From: Rhodoplanes serenus | Lineage (GTDB): Bacteria > Pseudomonadota > Alphaproteobacteria > Rhizobiales > Xanthobacteraceae | Direction: 5' to 3' | Length of the DNA: 64,000 bases | NCBI GenBank assembly: GCA_945897515.1 | Contig: CAMDFO010000007.1 | Coordinates: 1 to 64,000, forward strand | Shown here: piece after piece, positions 1-64,000 of the stretch | Layout: every line of letters begins with the position of its first letter | How positions within the stretch are numbered: position 1 is the first letter of the stretch | Translations under genes and position numbers: made by a program | The notes under the pieces: model-generated | Seen by the model: only the letters and a program-made list of their open reading frames with translations | The model's database searches: none | What the model was told of the DNA's origin: nothing

Positions 1-103
1 GCACATCCAGGTCTTGCTCGGCCTGGGCATACGAAACGCCTCGATCCTTGATCAGGCGCACAGCCTCAAGCTTGAACTCTCTCGTAAACTTCCGCCGCTC
101 CAT
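1..103 (-). CDS. IS3-family transposase OrfA, N-terminal part (truncated by window edge)
   Basis: Translating the complement from the ATG at 101-103 gives MERRKFTREFKLEAVRLIKD, then a helix-turn-helix start (residues about 20-34). This is the standard opening of IS3/IS911-type OrfA, the DNA-binding half of the transposase that is joined to OrfB by programmed frameshifting. A strong GGAGG lies seven bases upstream of the ATG. Only 34 codons are visible because the gene runs off the left edge, so activity cannot be judged. Confidence 0.8.
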   Translation of the reverse strand, partial: MERRKFTREFKLEAVRLIKDRGVSYAQAEQDLDV

Positions 104-164
104 GACGCACCTCCGGTCCCATGAAAACACCTAACTCGGTGTCTTCGGACCCGGGGGCAGGCCA
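1..164 (-). mobile_element. IS3-family insertion sequence, left end (continues beyond the window)
   Basis: The complement strand carries a probable IS terminus reading TGGCCTGCCCCCGGG inward from about position 164, followed about 60 bases on by a Shine-Dalgarno GGAGG and the start of an IS3-type OrfA. A TG start and a C-rich end fit IS3-family terminal repeats. The integrase reading frame outside it is cut exactly here, which sets the boundary. The other terminus and any target duplication lie outside the window. Confidence 0.65.
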
Positions 165-329
165 AGTCTCTAAATCCCTCGTCTGCAATGTTTTGCGAAC
201 ATACTTTTTCTCTTCAGCAATCCACATCCGATATTGCCAGACATCGCCCGATGCCTTGACCCGAAAGATCAATGCTTTGCCACCCAATATTTCATGAGTT
301 GCCTGCATTCCTGATGCTGAAATAGTCAC
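165..329 (-). pseudogene. tyrosine-type site-specific integrase, N-terminal fragment cut by the IS
   Basis: The first 55 codons resemble the N-terminal arm of phage or island integrases: a beta-strand-rich stretch with ASGDVWQYRMWIAEEKKYV and KTLQTRDLE. After residue 55 the frame enters the IS terminus and continues only as IS-derived sequence, so the catalytic R-H-R-Y domain has been separated from its start. A second ATG at codon 8 (306-308) may be the true start. The gene lies just beyond the 3' end of guaA in the same orientation, the usual arrangement for guaA-targeting island integrases. The distal part may survive beyond the IS, outside the window. Confidence 0.65.
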
Positions 330-481
330 TGGAGATTTATGTTTCAGAGTAATACCCGAAAGTTTGTCACTTCCTTGATATGTGTCTGCGAAAAACCCTT
401 ATAAATCAATAGCGACGCAAAAGTCCGTCACAACTTTGTAACTAAAATATCTATATATATCAATGACTTAGTATTCCGTTA
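330..481. other. AT-rich spacer between integrase fragment and guaA; probable att region
   Basis: About 150 bases that are visibly AT-rich (for example ctatatatatcaatgac near 452-468) in an otherwise GC-rich chromosome. It joins the conserved guaA 3' end at 482. It probably holds the island end of the attachment site and the integrase promoter. The pentamer gtcac recurs near 327, 366 and 428 and might be arm-type integrase contacts, but three short copies are weak evidence. No gene was seen. Confidence 0.4.
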
Positions 482-2089
482 TTACTCCCACTCGATCGTG
501 CCGGGCGGCTTGCTGGTCACGTCATACACCACGCGGTTGACGCCCTTCACCTCATTGATGATGCGTGTGGCAACCCGGCCGATGAAGCCCATGTCGAACG
601 GATAGAAGTCCGCCGTCATGCCATCGGTCGATGTCACGGCGCGCAGCCCTACGACGAAATCGTAGGTGCGGCCATCGCCCATGACGCCGACCGTCTTCAC
701 CGGCAGGATCACCGCAAACGCCTGCCAGATCGTGTCGTAGAGACCCGCCTTGCGGATTTCGTCGATGTAGATGGCGTCGGCGAGGCGGAGGATGTCGAGT
801 TTCTCCGGCGTGATGTCGCCGGGGCAGCGGATCGCGAGTCCCGGCCCCGGGAACGGGTGCCGTCCGACGAACACGTCCGGCAGGCCGAGCTCGCGGCCGA
901 GCGCGCGCACCTCGTCCTTGAACAGTTCGCGCAGCGGCTCGACCAGCTTCATGTTCATGCGCGCGGGAAGACCGCCGACGTTGTGGTGCGACTTGATCGT
1001 CACCGAAGGTCCGCCGGTGAACGACACGCTCTCGATCACGTCGGGATAGAGCGTGCCCTGCGCTAGGAAATCCGCGCCGCCGATTTTCTTGGCCTCAGCC
1101 TCGAACACGTCGATGAACAATTTTCCGATGGTCTTGCGCTTGACCTCTGGATCGGAGACGCCCGTAAGCGCGCCGAGGAACTGCGGCGCGGCGTTCACGT
1201 GCACCAGCGGGATATTGTAGTGATTGCGGAACAGGTCGACGACCTGCTGGCCCTCGTTCAGACGAAGCAGGCCGTGGTCGACGAACACGCAGGTGAGCTG
1301 GTCGCCGATTGCCTCGTGGATCAGCAACGCCGCCACCGAAGAGTCGACGCCGCCGGACAGCCCACAGATCACCCGGCCCTTGCCGACCTGCTTGCGGATT
1401 TTCTCGATCGCCTCGTCCTTGAAGGCGCGCATCGTCCAGTCGCCGCGGCACTGCGCGATGTTGCGCACGAAGTTGCGCAGCAATTGCGCGCCCTGCGGCG
1501 TGTGCATGACTTCGAGATGGAATTGCGTCGCATAGAACTTGCGCTTGTCGTCGGCGATCATCGCGATCGGCGCATTCTCCGAGGTGCCGACAACGCGGAA
1601 GCCTTCGGGCAGCCGGGTGACGCGGTCGCCGTGGCTCATCCAGACCGGATAGCGTTCGCCCTTCTTCCACACGCCTTCGAACAGCGGCGTGTCCTCGGTG
1701 ACCAGCACCTCGGCGCGGCCGAACTCGCGATGGTGACCGCCTTCCACCAGGCCGCCGAGCTGGTGCGCCATCGCCTGCTCGCCGTAGCAGATGCCGAGCA
1801 CCGGCACGCCGGCGCTGAACAGCTCCTTCGGAGCCAACGGCGCGTCCTTGTCGAGCACCGAGGCCGGACCGCCGGACAGGATCACGGCCTTGGGCTTCAT
1901 CCGGGCGAAGGCTTCGGCGGCCTTCTGGTACGGCACGATCTCGGAATAGACCTTCTCTTCCCGCACCCGGCGCGCGATCAGTTGCGTCACCTGGGAGCCG
2001 AAATCGACGATCAGAATCTTGTCGTGCTGTTCCATGGCGGGTTCTAGGGTCCCCGCATCGGTCTGTCGAGCTTTGGCCGCAGAACTCAT
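482..2089 (-). CDS. guaA: GMP synthase (glutamine-hydrolysing)
   Basis: Converts XMP, glutamine and ATP to GMP in the cytoplasm, the last step of guanine nucleotide synthesis. From the N terminus it shows a class I glutamine amidotransferase domain ([12 protein letters not shown], nucleophile in GICYGEQ, histidine in QFHLEV), an ATP-pyrophosphatase P-loop SGGVDSS, and the conserved dimerisation tail ending PPGTIEWE. The start at 2089 forms an ATGA overlap with the upstream methyltransferase stop, giving 535 residues. The internal ATG at 2035 (MEQHDK, 517 residues) is the other candidate. One oddity is Leu in FHLEV, where most family members have Pro. The 3' end is a known island integration site. 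Confidence 0.96.
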
Positions 2090-3384
2090 GATCGCCGCAT
2101 GATGCTCACGAAAAACCCGTCGGTGTCGGTGCGGCGCGGGGTCATCAGCAGCCCCTCGTCCGACAACAGCACCGCGCGCTGGAAAAGATAGCCGCGCTCG
2201 CCGAGCGAATTTGCGACCGCGGTCGGCTTTTCCACGGAAAACTGCGGGTGGCGACCGACGAAAGCCCGCACCTGGTCGTCGTTCTCCTCCTTGAGCACCG
2301 AACAGGTGATGTAGGCGATCCGCCCGCCCGGCTTGGCCAGGGTGGCGGCGCGGTCCAGCACCTCGATCTGTTCCTTCTGCCGCACCTCCAACGCGCCGGG
2401 GCGGACCCGCCATTTGGCGTCGGGATTGCGTCTCCAGGCGCCGATGCCGGTGCAGGGCGCGTCGATCAGCACAAGGTCGATACGACCCTCGAACTCGGCC
2501 AGCACGTCGCCGTGGGAGCGGGGCGTCAGCACCTTCGCATTGCGCACCCCTGCCCGCGCCAGCCGGTCGTGAATCGGCGCCAGACGCCGCTTGTCGTCGT
2601 CGGTGGCGTAGAGCTGGCCCTTGTTCTCCATGGCGGCCGCCAGCGCCAGGCTCTTGCCGCCGCCGCCGGCGCAGAGGTCCAGCACCTGATCGCCGGGCTT
2701 GGCGCGGGCCAGCAATGCCGCAAGCTGCGAGCCTTCATCCTGGATCTCGATCAGGCCCTTGAGATAGGCCGGCTCGGCATGGACTGCCGGGCTCTTGGAA
2801 TCGGCCTTGAGCTTGATCCGCAGGCCGAGCGGCGACCAGCGGGTCGGCTCCGGCGCGAGATCGGCCAGTTCCGCCAGCGCCTCATCGCGGTCGCCCTTGA
2901 GCGTATTGACCCGCAGGTCGAGCGGCGCGCGCGAGGCCAGCGCCGCGCCCTCCTCGGCCCGCTCTTCGCCGAAGGTCCGCGCCAGATAAGGATCGAGCCA
3001 TTCCGGATAGTCGCCCAGCACGTGGCCCGGCGCGCCGACCATGTTGGCGGCGCCGAGCCTGGCGCGCTCGTCATCGGTCAGCGGCGCGGGCGCATGACGC
3101 GAGCCCTCGGTCAGCCGCGCGATCGCATCGGTGTCGAGACCGCGCTCGCGCTGGAGCATCCCAAGCGCAACCGCGCGCGGCGTGCTCTCGCCCATCAGCC
3201 AGGACGATGAGGCGCGACGGCGCAGCGCGTCGTAGACCAGCCCGGCGATCGCGGCGCGGTCGCCCGAGCCGGCGAAGCGGTGGCTGAGCCCCCAGTCCTT
3301 CAAGGTGTCGTTGGCGGGCCGTCGCTTCGCGTCGATATCGCCAAGGACCTCGATAGCGGCAGCCAATCGTGCGCTGGGTGTCAT
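2086..3384 (-). CDS. RsmB/NOP-family rRNA cytosine-C5 methyltransferase
   Basis: SAM-dependent RNA m5C methyltransferase, probably acting on 16S rRNA. The 432 residues hold an N-terminal NusB-like helical region, then a Rossmann methyltransferase core with the SAM loop [11 protein letters not shown], the motif [17 protein letters not shown] and the catalytic cysteine in [11 protein letters not shown]. Two cysteines (motifs IV and VI) are the family hallmark. It overlaps guaA by four bases (ATGA), so the two are probably translationally coupled. The exact target position (C967 or another) cannot be assigned from sequence, so no symbol is given. Confidence 0.9.
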
Positions 3385-3397
3385 GAAATGTTTGGAC

Positions 3398-3823
3398 TCA
3401 TGGGAGGGCGAGCAGAATGCGGACGATGAAAATCACCCACATCACCACCAGGACCAGCGCGCCTGCGCCGTAAAGCGCGCCGCGTTGGCGGACATTGTTA
3501 TGGGCCACATGGACCAGCGCCTGCAACATACGCAGCGCTACGAAAACCCAAGCCAGCAGCACGAACAACAGATCCGCGTGGCGGGTGGCGATCGCCAGGA
3601 TCGTCAGAACATAGAACAGGACCGGCAGCTCGAATTGATTGCTGAACGCGTAGGCGAACTGCGTCGCGCGCGTCGGCCAATTGGGCTCTCGCATGGCGAT
3701 ATCGGCATACCGGGTCTCGCCGCGCAGGAGCGACGACGTGCGCAGGGCCATCATCCCGAACATCAACGCGAATGTCAGCGCGACCTGGACGAAAAGCGGT
3801 GCGAGAACCATCTGGATCGACAT
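3398..3823 (-). CDS. MAPEG-family membrane protein
   Basis: 141 residues with four hydrophobic segments (roughly 5-25, 60-80, 82-100, 115-138) and the MAPEG signature FSNQFELPVLFY. MAPEG proteins are membrane glutathione transferases or peroxidases in eukaryotes; bacterial members are mostly uncharacterised. The ATG at 3823 (MSIQMV) is preferred over an in-frame GTG at 3862, because the extra 13 residues are arginine-rich and unlike the family. It lies 13 bases downstream of the RsmB-like gene on the same strand. A relative, frameshifted, lies at 7181-7610. Confidence 0.8.
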   Translation of the reverse strand: MSIQMVLAPLFVQVALTFALMFGMMALRTSSLLRGETRYADIAMREPNWPTRATQFAYAFSNQFELPVLFYVLTILAIATRHADLLFVLLAWVFVALRMLQALVHVAHNNVRQRGALYGAGALVLVVMWVIFIVRILLALP

Positions 3824-3987
3824 CGGGATCTTTCGGATTGAGCGAGGCCGGCGCCGCGCCACGAGCCCTATGTAGGCGCAGGCCCCGCCGAATGAAAGCG
3901 GTACAGGCTTCCAAACTTAAACCGGCTTCCCCGCTCGGCGGGCGATCTGATACCGTTTCGACGATTATTCGCCGGGGGAATAAGCCA

Positions 3988-5157
3988 ATGCGTCGGTTCG
4001 TTTGCTTTGGAATTGCCTTTGTTGCATCGGCCTGGATCGGGCCGGCAGCCGCGCAGACCAAGCAACAGCTCAACTGGTGCAACGGCCAGAACAATGCCAC
4101 GCCGCAGCAAAGGGTTGTCGGATGTGACGCCGGGATAAAGACCGGCAAATACAAGGGCGCGCAACTCGGACCGTTCTATATCAATCGGGGGCGCGGCCAC
4201 GCCGATATGGGCAATCTCGACCGGGCGATGGCGGACTACGACCAAGGTCTTCGGCTGGCGCCGCGCGACCTCGCCGGCCTTCTCAACCGGTCAAATGCTT
4301 ATAGCGAACGCGGCGATTTCGACCGCGCCTTCGCCGATCTCGATCGCGCGATTTCGATCAATGCGAAATTTGTGTTGGGCTACTACAATCGCGGAAGTCT
4401 TTTTATTAAAAAAGGCGACCACGAACGCGCCATCCAGGATTTCAATACGGCAATAAAGATCGACTCCAAGTACATTCCTGCTTACGTCAACCGCGGCAAC
4501 GCTTATTCCGTGTTGAGGCGTTACGACGAGGCGATCGCCGACGCGACCACCGCTCTCAAGCTCCTGCCGCAAGGCACGAGCAATGCGCAACGCGCTTTGA
4601 TCCTAGGCAACCGCGGCGGGTCCTATGGCCTTAGCAAAAATCAGCAGAGGTCGATCGCGGATTTGAGCGAGGCCATCGAACTCGATCCGCAGCGAAGATT
4701 CCGGTTGGCCAGGCAAGCCAGCTATGATCTGAACGGCCAGCCAGAGCTGGCACTTCCCGATGTCGAAGAACTGGTGAAGAGCGATCCGAAGGATCATATC
4801 GGGTGGCAGAAACGATGCTGGATTCGCGCGCGCCTCGGGCGGCTCGACGAAGCACGTGCCGATTGCGACCATTCGCTCGAGTTGCGGCCGATCAATCCGA
4901 GCGCGCGCCACGCCATCGGATATATTTACGCGAAGCAGAAGCAATTCGACAAAGCGATTGCCGAACTCGATATCGCGATCAAGGACAGCGGCTATGTCGA
5001 GGGCGGCGCGATCGAGAGGAACTACGCCGAGGTGTTATATTTTCGCGGCATCACCCGCTTGCGCAACGGCGATGCGCTCGGTGGCGCCGCCGACATGGCC
5101 ACGGCCAAGGCCACCAAGTCCGACGTAGCGGAAGACTTCTCTCATTACGGACTTTGA
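3988..5157 (+). CDS. exported tetratricopeptide-repeat protein
   Basis: 389 residues. An N-terminal signal peptide (MRRFVCFGIAFVASAW..., cleavage near AAAQ) is followed by a series of TPR units from about residue 60 to 340, with recurring cores such as YINRGRGHADMGNLDRAMADYDQ and YYNRGSLFIKKGDHERAI. TPRs form a superhelical protein-binding surface, so this is probably a periplasmic scaffold; the partner is unknown. The start is set by a GGGGGAA Shine-Dalgarno at 3974-3980 ahead of the ATG. It is transcribed divergently from the MAPEG gene and convergently with the next small gene. Confidence 0.85.
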   Translation: MRRFVCFGIAFVASAWIGPAAAQTKQQLNWCNGQNNATPQQRVVGCDAGIKTGKYKGAQLGPFYINRGRGHADMGNLDRAMADYDQGLRLAPRDLAGLLNRSNAYSERGDFDRAFADLDRAISINAKFVLGYYNRGSLFIKKGDHERAIQDFNTAIKIDSKYIPAYVNRGNAYSVLRRYDEAIADATTALKLLPQGTSNAQRALILGNRGGSYGLSKNQQRSIADLSEAIELDPQRRFRLARQASYDLNGQPELALPDVEELVKSDPKDHIGWQKRCWIRARLGRLDEARADCDHSLELRPINPSARHAIGYIYAKQKQFDKAIAELDIAIKDSGYVEGGAIERNYAEVLYFRGITRLRNGDALGGAADMATAKATKSDVAEDFSHYGL

Positions 5158-5180
5158 CCAGGCGGGATGGCGCGAAGCCG

Positions 5181-5564
5181 CTACCGGTTCGACGGAATCG
5201 AACTGTCCAGCAGCTTGTCGCCGCCAAAATCGTTGGCGAAGCTTCCGTTCTCCGGCACGCCAACATTGACGCCCCCGTCCAGCTTGCCATCGCGGCCTTT
5301 CATGTATTCGTCGTAGGCCTGCTGGTCGAGCGATTTGTCCGGCGGGGCGTTGGTTTCCGCGACCTTCGCAGGCGGAGGGTTCGCATCCGCGCCGGCAACC
5401 GGCGCGTCGGCCGCCGGACCGGTCCGGCCTGCCTTGGCATCGTCGATCGCGGCGGTCAGACGGTCGCGATCGGGACCTGGTGGAAGTGAATCGCGCACCG
5501 CTTCGGCCCGCGCAATTTCCGCGTCTCGCTGTTTCTGTGCAGGGTCTGGAATCCTGTCGGGCAT
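5181..5564 (-). CDS. hypothetical protein, proline/alanine-rich
   Basis: 127 residues of low complexity, rich in Pro, Ala, Asp and Lys. There is a charged helix near the N terminus (QKQRDAEIARAEAVRD) and a Gly/Asn/Asp-rich C terminus (GGVNVGVPENGSFANDFGGD). No recognised domain, signal peptide or membrane segment. The ATG at 5564 has no good ribosome site (GAGGAG lies more than 20 bases upstream), and the open frame extends upstream without an obvious start, so the true N terminus may be longer. It ends 23 bases from the convergent TPR gene. Confidence 0.5.
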   Translation of the reverse strand: MPDRIPDPAQKQRDAEIARAEAVRDSLPPGPDRDRLTAAIDDAKAGRTGPAADAPVAGADANPPPAKVAETNAPPDKSLDQQAYDEYMKGRDGKLDGGVNVGVPENGSFANDFGGDKLLDSSIPSNR

Positions 5565-5678
5565 GTTATTGATTTTTTTCTGAAGCTCCTCGCGAAGCGT
5601 GCTCCGGCCAGGCGCTGGACCTTGGGATGCAACACCGCGCGCGCCACCACCCCGGTGACAGGGCTTGCCGTGCTCGTC

Positions 5679-6530
5679 TCAATAACAATTGGATGGATCG
5701 CCAAACTGGTTGGGGTCTTTGCCCTGGACGCCTGCCCAGTAGCGATTGTATGCGCATTGATTGCGCTGTTCGATATCTGCGATCGCCTGGCACGCGTCGC
5801 GGATCGCCTTATCGCCGCTCATGATCGCCTCCGCCTTCCGATTGGCGATACAGCTTTGCCACGCCGGCGATTCTTCCTTCGCGAAGCTGCAGAGCTTCCT
5901 TGCGGCCAAGTCCAAGACCGCCGGAGGAAGTGGCCCATTCTTCGGAACGTTGGTGTCATCCCCGGTCCATTTGGCGCTCGGATTGACCAACGAAGCATAT
6001 TGCCACTGAGCACTTTCCAGATTGCCTCGAAGTTTTTCGGTATCGGTCCGCGTGCCGCAACTGCCAAGCGTGTTCTTGGCCTGCTGGAAAAGTTCATAGG
6101 CCTCTTCCGGGCGACCGCTTTCCGACAGTCTGCGCGCCCGCTCATTGGTGGCGTACGCCGTACGGTATTTGCTTTGGCAGCGGGCATGGCGCTGGCGCGT
6201 GGCGGCATCGGCTGAGTTGCGTTCCGACTGCTCCGCCTGCTGCGCGGCGTCGATCATCATGCCGAGAATACCGATCGCCGCGCCTGCTGCGCCGACCGCG
6301 GCCGCATAATTTCCACCACCACCGCCTCCTCCACCGCTGCGGTAGCGATACCCCCCGCCGCCGCGCTGCGCGGGAGGCGGCGCGTAGTTCATGCGCTGGC
6401 GAGGCGCGTCGCAAACCGAGCGTCCATCCCGGAAGGTGATGCAACTGGCGTGGCTTGTGCTTGCGGTGGCATCGGGCAGCAGCATTCCGCCGAGCAGAAG
6501 CGCCGAAATAGCGAACGGACGAAACGCCAT
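5679..6530 (-). CDS. exported glycine-rich hypothetical protein
   Basis: 283 residues. Signal peptide MAFRPFAISALLLGGMLL to about residue 24, then a disordered Gly/Tyr/Arg-rich linker with an eight-glycine run (about 57-74), a short hydrophobic Ala/Gly segment (AAAVGAAGAAIGILGMM, about 76-92), and a helical C-terminal region with spaced cysteines (RCQSKY, GSCGT, KLCSFA, SCIAN, DACQA, QCAYN, SNCY). The cysteine pattern suggests a disulfide-stabilised periplasmic or surface domain. No family recognised. It could pair with the small gene at 5181-5564, 115 bases downstream on the same strand. Confidence 0.7.
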   Translation of the reverse strand: MAFRPFAISALLLGGMLLPDATASTSHASCITFRDGRSVCDAPRQRMNYAPPPAQRGGGGYRYRSGGGGGGGGNYAAAVGAAGAAIGILGMMIDAAQQAEQSERNSADAATRQRHARCQSKYRTAYATNERARRLSESGRPEEAYELFQQAKNTLGSCGTRTDTEKLRGNLESAQWQYASLVNPSAKWTGDDTNVPKNGPLPPAVLDLAARKLCSFAKEESPAWQSCIANRKAEAIMSGDKAIRDACQAIADIEQRNQCAYNRYWAGVQGKDPNQFGDPSNCY

Positions 6531-6635
6531 GGCCCACCCCCAAATCGATGCCGCATTCTATACGAGGCCGCGCGCCCTGCCACAGAATTGCGCCGCGGGA
6601 CGCTGTTTCGGACAGGAGTTTGGTAGCCGACTCTC

Positions 6636-7184
6636 CTACAGCTTGATGCTGACAGCAGTTTCGCCGTCCTGGTCCACCAACGCGCTCCGCCATGCTTTTC
6701 CGTCGAACAGCGCGGCGCGCACCGCATCGGCAGTACCGCCGTGGTTGAGATTTGCGGTGATCAGCGCACCGCCGGCGCGAAGCAACTTTGCCAGCGCGGC
6801 GAGCAGCGCCGGCGCCGGCGTGTGGCCGTCGAAGAACGCCACGTCGTAGCCGGGATCAAGCGTCGGGAGAATTTTCAGGAAATCGCCCTCATGCACGGTG
6901 ACGCGCTTGACCATCCCGGCACCGGCGATGTTGACGCGCGCAAGCCGCACGTGCTCCGGGTCGCGCTCGATGGTGTCGATCTTGGCCTTAGGCGCGCCAT
7001 GCGCGAAGCTCAGCGATGTGTAGCCGAGCGCGGTGCCGCATTCGAGAATCCGACCGGCGTTCGCCGCGCCCGCGATGACGCCGAGCAGCGGTCCGTTGCC
7101 GTAAGGATAGGCGCCGCAGCCATGCTTGGCGCGATGCGCCAGCGTGGCGTTGCGCACATCTGCAAATGGATCGCCGGAACTCAT
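6636..7184 (-). CDS. class I SAM-dependent methyltransferase (O-methyltransferase-like)
   Basis: 182 residues with the Rossmann methyltransferase pattern: SAM-binding ILECGTALGYTSLSFA, acidic loop IDTIERDPEHV, then VHEGDFLKILPTL and the YDVAFFDG strand. It resembles small-molecule O-methyltransferases of the catechol/caffeoyl-CoA type, but the acceptor is unknown. The ATG at 7182-7184 overlaps the restored stop of the upstream MAPEG gene (ATGA), which fixes the start. The longer open frame that joins it to the upstream gene comes from a frameshift in that gene, not a fusion. Confidence 0.8.
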   Translation of the reverse strand: MSSGDPFADVRNATLAHRAKHGCGAYPYGNGPLLGVIAGAANAGRILECGTALGYTSLSFAHGAPKAKIDTIERDPEHVRLARVNIAGAGMVKRVTVHEGDFLKILPTLDPGYDVAFFDGHTPAPALLAALAKLLRAGGALITANLNHGGTADAVRAALFDGKAWRSALVDQDGETAVSIKL

Positions 7185-7610
7185 CGGCCACCCGCCAGCG
7201 CGATCAGCGCCACGTGGCCCGCCAGTCCCGCGACCGCCACGAAGTTGAGCAGGAACACCCGCCCGCGCAGCGGCACGTTGTCGGTCTGGGTCTGCACCAG
7301 CGTGTGAATCACACGGGCCGACCACGAACGTCCAGGCCAGGATCACGTCTACCATCGTCACCCTGCCGAGCGCGATCAGCATCGCCACCAGCGCATAGAA
7401 GATCACCGGCAATTCGAACTGGTTGGCGAGATTGCGGGTGATGCGCGCGATGTCGTGCGGCTCGTCGCGGCCCAGCACGAAACAGGCATATTCGGTTTCG
7501 CCGCTTCGCACCGCGCGCGTGCGTTCGATGGTCAGCCAGGCATACAGCAGGAACGTCAGCCCGATCTGGGCCAGCATCGGCCAGAGGATGGATGTCGCGT
7601 TCACAGTCAA
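7181..7610 (-). pseudogene. MAPEG-family membrane protein, single-base frameshift
   Basis: The first part reads as a good MAPEG protein (membrane segments, LANQFELPVIFY) up to DVILAWTFVV, then becomes non-membrane sequence. Removing one base of the cc at 7318-7319 restores ARVIHTLVQTQTDNVPLRGR, then a hydrophobic last helix and a TGA at 7181-7183 that overlaps the next gene's ATG. The gene is therefore disrupted by a +1 insertion, or the base is a sequencing error. The start is TTG at 7610, overlapping the reductase stop as TTGA, or GTG at 7604. Confidence 0.75.
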
Positions 7611-8629
7611 CCTCCCGGCGGGAACCGCACCAGCAGCTTGCCGAAATTCTCTCCGCGCAGCAGGCCGATCAGCGCACGCGGCGCCTGTTCGAGGCCGTCG
7701 ACCATGTCCTCGCGGTACTTGATGCGGCCTTCACCCAGCCAGGCCGACACGTCGCGCAGAAAATCGCCTTGCCGCGCGGCGAAATCGGAAACGATGAACC
7801 CCCGCAAGGTCAGCCGCTTGGTGAGGATCGCGCGCGTCAGGGCCGAGGTCCGGAGCGATCCGGCCGGCATCTCGGTGACATTGTAAGTGGCGATCTGGCC
7901 GCAGACCGGGATGCGCGCAAAATTGTTGAGCAGCGGAAACACCGCCTCGAACACCGCGCCGCCAACATTCTCGAAATAGACGTCGATGCCCTTTGGACAG
8001 ACCGCCTTGAGCTGCGCCGGCAGGTCGCCTGAGCGATGGTCGACGCAGGCATCGAAGCCCAGCTCGTCGATGACGTAACGGCATTTGTCCGGCCCGCCCG
8101 CGATGCCGACGGCATGCGCACCCTTGAGCCTGGCGATCTGACCTACGACCGAGCCGACGGCGCCGGACGCGGCAGACACCACCACGGTCTCGCCCGCCTG
8201 CGGGCGTCCGATATCGAGCAGGCCGGTGTATGCGGTCATCCCCGGCATGCCGAGCACGCCGAGCGCGGTCGAGACCGGAGCCAGCGCCGGATCGATTTTT
8301 CGCAAGCCCTTGCCGTCGGAGACGGCGTGGGTCTGCCAGCCGTGCGGGCTGAGCACGACATCGCCAACCGCGAAGCCGTCGCGGTTCGAGACCAGGACCT
8401 CGCTGACCGTTCGGCCCTCCATCACCTGTCCGATCTCGACCGGCTTGGCATAGGAGGGAGCGTCGCTCATCCGGCCGCGCATGTAAGGGTCGAGCGAGAG
8501 GAACAGCGTGCGCAAAAGCATCTCGCCGGCGCCTGGCGCAGCGACCGGCATCGGTTCGATGCGAAAGTCGCTCTCTTTCGGCTCGCCGACGGGTCGCGCC
8601 GCAAGCACGATCCGCTTGCCGGCATCCAT
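7607..8629 (-). CDS. NADP-dependent medium-chain oxidoreductase (CurA / leukotriene-B4 dehydrogenase-like)
   Basis: 340 residues of the zinc-independent MDR family that reduces alkenal or enone double bonds with NADPH. Seen: N-terminal GroES-like part with LSLDPYMRGRMSD, the hinge GMTAYTGLLDIG, the nucleotide-binding VSAASGAVGSVVGQIAR (a family variant of GxGxxG), the YFENVGG motif, and a C-terminal REDMVDGLEQAPRAL. No zinc-ligand cysteine set was seen, consistent with this subgroup. It sits 3 bases downstream of guaB and overlaps the broken MAPEG gene, so a single guaB-led transcript is possible. Confidence 0.9.
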   Translation of the reverse strand: MDAGKRIVLAARPVGEPKESDFRIEPMPVAAPGAGEMLLRTLFLSLDPYMRGRMSDAPSYAKPVEIGQVMEGRTVSEVLVSNRDGFAVGDVVLSPHGWQTHAVSDGKGLRKIDPALAPVSTALGVLGMPGMTAYTGLLDIGRPQAGETVVVSAASGAVGSVVGQIARLKGAHAVGIAGGPDKCRYVIDELGFDACVDHRSGDLPAQLKAVCPKGIDVYFENVGGAVFEAVFPLLNNFARIPVCGQIATYNVTEMPAGSLRTSALTRAILTKRLTLRGFIVSDFAARQGDFLRDVSAWLGEGRIKYREDMVDGLEQAPRALIGLLRGENFGKLLVRFPPGG

Positions 8630-8632
8630 GTG

Positions 8633-10126
8633 TTACGCCCTGCTCGGATAGTTCGGGCTCTCGCGCGTGATCGTCACGTCGTGCACGTGGCTTTCGCGCA
8701 ATCCGGCCGAGGAGATGCGCACGAACTCCGCCTTTTTGTGCAGATCGTCCAGATCCTTGGCGCCGACATAGCCCATCGCAGCGCGGAGCCCGCCGGCGAG
8801 CTGGTGCAGCACCGTCGCGACCGGGCCCTTGTAGGGCACCTGGCCCTCGATGCCCTCCGGAACGAGCTTGAGGCTGTCCTTGATGTCCTGCTGGAAATAG
8901 CGGTCGGCCGAACCGCGCGCCATCGCGCCGACCGAACCCATGCCGCGATAGCTCTTGTAGGAACGGCCCTGGAACAGAAACGCTTCGCCCGGCGTCTCGT
9001 CGGTGCCGGCCAGCAGCGAGCCGACCATCGCGACGTCGGCGCCGGCGGCCAGCGCCTTGGCGAGGTCGCCGGAATACTTGATGCCGCCGTCGGCGATCAC
9101 CGGCGTCTTGCTTTTCTGCGCGGCCTCGACCGCATCCATGATGGCCGTCAGTTGCGGCACGCCGACGCCGGCGATCATGCGCGTGGTGCAGATCGAGCCC
9201 GGACCGATGCCGACCTTGATGGCGTCGGCGCCGGAATCGATCAGCGCCTGCGCGCCTTCGGCGGTCGCAACGTTGCCGGCCACCACCTGCACCTTGTTGG
9301 AGGCGCGCTTGATGCGGTTGACCGCGTTCAGCACGTGCCGGGAATGGCCGTGCGCGGTGTCCACCACCACCAGGTCGACGCCGGCATCGATCAGCCGCTC
9401 GGTGCGGTCGTAGCCCTTGTCGCCGACGGTGGTGGCGGCGGCGACGCGCAGACGGCCCTGCTCGTCCTTGCAGGCGTTGGGATTGGCGACCGCCTTCTCG
9501 ATGTCCTTCACGGTGATCAGCCCGACGCAGCGATAGCTGGCATCGACCACGACCAGCTTCTCGATACGGTGCTGGTGCAGCAGCCGCTTCGCCTCGTCCT
9601 GGTTGACGCCCTCGCTCACGGTGATGAGCCGGTCCTTGGTCATCAGCTCGGCGACGGTCTGCCGCAAATCGGTGGCGAAGCGCACGTCGCGGTTGGTCAG
9701 GATACCGACCAGCTTGCCGGCCTTGCCGTTGCCGCCGCCTTCGACGACGGGCACGCCGGAGATGTTGTTCTCCTTCATCAGCGCGAGCGCGTCAGCGAGC
9801 GTGGCTTCCGGGTGGATGGTGAGCGGGTTGACCACCATTCCGGATTCGAACTTCTTGACCTGGCGGACCTGGGCCGCCTGCTCGTGCGGCTCGAAATTGC
9901 GGTGGATCACGCCAATGCCGCCGGCCTGCGCCATGGCGATCGCCATCGCGGACTCGGTCACGGTGTCCATCGCCGAGGCGACGATCGGGATGTTGAGCGC
10001 GATTTCGCGGGTGATGCGGGTGCGGATGTCGACCTCGGACGGCAGGTAATCCGAGAGGCCGGGCTTCAGCAGCACGTCGTCGAAGGTGAACGCTTCCCGG
10101 GGGGCCGAATGAATCTTCGGAGCCAT
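8633..10126 (-). CDS. guaB: IMP dehydrogenase
   Basis: Oxidises IMP to XMP with NAD, the rate-limiting step that feeds GuaA. 497 residues: N-terminal barrel start [13 protein letters not shown], a pair of CBS domains about 95-210 ([30 protein letters not shown]), the catalytic-cysteine loop [13 protein letters not shown], the phosphate loop and the flap RGMGSVGAM. The ATG at 10126 is chosen over an upstream in-frame ATG at 10309, because family members begin just before the [10 protein letters not shown] motif and the extension overlaps the upstream rlmE gene. It shares the strand of guaA about 6.5 kb away but not its operon. Confidence 0.96.
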
Positions 10127-10289
10127 CGCCAATCCGATCCGCGCGCGGGGGCGCTCACGCGACCCGCCGAACGATAGATAATCGGACTTTCGCGAGGAAA
10201 CCGGTTCCTCGCCCGACTCGGCGGCCCGCTTTATGGGTTGGCGATGGTGGATAGCACCCCGATGTGACGATTCATAGGGTGTTTGAGCG

Positions 10290-10991
10290 TCAACGGGACG
10301 GTTGACCACCGCGAAATCCGGTCGCCAGCACGTAAAGCTCCGCTGAATCCGCCCGGCTCGCGGCCGGCTTGATGTGCTTCACAATTTTGAAATCGCGCTT
10401 GAGCGTGGCGAGCAGCGCTGCCTCGGTGCCGCCCTGGATCACCTTGGCCAGGAACACGCCGCCCGGCGCCAGCACTACGGCTGCAAATTCCGCCGCCGCC
10501 TCCACCAGCGCGATGATCTTGAGATGATCGGTCGGGCGGTGGCCGGTGGCGTTCGCCGCCATGTCGGAGAGCACCACATCGGCCGGCCCCCCAAGCATGG
10601 TTTTGAGCTGGTCGGGCGCAGAGGGATCGAGGAAGTCGAGCCTGGCGAATTCCACGCCGGGGATCGGGTCCATCTCCAGAAGGTCGATGGCAACGACACG
10701 GCCCTTGGCCCCGATGCGCTTGATCGCCACCTGGCTCCAACCGCCGGGCGCAGCGCCAAGATCGAGCACGCGCGCGCCGGGTTTCAAAATCTTCTGCTTG
10801 TCGTCGATCTCCTCAAGCTTGAACGCAGCGCGCGAGCGCAATCCCTCGCGCTTGGCGCGCGCCACGTAAGGATCATTGAGTTGCCGTTCGAGCCACTTCT
10901 GCTGCGACTGCGTGCGGCCGCGGGCCTTGACCCGCACCGCGAGTTCGCGCCCGCCCTTGGCCTTGTCGCTGCTCCTGCGCGCCTTGCTCAC
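10290..10991 (-). CDS. rlmE: 23S rRNA (uridine-2552-2'-O)-methyltransferase RlmE (FtsJ)
   Basis: 233 residues. Modifies U2552 in the A-loop of 23S rRNA late in 50S assembly. It shows a basic N-terminal extension, the [11 protein letters not shown] segment, SAM motif [15 protein letters not shown], and [13 protein letters not shown]. The K-D-K-E tetrad is present: the K of AAFKL, the D of LSDMA, the K of FLAKVIQG and the E of SAELYVLA. It follows the Ppx/GppA gene by 10 bases on the same strand, a pairing often seen in Rhizobiales. Confidence 0.93.
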
Positions 10992-11001
10992 GATGTCGCC
11001 A

Positions 11002-12114
11002 TCACTTGGCCGCCATATCGGGTTCGCCCCAGACCCGGTCGTCGCGCATCATCTGCACCAGCATGCCTTCGCGCAGGCCGCGGTCGGCGACGCGCAGCCG
11101 CCGGCATGGAAACGCCTGCCGGATCGCTTCGAGAATGGCGCATCCGGCGAGCACCAGATCGGCGCGCTCGGCGCCGATGCAGGGATTGCCGACACGCTGT
11201 TCATAGCTCATCGTCAGCAATCGCTCGACCACGCCCGAGATCTGTTCGTCGCTCAGCCAGCACCCATCGACGCGCCGGCGTTCGTAGCGCGGCAGGTCGA
11301 GGTAAACGCCGGCGATGGTCGTCACCGTGCCGGAGGTGCCGAGCATGTGCATGCCCTCCATGCCCGCCTCGTGCCGGACAGCGAACGGCGCGACGTGGGA
11401 GCCGACCTCGTCGATCATGGTCTGGAACGATTCGCGGGTGACAGTGACGCCGCCGTGGCGCTCCGCCAGCGTCACGACGCCGAGCGGCAGCGAAATCCAG
11501 TCCTCGATCTCCGGATGTGGTGGACCGTGCGGCGTCGGGATCGGGCGGGCGAGCCGCACCAGTTCGGACGAGCCGCCGCCGATATCGAACAGGATCACGC
11601 CCTTGGAGTCCGGATCGACCAGCGGCGTGCAGCCGGTGGCAGCAAGCCGCGCCTCGGTTTCACGGTCGACGATCTCAAGCTCGATGCCGACCTGCTCGCG
11701 CACGATCGCCAGGAACTCCAGCCCGTTGGCCGCCGACCGGCAGGCTTCGGTCGCGATCAGCCGGAAGCGGGTGACGCCGCGGTTGCGCATCTTGCTTCGG
11801 CAGACCCGCAGCGCGTCGACCGCGCGCAGGATCGCGGCCTCGCTCAGCCGGCCGGAGCTGGTGATGCCTTCGCCCAGCCGGATGATGCGCGAGAACGCGT
11901 CGATGACGCGGAATCCGTCGCGGGTCGGACGCGCCACCAGGAGCCGGCAGTTGTTGGTGCCAAGATCGAGTGCGGCATAGGTCGGGCCGGATAGATCCTG
12001 CCCACCCGCGCCGTCGTGGCGCGGGTGACGATATGGCGACCGCCGGCCCCGCCGGTGCCGTCGAGGCTCCGGATGCGCGGGGTCGAGGCCGGTTTCCCGG
12101 GCCTCGTCGTCCAT
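11002..12114 (-). CDS. Ppx/GppA phosphatase family protein (exopolyphosphatase or pppGpp phosphohydrolase)
   Basis: 370 residues of the actin-like ATPase fold: phosphate-1 motif [16 protein letters not shown] near residue 45, phosphate-2 motif [14 protein letters not shown], and [10 protein letters not shown], all diagnostic of Ppx/GppA. It degrades polyphosphate or converts pppGpp to ppGpp; which one cannot be told from sequence. It lacks the long C-terminal HD domain of E. coli Ppx. The ATG at 12114 follows a GGGGAAAGG ribosome site; a longer frame to 12171 has no such site. An arginine/histidine-rich stretch at about 15-35 is unusual. Confidence 0.9.
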
Positions 12115-12327
12115 TGAAACCTTTCCCCACGCCGAAGCCCTGGGCTCGACGGCGCGGCGGCAATTCTTCACTTCGGCGCAAAGTGTAGCAGCGGTGGCGA
12201 GACGCGCAACTCAGGGCCGCGGGCGAAACATGGCGGAAATCAATGGCTGTGCTTGTGGAATTGGCACCCGTCCGGTATTTCAGGCCAACATCGCTGTCCC
12301 ACTCATACCCGACAGAATTGGCTTTTC

Positions 12328-14667
12328 ATGAACATTCAGACCCCCGCCAACTTCGGCATCGGCGAGCCGGTGCTTCGCGCCGAGGACCCGAAATTGCTGC
12401 GCGGCCAAGGCCGCTATACCGACGACATTGACCTGCCGAACCAGGCCTATGCGGTGATCGTGCGCAGTACGGTGGCGCATGGGACCATCAAATCGATCGA
12501 CACGTCCGCAGCGAAAACGATGCCGGGCGTGCTCGCAGTCTACACGGGGGCGGATATCGCCGCCTACAAGCCGACGACGTCGGGCCTGCCGTTCAAGAGC
12601 CGGGACGGCTCCGAGATGATCAAGGTGAAACGGCAGGCGCTGCCGACCGACAAGGTGCGCTTCGTCGGCGACCCGGTCGCCTGCGTGGTGGCCGAGACCA
12701 TCGCCCAGGCCAAGGACGCGGCGGAAGTCATCACGGTGGATATCGAAGCCCTGCCCGTCGTTACCGACATGACCGAGTCCGAAGGGGCGACGGCGCTGTG
12801 GAGCGACGCGCCGAAGAACGTCGCGCTCGATTTCCACTATGGCGATGCCGACAAGGTCAGCGCCGCTTTCGCCGTCGCGGCGCACAAGGTCAAGCTGCGC
12901 CTGGTCAACAGCCGCACCGTGGTCAGCTCGATGGAGCCGCGCGGCGCGATCGCGACCTATGACGCGGCGAAAGAACGGCTGACGTTCTACACCGGATGCC
13001 AGGGCGTGATGGGAATGCGCGCCGGGCTGGTCGACGTGCTGGGCGTCACGCCCGACAAGGTCCACGTCATCACCGGCAACGTCGGCGGCTCGTTCGGCAT
13101 GAAGGCCGCGGTCTATCCGGAATACGTTTGCATCGTGCACGCGGCCAAGCAGCTCGGCCGGCCGGTGAAATGGACCGACGAGCGCTCGTCGAGCTTCATG
13201 TCGGACAACCACGGCCGCGACCACATCCAGACTGCCGAGCTCGCGCTCGACGCCGAGGGACATTTCCTGGCGCTGCGGCTCACCGGGTTCGGCAATCTCG
13301 GCGGCTATATGGGCACGATGGCGCCGCAGCCGCCGACGCTCAACACCGTGCGCAACGTCATCAGCCTCTATCAGACGCCGTTGCTCGAAGTGTCGACCAA
13401 GCTGGTGTTCACCAACACCACGTTCCTCAATCCGTACCGCGGCGCGGGCCGGCCCGAGGGCAACTACTACATGGAGCGGCTGGTCGACTACGCCGCGGCC
13501 GAGACCGGCTTCGACCGCATCGAGTTGCGCCGCAAAAACCAGATCCGCAAAAGTCAGATCCCGTGGAAGTCCGCGGCCGGCACCACTTATGACAGCGGCG
13601 ATTTTCCGGCGATCCTCAAGCAGGCGCTCGAAGCCTCCGACTGGAAGGGCTTCAACAAGCGCAAGCGCGAGAGCAAGAAGAACGGCAAGCTGCGCGGCAT
13701 CGGCGTCGGCTGCTATCTCGAAGTCACGGCCCCCGCCAACAAGGAAATGGGCGGCATCAGCTTCGACAAGGACGGTGGAGTCACGATTCGCACCGGCACT
13801 CTCGACTACGGCCAGGGCCACCATTCGCCGTTCGCGCAGGTGCTGAGCGAGAAGCTCGGCGTGCCGTTCGAGAAGGTCAAGCTGCTGCAGGGCGACAGCG
13901 ACCAGCTCTCGGCCGGCGGTGGCACCGGCGGCTCGCGCTCGATGATGAATTCCGGCCAGGCGATCGTCGAAGCCGCGGCCAAGGTGGTCGAGCAAGGCAA
14001 GACCATCGCTTCGCACGCGCTCGAAGCCTCAGCCGGCGATATCGAGTTCGCCCGCGGCCGCTTCACCGTGGCCGGCACCGATCGTTCCGTCGGGATCATG
14101 GAACTGGCCGACAAGGTCAACTCCGGCGCCCTGAAGCTGCCGCCCGATGCGCCGCAGTCGCTCGACGTCAATCATGTGAGCGAAGGCGCGCCGGCCGCCT
14201 ATCCCAACGGCTGTCACGTAGCCGAGGTCGAGGTCGATCCCGACACCGGCAATATCGAGGTGGTGAAATACACCGCGGTCAACGACTTCGGCAACATCAT
14301 CAACCCGATGCTGGTGGACGGCCAGACCCACGGCGGCGTCATCCAGGGGCTCGGCCAGGCGCTGCTCGAGCACGTGGTCTACGACGAGGAGGGCCAACTG
14401 CTCTCCGGCTCGTACATGGACTACGCGATGCCGCGCGCCCACCACGCGCCGGACTTCGCGGTGCACAGTCATCCGGTTCCGGCCACCACCAATCCGCTCG
14501 GCGTCAAGGGTTGCGGCGAGGCCGGCTGCGCCGGCAGCCTGACCTCGCTGATGAACGCCGTGGTCGACGCGCTGTCGGTTTACGGCATCAGGCACATCGA
14601 CATGCCGGCCACGCCGGGCCGCGTCTGGCAGGCAATCCAGGACGCCAAGGCGAAGCAGCCGCAGTGA
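12328..14667 (+). CDS. xanthine dehydrogenase-family molybdopterin-binding (large) subunit
   Basis: 779 residues, a full-length CoxL-like subunit of a molybdenum hydroxylase, which inserts a water-derived oxygen into an aromatic, heteroaromatic or aldehyde carbon. Seen: N-terminal domain start GEPVLRAEDPKLLRGQGRYTDDI, molybdopterin contacts GGSFGMK, active-site loop YRGAGR (371-375) of the form-II type rather than the CO-dehydrogenase CSFR type, and catalytic Glu 731 in GCGEAG. The ATG at 12328 starts just before the family core; an upstream in-frame ATG at 12253 adds sequence unlike the family. No iron-sulfur or FAD subunit gene is adjacent. First gene of a same-strand catabolic run. Confidence 0.9.
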   Translation: MNIQTPANFGIGEPVLRAEDPKLLRGQGRYTDDIDLPNQAYAVIVRSTVAHGTIKSIDTSAAKTMPGVLAVYTGADIAAYKPTTSGLPFKSRDGSEMIKVKRQALPTDKVRFVGDPVACVVAETIAQAKDAAEVITVDIEALPVVTDMTESEGATALWSDAPKNVALDFHYGDADKVSAAFAVAAHKVKLRLVNSRTVVSSMEPRGAIATYDAAKERLTFYTGCQGVMGMRAGLVDVLGVTPDKVHVITGNVGGSFGMKAAVYPEYVCIVHAAKQLGRPVKWTDERSSSFMSDNHGRDHIQTAELALDAEGHFLALRLTGFGNLGGYMGTMAPQPPTLNTVRNVISLYQTPLLEVSTKLVFTNTTFLNPYRGAGRPEGNYYMERLVDYAAAETGFDRIELRRKNQIRKSQIPWKSAAGTTYDSGDFPAILKQALEASDWKGFNKRKRESKKNGKLRGIGVGCYLEVTAPANKEMGGISFDKDGGVTIRTGTLDYGQGHHSPFAQVLSEKLGVPFEKVKLLQGDSDQLSAGGGTGGSRSMMNSGQAIVEAAAKVVEQGKTIASHALEASAGDIEFARGRFTVAGTDRSVGIMELADKVNSGALKLPPDAPQSLDVNHVSEGAPAAYPNGCHVAEVEVDPDTGNIEVVKYTAVNDFGNIINPMLVDGQTHGGVIQGLGQALLEHVVYDEEGQLLSGSYMDYAMPRAHHAPDFAVHSHPVPATTNPLGVKGCGEAGCAGSLTSLMNAVVDALSVYGIRHIDMPATPGRVWQAIQDAKAKQPQ

Positions 14668-14696
14668 GCATGGACCGTGCATTGAACGTTGAGTTC

Positions 14697-14788
14697 GTCA
14701 TGGCCGGGCTTGTCCCGGCCATCCACGTCTCACTTGCATCGTAAGAACAAGAAAAGACGTGGATGGCCGGGACAAGGCCGGGCATGAC
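14697..14788. repeat. interspersed palindromic repeat, 34-bp arms
   Basis: Perfect inverted arms of 34 bases (14697-14730 and 14755-14788) containing ggccgggcttgtcccggcc and its complement, around a 24-base loop. It lies between the molybdenum hydroxylase and the MFS gene. This type of Hyphomicrobiales repeat is common between genes and would fold into a long hairpin in RNA, so it may also stop or stabilise transcripts. Confidence 0.8.
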
Positions 14789-14819
14789 GGCGCGGATAGA
14801 CCTGGACGAAAAGACATCA

Positions 14820-16055
14820 ATGACCACGCAGGCCACCGACCTCAGCTTTGCCTCGCGCCGCGCGGACGACATCCGCCTGGTCGCCGGCGTGAGCGCGGCG
14901 CATTTCGTCAGCCACTATTACATCCTGGTGCTGCCGCCACTGTTCGCCTTCGTGCGTGCCGAATACAACGTGAGCTACACCGAGCTGGGCCTGGCGCTGA
15001 CCGTGTTCAACGCGGTCTCGCTGGTGTTGCAGACCCCGACCGGATTCTTGGTCGACAAGATCAACGCGCGGCTGGTGCTGGTCGCGGGTCTGTTGATCGG
15101 CGCTCTCGGCCTTGCCGTCGCCGCGGCGGTGAACTCGTACTGGGTGCTGGTCGCGATGTTCGCGCTGATGGGCGTGGGCAACACCGTGTACCATCCGGCG
15201 GATTACGCGCTGATGTCTCGTCACGTCGCGCCCGAACGCGCCAGCCAAGCCTATTCGATCCACACCTTTGCAGGCCTGCTCGGCGGCGCGGCAGCACCCG
15301 GCAGCCTGCTATTCATGCAGAGCCAGTTCGGCTGGCGCGGCGCGCTGTTCGGCGCCGCCATCCTGGGCCTCGTGGTGGCAATCGTCCTGCTGTTCCAGCG
15401 CGATCCGCCGGATGCAAACGCGCCGGATAAAGCGCGCGCGGCCGCAGCGAAAGGCAAGACCGCCGGCGGAGGCGACGGCTCGTGGCGCGTCCTGCTGTCG
15501 CCGCCGGTGCTGACCAGCTTGGTGTTCTTCATGTTCCTGGCCTTCCACAATTTCGGCCTGCAGGGCTTTTTGGTGGTTGGTCTGGACGCACTGCACGGCA
15601 CCTCGCCAGCTACGGCCAACACCGCGCTGTCCGTCTATCTGACGCTTGGCGCCATCGGCGTGCTGGTCGGCGGCTGGGTCGCGAGCCGCACCGCGCGGCA
15701 CGCGCTGGTCGCCGCGATCTCGCTGGTGGTGATAGCCGCGGCGGCGATGCTGATGGGCAGTGTCGATCCGGGCGCCCTGCTCCTGATCGCCATCGTAGCG
15801 GTGTCCGGGTTGTTCAACGGCATGATCATGCCATCACGCGACATGATCGTGCGCGCCGTCACGCCCGCGGGTTCGTACGGCAAGGTGTTCGGCTTCGTGA
15901 CCAATGGCTTCAACGTCGCCGGCATTCTGGCGCCGCTGGTGTTCGGAGCGTTGATGGACCACGGCGAGCCGCGGCTGATGTTCATCCTGCTCGCGGCGTG
16001 CAGCGTGGCCGCCCTGATCACCGTGGTGAGCGTGCCGAGGCGGCGCGCGGCCTGA
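14820..16055 (+). CDS. MFS transporter
   Basis: 411 residues with about 12 hydrophobic segments in two halves separated by a charged, Ala/Lys-rich loop (about 195-220). The first half holds the MFS loop motif GFLVDKINARLVL; other family-like features are YHPADYALMSRHVAP and SRDMIVRAVTPAGSYGKVFGFV, resembling FosR/YhhS-like and oxalate/formate-type carriers. Substrate unknown. The ATG at 14820 is preferred because the upstream in-frame extension to 14763 is encoded by the palindromic repeat. Confidence 0.85.
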   Translation: MTTQATDLSFASRRADDIRLVAGVSAAHFVSHYYILVLPPLFAFVRAEYNVSYTELGLALTVFNAVSLVLQTPTGFLVDKINARLVLVAGLLIGALGLAVAAAVNSYWVLVAMFALMGVGNTVYHPADYALMSRHVAPERASQAYSIHTFAGLLGGAAAPGSLLFMQSQFGWRGALFGAAILGLVVAIVLLFQRDPPDANAPDKARAAAAKGKTAGGGDGSWRVLLSPPVLTSLVFFMFLAFHNFGLQGFLVVGLDALHGTSPATANTALSVYLTLGAIGVLVGGWVASRTARHALVAAISLVVIAAAAMLMGSVDPGALLLIAIVAVSGLFNGMIMPSRDMIVRAVTPAGSYGKVFGFVTNGFNVAGILAPLVFGALMDHGEPRLMFILLAACSVAALITVVSVPRRRAA

Positions 16056-16071
16056 CGCCGCTCCGCCCCGC

Positions 16072-17259
16072 ATGCAGACGGAAACCCATCCCGCGATCCG
16101 GCCGCTGGTGGCCTTGCTGCTGCTGTGGCTCGCCGGCGCGGCGCTGCGGCTCACCATCCTCGCGGTGCCGCCGGTCGTCCCGCTTATCCATCTCGACCTG
16201 CACCTGACCGAAACGCAGGTCGGCATTCTCACCGGCCTGCCGATGGTGCTGTTCGCCGGCGCGGCGATTGCCGGCTCGCTGATGATCGCGCGGCTTGGCG
16301 CATTGACGGCGCTGCTGATCGGCCTGGTGGTCTGTGCCGCGGGCTCGATGCTGCGTAGCGTCGGCCCGCACATCGCAATGCTTTATATTGGCACCATCAT
16401 CACCGCGTTCGGCGTCGCGGTGATGCAGCCGGCGCTGCCGCAACTGGTGCGGGCCTGGGTGCCGCAGCGCATCGGTTTCGCCACCGCGGTCTATACCAAT
16501 GGCTTGCTGATCGGCGAGATCCTGCCGGCCGCGCTCACCATTCCGCTGGTGCTGCCGCTGCTCCGCCAAAGCTGGCAATGGGACTTCGTGTTCTGGGCGG
16601 TGCCGGTTTTCGTCATCGCGGCGATCATTTTCGCGCTCGCGCCTCGCATAACGGCCGTCGCCCCAACCGCCGCCAGCCGGCGGTGGATGCCGGACTTCCG
16701 CAATCCACTGATCTGGCGCATCGGGCTGCTGCTCGGCAGCGTCAACGCGACCTATTTTGCGCTCAACGGCTTCCTGCCCGACTACCTCACGCACACCGGC
16801 CGGCCTGACCTGATCAACGCCGCGCTGACCGCGCTCAATCTCGGCCAGCTCCCCGCCTCGTTCCTCCTGCTCGCCTCGGCGGATCGGATGGTGCGCACGG
16901 TCTGGTCGTATCTGATCTGCGGCGTGATCTGCCTGGCCGCGGTGTTGGCGATGGTGCTGCTCGGCGGCGTGTGGGTGATTATCGGCGCCGCGATATGGGG
17001 CTGCTTCGGCGCGGCTGTCCTGGTGCTCGTGCTGGCGCTGCCGCCGCTGATCAGCGCACCCGAGGATGTCCACCGGGTCTCCGCCGGGGTGTTCACCATC
17101 AGCTATTCCTGCGCCGTGATCGTGCCGATTATCAGCGGCGTATTGTGGGACCTGACCGGATGGACCTACGCTCCGTTCATCCCGATCGTGATTTGCATGA
17201 TCGCTCTGATCGGCCTTGCACCCACCATCGTGCTGCGCGACAAAAGCGTGGGAGCTTAG
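16072..17259 (+). CDS. MFS transporter, CynX/NimT-like
   Basis: 395 residues with about 12 hydrophobic segments. The N terminus (LRLTILAVPPVVPLIHLDLHLTETQVGILTGLP) is like the CynX/NimT cyanate and nitroimidazole carrier group. It follows the previous MFS gene by 16 bases and precedes the nitrilase by 7, so it probably imports that pathway's substrate (nitrile, cyanate-like compound or carboxylate). The resemblance is at family level only; the substrate is inference from neighbours. Confidence 0.85.
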   Translation: MQTETHPAIRPLVALLLLWLAGAALRLTILAVPPVVPLIHLDLHLTETQVGILTGLPMVLFAGAAIAGSLMIARLGALTALLIGLVVCAAGSMLRSVGPHIAMLYIGTIITAFGVAVMQPALPQLVRAWVPQRIGFATAVYTNGLLIGEILPAALTIPLVLPLLRQSWQWDFVFWAVPVFVIAAIIFALAPRITAVAPTAASRRWMPDFRNPLIWRIGLLLGSVNATYFALNGFLPDYLTHTGRPDLINAALTALNLGQLPASFLLLASADRMVRTVWSYLICGVICLAAVLAMVLLGGVWVIIGAAIWGCFGAAVLVLVLALPPLISAPEDVHRVSAGVFTISYSCAVIVPIISGVLWDLTGWTYAPFIPIVICMIALIGLAPTIVLRDKSVGA

Positions 17260-17266
17260 CGCGCGC

Positions 17267-18310
17267 ATGGGCGACGTCTACGGCACGGTGAAGGTTGCGG
17301 CGGTGCAGGCCGCATCGGTGTTCCTCGACCGCGAGGGCTCGACCGAGAAGGCCTGCCGCCTGATCGCCGAAGCGGGCGAAATCGGCGCGCGCGTCATCGC
17401 ATTCCCGGAAGGCTTCATCCCGGCGCACCCGGTCTGGTACCACCACCACGCCGCAAGCGGTGCCATCGCCAACAAGCTCGCCGTCGAGCTATTCAAGAAC
17501 TCGGTCGAAATTCCCGGCCCTGAGACCGATGCGCTGTGCGCGGCGGCGCGCGCCGCCAACGCCTATGTGGTGATCGGCGTCTGCGAGAAGACCCCGAACA
17601 CCATGGGGACCATGTTCAACACGCAACTCTATATTGGCCCGGACGGCACGCTCATTCGCAAGCATCAGAAGATCATGCCTACGGTCGGCGAGCGGCTCGT
17701 GCACATGGGCGGTTACGGCGATACGTTCGGCGCGTTTCAGAGCGAGTTCGGTCCGATGTCGGGACTGATTTGCGGCGAGAACTCCAATCCGCTGGCGGTG
17801 TTCGCGCTGATCGCCGAAGGCACCCGCATCCACGTCATGAGCTGGCCCAACCATTTCCCGACCAGCGGCGATCCCTTGCGCAACCGGGTGGCCATCGACT
17901 CGCAGGCGTTCGCGCAGATGAGCAAGGCATTCGTGATCTCGGCCTGCGGCACCGTCGACGAGCGCATGATTGAGATGCTCAAGACCAGCCCCGAAGGCGA
18001 GAAATTCCTGCGCAACCCGGATTGCTGCGGCGGGTCGCTGATCGTCGATCCTATGGCGCGCATCATCGCCGGGTCGATGGGCGCGGAGGAAGGCATCCTC
18101 TACGCCGACTGCAACCTCGATCTCGGCATCCAGATGAAGCTGCGGCACGACTTCGCCGGCCATTACAACAGGCCGGACATTTTCCAGCTCAACATCAACC
18201 GCGCGGCGCCGCAACTGTACCGCGTGCACAACGATCCCACAGCCCTGCCCGGCCAGAACGCCGACATGCTTCCGCCGCCGGCAGCGCGGCTGGCGCCACC
18301 CGACGAATGA
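17267..18310 (+). CDS. nitrilase (carbon-nitrogen hydrolase family)
   Basis: 347 residues. Hydrolyses nitriles to carboxylic acid and ammonia. The catalytic triad is visible: Glu48 in AFPEGFIP, Lys135 in RKHQKIMPT, Cys169 in LICGENSNPL. Length and the CGENxNPL cysteine loop fit true nitrilases rather than amidases or beta-ureidopropionases. The ATG at 17267 follows GGGAG; a longer frame to 17216 overlaps the MFS gene. Placement ahead of ring-hydroxylating and ring-cleaving genes suggests an aromatic or heteroaromatic nitrile as pathway entry. Arylaceto-, aromatic or aliphatic specificity cannot be set from sequence. Confidence 0.9.
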   Translation: MGDVYGTVKVAAVQAASVFLDREGSTEKACRLIAEAGEIGARVIAFPEGFIPAHPVWYHHHAASGAIANKLAVELFKNSVEIPGPETDALCAAARAANAYVVIGVCEKTPNTMGTMFNTQLYIGPDGTLIRKHQKIMPTVGERLVHMGGYGDTFGAFQSEFGPMSGLICGENSNPLAVFALIAEGTRIHVMSWPNHFPTSGDPLRNRVAIDSQAFAQMSKAFVISACGTVDERMIEMLKTSPEGEKFLRNPDCCGGSLIVDPMARIIAGSMGAEEGILYADCNLDLGIQMKLRHDFAGHYNRPDIFQLNINRAAPQLYRVHNDPTALPGQNADMLPPPAARLAPPDE

Positions 18311-18328
18311 CATTGAAACGGATGACCC

Positions 18329-19006
18329 ATGGACGTTTTCGAGGCCGTTGACAGCCGTATCTCCTGCCGCTGGTTCCACGACAAGCCGGTCGATCTGAAC
18401 ATCGTCAAGGAGCTGATCGTGAAGGCGCAGCGCGCCGCCTCCGGCGGCAACCTGCAGTCCTGGAACGTCTATGCGCTGGCCAACGAGCCGCTGAAGCAAT
18501 TCAAACGCATCGTGCAGGAGCGCATCGCCAAGGACGACCCGCGCAAGAGCAAGTCGGAGTATCCGATCTATCCCGAACCGATGTGGGGCGCCTACAAGGA
18601 GCGCCGCGAAGAGCATGGCGTGCAGCTTTACGGCTCGCTTGGCATCGACCGCGACGACCACGAAGGCCGGCTCGGGCAGTACAAGCGCAACTTCGAGTTC
18701 TTCAACGCGCCGGTGGCGCTCTTTCTGACCATCGACCGGAAGCTCGGCCCCGGCCAATGGGCCGACCTCGGCGGCTATATCCACGCGCTGGCGTTCCTGG
18801 CGCGCGGCTACGGGCTCGACACCTGCCCGCAGGAGGCCTGGGCGCGGCTTTACGATACGGTCGGCGAATTCCTGAAACTGCCGCCGAATGAGATGCTGTT
18901 TTGCGGCATGGCGATCGGTTACGGCGACCGCAAGCACAAGGCCAACGACTTCCGCTCGCCACGGGCGGAACTGCACGAGTTCGCCAAGTTTCACGGCTTC
19001 GACTGA
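18329..19006 (+). CDS. nitroreductase family flavoprotein
   Basis: 225 residues of the FMN-dependent nitroreductase fold: N-terminal RISCRWFHDKPV with the FMN-binding arginine, AQRAASGGNLQSWNVY, a central helix-rich insertion, then GLDTCPQEAW and the C-terminal ICGMAIGYGD-type strand (here FCGMAIGYGD). Such enzymes reduce nitro groups, quinones or enones with NAD(P)H. It lies 18 bases after the nitrilase, so it is probably in the same operon, where it might reduce a nitro- or quinone-type intermediate. Confidence 0.88.
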   Translation: MDVFEAVDSRISCRWFHDKPVDLNIVKELIVKAQRAASGGNLQSWNVYALANEPLKQFKRIVQERIAKDDPRKSKSEYPIYPEPMWGAYKERREEHGVQLYGSLGIDRDDHEGRLGQYKRNFEFFNAPVALFLTIDRKLGPGQWADLGGYIHALAFLARGYGLDTCPQEAWARLYDTVGEFLKLPPNEMLFCGMAIGYGDRKHKANDFRSPRAELHEFAKFHGFD

Positions 19007-19140
19007 TCGGACGGCGCTGGCCCCGCTCCGCCCACGAGGGGCGCCGGCCATGCCCTTTCGGCCTATCGAATCGTTCCTAAATGATTGGCTGGCGTGATAT
19101 AATCCGTCCAAATCACACGTTATCCCGCAGGAGCTCTGCG

Positions 19141-20151
19141 ATGCAGCTGCAAACGCTCGGTTACATCGGCATTCGCGCCACCAACCTCGAGGACTGGGTC
19201 GATTTCGGTGGCCGGTTCCTGGGGATGCAGCTTGTCGATAAGACCAAGACCTCGTTGTCGTTTCGCATGGACGACCGTAAGCAACGGCTGGTGATCAACG
19301 CCGCAGACGTGGACGAGCCCGGTTTCTATGGGTGGGAGGTGGAGAACGCGGCCGCGCTCGACGCGCTGGCGAGCCATCTCGAAAACAACAACGTACGGGT
19401 CGCCCGCGGCTCCCGCGCGCTGGCCGACGAGCGCCATGTTCGCGACCTGATCGTGTTCAACGACCCAGCCGGCAACCGGTTGGAAGTGGTGCACGGCTCG
19501 GAAAGCACCAGCGACCCGTTCGTGCCCGGCCGCGCCATCTCCGGCTTCCGCACCGGCCCGCTCGGCATGGGCCATGCCGTGCTCCACTGCGAGAAGATCG
19601 ACGACGTGGTTCCGTTCTATGTCGACATCCTCGGCTTCAAGCTGAGCGACTATTTCACCAAGCCGTTTTCGGCCTACTTCTTCCATCTCAATCCGCGCCA
19701 CCACAGCCTCGCCTTCATCGAGTCGGGCAAGACCGGCATCCATCACCTGATGGTTGAGACCTGCTATCTCGACGACGTCGGCCAGGCCTACGACCTCGCC
19801 CAGCGCAAGCCGGAGATGATCGCCACCACCTTCGGCCGGCATGTCAACGACGAGGTGACCTCGTTCTATTCCTGGTCGCCATCGAAGTTCATGTTCGAAT
19901 ACGGCTGGGGCGGCCGCACCAGCGACGTCGACAACTGGACCACGCGCGTGGTCACCGAGGGCCCGAGCCTGTGGGGCCACGAGCGCTACTGGACCACGGA
20001 AGAGCAGCGCGAGATGGCGCGCGACCTGCGCGTGCGCAACGCCGAGAATGGGCTCCGCATCCCGCTCAACGTGATGGACGGCAACTACAACCGCGCGGGC
20101 GACGTCTGCCCGTGGTGGAATGCCACCGCCCCCGCGCGCAAGACCGGCTGA
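19141..20151 (+). CDS. type I extradiol ring-cleavage dioxygenase (VOC fold, BphC-like)
   Basis: 336 residues with two VOC repeats. Iron ligands by alignment to BphC: His145 (MGHAVLH), His201 or His202 (GIHHLMVE) and Glu253 (FMFEYGWGG). The acid-base and substrate residues His187/188 (RHHSLAF), His234 and Tyr243 ([12 protein letters not shown]) are also in place, so it should be active and cleave a catechol-type ring next to the hydroxyls. A GGAG ribosome site precedes the ATG. It lies directly before the Rieske dioxygenase genes, which would supply the diol. Confidence 0.9.
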
Positions 20152-20189
20152 ACCGCGCAAAACGCGCACATCCGGGAGGGCCGTCCGTC

Positions 20190-21458
20190 ATGAACGTCAA
20201 CGTCAGCAACAGCGGCGGTGGCCTCTCCAACGCCGCTCAGCCGATGGAATGGCCGGAAGGCGAACTGACGCGAATCCCCTTCTGGATCTACCAAAACCCG
20301 GAAATCTATGCGCTGGAGCAGCAGCGCATCTACGAAGGCCCGGTCTGGAATTTCCTCTGCCTGGAAGCCGAAGTGAAGAAGCCCGGCGATTACCGCACCA
20401 CCTTCATAGGTTCGATGCCGGTGATCGTGGCGCGCGACTTCGATGACGAAATCTATGCCTTCGAGAACCGCTGTGCGCACCGCGGCGCGCTGATCGCGCT
20501 TGATGGCGGCGGCCACGCCCGCGACTTCACCTGCGTCTATCACGCATGGAACTACGACCTGAAGGGCAACCTCAAGGCCGTGGCGTTCGAGGATGGCGTC
20601 GCCGGCAAGGGCGGTATGCCGAAGACCTTCTGCCGCTCCGATCACGGACCGCGCAAGCTGCGCATCGCGCTGTTCTCGGGACTGGTGTTCGGCAGCCTGT
20701 CCGACGACGTGCCGCCGATCGAGGAGTATCTCGGCGAGGAAATAGCCGCGAAGATTGCGCGCGTGCTGTGCAAGCCGGTGGTGGTGACGGGCCGCAGCAC
20801 CCAGACGCTGAACAACAACTGGAAGCTCTATTTCGAAAACGTCAAGGACACCTATCACGCCAGCCTGCTGCACACGTTCTTCACGACGTTCCGGATCAAC
20901 CGGCTGTCGCAGAAGGGCGGCATGGTGGTCGATCCGAGTGGCGGCAATCACGCGAGTTTCTCGTTCATTGACAAGAGCTCGCAGGAGCACGATTACTCGG
21001 CGCTGGGGCTGCGCTCGGAGAACGAAGACTTCAAGCTCAAGGACACCAGCCTGCTCGCCAACATCGACGAGTTCGGCGACGGCTGCCACATGCAGATTCT
21101 GACGGTATTCCCGGGCTTCGTGCTGCAACAGATCCAGAATACTCTGGCGGTACGGCAGATTCTGCCCAAGGGCCAGTACCAGACCGCGCTGAACTGGACC
21201 ACGTTCGGCTTCGAAGACGACACACCGGAGATGAAGCGCGCCCGGCTGCGGCAGAACAATCTCGCCGGCCCCGCGGGCTACGTCTCGATGGAAGACGGCG
21301 CGGTCGGCGGTTTCGTGCAGCGCGGCGTGGCCTCTGCCGGCGGCGAGCGCGCGGTGGTCGAGATGGGCGGCACGAGCACGCGGAACGAAGGCACACGCGC
21401 CACCGAGGCCTCGGTCCGCGGCTTCTGGAAGTGCTACCGCACGCATATGGGCGTTTAA
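20190..21458 (+). CDS. aromatic ring-hydroxylating dioxygenase, alpha subunit (Rieske)
   Basis: 422 residues. Rieske [2Fe-2S] ligands Cys95, His97 (CAHRGA), Cys115 and His118 (CVYHAW). The catalytic-domain motif [12 protein letters not shown] supplies bridging Asp220 and iron ligands His223 and His228. The overall pattern is closest to the benzoate/anthranilate/salicylate group of oxygenases acting on aromatic carboxylates, though the substrate is not fixed by sequence. GGGAGGG precedes the ATG. Followed immediately by beta-subunit and reductase genes, giving a two-component, three-gene system. Confidence 0.93.
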
Positions 21459-21473
21459 GGTGGGCGTCTGAGG

Positions 21474-21944
21474 ATGGGTGCGATCACGCTCGACCGCATC
21501 ATGGCGGTGCAAGCCGCTTACATCCGGTGCATCGACAGCGACGCGCTCGAGGCCTGGCCCGACTTTTTCGTCGAGGACTGCCTTTACAAAGTGACCACTG
21601 CCGAGAATGAGCGCAACGGCTTCGAGGCCGGCATCATCTATGCCGATTCCAGAAACATGCTGTCCGACCGCGTTCTGGCGCTGCGCAAGGCCAACGTCTA
21701 CGAGAAGCAGAGCTACCGCCACATCCTCGGCCTGCCGAGCATCCTCAAGAACGGCGGTGACGAAGCCGAAAGCGAGACGCCGTTCCTGGTGCTGCGCATC
21801 ATGCACGACGGCCAGACCGACATTTTCGCCAGCGGAGTTTATGTCGACACCTATCGCGCGCACGGCACCGATATCAAGTTTGCGCGTCGGCTGGTGGTGT
21901 GCGATTCTTCGCGCTTCGATACGCTGATGGCGCTGCCGCTGTAG
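21474..21944 (+). CDS. aromatic ring-hydroxylating dioxygenase, beta subunit
   Basis: 156 residues of the NTF2-like small subunit: N-terminal AYIRCIDSDALEAWPDFFVEDCLYKV, then FLVLRIMHDG and a C-terminal RLVVCDSSRFDTLMALPL. Beta subunits form the structural core of the alpha3-beta3 hexamer and carry no cofactor. It starts 15 bases after the alpha subunit and is spaced 4 bases from the reductase, so the three are clearly co-translated. Confidence 0.92.
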   Translation: MGAITLDRIMAVQAAYIRCIDSDALEAWPDFFVEDCLYKVTTAENERNGFEAGIIYADSRNMLSDRVLALRKANVYEKQSYRHILGLPSILKNGGDEAESETPFLVLRIMHDGQTDIFASGVYVDTYRAHGTDIKFARRLVVCDSSRFDTLMALPL

Positions 21945-21948
21945 CCCG

Positions 21949-22959
21949 ATGACCTTTTCCGTCTCGGTCCAAAACAGCGCGATCCGTTTCCCCTGCCAGC
22001 CTAACGAGTCCGTTCTCGATGCCGTGCAGCGTGCCGGCTACGAGGTGCCGTTCTCCTGCCGCAAGGGCGTCTGCGGCACCTGCAAGGGCTGCGTCGTGAG
22101 CGGCGAGGTCCGCGCCTACGGCGGCGATGCGCTGAGCGCCGCGGACCGCGCCGCCGGCCAGGTGTTGTACTGCAACGCGCGCCCGCGCTCCGATCTGGTG
22201 ATCGCGCCGCGCTCGATCGGCAAGACCGATCCGTTCGCGCGCAAGACGCTGACCGCCCGGGTGTTTCGCATCACGCAACGGGCCGAAGACGTGGTGCATC
22301 TGCATCTGCGGTTTCCGGCCGGCGTGCGGGTGAAGTTCAAGGCCGGCCAGCATCTCAACGTCATGCTGAAGAACGGCGAACGCCGCGACTTCTCGATGGC
22401 CAATCCACCGGCCGAGAGCGACGGCGTGCAGCTCCACATCCGCCACGTGCCGGGCGGCGCGTTCACGTCATACGTGTTTACCGAGCTCAAGCGCGGCGAC
22501 AATCTGCAAGTGGAAATTCCGTTCGGCGATTTCATTTTGCGCGACAGCGATAAGCCGATCCTGTTTGTCGCCGGCTCGACCGGATTTGCGCCGATCGCCT
22601 CGATCATCGAGGACGCGCTTCGCAAGGGCATCCGGCGCGACATGTGGCTCTACTGGGGCGCGCGCCGGAAGTCCGGGCTCTATTCCGAGCTGCCGCGCAA
22701 ATGGCAGGCACAGCATCCTCGCTTTCGCTACATCCCGGTGCTGTCCGACGAAGACGAGCCCGGCATCCGCCACGGCTTGGTGCATCAGGTGGTGCTCGCC
22801 GACCACCCGTCCCTCGCCGGCTTCCAGGCCTATGTCTGCGGCGTGCCTGTAATGACCCAGGCCGCCCAACGCGATTTCGTCGCCGCCGGCCTGCCGTCCG
22901 GCGAGTTCTTCGCCGACGCCTTCGTCACCCGAGCCGACCTAGCCGCGGCTGGACCTTAG
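21949..22959 (+). CDS. dioxygenase reductase: plant-type 2Fe-2S plus FAD/NAD domains
   Basis: 336 residues. An N-terminal ferredoxin domain with ligands in SCRKGVCGTCKGC and a later YCNARP cysteine, an FAD-binding domain with RRDFSMANPP, and an NAD domain with FVAGSTGFAPIASI and a C-terminal CGVPVMTQAA. This order (ferredoxin first) is that of BenC/AntC-type reductases, which pass electrons from NADH to the Rieske oxygenase. Last gene of the run; the next gene is 109 bases away. Confidence 0.93.
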   Translation: MTFSVSVQNSAIRFPCQPNESVLDAVQRAGYEVPFSCRKGVCGTCKGCVVSGEVRAYGGDALSAADRAAGQVLYCNARPRSDLVIAPRSIGKTDPFARKTLTARVFRITQRAEDVVHLHLRFPAGVRVKFKAGQHLNVMLKNGERRDFSMANPPAESDGVQLHIRHVPGGAFTSYVFTELKRGDNLQVEIPFGDFILRDSDKPILFVAGSTGFAPIASIIEDALRKGIRRDMWLYWGARRKSGLYSELPRKWQAQHPRFRYIPVLSDEDEPGIRHGLVHQVVLADHPSLAGFQAYVCGVPVMTQAAQRDFVAAGLPSGEFFADAFVTRADLAAAGP

Positions 22960-23068
22960 GCGGTTCCAAATCGGCTCAAATTTGCGCTTTTTTGATTCAC
23001 GGCCCTGAAACCTCTCTCAACTAGGCTCGGCGCCGACTTCTACCGGATTGCAGCCGTAGGCGGGGCCG

Positions 23069-23833
23069 ATGAACCAGCACAGACCGTTCGCCGCCCTCGA
23101 TATCCGCGGCCTGAAAAAATCGTTCGACCGCCCGGCTGTGGATGGGCTCGACCTGACGGTGCGGACCGGCGAGTTCTACACGCTGCTTGGGCCGAACGGC
23201 GCCGGCAAGACCACGACGCTGCGCATGGTGGCGGGCCTGCTTCGCCCCGACGCAGGCTCGATCTCGATCGTCGGCATCGACGCGCTGGCCGATCCGGTTT
23301 CCGCCAAGCAGCGCATGGCCTGGGTCTCCGACGAGCCGATGATCTACGACAAGCTGACGCCGTTCGAGTATCTGGAGTTCGTCGCTGGCCTTTGGGGCAT
23401 TGATCCGACCGCGGGCGAGGCCAATGCGCGGGAGCTGATCGGCTGGCTCGGGCTCGGCCCGCACGCGGACGAGCGCTGCGAAGGCTTTTCCAAAGGCATG
23501 CGGCAGAAGGTGGCGCTCGCTGGCGCGCTGGTGCACGACCCGAGCCTGATCATCCTCGACGAGCCGCTGACCGGCCTCGACGCCGGCTCCGCCCGCCAGG
23601 TCAAGAACGTGTTGCGCGAACGCGTCGCAGCCGGCGGCACCGTCATCATGACCACCCACATTCTCGAAGTGGCGGAGCGCATGGCCGACCGCATCGGCGT
23701 CATCGCCGGCGGCAGGCTGATCGCCGAGGGCACGCTGGGCGAGTTGCGGCTCAAAGCCGGCAAGGGCGACACCAGCCTGGAGGATACGTTCCTCGCACTG
23801 GTCGCCGAGCAGGCCGAGGCGGAAGCGGCGTGA
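23069..23833 (+). CDS. ABC transporter ATP-binding protein (ABC-2 exporter type)
   Basis: 254 residues: Walker A GPNGAGKTT, Q-loop region, signature FSKGMRQKVALA (an ABC-2 variant of LSGGQ), Walker B LIILDEPLTGLD, and switch histidine in MTTHI. It energises the permease encoded immediately downstream (GTGA overlap). CcmA/NatA-like ATPases of this kind drive export of drugs, lipids or polymers; the substrate is unknown here. Confidence 0.92.
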   Translation: MNQHRPFAALDIRGLKKSFDRPAVDGLDLTVRTGEFYTLLGPNGAGKTTTLRMVAGLLRPDAGSISIVGIDALADPVSAKQRMAWVSDEPMIYDKLTPFEYLEFVAGLWGIDPTAGEANARELIGWLGLGPHADERCEGFSKGMRQKVALAGALVHDPSLIILDEPLTGLDAGSARQVKNVLRERVAAGGTVIMTTHILEVAERMADRIGVIAGGRLIAEGTLGELRLKAGKGDTSLEDTFLALVAEQAEAEAA

Positions 23834-25368
23834 GCCACACTGCCTCCCTCACCTGGTTCGCGCACCACGAGTTCCGCCTGGCATGGCGCGACTGGCTCGC
23901 CATGCTCACGGCGGGCAAGCCGGGGCGCGTCAAGATCGTGGCGGTGGCGCTGATCGTATTCGCCGTCTTCATGCATCTCGCGGCGCATTCGATCGTGGCC
24001 AAGTTTGCCGATATCGGGCTCGAAACCGATATCGACCGCGGCACCTTTGTCATCATCACCTGTTGCGCGCTTCTGGCGTGGTCGCTGATGATGTCGCAGG
24101 CGATGGAGTCGGTGACGCGGGCGTTCTATGCGCGCTCCGACATGGACCTCATCCTATCGTCGCCGGTCGCGGCGCGGCGCGCATTCGCGGTCCGCATCGC
24201 CACCATGGCGTTCTCGACGGTGCTGATGGCCGCATTGCTGGCGGCGCCCTTCATCAACGTCCTGGCCTGGCGCGGCGGAGTGCGCTGGCTCGCTGCCTAT
24301 GGCGTGGTGGTGGGGATCGGCGCGACCGCAGCGGCGATGGCGGTTGCGCTCACCGTCGCGCTGTTTCGCACCATCGGGCCGCAGAAAACCCGGATGGCTG
24401 CGCAGATCGTGGCGGCGGTCATCGGCGCGATGTTCGTAATCGGCCTGCAGGTCGCCGCGATCATGTCCTACGGCACGATGTTCCAGCTCGCATTCCTGCA
24501 GACCGATTTCGTGGTGTCGCTGGTGCCCGCCGTCGACAGCATCGTATGGTGGCCGGCGCGCGCGATCCTGGGCGACATGGCCGCGCTGCTTGGCGTGCTG
24601 ACCGCCGGGCTCTTGCTGCTCACAGCCTCGGTCGTGATTTTCTCGGCGCGCTTTGGCGAGCACGCCATCGCCGCCGCGGGCGCCTCCGTCGGCAGAGTTC
24701 GGCAGCGTCGCTGGCTGCAATCCTTCCGCCGCTCGTCGCCCAAGGGCACTCTGCGGCGCAAGGAGTGGATTCTGCTCAAGCGCGATCCGTGGCTGCTATC
24801 GCAGACGCTGATGCAGCTTCTATACCTGCTGCCGCCGGCGCTGATGCTGTGGAAGGCGTTCGGCCGCAGCAACGACGACTTGGTGCTGCTGGTGCCGGTG
24901 CTGGTGATGGCGGCTGGGCAACTCGCCGGCGGCCTCGCCTGGCTCGCGATCTCGGGCGAAGACGCGCCCGATCTGGTCGCCACCGCGCCGCTGCCCGCAA
25001 GCTTCGTCACCCGCGCCAAGATCGAGGCGGTCTGCGGCAGCGTGGCTTTGATCTTTGCGCCGTTCGTGCTGGTGATGACCTACGCATCGCCGCGCGACGG
25101 CATCGTCTCCGCAATATTCGTCGCGGTCTCCGCCATGGCGGCGACACTGATCCAACTTTGGTTCCGCACGCAGGCCCGCCGCAAGCATTTCCGGCGGCGA
25201 CAGACCTCATCTCGTATCGCAACCTTCGCCGAAGCGTTCTCCTCGATCGCATGGGCGGCCACGGCCGGCCTCGCCGCGGCCGGGCGCTGGCAGGGCGCGG
25301 TCATCACCGGCGTCATCGCGTTGGGCATCCTGTTCGGTGTGCGAGCGGTCAGCCCGCCGAAGCCGTAA
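23830..25368 (+). CDS. ABC-2 type permease subunit
   Basis: 512 residues with many hydrophobic segments in two halves, split by a cytoplasmic basic stretch around 295-320 (QRRWLQSFRRSSPKGTLRRKEW). The GTG start overlaps the ATPase stop as GTGA. There is no family-specific substrate clue. It is about twice as long as simple ABC-2 permeases and resembles fused or duplicated membrane domains that work with one ATPase. Confidence 0.8.
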   Translation: MSHTASLTWFAHHEFRLAWRDWLAMLTAGKPGRVKIVAVALIVFAVFMHLAAHSIVAKFADIGLETDIDRGTFVIITCCALLAWSLMMSQAMESVTRAFYARSDMDLILSSPVAARRAFAVRIATMAFSTVLMAALLAAPFINVLAWRGGVRWLAAYGVVVGIGATAAAMAVALTVALFRTIGPQKTRMAAQIVAAVIGAMFVIGLQVAAIMSYGTMFQLAFLQTDFVVSLVPAVDSIVWWPARAILGDMAALLGVLTAGLLLLTASVVIFSARFGEHAIAAAGASVGRVRQRRWLQSFRRSSPKGTLRRKEWILLKRDPWLLSQTLMQLLYLLPPALMLWKAFGRSNDDLVLLVPVLVMAAGQLAGGLAWLAISGEDAPDLVATAPLPASFVTRAKIEAVCGSVALIFAPFVLVMTYASPRDGIVSAIFVAVSAMAATLIQLWFRTQARRKHFRRRQTSSRIATFAEAFSSIAWAATAGLAAAGRWQGAVITGVIALGILFGVRAVSPPKP

Positions 25369-25392
25369 GATCCGTGCGCGGCCTTTCGCTGC

Positions 25393-26391
25393 CTACTGCT
25401 TCGGCTTGACGCCGGTGGCGTTGGCGGCGGCGGCGACCCGCGCGCGCTGATCGTCAACCGAACTCGCGAACTCAGCCGGCCCTCCGGGATTGACGATCTG
25501 CCCTGTCCGCACCAGCCGGTCGCCGATCATCGGATCGGCAGCCATCACGGCCTTGACGTCGGCGGCGATGCGCTCGCGCAACGCCATCGGCATGCTTGGC
25601 GGACCGAACAGGCCCACCAGGCCGTCGAATTCGAGCGACGGATAGCCGGCCTCGGCGACTGTCGGGACATTGGGCGCCGCCGGTGCGCGCGTGCTGTTGC
25701 TCATCGCGATCACCTTGATCTTTCCAGCCTCGACCTGCGGCTGAACGATGGCGAGCGCCGCCCGGTAGAACTGCACTCGTCCCTGGGCGAGATCGTTGGC
25801 CGCGTCAACCGCGTTGCGATACGGCACCTTCGCCATATCCAGGCCTTCGGTCTTGAGGAAGCCCTCCCACAGGAAGCTGAGCGCGCCGGTCACGCCCGCC
25901 CAATTGACCTTGCCAGGGTTGGCTCGAATGTACGCGACCAGTTCCTTCATCGAATTCACCGGCAGGTCGGCCGGCACCGATTGCGAGATCAGCGTGTTGG
26001 ACACCCGCGCGATCGGCGCGAGATCGCCCGGCTTGTACGGCAGGTTGTCGTGCATGTACGGGTGCGCCGTGAACGACGAGGTCGGCGCGAACAGCAGGAT
26101 GTGATCGTCCTTGGCGCTGACGAACGCGCCGATCGCAACGACGCCGTCTCCGCCGGGCCGGTTCTCGACCACGACCGGCTGGCCCCAGCGTTGGGAAAGC
26201 TTATCCGACAGCAGCCGCGCGCCGATGTCGGTGCCGCTGCCGGGGCCGAGCGGCAGAATGAACCGGACCGACCGTTGCGGCCAAGCCTGGCCTGGGGAAG
26301 TCTGGGCTGACGGCGCCTGCGCCACCGACGGCGACGCCCAAAGCGCGAGACAACCCAGGATAAGGGCGGCAGACGTGCGTGCGGCGCGCAT
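25393..26391 (-). CDS. tripartite tricarboxylate transporter (Bug) substrate-binding protein
   Basis: 332 residues. Signal peptide MRAARTSAALILGCLALWAS with cleavage near VAQA, then the Bug fold: WPQRSVRFILPLGPGSGTDIGARLL, PVVVENRPGGDGVVAIGAF, and KVPYRNAVDAANDLAQGRV. GAGGAA precedes the ATG at 26391. Bug proteins capture carboxylates for TctAB membrane carriers; no TctA/TctB genes are nearby. It is convergent with the ABC permease and divergent from the cupin gene. Confidence 0.88.
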   Translation of the reverse strand: MRAARTSAALILGCLALWASPSVAQAPSAQTSPGQAWPQRSVRFILPLGPGSGTDIGARLLSDKLSQRWGQPVVVENRPGGDGVVAIGAFVSAKDDHILLFAPTSSFTAHPYMHDNLPYKPGDLAPIARVSNTLISQSVPADLPVNSMKELVAYIRANPGKVNWAGVTGALSFLWEGFLKTEGLDMAKVPYRNAVDAANDLAQGRVQFYRAALAIVQPQVEAGKIKVIAMSNSTRAPAAPNVPTVAEAGYPSLEFDGLVGLFGPPSMPMALRERIAADVKAVMAADPMIGDRLVRTGQIVNPGGPAEFASSVDDQRARVAAAANATGVKPKQ

Positions 26392-26542
26392 AAGTTCCTC
26401 CAATGCTTTGACACGGAGCGTAGCGCGCCGCAGCCAAGAGTAAATGCGGCAAATCCCGCCCGATGCTCGGCGGGAGCAGCCGCATTGACAACCGCGCCAC
26501 GGCCCCGAAGGATGCCGCCCACAACGCCACACGGGGATTGCA

Positions 26543-27112
26543 ATGGAAAAGAAGCCAGTTCGCCGCATCGTCACCGGCCACGACAAGGACGGCAAGGCGG
26601 TGGTTCTGCATGACGGACCGACGCCCTATGTCGGCCAGCGCGGCGAAGGCAACGTGGTGAGCCTGCTCTGGATCACCAACGAGTCGCCTGTGGATCTGTC
26701 GCACACCCGCGACCAGGCCAGCCAGAAGACCGGCGTGCCGCCGCCCCGCAACGGCTCGATCCTGCGCGTGGTCGACTTCGCGCCGCAGAGCGGCAGCGGC
26801 GGCGAGCCGCACGGTATCGACCACAACGAAATCCTCAAGCAGATGGGCATCGACCCGGCGACCCAAGGCTACCAGCGCCACACCTTCACGCACCGCACGC
26901 GCTCGATCGATTACGCGATCTGCCTGGAAGGCGAGATCGACATGCTGCTGGACGACACGGCGGTCCACATGAAGGCCGGCGACATCATGGTGCAGCAGGC
27001 GACCAACCACGCCTGGGTAAACACCTCAGGCAAGCCGTGCCGGATTTGCTTCGTGCTGATCGACTCCGAGGTGCCGCCGTCCTGGAAACAGGACTGGAAG
27101 CCGGCGAAATAA
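26543..27112 (+). CDS. cupin-domain protein
   Basis: 189 residues. The C-terminal half is a beta-barrel cupin: YAICLEGEIDMLLDDTAVHMKAGDIMVQQATNHAWVNTSGKPCRICF. The first cupin motif lacks the usual paired HxH, so the metal site may be altered. The N terminus (RRIVTGHDKDGKAVVLHDGP) is a pattern seen in stand-alone cupins of catabolic loci. Function unknown; it may be an isomerase, decarboxylase or sensor. It faces the Bug gene across a 151-base divergent region. Confidence 0.75.
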   Translation: MEKKPVRRIVTGHDKDGKAVVLHDGPTPYVGQRGEGNVVSLLWITNESPVDLSHTRDQASQKTGVPPPRNGSILRVVDFAPQSGSGGEPHGIDHNEILKQMGIDPATQGYQRHTFTHRTRSIDYAICLEGEIDMLLDDTAVHMKAGDIMVQQATNHAWVNTSGKPCRICFVLIDSEVPPSWKQDWKPAK

Positions 27113-27137
27113 ATTTCCGCGCTCGCCAAAATCTTCG

Positions 27138-27214
27138 CTGGATCGCCGGGCTTGACCCGGCGATCCAGTTACTTTGCAGAAAAGATGGATGCCCGGGTCA
27201 ATCCCTGGGCATGA
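27138..27214. repeat. interspersed palindromic repeat pair
   Basis: A perfect 13-bp stem (27138-27150 with 27156-27168, ctggatcgccggg) with a 5-base loop, followed by a second, imperfect hairpin around gcccgggtcaatccctgggc (27191-27210). It sits between the ends of the convergent cupin and UbiD genes, where it could end transcription from both sides. Confidence 0.7.
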
Positions 27215-27246
27215 CACCGCGCGCGTGGCTGGCGCTTTGATTGCGC

Positions 27247-28809
27247 CTATTTCGGCTTGATGAGGTAGCGGCCTTCGCCATCGCGATCGATAGCCGTCTT
27301 GTCGCGCAACGCCTCGACGGCGCGCACCACCTCGCGCCCGTCGCGGCTGCCGACCGCGGCCATCAACTCCTCGAAAAACTTCGGCCCGTCGGCGAGCGCG
27401 GCCTCGACCGAGGGAAAGCGCTTGCCGGCGAAGCGCGGCGGCGCCGGCACGCGGGTTTCCAGCCGGTCGCCCTGCCCGAACGGCCAGGTCAGGTCGAAGC
27501 CGACCTTGGAGCCGGTGCGGACGCCTGGAGCCAGCGATGGGTCGAGTGGCAGGGTGCGCATCCCGCCCATCACGATCAGGTCGCGCTCCGGCTGGAACCG
27601 CGTCGCCATCGCCCAGTCCATCTGCTCGTCGGAGAAGATGTCGATGTCCGGATCGACCACGAACACGTTCTTGCAGTTGGCAAGCGCGCTCATGCAGGCC
27701 GCGATGGCGTTGCGCGCCTCGCCCGGCACGCGCTGGCGCAGCGCGACGCGCACGTTGAACGCGCCGCCGCTGGAGGTGGTGGCAAAGACCGCGACCGGCT
27801 CCCGCACCGCGGCGAGCAGAGTGCGCCAGATCATCACCTCGGTGCGCAGCGCCGAAAGCTGCGCGGTGTCGGTGCGGCCCATGGTTCGGCCGCCGATGGT
27901 CGAAGTCTGGAACAGCGCGTCCTTGCGATGTGTGATCGCGGTCAGGTGAAACACCGGATTGCGCTTGAGCGCGCCGTAATAGCCAAGGAACTCGCCATAC
28001 GGGCCTTCCGGCTCGACATGACCGCGCTCGTCGAGATAGCCCTCAAGCACGTACTCGGCGTCGGCCGGCACGCGAATGTCGTTGGTGACGCCCTTGACCA
28101 CCGGCAGCGGAGCGTCGCGCAGCGCGGCGACGAGACCAAGCTCGTCGACCGGAAGCCGCATCACTCCCGCTATGTGGTCGATCGGATGCGCACCGACCAC
28201 GAAGCTCACCGGCAGGCGCTTGCCGGCGCCCGCCGTCGCCTCGTAGATCGCGCGAAGGTCGCTGGGCGAAACCAGATCGATACCGGCTTCCTTGCGGCCG
28301 CGCAGCATCATCCGGCGCAGGCCGACATTGGTCCAACCGGTTTTCGGATCGATCACGTAATCGATGGAAGACGAAATATAGGGCGCGCCGTCCGCGCCGT
28401 GCTGCAAATGGACCGGCAACCGGGTGAGATCGGCGTCGTCGCCGGTCAGCACCACCTGCTGGCATGGCGCTTCTGCGCGCGTGACGTCCACCACCTGCGG
28501 CTTGTTTGCGAGCCGGCGCTGGATTTCGGCCAGCAAGGTCGCCTGCGTCATGCCGAAAGCCTGAGCGAGTCGTGCGCGTCCGCCCATCACGCTCCCGACC
28601 AGTTCCTGCCGCTCCGGGCCGGCGGCACGGAACAGCACCGCCTTCGGGTTGCCTTCCAGCACGTCCGCAATGCCGGCGAGATCGGTCGGACTGTCCCGGA
28701 CCTCAAGTTCTTCCGCAGGCAGGCTCTCGACAAAGCGACGCAAGCGGAAACGTTCGAAATCCACGGCGCTCGACGCGCGGCCGGCATCGGATTTGTCGAT
28801 CACGTTCAT
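27247..28809 (-). CDS. UbiD-family decarboxylase (first copy)
   Basis: 520 residues. UbiD enzymes use prenylated FMN to remove or add CO2 on aromatic or unsaturated acids. The prFMN/catalytic motif EGPYGEFLGYYG with its two glutamates is intact, as are LPVHLQHGADGAPYIS, ITHRKDALFQT and a C-terminal DPSLAPG. The ATG at 28809 is preceded by GGGAGAA. It is divergent from the molybdenum hydroxylase at 28930, with a 120-base shared promoter region. It resembles the second copy at 35598 closely, including the FRLRRFV N terminus. No UbiX (prFMN synthase) is in the window. Confidence 0.9.
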   Translation of the reverse strand: MNVIDKSDAGRASSAVDFERFRLRRFVESLPAEELEVRDSPTDLAGIADVLEGNPKAVLFRAAGPERQELVGSVMGGRARLAQAFGMTQATLLAEIQRRLANKPQVVDVTRAEAPCQQVVLTGDDADLTRLPVHLQHGADGAPYISSSIDYVIDPKTGWTNVGLRRMMLRGRKEAGIDLVSPSDLRAIYEATAGAGKRLPVSFVVGAHPIDHIAGVMRLPVDELGLVAALRDAPLPVVKGVTNDIRVPADAEYVLEGYLDERGHVEPEGPYGEFLGYYGALKRNPVFHLTAITHRKDALFQTSTIGGRTMGRTDTAQLSALRTEVMIWRTLLAAVREPVAVFATTSSGGAFNVRVALRQRVPGEARNAIAACMSALANCKNVFVVDPDIDIFSDEQMDWAMATRFQPERDLIVMGGMRTLPLDPSLAPGVRTGSKVGFDLTWPFGQGDRLETRVPAPPRFAGKRFPSVEAALADGPKFFEELMAAVGSRDGREVVRAVEALRDKTAIDRDGEGRYLIKPK

Positions 28810-28929
28810 CGCATGGTTCTCCCGGCCCGAATTATAGAGCGTTCTCGGGGGCATCCAAAGCCGGTTGGCGCGGTTGGCAACAATGGGCAGCCTTGGATAG
28901 TGTCGCGCCCCAAGGCGGGCGGGAAGGTC

Positions 28930-31284
28930 ATGACGATGGACGACAGAACCGGCGGCGGTCCTTACATCGGCCGTCCCCTGCCCCGTTTCGAGGATTTGCG
29001 GCTGGTCCGGGGCGCCGGGCGGTACAGCGACGACGTTTCGGTCGAGGGGCAGACCTACGCGGCGTTCGTGCGCTCGTTGCATGCCCATGCCAAGATCGGC
29101 CGCATCGACACCGCCGCGGCGCGCGCCTTGCCCGGTGTGCTCGCGGTTCTGACCGGCTCGGATTACGTCGCCGACGGCCTGAAAGGCGCGATGCAGCGCC
29201 CCAATCCGGCCGGCGCGATCGACATCAAAATTCCGGCGTTCGCTCCGGAAAAACGCCCGGTGCTGCAAGAACGGCAATTGCCGCTCGTGACCGATCGCGT
29301 GCGCTATCCAGGCGAGATTCTCGCGATGGTGATCGCGGAGACGATGTTGGCCGCGCGCGATGCCGCAGAAGCGGTGACGGTCGATTACGAGGTGCTGCAC
29401 GCGGTCACCGACGTGATGCAGGCGGACGGCGCCGAACCGATCTGGCCGGCGCTCGCCGCCGACAATGTCGCGCTCGATCAGGAGTTCGGCGACCGCGCCG
29501 CGGTGGACGCAGCCTTCGCCTCGGCCGATCTCGTGGTCGAGGAAACATTCCGCAATCAGCGCATCGTCAATGCCCAGATGGAGCCGCGCTCCGGCGTCGC
29601 CTCGTACGATGCCTCGACTGGCGACTACACACTGATTTCCGGCAACCAGGGCGTCCATGTGCCGCGCGCGGTGTTGGCGGAAAGCTTCGGCGTGCCGCCG
29701 GAAAAAATTCGACTGATCTGCCCCGACGTCGGCGGCGGCTTCGGCCTGCGCAACAATCTTTATCCGGAACAAGCCGCCGTGCTGTGGGCGTCGAAGCGCG
29801 TCGGGCGGCCGGTGAAATGGACCAACGATCGTTCGGAGTCGTTTCTCACCGACTACGCCGGACGCGACCTGATGACGACCGCGCGTATCGCGCTGACGCA
29901 GGACGGCCGCATCACGGCCTATCAGGTCGATCACATCGGCACCACCGGCGGCCAGATGGTGACCTACGTACCGCTGAGCAACGCCTATCGCGTCGCCACC
30001 ACGGTCTATGACATCCCGCTGATGCACATGCGCTGCCGGGCCATGCTGACCAATACCGTGCCGACCGCGCCGTTCCGCGGCGCTGGCCGGCCGGAGGCCA
30101 CGCTGGTGCTGGAGCGGCTGATCGATCTCGCTGCGCAGCGGCTCGGCATGGATCGCGTCGCGCTGCGGCGGAAGAACATCATCCCGCGCAGGAAGCTGCC
30201 GTATCGCACGGCGAGCGGGCTGACCTACGACAGCGGCGATTTCACCGGCAACATGAAACGCATGGTCGAGGCTTCCGACTGGAACGGTTTTGCGGCGCGG
30301 CGGCGCGACGCCAAGAAGCGTGGCAAGCTGCGCGGAATCGGCATCTCCAACTACGTCGAGACGCCGGTCGGCATCCCGCACGAGCGGGTCGAGGTCACGG
30401 TGCTCGGCGTCGGCAAGGTCGAGCTCGCCGTCGGTACGCAGTCGACCGGCCAAGGCCACGAGACCACGTTCGCGCAGGTGATGGCCGACCAGCTCGGCGT
30501 AAAGCCCGAAGACATCAAGTTCATTGGCGGCGACACAGCGCTGGTGGCGTCGGGCAGCGGCACGCATTCCGACCGCTCGATGCGGCTCGCCGGCACGCTC
30601 ATGGTGGAGGCGTCGTCCGATGTGGTGAGGCAAGGTAAGGCGGTGGCGGCCAAGCTGCTCGACGTGGCGGAGGCCGGTATCGAGTTCTCCGATGGGCTGT
30701 TCGTCACACCGAACAGCAACCGGCGGCTGACAATCTATGACGTGGCGCAGGCGATCGACGACAATCCGGCGCTGGCCCCGGGCAAGCTGCACGCCAAGGC
30801 GACATTCACCGGCCGCATGCCGGCTTATCCGACCGGCTGCGCGATCTGCGAGGTCGAGATCGATCCCGACACCGGGGCGATCGAGGTGGTGCGCTACGGC
30901 TCGATCGACGACGCCGGCCAGGTCATCAACCCGCTGATCATGCACGGCCAGGTGCATGGCGGCATCGTGCAGGGGTTGGGCCAGGCGCTGGTGGAGGACG
31001 TGGCCTACGACAAAGACGGCCAGGTGCTGACCGGCAGCTTCATGGACTACGGCATGCCGCGCGCTCGGATGTTCCCGCCGTTCGAGATCATGTTCGCGGA
31101 GGACCCGACCAAGGGCAATCCGCTCCGCGTCAAGGGTGGCGGCGAGGCCGGCATCACGCCGGCGCTTGCGGTGACAATGAATGCGATCATGGATGCGTTG
31201 TCGCCCTATGGGGTCGAGCACATGGACATGCCGGCGACGCCGTACCGGATCTGGTCGGCGATTCAGACGGCGAAACGGATATAA
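28930..31284 (+). CDS. xanthine dehydrogenase-family molybdopterin-binding (large) subunit
   Basis: 784 residues, a full-length relative of the subunit at 12328. Seen: PLPRFEDLRLVRGAGRYSDDV, molybdopterin contact GGGFGLR, active-site loop FRGAGR (383-387), catalytic Glu739 in GGGEAG, and the same C-terminal pattern HMDMPATPYRIW. The start may be the ATG at 28930 or at 28936; GGGAAGG is better spaced from the latter. Divergent from a UbiD gene, followed by an acyl-CoA dehydrogenase-type gene 40 bases on. No iron-sulfur or FAD subunit gene accompanies it. Confidence 0.9.
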   Translation: MTMDDRTGGGPYIGRPLPRFEDLRLVRGAGRYSDDVSVEGQTYAAFVRSLHAHAKIGRIDTAAARALPGVLAVLTGSDYVADGLKGAMQRPNPAGAIDIKIPAFAPEKRPVLQERQLPLVTDRVRYPGEILAMVIAETMLAARDAAEAVTVDYEVLHAVTDVMQADGAEPIWPALAADNVALDQEFGDRAAVDAAFASADLVVEETFRNQRIVNAQMEPRSGVASYDASTGDYTLISGNQGVHVPRAVLAESFGVPPEKIRLICPDVGGGFGLRNNLYPEQAAVLWASKRVGRPVKWTNDRSESFLTDYAGRDLMTTARIALTQDGRITAYQVDHIGTTGGQMVTYVPLSNAYRVATTVYDIPLMHMRCRAMLTNTVPTAPFRGAGRPEATLVLERLIDLAAQRLGMDRVALRRKNIIPRRKLPYRTASGLTYDSGDFTGNMKRMVEASDWNGFAARRRDAKKRGKLRGIGISNYVETPVGIPHERVEVTVLGVGKVELAVGTQSTGQGHETTFAQVMADQLGVKPEDIKFIGGDTALVASGSGTHSDRSMRLAGTLMVEASSDVVRQGKAVAAKLLDVAEAGIEFSDGLFVTPNSNRRLTIYDVAQAIDDNPALAPGKLHAKATFTGRMPAYPTGCAICEVEIDPDTGAIEVVRYGSIDDAGQVINPLIMHGQVHGGIVQGLGQALVEDVAYDKDGQVLTGSFMDYGMPRARMFPPFEIMFAEDPTKGNPLRVKGGGEAGITPALAVTMNAIMDALSPYGVEHMDMPATPYRIWSAIQTAKRI

Positions 31285-31324
31285 GCTTGTCATCGTCGGG
31301 CATGACGGTTGAGCGGACAATGAA

Positions 31325-32236
31325 ATGAAATCGTTGAACATCGGAATCATCGGCGCGGGCCTGATGGGCCACGGCATCGCCTATCTGCTCGCAGCCGCCG
31401 GCCATATCGTTCGGGTTTACGACCCGTCGGCGGAATGGCGCGCGTCGATGCCGGAGCGGCTCAAGAGCGCGCGCGATTTGCTCGATGGCGACCCGGTCCT
31501 GCTCGACCGAATTTCGGCGCACGACCAGATGGCCTCGGCGATGAAGGATGTGGCGTTCGTGTTCGAGGCGGCGCCGGAGAAGCTGCCGCTCAAGCAGCAA
31601 TTGTTCGCCGAGCTGGAAGCTCTCACCGCGCCCGATACGATCCTCGCCAGCAACAGTTCGGCGATCCCCTCCACCCGGATCGGCGAAAAGCTCAAGCACC
31701 GCGACCGCGTGGTCGGCACGCATTTCTGGAATCCGCCGCACCTGGTGCCGCTGGTCGAGGTCATCCAGAACGAGAAGACCAGCGACGAGACGATCCGCAA
31801 GAGCATGGATCTGCTGCGCGACGCCGGCCGCAAACCCGTGCACGTAAAAAAGGACATCCCGGGTTTCGTCGGCAACCGCCTGCAGCACGCCATCAAGCGC
31901 GAAGCGATCGCGATGATCGCGGCCGGGGTGTGCGATGCCGAAACCATCGACGAGGTGGTGAAGAGCGGCTTTGGCGCGCGCATGGCGGTGCTGGGACCGA
32001 TGGAGCAGTCGGACCTCGTCGGCCTCGACCTGACGCTCGACATCCAGAACGTGCTGCTGGCCGATCTCGACCGCAGCACCGAACCGACCGCGTTCCTCAA
32101 GGACAAGGTCGCCCGCGGCAAGGTCGGTATGCGCGCTGGCGAAGGCCTGCGCAAATGGGGACCGGGCGAGGCCGACGCCGTGCGCGAACGGCTGCGGCGC
32201 TTTCTCGCCGAGCAGGCCAAGACCAAGACGTCATGA
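31325..32236 (+). CDS. 3-hydroxyacyl-CoA dehydrogenase family protein
   Basis: 303 residues. N-terminal NAD-binding Rossmann fold IGIIGAGLMGHGIA, catalytic-region SNSSAIPSTRIG and HFWNPPHLVPLVEV with the His/Glu pair, and the GFVGNRLQHAIKREA linker before the C-terminal helical domain. It oxidises a 3-hydroxyacyl-CoA or a related hydroxy acid. Position after a molybdenum hydroxylase suggests a step in ring-derived acid degradation. This is a short single-function form, without an enoyl-CoA hydratase domain. Confidence 0.9.
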   Translation: MKSLNIGIIGAGLMGHGIAYLLAAAGHIVRVYDPSAEWRASMPERLKSARDLLDGDPVLLDRISAHDQMASAMKDVAFVFEAAPEKLPLKQQLFAELEALTAPDTILASNSSAIPSTRIGEKLKHRDRVVGTHFWNPPHLVPLVEVIQNEKTSDETIRKSMDLLRDAGRKPVHVKKDIPGFVGNRLQHAIKREAIAMIAAGVCDAETIDEVVKSGFGARMAVLGPMEQSDLVGLDLTLDIQNVLLADLDRSTEPTAFLKDKVARGKVGMRAGEGLRKWGPGEADAVRERLRRFLAEQAKTKTS

Positions 32237-32253
32237 CGCGGGCGGGACCGTAA

Positions 32254-33264
32254 GTGCTCGGAGTCATCTTTGCGTTGCTGTCGGCGGCGACTTTCGCCCT
32301 GAACAATGCCGCCGCCCGGCGCGGCGTGGTGACCGGCTCGCCAATCCAGGGCATGGCCATCAGCATCCCGATGGGTGTGGTGTGCTTCCTGCCGGTCGCG
32401 GTGCTGACGGGCGAAATCGGCCGGCTTATGCAACTTCCCGCAACCGCGGCCGCCTGGATGGCGGGAGTCGGGCTGCTGCATTTCATCCTCGGGCGGTTTT
32501 GCAACTACAGCGCCAGCCAGGCCTCCGGCGTCAATCTCACCGCGCCGGTGATCCAACTCCAGGTCATCGTCACGCTGACCCTTGCGGTGGCGATCCTGCA
32601 TGAGCCGTGCACCGCCTTGCAGATGATCGGCGGCGCGATGATCTTCATCGGTTCGATTGCCACCCAGCAGCAGCCGTCGCGTGCGACCAGAGGAACGACC
32701 AAGGACGCGGCAGTCCCGGCGGATTCCGGCATCGGCAAGCCCGCCGCCTTCGTGCCGCGCCGCATCGCCGGCTATGTCTACGCGTCAGGCGCCGCTTTCG
32801 CCTACGGCGCTTCGCCGATCATGGCGCGCCACGCACTTGGAGATACTGGCCCGATAACCGGCATCCTCGGCGGCCTGATCGCTTATGGCGCCGCCACCTT
32901 GGTGGTTGTGGTTGCGCTGCTCTCGCCAGCGATCCGGCGCAACGTCGCGGCGCTCAAGCGCGAAAATGCGCCCTGGTTCGTGGGCTCGGGCGTGTTCGTC
33001 GCCATGGCGCAGGGCTTCTTCTTTTCGGCGGTCGCGGTTGCGCCGATCATGCTGGTGATGCCGCTCCTGCAAATGTCGCTGGTGTTTCGATTGCTGCTGT
33101 CGGCGTGGCTCAATCCGGATCACGAGGTGTTCGGACCGCTGGTCTATGTGGGTGTGGCGACCGCGATCGGCGGCGCGCTGATGGTCTCGATCGATACCGA
33201 CTTCATCTTGAGCACCCTGGGCGCACCAGAAACTCTCGCCCGCATCCTGCGCTGGCGGGTTTAA
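32254..33264 (+). CDS. EamA (DMT) family transporter
   Basis: 336 residues with about ten hydrophobic segments in two EamA halves, joined by a hydrophilic loop (about 135-165). An in-frame TAA lies directly before the GTG at 32254, so the start cannot be further upstream. DMT carriers export or import small metabolites; the substrate is unknown. It follows the dehydrogenase by 17 bases, with a six-codon ORF (32233-32253) whose ATG overlaps the dehydrogenase stop, suggesting translational coupling. Confidence 0.85.
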   Translation: MLGVIFALLSAATFALNNAAARRGVVTGSPIQGMAISIPMGVVCFLPVAVLTGEIGRLMQLPATAAAWMAGVGLLHFILGRFCNYSASQASGVNLTAPVIQLQVIVTLTLAVAILHEPCTALQMIGGAMIFIGSIATQQQPSRATRGTTKDAAVPADSGIGKPAAFVPRRIAGYVYASGAAFAYGASPIMARHALGDTGPITGILGGLIAYGAATLVVVVALLSPAIRRNVAALKRENAPWFVGSGVFVAMAQGFFFSAVAVAPIMLVMPLLQMSLVFRLLLSAWLNPDHEVFGPLVYVGVATAIGGALMVSIDTDFILSTLGAPETLARILRWRV

Positions 33265-33349
33265 GGCGCAAAAGCCGCAGCCCCCAGACTGAACAGCTCC
33301 GCACAAAGCTGCTACGCTCCCCCAACGCAATCCTGTCGGGGAGAGGGCC

Positions 33350-34330
33350 ATGCCGCTGTTCCGCCGCGTGTTGACGATTGCACTGCTCGCCATTCCGTAT
33401 TGCACCGGACCGGCATCCGCCCAGAGCTGGCCGACCCGGCCGGTCACCATGGTGGTGGGGTTCGCGGCCGGCGGCGGCACCGATGTGCTCGGCCGCATCA
33501 TCGGCAGGCGGCTTTCGGAGGTGTTGGGCCAGCAGGTGATCATCGAAAACGTCGGCGGCGCCGGCGGCATGATGGGCTCATCGCGCGTCGCCAAGTCGCC
33601 GCCGGACGGCTACACGTTCGTGCTCGGCAGCCGGGCCGACGCCATCAACCAGACGCTCTACAAAAAGCCGCTCTACGACCTGCGGACCGATCTGATGCCG
33701 GTGGTGCTGATCGCCGATCAGCCCACAGTGCTGATCGCGCGGCCAGACATTCCAGCCGCCAATCTGCAAGAACTCATCGCCTACACGAAGAAGAACCAGG
33801 ACACGGTCAAGTTCGCGTCCGCAGGCGCGGGCTCCACCGGGCACCTCGACTGCGTTCGCTTCAACACGGCGATCGGCGTCAAGATTACGCACGTGCCGTA
33901 TCGCGGCGGCGGACCCGCGATGCAGGACCTGATCGCCGGTCGCGTGGACTACATCTGCACGCTGACCGCAACCGCGGTGCCGCAGATCGAAAGCAATCTG
34001 GTCAAGGCGATCGCGGTGTTCACGCCCAATCGCGCCCCGATGCTGGCGAAGCTTGCGACCGCGAAGGAACAAGGCTTTGGTGACATGGAAGCCTCGACCT
34101 GGTTCGGCTTCTTCGTGCCGAAGGGCACGCCGGCTGGCGTCATCCAGAGGCTGCGCGACGCCACAGCCGAGGCGATGAACACGCCGTCGGTGCAGGAGCA
34201 ATTGTTGAAGTCGGGCGCGCTTGTCGTTGCGCCCGAGCGCCGCTCGACCGAATACTTCCGGCAATTCGTCGAGAGTGAAATCGCCAAGAATGCCGAGCCG
34301 ATCAAGGCGACCGGCATTTCGATGGAATGA
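33350..34330 (+). CDS. tripartite tricarboxylate transporter (Bug) substrate-binding protein
   Basis: 326 residues. Signal peptide MPLFRRVLTIALLAIPYCTG with cleavage after ASA, then WPTRPVTMVVGFAAGGGTDVLGR, VIIENVGGAGGMMGSSRVA, ITHVPYRGGGPAMQDLIAGRVDYI and DLMPVVLIA, all Bug-family hallmarks. A GGGGAGAGGG site precedes the ATG. It is 85 bases after the EamA gene and convergent with the hydrolase, with no TctAB partners nearby. Confidence 0.92.
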   Translation: MPLFRRVLTIALLAIPYCTGPASAQSWPTRPVTMVVGFAAGGGTDVLGRIIGRRLSEVLGQQVIIENVGGAGGMMGSSRVAKSPPDGYTFVLGSRADAINQTLYKKPLYDLRTDLMPVVLIADQPTVLIARPDIPAANLQELIAYTKKNQDTVKFASAGAGSTGHLDCVRFNTAIGVKITHVPYRGGGPAMQDLIAGRVDYICTLTATAVPQIESNLVKAIAVFTPNRAPMLAKLATAKEQGFGDMEASTWFGFFVPKGTPAGVIQRLRDATAEAMNTPSVQEQLLKSGALVVAPERRSTEYFRQFVESEIAKNAEPIKATGISME

Positions 34331-34346
34331 AACGGGACAGCGTCGT

Positions 34347-35513
34347 TTAACGGACGAGTTGTCCCTTTAGCCAGCCGACGATGCCCTTGAGGATGTCGCT
34401 GTACGGAATACCCGGCGTGCGGCCCATGTGGTGGCCTTCCGGATAGACCCGCGCCGACTTCGGGTTGCCGTGCTCCATCAGGAGATAGATATCGTCGACC
34501 GGCGCCTGGTCGTCGAGCTTGCCGTTGACGCCCAGCAGTGGCGCGGATGGCTTGTCGAGCAGGCCCATGGTCTTGAGCGAGAACGCTGGCGCGACCTCCA
34601 AAAATTCCTCCAGCGTCTTGGTTCCCATGGCGCGGCCGCGCGCATCGAGCAGGCTCTGCGCACCGAACAGATAGGTTGCGCCGCCGGTGGTGAAGGCCGG
34701 CACCAGCCATTCCTTCTGGAATCCGTAATGCACGCTGCCGCCGTGAAACACCGCGCCCTTGATCCGGTCGGCTGCAACGAACGCAAGCCGTGCCGCCCAA
34801 TAGGCGCCGAAGCTGCCGCCCCACACGCCGATCCGCTTGCCGTCGATCTCGGAACGCGTCAGCACATAATCCAGCCACGCGAAGTACGTGCGCTCGGCGG
34901 AAGGATCGCGATAACCAACTGGATTTTCGCCGCTGCCCGGCATGTCGATGGTCAGCGACGCCAGCCCTTCATTGAGGATCAGACCGCTGGCGTGGAGGCG
35001 ATCCTCCTTCCAGCCATCGACGCCGCCCCAATGCATGACCACCGGCGGCTTCGCAACGCCCGGGGGAAGCTGGAGGTAGCCGACCAGCTTCTTGCCTTCG
35101 AACGGCAGCTCGATGATTTCGAGCTTCGGGTCTAGAAATTTCGACGCCTTGCGGAAGATGCGCAGCGAATGCTGGAACGCCGCGAGCTGGCCCGGCGAAA
35201 TCGGCGCCGGGTAGCGGCCGACGCGGCAGGCGTCGAAGCCCAGCATATAGAGCTCTTCAAGCTCCGCGCCGCCGGCGCCCGCCTTGGCGCGCGCATCGGC
35301 GTTTTCCTCGTAGGCCAGACCGATCCTGCACCACTCCTCCGCCCAATGATCGCGATCGAGGCTCTTGAGCGCGTCCACCACCCGCCTAGCGTCTTCGGGA
35401 CGAATCTCGTCGAACGGATTGTGCTTGCCCGCGCGCCGCAGGATTTCCGCCTTGACCTCCTCCAGCGGACGCTCGCGCACACCGGCCGGCCGTTTGGTAT
35501 CCTGCACGTTCAT
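34347..35513 (-). CDS. alpha/beta hydrolase, FrsA / pseudooxynicotine-hydrolase-like
   Basis: 388 residues: a helical N-terminal domain (about 1-130), then an alpha/beta-hydrolase core with HWGGVDGWKED, DMPGSGENP and nucleophile elbow GVWGGSFGAYW, and a late LLMEHGNPKS...PEGHH region carrying the likely Asp/His partners. This layout matches carbon-carbon hydrolases such as 2,6-dihydroxypseudooxynicotine hydrolase and FrsA-like proteins rather than lipases. The start at 35513 follows GAGGG; a longer frame to 35564 is possible. Context suggests cleavage of a ring-opening product. Confidence 0.75.
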   Translation of the reverse strand: MNVQDTKRPAGVRERPLEEVKAEILRRAGKHNPFDEIRPEDARRVVDALKSLDRDHWAEEWCRIGLAYEENADARAKAGAGGAELEELYMLGFDACRVGRYPAPISPGQLAAFQHSLRIFRKASKFLDPKLEIIELPFEGKKLVGYLQLPPGVAKPPVVMHWGGVDGWKEDRLHASGLILNEGLASLTIDMPGSGENPVGYRDPSAERTYFAWLDYVLTRSEIDGKRIGVWGGSFGAYWAARLAFVAADRIKGAVFHGGSVHYGFQKEWLVPAFTTGGATYLFGAQSLLDARGRAMGTKTLEEFLEVAPAFSLKTMGLLDKPSAPLLGVNGKLDDQAPVDDIYLLMEHGNPKSARVYPEGHHMGRTPGIPYSDILKGIVGWLKGQLVR

Positions 35514-35597
35514 GGTCAAACCCTCTTGAACCGGCATTCTCAATCGCTCGCCGAACCTGTTCAAGGGGCGGGATGACGCCGCAGTAAACCGAACCTC

Positions 35598-37130
35598 TTA
35601 CTTGCCTTTCAGCACGTAGCGCCCGCTCTCGTTGCGGGTCAGCTTGTCAGCCGCATAGAGCGCATCCAGCTCTCGCACGATCTCGCGGCCATCCCGGCTG
35701 CCTGCGGCCGCCATCAGTTCGAGGAAGCTTGCGGGTTTTTCCGCCAGCACATCCGCCGCCGCCCTCTTGCCGTTGCTCTTCGGCATCACCGGCGGCATGG
35801 GAATGCCCCATTCCAGCGACGTGCGTTTGCCGAACGGGATGGTGCAGTCGAAACCGACCTTGGCGCCGGTGCGCGCTCCACCGAGCGACGGGTCGAGCGG
35901 CACCACGCGAAATCCGCTCCCCACGATCATGTCGCGATCGCCCTGAAAGCGCGTGCCCAGGGCCCAGTCGCATTGCTCATCGGAAAACACGTCGATGTCG
36001 TCGTCGAACACGAATACCTGCTTGGCTTCGGCCATGCTGCCGAAAACCGCCGCAATGGCATTGCGCGCCTCGCCAGGCACCCGCTGACGCAATGAAACCC
36101 GGACGTTGTACATGCCGCCACTGGAGGGGGTGGCGAACACCGCGACCGGCTCGCGCACCGCGGTGACGAGTCCAGCCCAGGCCGCGGACTCCGTCTTCAT
36201 GGTGGTGAGCTGTGCGGTATCGGTGCGTCCCAGCGACTTGCCGCCGATGGTGACGGTCTGAAACAGCGCATCCTTGCGGTGCGTGATCGCGGTGACGTGC
36301 AGCACCGGATTGCGCTTCACGATGCCGTAGTAGCCGACATATTCGCCGAACGGGCCTTCCGGCTCGACATGCCCCTTCGGATCGAGATAGCCCTCGATGA
36401 CGTATTCGGCATCGGCCGGCACCCAGACATCGTTGCTCACGCATTTCACGATCGGTACCGGCGCGCCGCGCACCGCACCGATCACATCGAGCTCGTCCAT
36501 GGGCGGCGTCATGCTGACCGCTGCCATGAAGTCCGCCGGATGCGAGCCGACGGTGTACGCAACAGGCAGCTTCTCGCCCTTCGCCACCGCTTCGAGATAG
36601 ATCGCGCGCAGGTCGCTCGGCGCGATCATGTCGACGCCGGCCGTGCGCGGGCCGCGCAGCATGATGCGGCGGCAGCCGACGTTGGTGTGACCGGTGGCGG
36701 GGAATTGCGCGAAGTCGATGCTGGCCGAGATATAGGGCGCACCGTCCTCGCCGTGCTGCAGATGGACCGGCAGCGCGCAGAGATCGGCATCCTCGCCCTT
36801 GAGCACCACCTCCTGGACCGGTGCATCCTTGCCTGCAACCTTGATCGGCTTTTGCGGATTGGCGAGCCGCTTCATCAGTTCCGGCAACAGCCCGGCCTCA
36901 TCGGTGTCGAGCGCCAGCGCGAGCCGCTTTCGCGATCCCATCACGTTGCCGATGAGTTCCGCCTTCTCGGGGCCGGCAGCCTTGAACAAGGTCGCGCGCG
37001 GGTTGCCTTCGAGCACGCCGGCCACGTCGACGAGATCGATCGGCTGGTCGTGAATCTCGCATTCTCCGATCTGCACCAGCCGGTCGACGAAACGGCGCAG
37101 GCGAAAGCGATCGGTGTCGACGGCGGCCAT
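35598..37130 (-). CDS. UbiD-family decarboxylase (second copy)
   Basis: 510 residues, close in sequence to the first copy. Seen: FRLRRFVDRL near the N terminus, LPVHLQHGEDGAPYISAS, the prFMN/catalytic motif EGPFGEYVGYYG, ITHRKDALFQTVTIGG and DDDIDVFSDEQ. A GGAG site lies before the ATG at 37130. It is divergent from the hydrolase/LLM pair at 37201, just 70 bases away, so it probably shares control with them. The acid it decarboxylates is unknown. Confidence 0.9.
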   Translation of the reverse strand: MAAVDTDRFRLRRFVDRLVQIGECEIHDQPIDLVDVAGVLEGNPRATLFKAAGPEKAELIGNVMGSRKRLALALDTDEAGLLPELMKRLANPQKPIKVAGKDAPVQEVVLKGEDADLCALPVHLQHGEDGAPYISASIDFAQFPATGHTNVGCRRIMLRGPRTAGVDMIAPSDLRAIYLEAVAKGEKLPVAYTVGSHPADFMAAVSMTPPMDELDVIGAVRGAPVPIVKCVSNDVWVPADAEYVIEGYLDPKGHVEPEGPFGEYVGYYGIVKRNPVLHVTAITHRKDALFQTVTIGGKSLGRTDTAQLTTMKTESAAWAGLVTAVREPVAVFATPSSGGMYNVRVSLRQRVPGEARNAIAAVFGSMAEAKQVFVFDDDIDVFSDEQCDWALGTRFQGDRDMIVGSGFRVVPLDPSLGGARTGAKVGFDCTIPFGKRTSLEWGIPMPPVMPKSNGKRAAADVLAEKPASFLELMAAAGSRDGREIVRELDALYAADKLTRNESGRYVLKGK

Positions 37131-37200
37131 CGTGGCTCCATTTGCTCTTGGCGGCGGGGTTTCTATAGATTGCGCCGACCGGTGCGAGGAGAGCAAGTCC

Positions 37201-37977
37201 ATGCCTGCCCAGCCAACAAATCACAAGGTCCGGGACGTCAATATTCGGATGCTCCGGGGCGGGTCCGGTCCACCGCTGCTGTTCCTGCATGGCGCCAACG
37301 GCCTGCCGGTGTGGCTGCCCGTGTTCGAGCAGCTCTCCAAGCATTTCGACGTGATGATCCCCGAGCATCCCGGCTACGGCACCTCCGACAATCCGCCGTG
37401 GATGCGCAACATCGGCGATCTTGCGATGTACTACCTGGATTTCCTCGACGGTCTGGGCGGCGAGAAAGTGCATGTCGTCGGCCAGTCGCTCGGCGGCTGG
37501 GCGGCGGCGGAAGCGGCCGTTCGCAACTGCTCGCGGATCGCGACGCTGTCGCTACTCGCGCCCGCCGGCATCCGCGTGAAGGGCATTCCCTCCGGCGACA
37601 ATTTCATCTGGGACCTCGAAGAGGGCCTGCGTAATTTGTACCACGATCAGTCATTCCCGGACCGGATGCTGGCGCAGCCGCTTTCGGACGACGATGCCGA
37701 GATCGCGCTGACCAATCGTTACGCCACCACGAAATTCGGCTGGGACCCGCGCTGGTTCAACCCGGCGCTGGAGCGCTGGCTGCATCGCATCAGCGTTCCG
37801 ACGCTGGTGATGTGGGGCGAAAACGACAAGCTGTTTCCGGTGGCCTACGCCAAGCGCTGGGGCGAGCGCATTCCGGGCGCGCAGGTCGAAATCGTCCCGC
37901 AATGCGGTCACGTGCCCGCGGTCGAGAAGGCTGAACTGACGGCACAGAAAATCATCGCCCTCGCGGGGAGGCGCTAA
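37201..37977 (+). CDS. alpha/beta hydrolase
   Basis: 258 residues of the classic fold: oxyanion region LLFLHGANG, nucleophile VVGQSLGGWAAAEA, late acid in WGENDKLFP and catalytic His in QCGHVPAVE. It resembles meta-cleavage product hydrolases and esterases of catabolic clusters. GAGGAG precedes the ATG at 37201, which begins MPAQPTNHK; an upstream in-frame ATG at 37114 overlaps the divergent UbiD gene. TAATG coupling with the next gene. Confidence 0.87.
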   Translation: MPAQPTNHKVRDVNIRMLRGGSGPPLLFLHGANGLPVWLPVFEQLSKHFDVMIPEHPGYGTSDNPPWMRNIGDLAMYYLDFLDGLGGEKVHVVGQSLGGWAAAEAAVRNCSRIATLSLLAPAGIRVKGIPSGDNFIWDLEEGLRNLYHDQSFPDRMLAQPLSDDDAEIALTNRYATTKFGWDPRWFNPALERWLHRISVPTLVMWGENDKLFPVAYAKRWGERIPGAQVEIVPQCGHVPAVEKAELTAQKIIALAGRR

Positions 37978-39116
37978 TGCAGTTCACTTTCTTCCACCTG
38001 ATGCCCTACCGCCCGCTCGACATGGCTGAGCGCCACAAGCACCGCGCCGGCTGGGTGGTGCTACCGAACACGCTGTACGACCCGAAAAAGGGAGCCGACG
38101 AATACCAGTCCTACATCGACCAGTTGGTCTATGCGGAGAAGCTCGGCTTCGACGTCATCGCGGTCAACGAACACCATCAGACCGCCTACGGCCTGATGCC
38201 GGCGCCGAACCTGATCGCCGCGACGCTGATCGCTCGCACCACAAAAGCCAAGATCGCCATCATCGGCCGCGCGCTGCCGCTGGTGAACAACCCGGTCAAC
38301 ATCGCCGAAGAATTCGCCATGCTCGACAACCTGTCGCGCGGCCGGATCATCACCGGTTTCGTGCGCGGCATCGGCAACGAGTATCACTCAACCGGCATCA
38401 ATCCGTTCTGGTCGCATGAGCGCTATCAGGAGGCGCACGACCTGATCGTCCAGGCCTGGACCAGGCCCGGCCCCTTCAGCTTCGAGGGCGAGCACTACAA
38501 CAACCGCTATGTGAACCTCTGGCCCCGGCCGTACCAGAATCCGCATCCGCCGATCTGGATACCCTCGATGGGATCGTCGGAAACGATCAAATGGGCTGCC
38601 GCGCCGGAGCGCAAATATCCATTCCTGGTGACGTTCAGCGGCCGCGACCTGGTGGCGCGTTATCTCAACATGTATCGCGAGCAGGCCAGGGAGTACGGCT
38701 ACGAGCCTTCGGGCGACCAGCTTGGCTGGGCGTCTCCCGTTTACGTGGCCGACACCGATGAGCGCGCAAAGGCCGAGGCCAAGGCCGGAATGGAGTCGCT
38801 GTTCAATGACTTCCTCGCGGTGCCCTTCCAGATGCTGCTGCCGCCCGGCTATACGTCGCTGCCGTCGATGAAGAACACCCTTCGGCTGCGCAAGCAGCTT
38901 GGCGCGCAGAAGCGCCATTCGATCGAGGAACTGATGGAAAGCGGCACGGTGGTGGTCGGCTCGCCCAAGACCGTGCGCGACGAGCTGTCGCGGCTGCGCG
39001 ACGCGACCAGGGCGAACAACCTGGTGACCATGCTGCAGTTCGGCGTGCTGCCGGACGATCTCACCAAGCGCAACATGGAGATGTTCGCATCCGAGGTGAT
39101 GCCGCATCTGCGATAA
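37977..39116 (+). CDS. LLM-class flavin-dependent oxidoreductase (luciferase-like)
   Basis: 379 residues of the bacterial-luciferase TIM barrel: FDVIAVNEHHQTAYGLMPAPNLIAA, RAL PLVNNPVNIAEEFAMLDNLSRGR (spacing added), and EWIP-like flavin contacts; C-terminal SGTVVVGSPKTVRDEL closes the fold. Such FMNH2-dependent monooxygenases oxidise aromatic, sulfonate or N-heterocyclic compounds and usually rely on a separate flavin reductase. Start codon overlaps the hydrolase stop (TAATG). A relative is encoded at 49507. Confidence 0.88.
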   Translation: MQFTFFHLMPYRPLDMAERHKHRAGWVVLPNTLYDPKKGADEYQSYIDQLVYAEKLGFDVIAVNEHHQTAYGLMPAPNLIAATLIARTTKAKIAIIGRALPLVNNPVNIAEEFAMLDNLSRGRIITGFVRGIGNEYHSTGINPFWSHERYQEAHDLIVQAWTRPGPFSFEGEHYNNRYVNLWPRPYQNPHPPIWIPSMGSSETIKWAAAPERKYPFLVTFSGRDLVARYLNMYREQAREYGYEPSGDQLGWASPVYVADTDERAKAEAKAGMESLFNDFLAVPFQMLLPPGYTSLPSMKNTLRLRKQLGAQKRHSIEELMESGTVVVGSPKTVRDELSRLRDATRANNLVTMLQFGVLPDDLTKRNMEMFASEVMPHLR

Positions 39117-39156
39117 ATCGTATAGGCTAATAACAAGAACACTGAGGGAGGATGCG

Positions 39157-40116
39157 ATGCGAGCAATAGCAGCAACTGCAATTCTGTGCCTGACGGCATG
39201 CGGAGCATTGGCGCAGGAGCTGCCCTGTTCGCAGGTGCGGCTGATCGTCCCCTACCCGGCCGGCGGCGCAACCGACGTCGCCACCCGGGTGATTGCCGAA
39301 CGGCTGGACGCCGCCATGAAGAAGCCCTTCGTGGTCGAGAACCGCGGCGGCGCCGCCGGCAACATCGGCACGGTCGCGGCAATCAATGCCCCGGCGGACG
39401 GCTGCACGCTGCTGATCAATGCCACCGTGATCGCAACCTTCCCCCACAGCTTCTCGAAGCTCCCCTACGATCCGTTCAAGGACCTGGTCCCGGTCGGCGG
39501 CATTGGCGTCACGCCGTCGCTGATCGTGGCCGCGCCCTCGGTGGCGGCCAAGGACATCAAGGACCTGGTGGAATGGAGCAAGTCCAAACCCGACGGCCTC
39601 AACTACAGCACCGCCGGCTACGGGCTGCAGCAGCACTTGGCGACCGAGGAGATTGCGCAGCGGACCGGCGCGAAGGTCACCCATGTCGCCTATCGCGGCG
39701 GCGGGACCGCGATGACCGACCTGATCGCGGCGCGGCTCGACTTCGGCGTCTTCCTCGCCGGAACGACCAAGGGCCTGATCGCCGACGGCAAGCTCCGCGG
39801 AATCGCGATTGTCTCAGACAAGCGATCGGACCTGGTGCCGGAAATTCCGACCACTGCCGAGCAGGGCCTGCCCGGCATGATCTCCCACGGCGTGCATTTC
39901 ATGATGTTCGCGCCGGCGGCGACGCCCAAGCCGATTGTGGCTCGGCTTGGCGCCGAACTGCACAAGATCGTCGCCGAGCCCTCCCTGAAGCAGCGCTTTG
40001 TCGCTATCGGCTTCGACGCCACCCCGCTTACGGGCGACGAGGTGGCCGCCATCATGCGCAAGACCGGCGACGACCTGGCGCCGGTCATCAAGCGCCTGAA
40101 CATCAAGCTGGACTGA
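39157..40116 (+). CDS. tripartite tricarboxylate transporter (Bug) substrate-binding protein
   Basis: 319 residues. Signal sequence MRAIAATAILCLTACGALAQ, which contains an LTAC that could act as a lipobox, although cleavage after ALA is as likely. Bug motifs: VRLIVPYPAGGATDVATRVIAERL, VVENRGGAAGNIGT, THVAYRGGGTAMTDLIAARLDF. The extra cysteines (LPCSQ and DGCTLL) may form a disulfide. It is 40 bases after the LLM gene, so probably the last gene of that operon. Confidence 0.9.
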   Translation: MRAIAATAILCLTACGALAQELPCSQVRLIVPYPAGGATDVATRVIAERLDAAMKKPFVVENRGGAAGNIGTVAAINAPADGCTLLINATVIATFPHSFSKLPYDPFKDLVPVGGIGVTPSLIVAAPSVAAKDIKDLVEWSKSKPDGLNYSTAGYGLQQHLATEEIAQRTGAKVTHVAYRGGGTAMTDLIAARLDFGVFLAGTTKGLIADGKLRGIAIVSDKRSDLVPEIPTTAEQGLPGMISHGVHFMMFAPAATPKPIVARLGAELHKIVAEPSLKQRFVAIGFDATPLTGDEVAAIMRKTGDDLAPVIKRLNIKLD

Positions 40117-40244
40117 CCGGGGCCGGCTCCCACTCCCGGCCTGCCCATCCAGGGCCGGCCGTGGGATAAATTGACGTTGTTTTTCGCAACGATTACCGTC
40201 GATTGAAACGGCCGACGCGGCCGCAGCATCGCGGGAGGGAATCA

Positions 40245-41426
40245 ATGAGAAAAGTCCTGATCGGAATCTTGGGCGCCACTGCACTGGCGATCGGCGCGAG
40301 CCCGGCCAGCGCACAGGGCACGGTCAAGATCGGCGTGATCATGACGCTGTCCGGCCAATTCGCCGACGCTGGCGTCCAGATGCAGAACGGCGTCAAGACC
40401 TACATGCAGCAGTTCGGCGACACCGTCGGCGGCAAGAAGATCGAGCTGATCGTCAAAGACTCCGGCGGGATGGCTCCGGACGTCGCCAAGCGCCTTGCGC
40501 AGGAGCTGGTCGTGCGCGACCGGGTCGACATCCTCGCCGGTTTCGTGCTGACGCCGAACGCGCTCGCCGGCGGCGACGTGTCGGCTGAAGCCAAGAAGTT
40601 CATGGTGGTGATGAACGCCGCAACCTCGATCGTCACAACCAAGTCGCCCTACATAGTGCGTTCGTCGGTGACGCTGCCGCAGGTCGCCGAGACGTTCGGC
40701 AAGTGGGCCGCCACCAAGGGCGGCGTAAAGAAAACCTATTCGATGGTGACGGACTACGGCCCCGGCCACGACTTTGAGGCCGGCTTCCACCGCGCGTTCA
40801 AGGAAGCGGGCGGCGAGGTCATCGGCCAGGTGCGTTTCCCGGTGGCAAACCCGGACTTCTCGGCGTTCATCCAGCGCGCCAAGGATCTCAATCCGGAATC
40901 GATCATGATCTTCGTGCCCGGCGGCGCGCAGCCGGCGGCGCTCGGCAAGGCCTTCGCCGAACGCGGCATCGATCCGAACAAAACCAAAATCCTCGGCTCC
41001 GGCGAGACCACCGCCGAGCAGGCTCTCAAGAGCATGGGCGACGCCAGCCTCGGCATCATCACCGCCTGGCACTACGACTACATGAGCAAGGATGCGAAGA
41101 ACGTGCAGTTCGTGAAGCTGTACAACGACATGCACAAGCGCAATCCGGACTTCTTCTCGATCGGCGGCTATGACGGCATGCACGTCATCTACGAATCGCT
41201 GAAGAAGGCCGGCGGCAAGACCGACGGCGACTCGCTGATCGCCGCAGCCAAGGGCCTGAAGTGGGACAGCCCGCGCGGCCCGATGTCGATCGACCCGGAG
41301 ACCCGCGACGTGGTGCAGACCATCTACATCCGCAAGGTCGAGAAGGTCTCCGGCGAACTGACCAACGTGCCGTTCGACAAGGTCGAGAACGTCAAGGACC
41401 CGGTGAAGGCGCGGATGCCGCGCTAG
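40245..41426 (+). CDS. Liv-type ABC transporter substrate-binding protein
   Basis: 393 residues. Signal peptide MRKVLIGILGATALAIGASPASA, then the type I periplasmic binding fold: KIGVIMTLSGQFADAGVQM, NAATSIVTTKSPYIVRSS, YGPGHDFEAGF, and a C-terminal SIDPETRDVVQTIYIRKVEKV. A GGGAGGGA site precedes the ATG. It is clearly homologous to the next gene and precedes one set of livHMGF-like genes; the two may be alternative receptors for one importer. Ligand unknown; this group also binds aromatic acids and amides, not only leucine. Confidence 0.92.
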   Translation: MRKVLIGILGATALAIGASPASAQGTVKIGVIMTLSGQFADAGVQMQNGVKTYMQQFGDTVGGKKIELIVKDSGGMAPDVAKRLAQELVVRDRVDILAGFVLTPNALAGGDVSAEAKKFMVVMNAATSIVTTKSPYIVRSSVTLPQVAETFGKWAATKGGVKKTYSMVTDYGPGHDFEAGFHRAFKEAGGEVIGQVRFPVANPDFSAFIQRAKDLNPESIMIFVPGGAQPAALGKAFAERGIDPNKTKILGSGETTAEQALKSMGDASLGIITAWHYDYMSKDAKNVQFVKLYNDMHKRNPDFFSIGGYDGMHVIYESLKKAGGKTDGDSLIAAAKGLKWDSPRGPMSIDPETRDVVQTIYIRKVEKVSGELTNVPFDKVENVKDPVKARMPR

Positions 41427-41568
41427 CCGCAAACCGCGGCCGGGCCGCAACCGGCGGCCCGGCATTCCTCAAGCTTCTAGTGCACCGGCTCGCGGTGTCG
41501 TAGTGTCGTGGCCAGAAGCGGCCGGGCGACACGCCACGGCCGGACCATCACGACAACGGGAGGGTACG

Positions 41569-42744
41569 ATGCGGAAGGTGTTCCTTGGAGCGGCCGCAGC
41601 CATCGCGATCACGCTGGGCACGGGCCCGGCGAGCGCGCAGAACGTCAAGATCGGCGTGGTGATGTCGTTCTCCGGGCAGTTCGCCGATCCCGGCGCGCAG
41701 ATCGACAACGGCATCAAACTCTACATGAAGCAGAACGGCGACACCGTCGCCGGCAGGAAGATCGAGATCATCCGCAAGGACTCGGGCGGCATCGCGCCGG
41801 ACGTCGCCAAGCGGCTCTCGCAGGAGGTCATCGTGCGCGACGGCGCGCAGGTCCTCGCCGGTTACGACCTGACGCCCAATGCGCTTGCCGCCGCCGACGT
41901 ATCGGCGCAGGCCAAGACCTTCATGGTCAACATGAACGCGGCAACTTCGGTCATCACCACCAAGTCGCCCTACATGGCGCGCACCTCGTTCACCGTGTGG
42001 CAGGTCAACGAGGCGCTCGGCGCTTGGGCCTACAAGAACGGCGTGCGCAAGGCCTATACCCTGGTCTCCGACTTCGGCCCGGGCTGGGACGGCGAAGCGG
42101 CTTTTCAGAAAGGCTTCAAGGACGCCGGCGGCGAGATCATCGGCCAGGCACGCTATCCGGTGGCGAACCTCGATTTCACCGCCTTCGTGCAGCGCGCCAA
42201 GGACTCCAATCCGGACGGCATCTACATCTGGGTGCCGGGCGGACCGCAGCCGGCGGCGATCGGCAAGGCGATCGCCGAGCGTGGCATCGACAAAAGCAAG
42301 GTCAAGGTCATGGGCCAGGGTGAGTTGACCTATGAAGAGGCGCTCAAGAGCATGGGCGACGCCGGCCTCGGCCTGATCACCGCGTTCCACTACGACTACA
42401 ATCACCAGTCGGCAAAGAACAAGGCGTTCGTCACCGCCTACAACACCGAGTTCAAGCGCAATCCCGACATGTTCTCGGTCGGCGGCTACGACGGCATGCA
42501 CCTGATCTACGAAGCGCTCAAGAAGACCGCCGGCAAGACCGACGCCGACTCGCTGATCGCCGCCGCCAAGGGCATGCGGTGGGAAAGCCCGCGCGGTCCG
42601 ATGTCTATCGATCCGGAAACGCGCGACGTGGTGCAGACCGTCTATATCCGGCGTGTCGAGAAGGTCGGCGGCCACCTGGTCAACGTCGACATCGACAAGA
42701 TCGAGAACGTCAAAGATCCGTGGAAAGCGCGGCAGCCGAAGTAG
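41569..42744 (+). CDS. Liv-type ABC transporter substrate-binding protein (tandem paralogue)
   Basis: 391 residues. Signal peptide MRKVFLGAAAAIAITLGTGPASA, then KIGVVMSFSGQFADPGAQI and a C-terminal SIDPETRDVVQTVYIRRVEKV, almost superimposable on its upstream neighbour but with a different ligand-site stretch (MARTSFTVWQVNEALG against VRSSVTLPQVAETFG). The ATG at 41569 follows GGGAGGG. The immediate membrane genes begin 42 bases after it, so this is the binding protein most directly coupled to the importer. Confidence 0.92.
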   Translation: MRKVFLGAAAAIAITLGTGPASAQNVKIGVVMSFSGQFADPGAQIDNGIKLYMKQNGDTVAGRKIEIIRKDSGGIAPDVAKRLSQEVIVRDGAQVLAGYDLTPNALAAADVSAQAKTFMVNMNAATSVITTKSPYMARTSFTVWQVNEALGAWAYKNGVRKAYTLVSDFGPGWDGEAAFQKGFKDAGGEIIGQARYPVANLDFTAFVQRAKDSNPDGIYIWVPGGPQPAAIGKAIAERGIDKSKVKVMGQGELTYEEALKSMGDAGLGLITAFHYDYNHQSAKNKAFVTAYNTEFKRNPDMFSVGGYDGMHLIYEALKKTAGKTDADSLIAAAKGMRWESPRGPMSIDPETRDVVQTVYIRRVEKVGGHLVNVDIDKIENVKDPWKARQPK

Positions 42745-42786
42745 CGCCGGTCCTTCGGTGATCGACCGGCGGGGACGCCTGCAATC

Positions 42787-43650
42787 ATGACCTCTGTGCT
42801 CGGCGTCCTGTTCGACGGATTCGCCTACGGCATGCTGCTGTTCCTGCTGTCGGTCGGGCTGTCGGTGACGCTCGGGATGATGAATTTCGTCAACCTGGCA
42901 CACTGCAGCTTCGGCATGATCGGCGGCTATGTCACCGTCACGCTGATGAACAGCATGGGGTGGCCGTTCCTGGCCACCCTGCCGATGGCATTCATCGCAG
43001 CGGCGGCCACCAGCGTGGTGTTCGAACGCACCATGTTCCGCCGCCTCTACCGCGCAAGCGATCTCGACCAGTGCCTGCTCACGATCGGTCTGGTTTTCGC
43101 GTCGGTTGCCGCGGCGGCCTACATCTACGGCACCATCCAGCAACCGGTAAACCTGCCGTCGTATCTGCGCGGCTCCTATCAGGTCATGGGCGTCACGCTT
43201 GGGGCTTATCGGCTCTTCCTGATCGCGTTCTCGCTGGTCGTCACCGCGGTGCTGGTGATCTCGCTGGAATACACCCGCTTCGGCGCGCAGGTTCGCGCCG
43301 CGGTGGACAACCAGCGCATGGCGCGCGGATTGGGCATTAACGTCGATGGCGCATTCGCCATCACCTTTGCGCTCGGCAGCGGCCTTGCAGGACTGGGCGG
43401 CGCGCTCGCCATCGACATCGTCGGTCTCGATCCGTCGTTCGCGCTGGCCTATCTAGTGTACGTGCTGATCGTGGTTTCGGTCGGCGGCCTGGGCTCGATC
43501 GGCGGTTCGTTCGTCGCAGCCACGCTGCTGGGCATCAGCGACATGGCCGGCAAGTATTATTTTCCGGAGATCGGCTCGTTCCTGATCTATCTGGTGATGA
43601 TCAGTCTCCTGATGTGGCGGCCTGCCGGGCTGTTCGGGAGGCGTGCATGA
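42787..43650 (+). CDS. Liv-type ABC transporter permease (LivH-like)
   Basis: 287 residues, about eight membrane segments. LivH signature elements: GLSVTLGMMNFVNLAHCSFGMIGGYV near the N terminus and the late GLGSIGGSFVAATLLG cytoplasmic loop that contacts the ATPases. It overlaps the next permease by an ATGA. Together with the three genes that follow it completes one branched-chain amino acid-type importer. Confidence 0.93.
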   Translation: MTSVLGVLFDGFAYGMLLFLLSVGLSVTLGMMNFVNLAHCSFGMIGGYVTVTLMNSMGWPFLATLPMAFIAAAATSVVFERTMFRRLYRASDLDQCLLTIGLVFASVAAAAYIYGTIQQPVNLPSYLRGSYQVMGVTLGAYRLFLIAFSLVVTAVLVISLEYTRFGAQVRAAVDNQRMARGLGINVDGAFAITFALGSGLAGLGGALAIDIVGLDPSFALAYLVYVLIVVSVGGLGSIGGSFVAATLLGISDMAGKYYFPEIGSFLIYLVMISLLMWRPAGLFGRRA

Positions 43651-44678
43651 CGAGCACGGACGGCGCGCTCGCGGGACCGCAGCAGTATCTCCGTGCGCAG
43701 CAGCGCTGGCGCGCGATCGAGATCGTGTTCTGGCTGTCGCTGCTGCTGCCGTTCGTGGTGACCCCGAATTATCTCGTGCTGGCGAGCCAGGTCGCGATCA
43801 CCGCGCTGTTCGCGTTATCGCTCGACCTGATCCTGGGTTACGCCGGCATTGTCTCGCTCGGGCACGCCGCATTCTTCGGCTTCGGCGCTTACACCGCGGG
43901 CATTCTCTCCAAGCACGGCTGGGGCGAGCCGCTCACCGGATTGCTGATCTCCGGCTTCGCCGCCGGCCTGCTTGGCTATCTGATGAGCTTCATCATCGCA
44001 CGCTTCCGCCATCTCGCGCTGATCATGATCACGCTCGGCTTCGGCTTCCTATTGCTGGAGCTCGCAAACAGCCTGGGCTGGCTGACCGGCGGCGCCGACG
44101 GGTTGCAGGGCGTCAAGACCTGGCCGCTGCTGGGCATGTTCAAGTTCGACCTGTGGGGCGTCACGTCCTATTGGTATTCGCTGATCGTGCTGTTCATCCT
44201 GTTCCTGGTATGCCGACGGCTGATCAACTCACCATTCGGGCTGTCGCTGCGCGGCATCCGCGAGAACGCCGTCCGCATGCGCGCCGTCGGAGCGGAAAGC
44301 CGCGCGCATCTGCAGAAGATCTACACCATCTCCGCCGCCATCGCCGGTATCGCCGGCGCGCTGCTGACGCAGACGACCGACACGGTGTCGCTCGGCGTGC
44401 TGAATTTCGAGCGGTCGGCCGACGTACTGGTCATTCTTATTCTCGGCGGCGCCGGCCGGCTGTACGGCGGCATCATCGGCGCGATCATTTTCCTGGTGGC
44501 GCGCGACCAGTTTTCCGGCATCAACCCGCAATACTGGTACTTCCCGATCGGCGTGCTGCTGGTCGTGGTCGTGCTGTTCCTGCCGAACGGCATCCTCGGC
44601 GGGCTCGCGCAGATCGTCGAATCCGAGCGCTGGCAGCGCTGGACGGCCAATCTGACGCCATGGCGGAAAAAGCCATGA
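43647..44678 (+). CDS. Liv-type ABC transporter permease (LivM-like)
   Basis: 343 residues with about ten membrane segments. LivM elements: LILGYAGIVSLGHAAFFGFGAYTAG and the coupling loop FGLSLRGIRENAVRMRAVG followed by GGAGRLYGGIIGA. Start is the ATG at 43647 (GGGAGG site, ATGA with the upstream gene). Its own stop overlaps the ATPase start, again as ATGA. Confidence 0.93.
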   Translation: MTSTDGALAGPQQYLRAQQRWRAIEIVFWLSLLLPFVVTPNYLVLASQVAITALFALSLDLILGYAGIVSLGHAAFFGFGAYTAGILSKHGWGEPLTGLLISGFAAGLLGYLMSFIIARFRHLALIMITLGFGFLLLELANSLGWLTGGADGLQGVKTWPLLGMFKFDLWGVTSYWYSLIVLFILFLVCRRLINSPFGLSLRGIRENAVRMRAVGAESRAHLQKIYTISAAIAGIAGALLTQTTDTVSLGVLNFERSADVLVILILGGAGRLYGGIIGAIIFLVARDQFSGINPQYWYFPIGVLLVVVVLFLPNGILGGLAQIVESERWQRWTANLTPWRKKP

Positions 44679-45422
44679 GCACGCCTGCCCTCTCCACGCG
44701 CGGCCTGAACAAGAACTTCGGTTCGCTGGTGGTCGCAAGCGACATCGAGATCGAGCTGCCGCAAGGCGTGCGCTACGCGCTGATCGGGCCGAACGGCGCG
44801 GGCAAGACCACGCTGATCAACCTGATGACCGGCATGTTGAAGCCGGACGGCGGGCAGATCCAGCTTGGCGGCGAGGAGATCACCGCACTCGGGCCCGAAG
44901 CACGGGTGCGGCGCGGGCTGGTCCGCACCTTCCAGATCAACAGCCTGTTTCCTCATCTCAACCCGCTGGAGGCGGTGACGCTGGCGGTTTGCGAGCGCCA
45001 GGAGGTTTCGCGCACCTGGTGGAAGCCGATCACCGCCTACAGCGCCGAGGTCGACGAGGCCTACGGCATTCTCAAAACTCTGATGCTGGCGCAGGTTTGC
45101 TATCGCCAGACCCGTGAGCTGGCCTACGGCCAGCAGCGGCTCTTGGAGATCGCGCTGGCGCTTGCGACCAGGCCCAAGGTGCTGCTGCTCGACGAGCCGG
45201 CCGCGGGCGTGCCGCGCGACGAGAGCGCCGAGCTGTTCGCGGCCGTCACCAATCTGTCGCAGGACATCACCGTGTTATTCATCGAGCACGACATGGACTT
45301 CGTGTTCCGCTTTGCCAGCCGCATCATTGTCATGGTCGGCGGCCGCATCCTGGTCGAGGGCACGCCGGACGAAATTTCGGCCGATCCGCGGGTGCGCGAG
45401 GTCTACCTCGGGAGCGCGCATC

Positions 45423-45430
<8 letters not shown>
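44675..45430 (+). CDS. Liv-type ABC transporter ATP-binding protein (LivG-like)
   Basis: 251 residues: Walker A GPNGAGKTT, LVRTFQINSLFPHLNPLEAV (LivG-type Q-loop region), Walker B VLLLDEPAAGV and switch His in FIEHDMDFV. The signature is ELAYGQQRLLEIA, a LivG-like variant of LSGGQ. The ATG at 44675 overlaps the permease stop; an ATG at 44660 lies in frame but upstream. Confidence 0.93.
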
Positions 45431-46142
<712 letters not shown>

Positions 46143-46168
46143 CGCGCGCTTCGAACGCTTTCCACCGT

Positions 46169-46275
46169 CCTCATCCTGAGGAGCCGCCGAAGGCGGCGTC
46201 TCGAAGGATGGCGGCGAGTCCCGTCCTTGCCCATGCTTCGAGACGCATCGCTTCGCGATGCTCCTCAGCATGAGG
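46169..46275. repeat. interspersed palindromic repeat
   Basis: Outer arms cctcatcctgaggagc (46169-46184) and gctcctcagcatgagg (46260-46275) pair with one mismatch, enclosing inner hairpins such as gccgccgaaggcggc (46183-46197) and gcatcgcttcgcgatgc. It lies in the convergent space after livF and before the next, minus-strand gene, so it may act as a bidirectional terminator. This type of repeat is common in alphaproteobacterial genomes. Confidence 0.75.
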
Positions 46276-46338
46276 TCGAAGAAAAACTGACGCCGCGGGA
46301 AAGAGACCCACGGCGCGCAGTTCCGTGTCATGCAACAA

Positions 46339-47232
46339 TCAACTCGCCAGGCGGATCACGGCGTTGTCGTAGGCCTGGGAGCCGAGATCGTTGTTTTCGA
46401 TGATGCCGCGCTCGGCGATCCAAGCCCGCGAATCCTCGAAGATCTCGCGCGAATACGGCTCGAACACGATGCGCTCGCCGGGGCCCCAGCGGCGCGTGTC
46501 CATGGTGTCGTGGAAGCGCTTCGGGAACTCGTTCTTGTAGTGCTTGGTGTAAAGCTCCGGCCGCAGATCGATGTCGGCCTGCGCCCGCCTCAGAGCGCGG
46601 AAGAACTTCTGCACGTCCTCCATGTCCGGATCGCCGGTGAGCATGGTCGCCATCATGAAGGTGCAGTCGACCACCTTCCGGAAGCCGAGCTGCTCGGCGT
46701 AATAGTAAGGTCCGGAGAACAGCGTGCAGGCCGGCACCTCGCCGTTGAGCAGCTTCTCCATGCGGCCGAACACCAGCCCGTCCTTGAACGACAGGTTGAT
46801 CTTGTCCTGCGGCATGAACTGCTCGAGCGCCTGGATGGTGGCGTAGTGGCTGCCGGACTGGTAGCCGACCGAGATCGGCACGCCGGCGAGGTCCTCGGGC
46901 TTCTTCACGGGAGAATCCGCCGGCACGAAGATGCCGCAGGTCGAGACCTGATAGACGTCGCCGTAGAGCTTGCCGTGGCCCTTGGTGGCCGCGACGTTCA
47001 CGGTCCAGTGACAGGCGCAGGAGATGTCGGACTTGCGGCCGCGCTCGAAGGTCTGCATCGCGCCGATCTTGTCGCCGAGCTGCTGCGACGCGCCGTCGCT
47101 CGACTGCACGAGCTCGCGGAAGATGTAATCGAGCCCTTCGTTTTTGAAGTAGCCCTTCTCCTCGGCGACCCATTCCTGGAGCCGGAAGTGCGGCTCGATG
47201 ATGAATTTTTCCTTTGTTGCTTCCTTGGCCAT
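46339..47232 (-). CDS. NMT1/SsuA-like periplasmic-binding-fold protein without signal peptide
   Basis: 297 residues. The ligand-binding fold of NMT1/THI5, taurine and nitrate receptors is suggested by LQEWVAEEKGYFKNEGLDY, CGIFVPADSPVKKPEDLAGVPISVGYQSGSHY, a fold-typical KLLNGEVPA, and a late Ala/Lys tail. Unlike the other receptors here it has no signal sequence; the charged start MAKEATKEKF argues for a cytoplasmic protein, perhaps an enzyme or sensor. It is followed by no permease or ATPase and is divergent from nothing close. Alternative: a family of decarboxylase-like or binding enzymes sharing this fold. Confidence 0.65.
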   Translation of the reverse strand: MAKEATKEKFIIEPHFRLQEWVAEEKGYFKNEGLDYIFRELVQSSDGASQQLGDKIGAMQTFERGRKSDISCACHWTVNVAATKGHGKLYGDVYQVSTCGIFVPADSPVKKPEDLAGVPISVGYQSGSHYATIQALEQFMPQDKINLSFKDGLVFGRMEKLLNGEVPACTLFSGPYYYAEQLGFRKVVDCTFMMATMLTGDPDMEDVQKFFRALRRAQADIDLRPELYTKHYKNEFPKRFHDTMDTRRWGPGERIVFEPYSREIFEDSRAWIAERGIIENNDLGSQAYDNAVIRLAS

Positions 47233-47300
47233 GTTCGTCCTCCGTTTTGGCAGTCAGTGGCTAGCGAGAGATTTTCCTGAATCGAGTTCCGCCGTTTGAC

Positions 47301-47480
47301 CCGTCATCCTGAGGTGCGAGCGCTTGCGAGCCTCCGCAAGTCGGCCTTGGCCGACTTGCGTACTCAACAATCCAATGTCGGGTAAACCCGACATTGGTGG
47401 ATGCACGGCCCCGATGGGGCAACAGCCGGGCCGTCGCCCTTCGAGGCTCGGCCAAGAGGCCGAGCACCTCAGGGTGACGG
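47301..47480. repeat. compound palindromic repeat
   Basis: Outer arms ccgtcatcctgaggtgc and gcacctcagggtgacgg (47301-47317 with 47464-47480) pair with one mismatch. Inside are a perfect 11-bp stem with a 2-base loop (47336-47346/47349-47359, gcaagtcggcc) and a perfect 12-bp stem with a 2-base loop (47372-47383/47386-47397, ccaatgtcgggt). It fills most of the gap between the NMT1-like and GntR genes. No gene seen in it. Confidence 0.8.
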
Positions 47481-47498
47481 AGTGAGAGCGGATGCGCG

Positions 47499-48278
47499 TC
47501 AGCAGCATGACGCGTCCAGCTTGCGTTTCTTCGCATGCTCCGTCACCCGCCGCGCACGGATCATCTTGACGTGGTCGTCCATCAGCTTGCGCGCGCCGGC
47601 GGCGTCGCGGATCTCGATCAGCGCCAGCAACTCCCGGTGCACGTCGTTGACGCGGCGCATGACCTGCGGCGTCAGCGCCGGGTTGCGCCGCGGCCACGAC
47701 ACGTGCTGCAGCGAGATAAGCTGCACCACCAGCACGCGGTTGTGCGAGGCCTCGGCGACCGCGAGGTGGAATTCCGCGCCCAATTCGGTGAAGCGCGCGC
47801 CGTCGTCCATCGCATGGTCGGCATCCACGATCAGTTGCCGCAGCCGGGCGACGTCCTCGTCGGTCGCGTTCTCGGCCGCAAGCTCGGCGGCCAGGCATTC
47901 GATGGCGCGCTGCGCGTCCATGATCTCGGCCGCGCTGACGCCGGTGAGGTCAAGCTGCACCGCCAGCGCCTCGGCGAACAGCCGCGGATTGCCGCGCGCG
48001 ATCCGCGCGCCTCCCCCTTTGCCCATCCTGATCTCGACGATGCCGAGCGCCTCCAGCGTGCGCAGCGCATCGCGCGCCACGATCCGGCTCACGCCGTAGC
48101 GCGTGCCGAGGTCGTTCTCGGTGCCGAGGAAATCGCCGGGCTTGAGCTTTTTGGCGAACAGCGCGTCGCGCACATCGGTCACGATCTGCGAGGACAGCGA
48201 ACCGGAGCGGCCGGGAAAGAAAATCCGGCCGGGGACCTGGCTCGCAATCGGCGATCGGTGCGTCGTCATGAGCGGCAT
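47499..48278 (-). CDS. GntR-family transcriptional regulator, FadR subgroup
   Basis: 259 residues. N-terminal winged helix-turn-helix (KKLKPGDFLGTENDLGTRYGVSRIVARDALRTLEALGIVEIR), then an FCD-type helical ligand domain with metal/acid-binding histidines (GAEFHLAVAEASHN, DDHVKMI). FadR-type GntR proteins usually respond to short carboxylic acids. It is the only transcription factor seen in the window, so it may control the neighbouring transporters. Start 48278 has no strong ribosome site; the ATG at 48269 is an alternative. Last residues DASCC are unusual. Confidence 0.88.
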   Translation of the reverse strand: MPLMTTHRSPIASQVPGRIFFPGRSGSLSSQIVTDVRDALFAKKLKPGDFLGTENDLGTRYGVSRIVARDALRTLEALGIVEIRMGKGGGARIARGNPRLFAEALAVQLDLTGVSAAEIMDAQRAIECLAAELAAENATDEDVARLRQLIVDADHAMDDGARFTELGAEFHLAVAEASHNRVLVVQLISLQHVSWPRRNPALTPQVMRRVNDVHRELLALIEIRDAAGARKLMDDHVKMIRARRVTEHAKKRKLDASCC

Positions 48279-48280
48279 TT

Positions 48281-48330
48281 TAGGCTTTTGGGATAAGCTA
48301 GTAAAGATATCATCTTATAATTTTTGCCAC
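48281..48330. promoter_or_regulatory. AT-rich divergent promoter region
   Basis: A short AT-rich stretch between the GntR start and the hairpin cluster. On the plus strand it holds a perfect TATAAT (48316-48321); the nearest TTGGGA (48288-48293) is 22 bases upstream, longer than ideal. It also contains aagatatcatctt, an imperfect palindrome (48304-48316) that could be a regulator site. It could serve both gntR on the minus strand and a plus-strand transcript through the hairpins. Confidence 0.4.
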
Positions 48331-48357
48331 GGGTTTCCGCCTTCCGGGGTGGGGTGC

Positions 48358-48581
48358 GGCGCCCGGTCGCCGTCTCGTTGTCCCCTCGGAAAGTCCGAGG
48401 GGGTGAAGCGCCGACAGGCGCTGGTGCGGAACGCCGCACCCGTGGCCCGCCTCGCGGTCGGGCCTGTCCCTTCATCGGAAGGGACGCCAGCCGATAACGC
48501 CGGCCGGCACGCCTTTCGGCGCTCCACCGCGGCATTTAACAATCCCGGGCCAAGCTTCTTGAACCCGGCATTTGCGCCGGG
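48358..48581 (+). ncRNA. candidate structured RNA: cluster of consecutive hairpins (unrecognised)
   Basis: At least seven perfect or near-perfect short stems follow each other: 48358-48371 (ggcg), 48382-48402 (cccctcgga/tccgagggg), 48407-48422 (agcgcc/ggcgct), 48423-48440 (ggtgcgg/ccgcacc), 48444-48464 (ggcccg/cgggcc), 48466-48485 (gtccctt/aagggac) and 48564-48581 (cccggc/gccggg). A perfect TATAAT box lies 37 bases upstream on the plus strand. The order fits no tRNA, tmRNA, SRP or RNase P known to me. It could be a non-coding RNA, a dispersed repeat, or folded sequence of a small minus-strand ORF (48315-48542) that reads as low-complexity Arg/Ala/Pro. Strand is a guess from the promoter. Confidence 0.35.
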
Positions 48582-48585
48582 CCAA

Positions 48586-48937
48586 TGCAGTCAGCACCTG
48601 ACAGAGCGACCCTAGTATCGCCCGGTTGATGCCCGGAACCGCCCGAGTGCGAGGTTACGAGCCCCGCCCGCAGGCCGCCGCACCCCATCCCGTTCAAAGA
48701 TCGTCTCATGAGAACGTCCCTCGGCTGGATGGGATGAAGGACTATAAAGCTATTAAAGGAATAAAGTCAATCACAGAACTCGTAACAACAGGAGCCGTGG
48801 GTAGCAGGCAATCCGAACCGAGCACCAACGGGCCACGCTCCAACCCCGCGTTCTTTCGGCGGTCCAGATAAAGGAATATCGCCTTAGATTGCTGTGGAAG
48901 TTGAGCGGGCTATATTAGGCCAACAGGGAGTCGCCTC
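48586..48937. other. gene-free stretch before hicB, partly AT-rich
   Basis: About 350 bases without a convincing gene. A stem of cccatcc with ggatggg around 48690-48732 encloses gttc...gaac. The part from 48735 to 48790 is distinctly AT-rich (actataaagctattaaagg). A 45-codon ORF at 48734-48871 reads like random sequence at its end. The last 60 bases probably hold the hicBA promoter. This may be a relic of transferred DNA carrying the toxin-antitoxin pair. Confidence 0.4.
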
Positions 48938-49174
48938 TTGGATCAAAGCCGAACCTTCGCCGTGGTGCTTGAGCCTGAGGACGATGGCGGATTCATCGTC
49001 CGCGTCCCCGCCTTTCCGGAGATCGTCACCTATGGCAAAGACGAGCGCGAGGCGCTGGCCATGGCAGAGGATGCAATCCGGCTTGTGATTGCCGACTGCG
49101 CCGCGCGCGGCGAGCCCATCTCCGGCGGCGGACCGCCGCGCATCCGCGAAATCACCGTCACACTTGCGGCATGA
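48938..49174 (+). CDS. hicB: HicB-family antitoxin
   Basis: 78 residues with the HicB RNase-H-like partial fold: VVLEPEDDGGFIVRVPAFPEIVTYGKDEREALAMAEDAIRLVI. HicB binds and silences HicA and usually represses its own promoter; this short form lacks a visible C-terminal DNA-binding domain. The start is TTG at 48938, with CAGGGAG at 48923-48929; no ATG fits. It overlaps hicA by ATGA, with antitoxin first, the reverse of the E. coli hicAB order but common elsewhere. Confidence 0.85.
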   Translation: MDQSRTFAVVLEPEDDGGFIVRVPAFPEIVTYGKDEREALAMAEDAIRLVIADCAARGEPISGGGPPRIREITVTLAA

Positions 49175-49401
49175 ATGAGCGGCTGCCAGCCGTAACAGCG
49201 CGCCAAGCGATCCGCGCGCTGGAGCGCGCGGGCTTTGTGGTGTCGCGAACGTCGGGCAGCCATTGCCGCCTCATTCACGCGCGCGATCCAACGCGCAAGT
49301 TGACGGTGCCGGTTCATAGTGGGGACCTCAAGCGCGGTACGCTGCGGGCGATCATCGCGCAATCCGGAATGACGGTAGCGGAGTTCATGGCATTGCTGTA
49401 G
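49171..49401 (+). CDS. hicA: HicA-family mRNA interferase toxin
   Basis: 76 residues of the double-stranded-RNA-binding-like fold: LERAGFVVSRTSGSHCRLIH with the catalytic His31 in GSH, then VPVHSGDLKRGTLRAIIAQSGMTVAEF. HicA cleaves mRNA independently of ribosomes until bound by HicB. The start overlaps hicB as ATGA. The key histidine is intact, so the toxin should be functional. Confidence 0.88.
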   Translation: MNERLPAVTARQAIRALERAGFVVSRTSGSHCRLIHARDPTRKLTVPVHSGDLKRGTLRAIIAQSGMTVAEFMALL

Positions 49402-49506
49402 CGCCTGCCCCGGAATGACGGCGCATGCGCTCGCTTTCCATTGCCCGCCCACCGTGCGAATATGGCCCACAAGCTAACGAAAGCCCGCCAGGGAGCCATC
49501 GCGCCA

Positions 49507-50574
49507 ATGGAATTCGGTATTCTCTTCACGTCCCACCCCAACACCGAGGCCGAGCCGTATCCGCACCGCGGCGTACACGCGCGCGTCACCGCGCAGATCG
49601 TGCGGGCCGACGAGATCGGCTTCGACTACGCCTGGGTCGCCGAGCATCACTTCTCGAACGAATACGGCATCATGCCGGATGTGTTCGTCTATGCCGCCTA
49701 TCTCGCGGCGCAGACCAAGCGGATCAAGCTCGGCACCGCGGTGGTGACGCTGCCGCTGGCCAATCCGCTGCGGGTCGCCGAGAACGCGGCGTTCCTCGAC
49801 ATCCTGAGCAACGGGCGCTTCGTGCTGGGGCTGGGCTCGGGCTACCGGCAGTACGAGTTCGAGGGCTTCGGCATCGACTTCGAAGGCCGCCGCGACATCC
49901 AGGAGGAAGCGGTGCCGGTGCTGCTCGATCTGCTGCACAACAAGCGCATCACCCACAAGGGCAAGCATTTCACCGCGATGGTCGACGGCGAATACGAGCT
50001 GTTCCCGCATTCGATCCAGCAGCCGCATCCGCCGATCTTCCTGGCTGGCGCTACCGAGCGCTCGATCGCGGTCGCGGCGCGCTACGGTTTCGGGCTGATG
50101 CTGTCGAGCTGGACGCCGTTCGCGGGGCTGGCCAAGCAGGTCGCGCATTACCGCAAGACGCTCGACGAGACGCCGGAGAAATGGCGCAGGAACGGCTCGC
50201 GCGGCCACGTCGACGTGGCGCGCTGGGTCTATGTCGCGGAGACCGACGCGAAGGCCAAGCGCGAGAGCGAAGAAGGCATCATGAAGAACCTTCACCACTT
50301 CTCGTCCGGGCACACCTCGGGCTATCTCGGCACCGTGGCCAGCGCCGGCGGCGACTACGACAGCATGACCAAGGACATCATCCTGCACGGCTCGCCCGCC
50401 ACCGTGGTCGAAAAGGTGCAGATCCTGCGCGACCAGGTCGGCGCGGATTCGGTGATGCTGCACTACCCGCCGTGGTACGGCCAGCAAAAGGCGCTGGCGT
50501 CGCTGGAGCTGTTCGCGAGCGAGGTGATCCCGAAGTTCAAGGATAGCGGAACGGCGAAGCGGAAGACGGCGTAG
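49507..50574 (+). CDS. LLM-class flavin-dependent oxidoreductase (luciferase-like)
   Basis: 355 residues of the luciferase TIM barrel: MEFGILFTSHPNTEAEPY, GFDYAWVAEHHFSNEYGIMPDVFVYAAYLAAQTKRIKLGTAVVTLPLANPLRVAENAAFLD (spread over 26-95), and a C-terminal SVMLHYPPWYG. Same class as the enzyme at 37977. The ATG at 49507 follows GGGAG; a longer frame to 49441 has no support. No flavin reductase neighbour. The ABC importer running toward it on the other strand may supply its substrate. Confidence 0.88.
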   Translation: MEFGILFTSHPNTEAEPYPHRGVHARVTAQIVRADEIGFDYAWVAEHHFSNEYGIMPDVFVYAAYLAAQTKRIKLGTAVVTLPLANPLRVAENAAFLDILSNGRFVLGLGSGYRQYEFEGFGIDFEGRRDIQEEAVPVLLDLLHNKRITHKGKHFTAMVDGEYELFPHSIQQPHPPIFLAGATERSIAVAARYGFGLMLSSWTPFAGLAKQVAHYRKTLDETPEKWRRNGSRGHVDVARWVYVAETDAKAKRESEEGIMKNLHHFSSGHTSGYLGTVASAGGDYDSMTKDIILHGSPATVVEKVQILRDQVGADSVMLHYPPWYGQQKALASLELFASEVIPKFKDSGTAKRKTA

Positions 50575-50583
50575 CTCCACCCA

Positions 50584-50677
50584 CCGCTGTCATACCCCGC
50601 GAAGGCGGGGTATCCAGCCCTTTCCTGTCGAATGCCGTGGCTGCTTGATCGTCCGCCTTCGCGGACGATGACAGCGG
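50584..50677. repeat. interspersed palindromic repeat
   Basis: Outer arms ccgctgtcat (50584-50593) and atgacagcgg (50668-50677) pair perfectly. Inside are two tetraloop-like hairpins: ataccccgc/gcggggtat (50592-50613) and atcgtccgc/gcggacgat (50648-50669). It lies between the 3' ends of convergent genes (LLM gene and LivF), a plausible bidirectional terminator. Confidence 0.8.
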
Positions 50678-50699
50678 AGGCTTGCGCCGCGCGACCGCC

Positions 50700-51341
50700 C
50701 TACGCCGCCGCCACCGAGCCGCGCTCGATCCGGAACGCGCGCGACAAAAGGTCCGCGACGTGGACCTCGTTGCTCTCCGCGATCAGGATCGACACGCCCT
50801 CGGTCTTCAGGTTCGCCATCACCTCGCCCAGGCGGCGCGCCAGCGCGGGCGCCAAACCCTCGAACGGCTCGTCGAGCAGCAAAATCTTTCGCCCCGCCAT
50901 CAGCGCGCGCGCCAGCGCCACCATCTTCTGCTGGCCGCCGGACAGTTCCATCGCGCGCCGGGCGCGGAAGTTCGCGACCTCCGGCATGATGGTGAAAATC
51001 CAGTCGAGCCGCTGCTCCACGCCGTCGGCCTTGGTGGTCCAGGTCGGCAGCCGGATGTTCTCCTCGACGGTGAACTGCGGCACCAGCCGGCGGTCCTCCG
51101 GCATGTAGCCGATGCCGTGCTGGACCCGCTGGTGCGCCGGCAGCGCCAACAAATCGACATCGTTCAAGGTCAGCGTACCGCTCGCCGGGATCGCGCCCAT
51201 CACGGCGCGCAGCAGCGTGGTTTTCCCCGCGCCGTTCCGTCCGATCAGGCCGCACATCTCGCCCTCGTCGAGATCGAGCGAGGCGTTGCGGATGATCGGG
51301 ATCGGCCCGATCGAGACGTTGAGGCCGGCGATCCTAAGCAT
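50700..51341 (-). CDS. Liv-type ABC transporter ATP-binding protein (LivF-like)
   Basis: 213 residues: Walker A GRNGAGKTT, IGYMPEDRRLVPQFTVEENI, signature LSGGQQKMVALARAL, Walker B ILLLDEPFEGLAP. It is shorter than the usual 235-240, lacking part of the C-terminal tail after AFRIERGSVAAA. It overlaps the LivG gene by eight bases and is the last gene of the second importer operon. Confidence 0.92.
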   Translation of the reverse strand: MLRIAGLNVSIGPIPIIRNASLDLDEGEMCGLIGRNGAGKTTLLRAVMGAIPASGTLTLNDVDLLALPAHQRVQHGIGYMPEDRRLVPQFTVEENIRLPTWTTKADGVEQRLDWIFTIMPEVANFRARRAMELSGGQQKMVALARALMAGRKILLLDEPFEGLAPALARRLGEVMANLKTEGVSILIAESNEVHVADLLSRAFRIERGSVAAA

Positions 51342-52119
51342 GGAGCGCGTCCTCGTTCAGCGGCTTGGTGCCGCTGATGAAGGCCTGCACCTTCGGGTTG
51401 GCCAGCACCGTCTGCGGCTTCTCGTCGGCGATCACGGTGCCGTCGTAGAAGGCGAGAACCCGATCCGCAAAGCGCCCGACGATCTCCATGTCGTGCTCGA
51501 CGAACAGCACGGTGATCTTGCGGGTCTTCAGCGCCGACATCACGACGTCCATCAGGCCGAACTTCTCCTCGATCGAAATGCCGCTGGTCGGCTCGTCGAG
51601 CAGCAGCACGCGCGGATGGCCCGCCACCGCCATCGCGATGTCGAGCAGCTTGCGCACGCCCTGCGGCAGGGTCGCGGCGCGGGCGTCCCGATAGCGCGCG
51701 ATCTGGAACAGGTCGACCGCGGCGTCGGCCTCGCTCCGCGCCTGCGGCGAATCCAGCGGCGTCATGGCTTGCGCGATCACGCTGTCCTTGCCGCGCCCGA
51801 TGGCGGCGGCGGCGCGCATGTTCTCGATCACGGTGAGCGAGGGAAACACCTGCGCGACCTGGAACGAACGCGAGATGCCGAGCCGGGTGATGGTGCGCGA
51901 CGGCAGCCCGGTGATGTCGCGATCCTCGAAATGAATGGTGCCCTTCGAGGGCCGCAGATGGCCGGTGATCATGTTGACGAAGGTGGTCTTGCCCGCGCCG
52001 TTGGCGCCGATGATGCCGACGGTCTGCAGCGGCGGGACGTCGATCGAAATGTCGCGCGCGGCGACCACCGAGCCGAAGGTCTTCTCCAGATCGCGAACCG
52101 AGAGGATGGCGCCGCTCAT
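51334..52119 (-). CDS. Liv-type ABC transporter ATP-binding protein (LivG-like)
   Basis: 261 residues: Walker A GANGAGKTT, LGISRSFQVAQVFPSLTVIENM, signature TLPQGVRKLLDIAMAV (LivG variant), Walker B VLLLDEPTSGI and switch His in FVEHDMEIV. The ATG at 52119 overlaps the LivM-like stop at 52116; a longer open frame through the upstream gene is a shadow. Confidence 0.92.
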   Translation of the reverse strand: MSGAILSVRDLEKTFGSVVAARDISIDVPPLQTVGIIGANGAGKTTFVNMITGHLRPSKGTIHFEDRDITGLPSRTITRLGISRSFQVAQVFPSLTVIENMRAAAAIGRGKDSVIAQAMTPLDSPQARSEADAAVDLFQIARYRDARAATLPQGVRKLLDIAMAVAGHPRVLLLDEPTSGISIEEKFGLMDVVMSALKTRKITVLFVEHDMEIVGRFADRVLAFYDGTVIADEKPQTVLANPKVQAFISGTKPLNEDALHA

Positions 52120-53084
52120 GATGGCCCCCCGGGCTGCTCCTTCGGCGCAGCCGGCTTGCGCCGCAGGCGCGAATACAGCGAGCCGAGGCCCTCGGGAAGG
52201 AACAGGATCGTGAGCAGCAGCGCGGAGCCGAGAATAAGCTGCCATGCGCCGGGCAGCAGAGCCACGGCGATCGAACGCACCAGTTCGAACGCCAGCGATC
52301 CGACGAAGGCGGCCGCGACCGAGCCTGCGCCCGCCAGCACCGTGACGAACACGAAGCCGCCGGAGGTGGTCCAATACGCCATCTGCGGATCGACGTGCTG
52401 CACGGCGAGCGCCGCCAGCGCGCCGCCGATACCGGCCAGCACGCCGGAGATCACCAGCTTGAGATGGACCAGGCGGTCGACCGACAGCCCCAGGAACTCG
52501 ACGCGGATCTCGTTGTCGCGCATCGGGATCGCCATCGAGCCCGCGACCGAGCGGAAATACACCCCCACCACCCACGCCGCGATGGCGCAGAATCCCAGCA
52601 CCAGCCAGAACAGCGCCAGGTTGCGCAACGCGCCCTGCGGCCGCCAGCCCAGGAACGAGCCGGCCTCGACATGGAAGCCGTCGGTCGAGCCCAGCGCCTC
52701 GCTCTTCACCAGGATGCCGTACAGAATCATCGACATCGCGAGGCTGAGCATCGCGAAGAAGATTTCGCGGTAGCGCGCCAGCAGGAATCCGATGACATAG
52801 GCGACGACGCCGGCTGCGACTGCGCCCGCCAGCACCACGACGAACACATCGCGAATCGGCGTATAGCGGCCGATCAGCGCCACCGCATAGGCGCCGATGG
52901 CGTAGAACAGCGCCTGCCCGAACGGCACCAGGCCGGTCCGCCAAAGGATCACCAGGCCGAGCACGACCAGCGCGTTGGCGAACGCGATGGTGGCGAGCGA
53001 CACCAGCCACGGCGGCAGGAACAATGCGCTGATCGCGACCGCCACGAAGACCAACGCCCCGAACAGGTTTGCGCGCGTCAGCAT
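52116..53084 (-). CDS. Liv-type ABC transporter permease (LivM-like)
   Basis: 322 residues, about ten membrane segments. LivM features: LVVLGLVILWRTGLVPFGQALFYAIGAYAVALIG and the coupling loop SMAIPMRDNEIRVEFLGLSV. The ATG at 53084 lies 1 base from the LivH-like stop; the longer frame to 53123 overlaps livH and is unlikely. The C-terminal tail is Arg/Pro-rich. Confidence 0.91.
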   Translation of the reverse strand: MLTRANLFGALVFVAVAISALFLPPWLVSLATIAFANALVVLGLVILWRTGLVPFGQALFYAIGAYAVALIGRYTPIRDVFVVVLAGAVAAGVVAYVIGFLLARYREIFFAMLSLAMSMILYGILVKSEALGSTDGFHVEAGSFLGWRPQGALRNLALFWLVLGFCAIAAWVVGVYFRSVAGSMAIPMRDNEIRVEFLGLSVDRLVHLKLVISGVLAGIGGALAALAVQHVDPQMAYWTTSGGFVFVTVLAGAGSVAAAFVGSLAFELVRSIAVALLPGAWQLILGSALLLTILFLPEGLGSLYSRLRRKPAAPKEQPGGPS

Positions 53085-53085
53085 G

Positions 53086-53982
53086 TCATATCTTCCGTGG
53101 CGCCGGCTGGGTGAACAGCCCATAGGGCCGGAACGCCAGCACCAGCGCCATCACGGCATAGATCACGAACAGCTCGATCTCCGGCATGAGATGCACCGCC
53201 GCGGCGCGGCCGAGGCCTACGATCAGCGCGCCGATCAGCGCGCCTTCGATCGAACCCATGCCGCCGATCGCGACCACGGCGAAGGCCAGCACGATCACCT
53301 CGACGCCGATGCCGAGCGTGACCGAGATTTTCGGCGCCATCACCGCGCCGCCGAGCGCGCCCAGCATCGCGCCGATGATGAAGGTGACGGTGTAGATCAC
53401 CTTGACGTTGATGCCATACGCCGCCGCCACCTCGCGGTCGAAGATCACCACGGTCAGCAGCCGGCCGTAGCGCGTGTATTTCAGCGACCACCAGACCGCC
53501 ACGGCGAGCGCCGCGGCCAGCACCACCAGGCCGATGTCGTAGTTCGAAAGCGTCAACTCGCCGATGTCGATGCTGCCGGCCGAGACCATCGGCTGGTAGG
53601 CCGGATAGGAGCGCGGTCCCCACACCAGCACGATCACGTCTTCCAGGATCAGGAACGCGGCGTAGGTCACCAGAACGATCACGACCTCGTCGCGGCCATA
53701 CACCAGCCGGAGAATACCGCGTTCGAGGATGAGGCCGATCACGAGCCCGATCAGCATGGCGACGCCGACCATGAACAGGAAACCGCCGGCGTCCGACAGG
53801 CCGCGATCGAACCAGATCCCCACCGCCGTTGCCGCACCATACGCGCCGAAGGCGTAGAACGAGCCATGCGTCACGTTGAGGATTTTCATCACGCCGAAGA
53901 TCAGCGTAAGGCCCACGGCGACGAGGAACAGATAGGCCGCGTAGACCAGACCATCGGAAAAGATGGCGAATGCGGTAATCAC
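53086..53982 (-). CDS. Liv-type ABC transporter permease (LivH-like)
   Basis: 298 residues, about eight membrane segments. LivH features: LFLVAVGLTLIFGVMKILNVTHGSFYAFGAYG and the late GGMGSIEGALIGALIVGLG loop. Start is a GTG at 53982. It is separated from the binding protein upstream by a palindromic repeat but is in the same orientation. Confidence 0.91.
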   Translation of the reverse strand: MITAFAIFSDGLVYAAYLFLVAVGLTLIFGVMKILNVTHGSFYAFGAYGAATAVGIWFDRGLSDAGGFLFMVGVAMLIGLVIGLILERGILRLVYGRDEVVIVLVTYAAFLILEDVIVLVWGPRSYPAYQPMVSAGSIDIGELTLSNYDIGLVVLAAALAVAVWWSLKYTRYGRLLTVVIFDREVAAAYGINVKVIYTVTFIIGAMLGALGGAVMAPKISVTLGIGVEVIVLAFAVVAIGGMGSIEGALIGALIVGLGRAAAVHLMPEIELFVIYAVMALVLAFRPYGLFTQPAPRKI

Positions 53983-54011
53983 GGAATGTCCTGAGGTCGG
54001 AGGTGGTTGGT

Positions 54012-54119
54012 GTCCTGGGTCTGCACCGCAACGGTGCAGACCCGGGACCCAGCTTTCTTTTCTTAACCGGGGTCCCGGATCGGCGGTGCACCGCTATCGC
54101 GCTGCACCGCGTCCGGGAC
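54012..54119. repeat. interspersed palindromic repeat
   Basis: A perfect 12-bp stem gggtctgcaccg/cggtgcagaccc (54017-54028/54032-54043) with a 3-base loop is followed by arms ccgggaccc and ggtcccgg and further gcggtgcaccgc-type pairing to about 54119. It separates the binding-protein gene from the permease genes on the same strand, so it could reduce downstream expression relative to the receptor. Confidence 0.75.
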
Positions 54120-54127
54120 GAGAGAGA

Positions 54128-55429
54128 TCAGCACTTCGCGCCGGGCATGCCGGCCTTGATCCACTCCTCGGCGCTCTTGTCCGAGGGAGGATTCACGCAT
54201 TCGGCCGGATAACGGACGATGTCCACCACTTCCGGCTGGTTGGTTCTCTTGTTGAAGCGGTAGGTGCCGTAGGCGGTGTCCTGGATGCCCTGGTGGCCGT
54301 TGCCGAGCGCCATCTTCACCTTGCCGCTCGGGCTGTCGTATTCGATGCCCTTGAAGGCCTTGACCACCTCGTCCGTGGTCGGCTTGCCGCCGCCCTTGGC
54401 CGCCTGCGCCTTTTCCCAGGCCACCTTCAGGCCGAGCAGCGACAGCGCCATCTGGTAGGACGGATAGGTCGGCGGGGTGCCGTACCGGTCCATGTAGATG
54501 CCCTTGAACCAGGTGTTGAGCGCGTTGTCCGGCGCGAGCGGACCATGCGCGCCGCGAGCCCCGATGATGGTGCCGTCGGGCATCTTGTCGCGCAGACGCC
54601 AGATCGCGGATTCGGCCGTGGTGCCGACGTAGGGCATGCGCTTCTGCAGGCCGCGCGCGCCGCTCTGGATGATGAAGCTCTCCTGGTCGCCGTCCCAGAA
54701 GCTGGAGTGCAGCGCCTGCGACTTCGACGTGAGCAGCGTGGAGATTTCCGCGCCGAACTCACCCTGGAACAGCTTCGGGAACAGCACCTTGTCCGCCTTG
54801 GCCTTCGGCGCCAGCACGCCCATGGCGGCATTGAAGTCCTTCCAGGAGTCCTGACCCCAGGCGTAGTTCTGGTTGATGCCCGAGAACAGCGTGATGTCCT
54901 TCTTCTTGGCGATCAGATAGCGGGCCGCCGCGGTGTTGTCCTTGGTCGCGTGCGACGACGGACGGAACACGTATTCGCGCGGCTTCTCCTCGAAGACGCG
55001 CGGCGTGCCGCAATCGAAATAGACGGTCAGGGCCTTCAATTCGTCGGCGACCGGCGTCACCGCGAGGCAGCTTCCCGACGAGATGTAGCCGACGACGGCG
55101 TCGACCTGGTCGCGCTGCACGAGGTTTCGGAACTCGGTGACGACCTGGGCGGTCGAACCCGCCTCGTCGACCCATTTGATCTCGATCTTGGCGCCGCCCA
55201 GACCCACCGTGTTGTACGGCGCCGGCGCTTTGCCGCTGTTGAACGCCTCGATCACGATTTCGGCGCCGTTGCGGCCTGGAACGCCGAACGGGCTGGCGGC
55301 GGGGCCGCTCAGGAACGACACGATACCGAGCTTGACCGGCGCGGCGGGCGCCGCGGCCTGTTGCGCGGATGCGCCAGATGCCAGCGTCAGACCGGCCGCC
55401 AACGCAAGACTCCACCGAAGATGCTTCAT
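54128..55429 (-). CDS. Liv-type ABC transporter substrate-binding protein
   Basis: 433 residues, longer than the 390 of the other two receptors. Signal peptide MKHLRWSLALAAGLTLASGASAQ, then VKLGIVSFLSGPAASPFG, VVGYISSGSCLAVTPVADEL, YVFRPSSHATKDNTAAARYL and a cysteine-containing C terminus (AECVNPP, GAKC) that may form a disulfide. It starts the second importer operon. The sequence group is that of amide/urea or aromatic-acid receptors; the ligand is unknown. Confidence 0.91.
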   Translation of the reverse strand: MKHLRWSLALAAGLTLASGASAQQAAAPAAPVKLGIVSFLSGPAASPFGVPGRNGAEIVIEAFNSGKAPAPYNTVGLGGAKIEIKWVDEAGSTAQVVTEFRNLVQRDQVDAVVGYISSGSCLAVTPVADELKALTVYFDCGTPRVFEEKPREYVFRPSSHATKDNTAAARYLIAKKKDITLFSGINQNYAWGQDSWKDFNAAMGVLAPKAKADKVLFPKLFQGEFGAEISTLLTSKSQALHSSFWDGDQESFIIQSGARGLQKRMPYVGTTAESAIWRLRDKMPDGTIIGARGAHGPLAPDNALNTWFKGIYMDRYGTPPTYPSYQMALSLLGLKVAWEKAQAAKGGGKPTTDEVVKAFKGIEYDSPSGKVKMALGNGHQGIQDTAYGTYRFNKRTNQPEVVDIVRYPAECVNPPSDKSAEEWIKAGMPGAKC

Positions 55430-55600
55430 TGCTCCTCCCCTACCCGAACGATCGGGCTCATGCTTGTTCTACCTGTAAGCAAACGCGATCCGGGCCGCCA
55501 ATTCAACCGGTTTTCCGTAGCCCTTCGGATGATAGGATGAGAGAAATCGTGCCGGCCGACGCCTTTCGGGGGCAAGCCGGCAAACGCCCAAGGAAATGCA

Positions 55601-56416
55601 ATGTCCGTAACCGCCTTTCAGCGCCAGTCCTCCTTGGTTCCCCAGACCGGGCGCGACGCGCGGCTGGCGATCCGCAGCGGCGAATGGACCGGTCCGACCT
55701 CGGGCATCGCGCCGGGCTTCGTGCAGGGCAACCTCGCGATCCTGCCGGGGGCGCTCGCCTCGGACTTCATGCGGTTCTGCCAGCTCAATCCGAAACCGTG
55801 CCCGCTACTCGCGGTCGGAGCCCCAGGCGACTGGCGGCTGCCGTCGCTCGCCGAAGACCTCGACATCCGCACCGACGTGGTGCGCTACCGCGTGTTCAAG
55901 AACGGCGAAATGGTCGACGAGCCGACCGACATCACGAAATACTGGCGCGACGACCTGGTGATCTTTGCGCTCGGCTGTTCGTTCTCTTTTGAAGATGCGC
56001 TGACCGAGGACGGCATCGAGCTTCGCCACATCACCCAGGAGTGCGCCGTGTCGATGTACCGCACCAGCATCCCCACGACGCCGGCCGGGCCGTTTCACGG
56101 TCCGCTGGTGGTTTCGATGCGGCCGATGAAGCCGGCGGATGCGATCCGCGCCATCCAGATCACCACGCGGTTTCCGGCGGTGCACGGCGCGCCGGTGCAT
56201 ATCGGCAAGCCGGAGCTGATCGGGATCAAGGATCTCGCCAAGCCGGACTACGGCGACGCGGTGACGATCAACGACGACGAGATTCCGGTGTTCTGGGCGT
56301 GCGGCGTGACCCCGCAATCGGTGGTCGCCACGGTGAAGCCGGAATTCTGCATCACCCACGCGCCGGGCACGATGCTGGTGACCGATCGCAAGAACTCAGA
56401 ATTCGCGATCATGTGA
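55601..56416 (+). CDS. putative hydro-lyase / D-glutamate cyclase family protein (DUF1445)
   Basis: 271 residues. Family features: [30 protein letters not shown], the [13 protein letters not shown] segment, [12 protein letters not shown], and a late CGVTPQSVV plus [12 protein letters not shown]. Mammalian relatives are D-glutamate cyclases; bacterial ones are annotated as hydro-lyases. The ATG at 55601 is preceded by an AAGGAAA site. It leads a three-gene plus-strand group with the DUF427 and Bug genes, suggesting handling of an imported carboxylate. Confidence 0.88.
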
Positions 56417-56425
56417 GGTGCGAAG

Positions 56426-56707
56426 ATGAAAGCGACCGTGGACGACAAGGTGATCGCGCAAAGCGACGACATCGTCGAAGCCGGCGGCTACCACTACTTT
56501 CCGCGCGAGGCGGTGCGGATGGATTGGCTGGAGAAGGCACCTCAGACGGCGAAGGACCTGGAGTGCCCGCACGGCGTTCAGTTCTACGACGTGGTGATCG
56601 GGGATGCGCGGCATCCGCGCGCCGCATGGTCCTACGAAGCGCCGCAGCCCAAGATGCAGAAGGTCGACCACCGCATGGGGTTCTGGCAGGACGTGACAGT
56701 GACGTGA
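56426..56707 (+). CDS. DUF427 domain protein
   Basis: 93 residues, a single beta-rich DUF427 domain: MKATVDDKVIAQSDDIVEAGGYHYFPREAVRMDWLE, PHGVQFYDVVIGD, RAAWSYEAPQPKMQKVDHRMGFW. Family function is not established. It is separated by only nine bases from the DUF1445 gene. Contains several conserved aromatic and histidine residues but no obvious catalytic motif. Confidence 0.85.
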   Translation: MKATVDDKVIAQSDDIVEAGGYHYFPREAVRMDWLEKAPQTAKDLECPHGVQFYDVVIGDARHPRAAWSYEAPQPKMQKVDHRMGFWQDVTVT

Positions 56708-56800
56708 CTGCGAGCCGCAGGCCTCGACGAACGCCGCGCGTTACACTGGCGGCCACAAGCCGCTAACATGACGACAACGATCGATAACGGGGGAAATGCC

Positions 56801-57802
56801 ATGCCATTCGCCAAACTTGCGCGCCGTTCGCTCATCGGGGCCGCGCTTGCGGTCGCGGCCTTTGCGGCCGGTCCCGCATTCGCCCAGTCGGCGGCGCAAT
56901 GGCCCGACCGCCCGGTCAAGCTGGTGGTGCCGGTCGGCGCCGGTGGCGCGGCCGACACCCTGGCGCGCAACCTGTCGAACGGCTTTCAGCCTCTTGCCAA
57001 CGGTCAACCGCTGATCGTGGAGAACCGGCCCGGCGGCGGCGGCACTCTGGCTGCGGCGGCGGTCGCGCGCGAAAAGCCGGACGGCTACACGCTGTTCCTC
57101 GCGGAGGTCGGCGCCAACGCGGTGGCACACGCGATGAACACCAAGCTGCCGTACGACCCGCACACCGCCTTCACGCCGATCATCCACGTGGCCAACCTGC
57201 CGGTGGTCCTGCTGATGAAGCCGACGCTGCCCTACAAGAACCTGGCCGAGTTCATTGCCGCTGCGAAGCAGCAGCCCGGGAAATTCAATTACGCTTCGGC
57301 CGGAATCGGCAACTGGACGCACCTGTTCGTGGCATATCTCAACGCCCAGGCCGGTATCGACGTGGTCAACGTGGTCTATCGTTCGGGCGCCGAGATGACG
57401 ACCTCGGTGATCCGCGGCGACACCGACATTGCGCCGGTCACGGTTTCGACCAGCCTGAGCCATGTCCGGGAGGGCAAGGTGCGCGCCCTCGCCGGTTTCT
57501 CGTCCAAGCCGATGCCGCAGCTACCCGACACACCGCCGGCGGGCCAAACGGTCCGCGGCTTCGACGTCAGCCTGTGGCACGGCATCGTCGCGCCGGCCGG
57601 AATGGATCCTGCGCTGGTCGCACGCATCAACGGCATGTTCAATCAGGTGCTGAAAAGCGCGGCGGTGAACTCTGCCATTACCGGAGCGCAGGCCTCGGAG
57701 GTCGTCGGCGGGTCGGCGCAGCAGTTCGATGCTCTCATCAAGGATGAGCTGAAGCGCTGGCCGCAGGTCGTCAAGGACGCCGGCATCAAGATCGAGCAGT
57801 AG
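56801..57802 (+). CDS. tripartite tricarboxylate transporter (Bug) substrate-binding protein
   Basis: 333 residues. Signal peptide MPFAKLARRSLIGAALAVAAFAAGPAFA, then WPDRPVKLVVPVGAGGAADTLARNL, LIVENRPGGGGTLAAAAVA, and VVNVVYRSGAEMTTSVIRGDTDIA. It is the least typical of the four Bug proteins (YRSG in place of YRGG). The start at 56801 has a GGGGGAAA site; the earlier frame to 56768 overlaps none of it. Convergent with the transglutaminase gene two bases away. Confidence 0.9.
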   Translation: MPFAKLARRSLIGAALAVAAFAAGPAFAQSAAQWPDRPVKLVVPVGAGGAADTLARNLSNGFQPLANGQPLIVENRPGGGGTLAAAAVAREKPDGYTLFLAEVGANAVAHAMNTKLPYDPHTAFTPIIHVANLPVVLLMKPTLPYKNLAEFIAAAKQQPGKFNYASAGIGNWTHLFVAYLNAQAGIDVVNVVYRSGAEMTTSVIRGDTDIAPVTVSTSLSHVREGKVRALAGFSSKPMPQLPDTPPAGQTVRGFDVSLWHGIVAPAGMDPALVARINGMFNQVLKSAAVNSAITGAQASEVVGGSAQQFDALIKDELKRWPQVVKDAGIKIEQ

Positions 57803-57804
57803 CC

Positions 57805-58626
57805 TCAGCTCTGCGTCTGCTGTCCGCTCTGATTGACCGTGACCGCCACCTCCATGGCCTCGCTGCCGCCGCCGTAACGGGTGCCGCGCACCGGAGCCGC
57901 TCCGAGATAGTCGAGCCCGACCGCCACGCGGATATGGGAATCGGTCGCGGAAATCTTGTTTGCGGGATCGAAAGCAACCCACCCCAGATCGGGAACGAAA
58001 GCCTCGGCCCAGGCGTGACCGGCCTCCTGGTTGGCAACGCCATCGGCGCGGCGGAAGTGTCCGCCGATGTAACGCGCAGGGATCCCGAGGCTGCGCGACG
58101 CCGCGATGAAGATGTGCGTCAGGTCCTGGCACACACCGCGCTTGAGCGCGAATGACTCGGCCGCGGTGGTCGTCACCAGCGTCGGGCTTTCGTCATAAGC
58201 GACATCTGCGTGCAGGCGCGTCAGCAGCGCGTGCAGGATCGACAGCACGTCGTCGGATGTTTTGGTCTCGCGCGCGAAATCGGCGATCGCCGGACTGACC
58301 TCGGTGAGCGGGGTCTCGCGCAGGAACAGGCTCGGCGGAAACCGCTCGACCGCGCCGCGCACCACGCCGCCGGTGTCCTGGGTCTCGACCTCGCCTTCCA
58401 CCAGCACGCGCAGCTCGTCGAACGGCCCTTCGGCGCTGAACACGTGGGTGATGTTGCCGAAGGCGTCCTCGTGCGGGGCCAGATGGCAGTTCTCCGACAC
58501 GTCGATCCGCCAGCCGACCACGTACTGGCCGTCATGGTTGCGCGGCGTCAACCGCAGCGTCTGGATCACGCCGGTGGGCGGCCGCTCGTAGCGGTAGACG
58601 GTCTGGTGCGAGATCAGGATGCGCAT
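57805..58626 (-). CDS. transglutaminase-like protein
   Basis: 273 residues with a bacterial transglutaminase N-terminal region (MRILISHQTVYRYERPPTGVIQTLRLTPR) and a papain-like core whose triad is visible: Cys166 (GVCQDLTH), His204 (GHAWAEAF) and Asp220 (FDPANK). It probably acts as a protease or isopeptidase rather than a cross-linker. It is the last gene after the alpha-E and ATP-grasp genes, separated from them by 57 bases, and is part of the same conserved three-gene set. Confidence 0.9.
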   Translation of the reverse strand: MRILISHQTVYRYERPPTGVIQTLRLTPRNHDGQYVVGWRIDVSENCHLAPHEDAFGNITHVFSAEGPFDELRVLVEGEVETQDTGGVVRGAVERFPPSLFLRETPLTEVSPAIADFARETKTSDDVLSILHALLTRLHADVAYDESPTLVTTTAAESFALKRGVCQDLTHIFIAASRSLGIPARYIGGHFRRADGVANQEAGHAWAEAFVPDLGWVAFDPANKISATDSHIRVAVGLDYLGAAPVRGTRYGGGSEAMEVAVTVNQSGQQTQS

Positions 58627-58683
58627 GGTTTGCCGGCCGACATGATCCCGATTGCGGACGGGTTGTCCACCCGGCTCTGTCCG

Positions 58684-59625
58684 TCACGCCAGATATTGCT
58701 GATTGACGGCCGCACCAAGGCGGTTGTTGTCGTCGATGAACTCGCCGATGAACTCGTGCAGGCCCTGCTGGAAAATTCCCTCCATCCGGGCGTTCTGCAG
58801 CCGGGTGCGGATGGTGCGGGCCTGGCGCTGCGCCGGGCCCTGCCGGCCGTAGGCGCCCGCGATCCGGTCGAGATTCTGCACCAGGTTCTCGTAGCAGCTC
58901 GCCAGCGAGCGCGGCATCTGCTCGTTGAGGATCAGCAGATCGGCGACCAGCCAGGGCTTGAGGCTGTCGCGATAGACCCAGTGATAGGCAGTCAGCGCCG
59001 AAACCGAGCGCAGGATCGACGACCACTGGAAATAATCCAACGGCCCGCCGACGTGCTCCTGCGGCGGCAGCAGCAGATGGTATTTGACGTCGAGGATGCG
59101 CGCGGTGTTGTCGGCGCGCTCCAGGTAGACGCCGAGCCGCGAGAACCAGTAGGCGTCGTTGCGCAGCATGGTGCGGTAGGCTGAGCCGTCGAAGCGCAGC
59201 GACGAGCCCTGCACCCATTGCAGGAAGCGCAGAAACTCCTCGCGCGACGAGGACTTGTTGCCGAAGCGCTTGAGCTCGAGCCAGGTGCCGTTGATCGCCT
59301 CCCACATCTCCATGGTCAGCGCGGTCCGCACCGAACGCGCGTTGTGGCGCGCCACCTCAAAGCAGTTGCGGATCGACGACGGATTGGACGGCGAGAACGC
59401 CAGGAAATCGGTGACGGTTTCCTCGTTTGCTTCCTTGTGGTGCGAGAAGAACGCCGCCGAGCAGCCCGCGGTGGCCACCGCCGATTCCCATTCGTTGGTC
59501 TCGCCGGTGTAGGCCAGCGGCATCGCGGTCAGCCGCTGCGTCGCCTCCAGGATGCGCGCCAAATACTCCGCGCGTTCGACGTAGCGGGCCAGCCAGTACA
59601 GGTTGTCGGCGGTGCGGGAGAGCAT
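58684..59625 (-). CDS. alpha-E domain protein (DUF403)
   Basis: 313 residues, all helical, beginning MLSRTADNLYWLARYVERAEYLARILEAT with the conserved glutamates that name the family, then WEAINGTWLELKRF, SLRFDGSAYRTMLRNDAYWFSRLGVYLERADNTARIL, and a closing ENLVQNLD segment. Alpha-E proteins almost always accompany a circularly permuted ATP-grasp enzyme, and are thought to act as its partner. It overlaps or abuts the ATP-grasp gene by 3 bases spacing. Confidence 0.92.
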   Translation of the reverse strand: MLSRTADNLYWLARYVERAEYLARILEATQRLTAMPLAYTGETNEWESAVATAGCSAAFFSHHKEANEETVTDFLAFSPSNPSSIRNCFEVARHNARSVRTALTMEMWEAINGTWLELKRFGNKSSSREEFLRFLQWVQGSSLRFDGSAYRTMLRNDAYWFSRLGVYLERADNTARILDVKYHLLLPPQEHVGGPLDYFQWSSILRSVSALTAYHWVYRDSLKPWLVADLLILNEQMPRSLASCYENLVQNLDRIAGAYGRQGPAQRQARTIRTRLQNARMEGIFQQGLHEFIGEFIDDNNRLGAAVNQQYLA

Positions 59626-59628
59626 GGC

Positions 59629-61137
59629 TTATCGGTCCAGCACCCAGGTGTCTTTGGTGCCGCCGCCCTGGCTCGAATTGACCACCAGCGAACCCTGCTT
59701 AAGCGCGACGCGCGTCAGCCCGCCCGGCACGATGCGGATGCGATCGCGCCCGGTCAGCACGAACGGCCGCAGGTCGACGTGGCGCGGCGCCACGCCGGCC
59801 TCGACGCAGGTCGGGCAGGTCGATAGCGCGAGCGTCGGCTGGGCGATAAAGTTCCGCGGGTTGAGCTTGAGCCTGATGCGGAACGCCGCGATCTGCGCCT
59901 TGTCCGCGGTCGGGCCGATCAGCATGCCGTAGCCGCCGGAGCCGTGGACCTCCTTGACCACAAGCTCCTCGAGATGGTCGAGCACATAAGCCAGGTGATC
60001 GGGCTCGCGGCAGCGCCAGGTCGGCACGTTCTTGAGGATCGGTTCCTCGCCGAGATAGAACTTCAACACCTCCGGCATGTAGCTGTAGATCGCCTTGTCG
60101 TCTGCGATGCCGGTTCCGACCGCGTTCGCGAGCGTGACGTTGCCGGCCTGATAGGCCGACATCAGGCCGGCGACGCCGAGCGCAGAATCCGGACGGAACG
60201 ACAGCGGATCGAGGAAGTCGTCGTCGATGCGGCGGTAGATCACGTCGACGCGCTTGGGTCCCTGGGTCGTGCGCATATAGACGATGCCGCCCTTGACGAA
60301 CAGATCGCCGCCCTCGACCAGTTCGACGCCGAGCTTGTCGGCCAGGAACGAGTGTTCGTAATAGGCCGAGTTGAAGACCCCGGGCGTCAGCAGCACGACT
60401 GTCGGGTCGCCGGACGCGACGTCGGGCGCCACCGATTTCAAGGTCGCGAGCAATTCGTCGGGATAGTTCTCGACCGGCGCGACGCGGTGCCGCGAAAACA
60501 GCTCCGGAAACAGCCGCAGCATGATCTCGCGATTTTCCAGCATGTAGGAGACGCCGGACGGCGTGCGCGCATTGTCCTCCAGCACGTAGAACGTATCGGC
60601 ATCGACGCGGACGACGTCGATGCCTGCGATGTGCAGATAAATGTCGTGCGGCACCTTCTGGCCGTTCATTTCCGGGCGAAACACCGGATTTTGGAACACC
60701 AGGTCTTCGGGCACGATGCCGGCTTTGAGGACCTCGCGCTTGCCGTAGATGTCCTTCAGATAGAGGTTCAGCGCCTTGACGCGCTGCTCGAGGCCGCGCT
60801 GGAGCGTGTCCCACTCCTTGGCGGCCAGAATCCGGGGAATGACATCGAACGGGATCAGCCGCTCGGTCGCCTCGGCCTCGCCATAGACCGCGAAGGTGAT
60901 GCCGATGCGCCGAAACAGGAGCTCGGCCTCCTTGCGGCGGAAGTCGAGCACCTCGGGGCGTACCTCGGCGAGCCACTGCGACAGCGCCGCATAGGCCGGC
61001 CGGACCTGGCCGTCCAGGCCCTTCATCTCGTCGAACGCCGTGATCAACGCCAAAGCCCCGCCCCCCTGCCGCTGCGATCGTTCCGCAAGGCGCTGCAAGC
61101 CTCGCGCCAAATCTGCGCCAAATCCCGACCGGGACAA
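59629..61137 (-). CDS. circularly permuted type 2 ATP-grasp protein
   Basis: 502 residues. Family blocks: RPAYAALSQWL, RKEAELLFRRIGITFAVYGE, FDVIPRILAAKEW, DVVRVDADTFYVLEDNARTPSGVSYMLENRE, VLLTPGVFNSAYYEHSFLADKLGVELVEGGDL, and a C-terminal VVKEVHGSGGYGMLIGP. Predicted to form amide bonds between amino acids or on peptides. The N terminus is uncertain: the TTG at 61137 has no strong ribosome site, and family members usually start near FDEM, so a TTG at 61053 or 61047 may be the real start. Confidence 0.9.
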   Translation of the reverse strand: MSRSGFGADLARGLQRLAERSQRQGGGALALITAFDEMKGLDGQVRPAYAALSQWLAEVRPEVLDFRRKEAELLFRRIGITFAVYGEAEATERLIPFDVIPRILAAKEWDTLQRGLEQRVKALNLYLKDIYGKREVLKAGIVPEDLVFQNPVFRPEMNGQKVPHDIYLHIAGIDVVRVDADTFYVLEDNARTPSGVSYMLENREIMLRLFPELFSRHRVAPVENYPDELLATLKSVAPDVASGDPTVVLLTPGVFNSAYYEHSFLADKLGVELVEGGDLFVKGGIVYMRTTQGPKRVDVIYRRIDDDFLDPLSFRPDSALGVAGLMSAYQAGNVTLANAVGTGIADDKAIYSYMPEVLKFYLGEEPILKNVPTWRCREPDHLAYVLDHLEELVVKEVHGSGGYGMLIGPTADKAQIAAFRIRLKLNPRNFIAQPTLALSTCPTCVEAGVAPRHVDLRPFVLTGRDRIRIVPGGLTRVALKQGSLVVNSSQGGGTKDTWVLDR

Positions 61138-61215
61138 AGAGCCTAAGGCATAGGCTGGTTCCGCATCTGCCCGAATTTTGACCGGCGGCTGACCAAAGCT
61201 TCGGCGGATACGGCC

Positions 61216-61596
61216 TTATTCGCCGATCGCGCTGACATGCGCCGCCACCACCCGCCAGCCTTCCGGGAAACGCACCCAGGTCTGCATCTGGCGGCCGACC
61301 TTGCCGGCCATGCTGGCCCGCTGGAACAGCGTGGAGGCCACCGCGAAGTCGCGGCCGTAGGTGGTGATGACGGTGCGGGAGATCGTGCGGGTCAGACCGG
61401 CGGGATTGCGCGCCGCGCGAAACGCCGCGATTTCGGCGTGGCCGTAGAGGATTTCGGCCATGCCATAGCGGATAGTCCGCGGATCGACCCGGAAGGTCGC
61501 GTCGAGCACGGCCACGTCGTTGGTGTTCAGTGCGACTTCATAACGGTCGAAGGCCGCCTTCACCTCGGCGACGACTTCGGGAATATCGATTTCCAT
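61216..61596 (-). CDS. HpxZ / AtzH-like protein (NTF2 fold, DUF3225)
   Basis: 126 residues of the NTF2-like fold: EVKAAFDRYEVALNTNDVAVLDATF, RYGMAEILYGHAEIAAFRAAR, LTRTISRTVITTYGRDFAVASTLFQR and MQTWVRFPEGWRVVAAHVS. This matches the HpxZ/AtzH group, found with amidohydrolases of oxalurate and triazine degradation as a helper protein. Here no such amidase neighbour is seen; the nearest gene is a UbiD decarboxylase. Start at the ATG at 61596 is well placed after a repeat-free gap. Confidence 0.85.
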   Translation of the reverse strand: MEIDIPEVVAEVKAAFDRYEVALNTNDVAVLDATFRVDPRTIRYGMAEILYGHAEIAAFRAARNPAGLTRTISRTVITTYGRDFAVASTLFQRASMAGKVGRQMQTWVRFPEGWRVVAAHVSAIGE

Positions 61597-61610
61597 TATT
61601 GTCTCTCCGC

Positions 61611-61715
61611 GTCATTCCGGGGCGCGTGCGCAGCAGCGAACCCGGAATCCAGGCTAACAGAAATTCTATCGTGTCTGGATTCCGGGTTCGCTGCTTCGCA
61701 GCGCCCCGGAATGAC
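61611..61715. repeat. interspersed palindromic repeat
   Basis: Outer arms gtcattccggggcgcgtgcg and its imperfect complement cgcagcgccccggaatgac pair across 61611-61715, and an inner stem joins aacccggaatccag with ctggattccgggtt. It fills the gap between the HpxZ-like and UbiD genes, both on the minus strand. A half copy occurs at about 49405-49420. Typical of Hyphomicrobiales genomes. Confidence 0.8.
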
Positions 61716-61717
61716 AG

Positions 61718-63151
61718 CTAGCTTTTGAGCGCGCCGCGCCAATCCGCGCCATCGCGTTTCAACACGTCCGCGACATCGATCGCCTCTTCCCCCGGCACGC
61801 GGATGCGCTTGAATGTCATCTCCGGCGCGCTGAGCGGCTTGGTGGCATCCATCCCCATCTTGGCGCCGACGCCGTTGCGCGTCGACGGATCGAGCTTGGA
61901 GCCCTGGCTCTCCGGCACCACGACCAGATCGCGGTCGGCCTGGAAGCGGGTCGCAACCGCCCACTCGACCTCGGTCGGATTGTGGATGTCGACATCGTCG
62001 TCGACCACGATCACGTGCTTGACGTCGAACGAGCCGGCGAACGCGCCGAGCATTATGTTCTTGGCCTCGCCGTCCTGGCGCTTCTTGATCTGCACATAGA
62101 GGTGATAGCGCATGACGCCGCCCGGCGAGAAATGCACGTCGAGCACGTTCGGGAATGTGCGCCTGAGATGCGCCAGCATGGTTGCTTCTTTCGGGATCGC
62201 GCCGAGCAACTGGTGCTCCAGCCCGCCGCCGACCACGGTGTGGAAGATCGCATCCTTGCGATGGGTGACCGCAACCACCTCCATCACGTGGTTGTTGGAA
62301 CGCGGCCCGTAGTATTGCGGGAATTCGCCGAACGGACCTTCGGGCTCGCGCACACCCGCCAGGAAGCGGCCCTCGACCACGATCTCGGCCTCGGCCGGCA
62401 CCCGGACATCGCTGGTGACGCATTTCACCACCGGCAGCGGCCGGCCTTGCAACGCGCCGGCGATTTCCAGCTCGTCGAAATCCATCGGCGCGATTGCCTG
62501 CGACGCCAGCAAGGTCAGCGGATCGACGCCGATCACGATCGCGGCGTCCAGCGGCTCGCCCTTCTCCTCGGCCATCTCGAAGAACGCATTGGTATGCCGC
62601 GGCAGCAGCAGCACGCCGAGCCGGTTCGGACCGGCCAACTGGCAGCGGTGGATCGAGACGTTCTGCTTTCCGGTGCGGGGATTGCGAACGATCATCAGTC
62701 CGGCGGAAATGTAGGGGCCGAAATCGTGCTCGTTGTGGGTCGGCAGCGGCAGGATCTTCGCGAGATCGACCTCGCGGTGTACCACCTCCTGCACCGGCGC
62801 AGCCTTCGTCTCGACCCATGGAACCGGATTGAGTGCCGCATCCAGGAAACGCGGCAGCACCTCGGCGGGCTCGACGCCCATGGCCTCGGCCATCCAGCCG
62901 CGGTCGGAGACCAGCCCCGACACCACCGGAATGGGATGCCCGCCCGGACGCGGGAATAGAGTCGCGCGTTTGCCGTCCAGGCGTTTGGCATAGGCCGCGA
63001 CCTCGAATTTCAGAGCGGCATTCGGCTTGATCACCGCCAGGCGGTTGCGCACCGCCAGATGGTCGAGCCAGTCGCGCAGCGTGCGCACCGGTTGCGGCGC
63101 GTTATCGCCGTGGCGCGGGGCGGATTCTTTCGGCATCTCATGCTTGGTCAT
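61718..63151 (-). CDS. UbiD-family decarboxylase (third, divergent copy)
   Basis: 477 residues. N-terminal VRTLRDWLDHLAVRNRLAVIK is typical of UbiD and differs from the FRLRRFV start of the other two copies. Catalytic motif EGPFGEFPQYYG, with YYG kept, plus ICRC-like VSIHRCQLAGPNRL, THRKDAIFHTVVGGG and DDDVDIHNPTEVEWAV. Start at 63151 (MTKHEM) is 6 codons inside the open frame. It is divergent from a molybdenum hydroxylase gene, 45 bases apart, repeating the arrangement at 28 kb. Confidence 0.9.
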   Translation of the reverse strand: MTKHEMPKESAPRHGDNAPQPVRTLRDWLDHLAVRNRLAVIKPNAALKFEVAAYAKRLDGKRATLFPRPGGHPIPVVSGLVSDRGWMAEAMGVEPAEVLPRFLDAALNPVPWVETKAAPVQEVVHREVDLAKILPLPTHNEHDFGPYISAGLMIVRNPRTGKQNVSIHRCQLAGPNRLGVLLLPRHTNAFFEMAEEKGEPLDAAIVIGVDPLTLLASQAIAPMDFDELEIAGALQGRPLPVVKCVTSDVRVPAEAEIVVEGRFLAGVREPEGPFGEFPQYYGPRSNNHVMEVVAVTHRKDAIFHTVVGGGLEHQLLGAIPKEATMLAHLRRTFPNVLDVHFSPGGVMRYHLYVQIKKRQDGEAKNIMLGAFAGSFDVKHVIVVDDDVDIHNPTEVEWAVATRFQADRDLVVVPESQGSKLDPSTRNGVGAKMGMDATKPLSAPEMTFKRIRVPGEEAIDVADVLKRDGADWRGALKS

Positions 63152-63196
63152 CGGACACAGATGTAGCATTGTTGCCGCCGAAGGAACACCGACGAC

Positions 63197-64000
63197 ATGA
63201 CGGCTTCAGGCGGCGGCTGGCTCGGCCAATCGATCGAGCGCGTGGAAGACGCGAACCTGCTCACGGGCCGCGGCCGCTATATCGACGACCTCGCGGTGCG
63301 CACCGGCACCTTGCACGCGGCGATCCTGCGTTCGCCGCACGCGCATGCCCGGATCCGTTCCATCGACGTGGCGGCAGCCCGTACCGCGCCGGGCGTCGGG
63401 GCAGTGCTGACCGGCGCCGAGGTGACGGCGCTGTCGAGCAGCCTTGCGGTTGGGGTGCGGGCGCCGATCCAGTCCTGGCCGATCGCGGTGGACCGCGTGC
63501 GCTACGTCGGCGAGCCGATCGCCGTGGTGGTGGCCACCGACCGCTATCTGGCCGAGGACGCGCTGGAGCTGATCGAAGTCGAGTACGAGCCCCTCCCCGC
63601 GCTGGTCGATCCGCGCGACGCGCTGGCTTCCACCGAATTGTTTCTGCACGACGGGCTGAAGTCGAACGTCGCGAGCGACCGCTCGTTCCGGTATGGCGAT
63701 CCGGAGGCGGCGTTCGCCAAGGCGGCGCGAAAAATTTCCGTCAGCATCCATTATCCGCGCAACTCCTGCACGCCGATCGAGACCTACGGCGTGGTGGCGG
63801 AATACGACGCCAACGAGGATGCCTACGACGTGCTCGCGAATTTCATGGGCCCGTTCACCATGCATCCGGTGATGGCGCGCTCGCTGAAGGTGCCGGGCAA
63901 TCGCTTCCGGCTGCGCACGCCGCCGGATTCCGGCGGCAGCTTCGGCGTCAAGCAGGGCGTGTTTCCCTATATCGTGTTGATGGCGCTCGCGGCGCGCGTC
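63197..64000 (+). CDS. xanthine dehydrogenase-family molybdopterin-binding subunit (N-terminal part, runs off the window)
   Basis: 268 codons visible without a stop. Reads MTASGGGWLGQSIERVEDAN, then LLTGRGRYIDDLAVRTGTLH, RSPHAHARIRSIDVAAARTAPGV and the molybdopterin contact SGGSFGVKQG. It is the third large subunit of this family in the window; the active-site loop and catalytic Glu are beyond the right edge. GAAGGAA precedes the ATG. Divergent from a UbiD gene 45 bases away. Confidence 0.9.
   Translation, partial: MTASGGGWLGQSIERVEDANLLTGRGRYIDDLAVRTGTLHAAILRSPHAHARIRSIDVAAARTAPGVGAVLTGAEVTALSSSLAVGVRAPIQSWPIAVDRVRYVGEPIAVVVATDRYLAEDALELIEVEYEPLPALVDPRDALASTELFLHDGLKSNVASDRSFRYGDPEAAFAKAARKISVSIHYPRNSCTPIETYGVVAEYDANEDAYDVLANFMGPFTMHPVMARSLKVPGNRFRLRTPPDSGGSFGVKQGVFPYIVLMALAARV

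Follow-up and report, generated by a model that had tools for sequence, protein, structure and literature searches.

The dispersed repeats known from bacterial genomes are mostly short palindromes. In the Hyphomicrobiales, rhizobial intergenic mosaic elements such as RIME are mosaic, palindromic and dispersed; set against RIME as it is generally described, the unit reported here differs in having a promoter-like sequence and strand-specific pairing. Br-REP1 and Br-REP2 of the related genus Bradyrhizobium are dispersed intergenic hairpin repeats found at ~200 sites (Br-REP1) and at least 50 (Br-REP2), with consensus sequences of ~20-40 nt (PMC5082802). Our unit is likewise a dispersed intergenic hairpin repeat, but going by the descriptions it stands apart in its length of ~430 bp, its promoter-like sequence and its multi-domain fold. 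The Rhizobiales-1 motif appears in the consulted table of PMC2864571 as an uncertain Rhizobiales RNA motif, not marked as cis-regulatory and with no Rfam number there; compared through this table entry, it may be the same family. The unit also resembles an rRNA leader with boxA in the order promoter, leader, boxA, and the boxA of tail-bearing copies is nearly identical to that of the rRNA leaders at loci L270 (genome G004) and L271 (genome G063). Unlike an rRNA leader, however, the RNA of the unit is followed by no rRNA that we could see, and the copy studied here is without boxA. Among the papers listed by searches of open-access PMC articles, we recognized no description of the dispersed RNA family, and the main texts of PMC11109978 and PMC8632094 contain none of the rhizobial or Xanthobacter group names looked for.

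The window analyzed here is a stretch of 64,000 nucleotides from Rhodoplanes serenus. A preliminary description of it had singled out positions 48358-48581 as a run of hairpins that matched no known RNA. A search of the window against Rfam release 15 agreed on the latter point: no family reached the gathering score, either in the window or in 20 other loci, and the matches in the region, xerDC (15.2 bits, cut-off 72.5) and REN-SRE (13.2 bits, cut-off 41), were far below threshold. We consider it likely that the locus is one copy of an independent non-coding RNA gene family dispersed through Xanthobacteraceae genomes. Within this reading, sequence comparison gives good support to a family of structured RNAs present in multiple copies, and we infer that its RNA is transcribed and functional. 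A promoter-bearing unit of ~400 nt that keeps its fold, reaches 37 copies per genome and matches no Rfam family is of interest, since it points either to RNAs that have a function or to a mobile element for which the RNA is important.

Layout of the unit on the minus strand

The unit occupies ~430 bp of the minus strand, from window position 48770 down to ~48340, and consists of a promoter-like sequence followed by a multi-hairpin RNA of ~400 nt. The sigma-70-like -35 hexamer, TTGACT, lies at 48765-48770 and the -10 hexamer, TATAGT, at 48741-48746, with an 18-bp spacer between them. The structured RNA (48340-48735) would start near 48735 and end between ~48350 and 48329. Its extent is based on five other long copies, which align over 381-418 columns at 85-93%, and the similarity to orthologous loci resumes at 48328 or 48319, past the 3' side of the RNA. 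A typical unit would carry its own promoter, read here from the minus strand, and yield an RNA with a conserved 5' domain (P1 to P4), a long stem (P5) around an exchangeable hairpin cluster, then another hairpin (P6) and a 3' tail that varies. Helix P1 (48682-48735) lies at the putative start and pairs 48727-48735 with 48682-48690. Hairpin P2 (48700-48718) pairs 48713-48718 with 48700-48705, and a longer alternative hairpin is also supported. P3 and P4 together cover 48642-48674, with P3 pairing 48671-48674 with 48642-48645 and P4 pairing 48662-48667 with 48649-48654. The 19-position stem P5 (48402-48528) pairs 48510-48528 with 48402-48420 and closes the variable hairpin cluster (48423-48508), the content of which changes from copy to copy; in the window, folding predicts three stems of the preliminary description and one more in it. 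P6 (48383-48401), recognized in the sequence and in folds, pairs 48395-48401 with 48383-48389, and an eighth pair would compete with the last pair of P5. A CCC(C)TC.. hairpin resembling P6 comes after P5 in many of 82 copies, as judged by eye, and no hairpin followed by a U-run was evident by eye at the 3' ends of the copies.

The five stems originally described between 48382 and 48485 can be read directly in the window sequence, with further stems on both sides. They are 48382-48389/48395-48402, 48407-48412/48417-48422 (in the family, one strand of a longer helix), 48423-48429/48434-48440, 48444-48449/48459-48464 and 48466-48472/48479-48485. Folding of 48358-48581 gave z = -5.9 on the plus strand and -7.4 on the minus strand, and none of 200 shuffles was as stable on either strand. 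For 48340-48738 the values were -8.3 (minus) and -6.5 (plus), and none of 100 shuffles was as stable on either strand. The extent of 48358-48581 proved too short, since the unit reaches ~48770 and is about twice that length. The hairpin run is the 3' half of a folded RNA of ~400 bases, which is probably read from the strand opposite to the one first chosen.

The TATAAT box first noted just upstream of the hairpins does exist, at 48316-48321 of the plus strand, but it belongs to the stretch upstream of a GntR gene (48289-48328, minus strand), outside the unit. Five orthologous loci (L109, L110, L112, L113 and L115) have no RNA beside the GntR gene and keep this stretch in varied form, with the exact TATAAT in L109 and L110, which rules the box out as the promoter of the unit. 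Strand and start also differ from the plus-strand start near 48328 first proposed: the promoter-like sequence, together with the pairing asymmetry described below, indicates a minus-strand RNA that begins near 48735. The stretch at 48289-48328 is of the ATTATAAGATAATATCTTTACTA type, is conserved in orthologs upstream of the GntR/FCD gene, and is perhaps a candidate operator of that regulator. Protein coding on either strand was rejected: no frame stayed open across 400 nt in more than 13 of the 85 copies, a share that nonetheless exceeds the 5.8% of letter shuffles, and the length of the 5' domain varies by one or two bases between copies, a further point against coding.

Compensatory changes and the strand of the RNA

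A sequence-only alignment of the 5' domain was made from 33 of 39 listed copies, leaving out L038 and L053 (with an insertion of ~60 nt) and the near-identical L016, L017, L051 and L056. Standard pairs filled 91.8% of the cells of 26 named pairs, which were picked by eye on the same alignment, so the figure leans towards pairing. Changes on both sides occurred in 17 of the 26 pairs and in 95 cells, compared with 33.7 in shuffles (none of 500 as high). On all five pairing measures the observed value was reached by none of 500 shuffles, and sliding the partners lowered pairing to 40-56%, although kinship of the copies makes the shuffle controls overstate significance. Among the 33 copies, both-side changes were present in seven of nine P1 pairs (94.6% of cells paired), two of six P2 pairs and all six P4 pairs (90.9% paired). 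P3 hardly varies, and its outermost pair, named as a fifth, is unpaired in 25 of the 33. RNAalifold returned P1, P3 and P4 and, for P2, a longer form incompatible with the short one; both P2 forms have some support.

Stem P5 was sought in 88 copies and was present in 82, which represent 53 distinct strand pairs. Because the search kept the best-pairing candidate in each copy, it favors pairing, and with this reservation 954 of 1007 cells were paired, compared with a mean of 889.7 and a maximum of 907 in 500 column shuffles. Compensatory changes among copies, the test named in the preliminary description, are present in the 5' helices and in P5, and judged by these changes the unit is a structured non-coding RNA.

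The non-Watson-Crick cells of P1 to P5 indicate the strand. Read on the minus strand, they comprised 198 G-U and 27 A-C cells, where shuffled columns gave 263.6 and 96.2. As A-C is shunned far more than G-U in this reading, the RNA is placed on the minus strand; an RNA on the plus strand would give the reverse asymmetry, and DNA cruciforms would give neither. The binomial p of 1e-7 for this asymmetry ignores the kinship of the copies, and P2 and P3 add nearly fixed G-U pairs to it. The asymmetry bears on the possibility that the unit is a DNA-level repeat of the REP/BIME or MITE type, in which the palindromes matter as DNA or for spread and the RNA is functionless. The copies are more alike within genomes than between genomes, they lie among REP-like palindromes in genomes G148 and G004 (by eye) and their structure is mosaic, features that a DNA repeat would account for. 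However, a one-stranded bias against A-C is unexpected from selection on cruciforms, and in about half of the copies a promoter-like sequence stands at a fixed distance before P1. We regard a DNA-level repeat as improbable. In the RNA gene family that we prefer, the target of selection would be the RNA fold, most likely in a particle with bound protein.

Promoter-like sequences and boxA-like ends

Many copies show, on the minus strand, TTGAC, a spacer that often contains ATTCCTA, a TATA-type -10 and then P1 within a few bases. The frequency of this arrangement was determined in 94 copies, obtained from 101 model hits, of which 97 were carried on, by removing copies with identical first 150 nt. 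Of the 94, 55 have TTGAC no more than 60 nt ahead of the model start, and in 52 of them it starts at -31 to -34. A TTGAC and TATA-type pair lies upstream of 44 of the 94 copies; among 4700 positions picked at random in these loci, 20 had one. In many of the 50 copies without the pair, inspection by eye showed other sequences at this position, most often of the TTATCCCC or TTTACAAATC type, and reading these as promoters is a guess. In one G148 copy (L226), which has no promoter-like sequence, similarity to the other copies begins at about the first bases of the RNA.

At the other end of the unit, many copies finish with a sequence like GGCTGTTTGA(A/C)AATTGAATCGG. The rRNA leader of G004 contains GGGCTGTTTGACAGGTGAATCGG, and the same sequence is present in the rRNA leader of G063. 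This sequence is read as boxA because of its place and its likeness to GYTCTTTAANA, the consensus published for gamma-proteobacteria (PMC5725501). The complete genome of G004 contains 17 strict motifs and none of the reversed control. The RNA is present at all 17 sites and starts 443-458 nt before the motif; since these loci were chosen by the motif, the motif implies the RNA and the converse does not follow. In the family sample, 21 of 84 copies had a similar motif, as did 38 of 4000 background windows; the first 300 nt of 88 copies had none. Strict sites number two in the R. serenus genome and four in G148, with none in G095 or G063. As the motif is missing from the window copy, G095 and G063, a boxA-like end is not universal in the family.

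These ends raise the idea that the units are rRNA-leader-like (promoter, structured RNA and boxA) and recruit the NusB-S10-SuhB antitermination complex, with boxA-less copies having lost that end. We hold this to be unlikely for the family. If it were true, NusB-S10-SuhB could be titrated off rRNA synthesis, or transcription beyond the unit could be Rho-resistant and would often run antisense into the end of the neighboring gene; the next gene is in the opposite direction at 14 of the 17 boxA-bearing G004 copies, as called by a simple GC3 score. Such ends would be an unusual case of an rRNA-operon signal recurring across a genome. REP-like palindromes often come after the boxA-like RNA ends in G004 (L273-L306, by eye).

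Copies, insertion sites and neighboring genes

The region 48300-48620 matches many places in its own genome. Five other long copies there share the sequence from promoter to 3' part, three of them beginning at the -35 box, and nine more share roughly 48510-48730 but have a different hairpin cluster. BLAST with the shared core matched 17 of 41 genomes, including R. serenus itself, several of them by a match of ~28 bases only. A covariance model of the 5' domain, built from 33 copies over 101 positions, found 17 copies in the R. serenus genome, which answers the call of the preliminary description for a copy count. Model matches were obtained in 87 of 149 genomes of the family Xanthobacteraceae, in 34 of 47 genera, with at most 27 candidates scored per genome, so that family-wide copy counts are lower bounds. 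When up to 150 candidates were scored in eight genomes, 24, 5, 3, 10, 13, 37, 3 and 3 copies were found. Six of these genomes (G007, G008, G002, G003, G009 and G005) are of the same genus, and the loci in those genomes are from Xanthobacteraceae, Rhodoplanes piscinae, Hyphomicrobiales, Alphaproteobacteria and Proteobacteria MAGs. A copy is also carried by a Pseudolabrys MAG locus (L148). Outside the family, the model matched nine genomes of other families among the 249 genomes of the order search and none in the 189 other genomes of the class search; it also found nothing in the six listed genomes of genus g40. None of 72,556 plasmid records or 50,697 phage records matched the window unit at E 1e-5, and one 5'-domain pattern had no exact match in viral contigs. 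For these two queries, plasmid or phage carriage was rejected.

A model search of loci covered 42 of 80 and 25 of 30 of two listings. Besides the five orthologous GntR loci that lack the RNA, the G005 ortholog of the C16 locus also shows none. A copy can still be nearby when the site itself is empty: L115 has one ~4 kb away, and in L116 the distance from copy to GntR gene is ~1.3 kb. With similar copies elsewhere and orthologous sites empty, the unit is, judged from its distribution, a dispersed mobile element in the broad sense. The 11 copies of G148 are near-identical, with a sharp left edge at TTGAC in ten. Their left flanks differ and yet group by shared REP-like or other repeats, and in G005 the similarity of some pairs of copies extends far upstream of the RNA, so isolated insertion does not account for every copy. 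We found no target-site duplication or terminal inverted repeat common to the copies and no convincing duplication in G148, where the longest string shared by the flanks of the 11 copies is 5-8 nt and the right edge is uncertain. Its spread would be that of a non-autonomous mobile element or would occur by copying from locus to locus; copying between fixed loci would also agree with the different types of promoter seen in one genome. No mobilizing enzyme was identified among neighboring proteins read by eye.

Alternatively, the unit could supply the RNA for a mobile system of the guide or template type (retron, group II intron, IscB/TnpB or IS110 RNA) and act in trans, a reading that we judge quite unlikely. 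Dispersed copies of a large structured RNA would agree with it, as would one mid-RNA hairpin that varies strongly among the near-identical G148 copies (L219-L229) with its stem pairing seemingly kept (by eye). On the other hand, the Rfam search of the window and the 20 other loci was null at the gathering score, the unit has its own promoter-like sequence, and no recurrent neighbor protein was noticed when the neighbors were read by eye. A closing of the 5' end to the 3' end as in retrons was rejected because the inverted repeat of the window copy is not preserved in the other long copies (by eye).

Of the roles first proposed for the hairpins, structured RNA and dispersed repeat both stood, on compensatory changes and multiple copies, while that of a 5' leader did not. 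In the window, the next, co-oriented gene encodes the GntR regulator. A riboswitch or attenuator acting in cis as the leader of such a following gene would explain the RBS-like stretch and start codon seen by eye after the RNA in some copies, but it is very unlikely, since the next downstream gene lies in the same direction in 28 of 59 copies, in the opposite direction in 24 and is unassigned in seven (by a simple GC3-score gene caller, not checked against annotation), the boxA-bearing G004 copies face mostly opposite genes, the downstream proteins seem unrelated by their N-termini (by eye), and GntR and, in most genomes looked at, serS retain their own upstream sequence beyond the RNA (serS by eye). 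Downstream genes that point either way, together with orthologous sites without a copy, indicate an independent dispersed RNA gene rather than a leader.

The tatC-serS interval differs between genomes. By eye, G001 has the long form and G007 the 3' part, and in G003, G006, G008 and G009 the variant is shorter, with P5 and the 3' module unchanged but another 5' module; the model matched in G001 only. No RNA was seen there by eye in G000, G004, G005, G012, G013, G017 and G020. TATAAG precedes serS in G001, G003, G006, G007 and G009 and also in the RNA-less G004, and was not seen in G008. The shorter tatC-serS RNA is present at L190, L191, L194 and L195, and the promoter spacers of the first three carry a CCTAGG palindrome. 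In the window, a HicB-like (PF15919, 22.7 bits, under the cut-off of 27) and HicA (PF07927) pair adjoins the RNA at 48938-49401; L110 and L112 have the GntR and luciferase-like genes side by side, without this pair. The intergenic stretch at 47290-47480, between the NMT1-type and GntR genes, is rich in palindromes and has, by eye, the look of a rhizobial REP.
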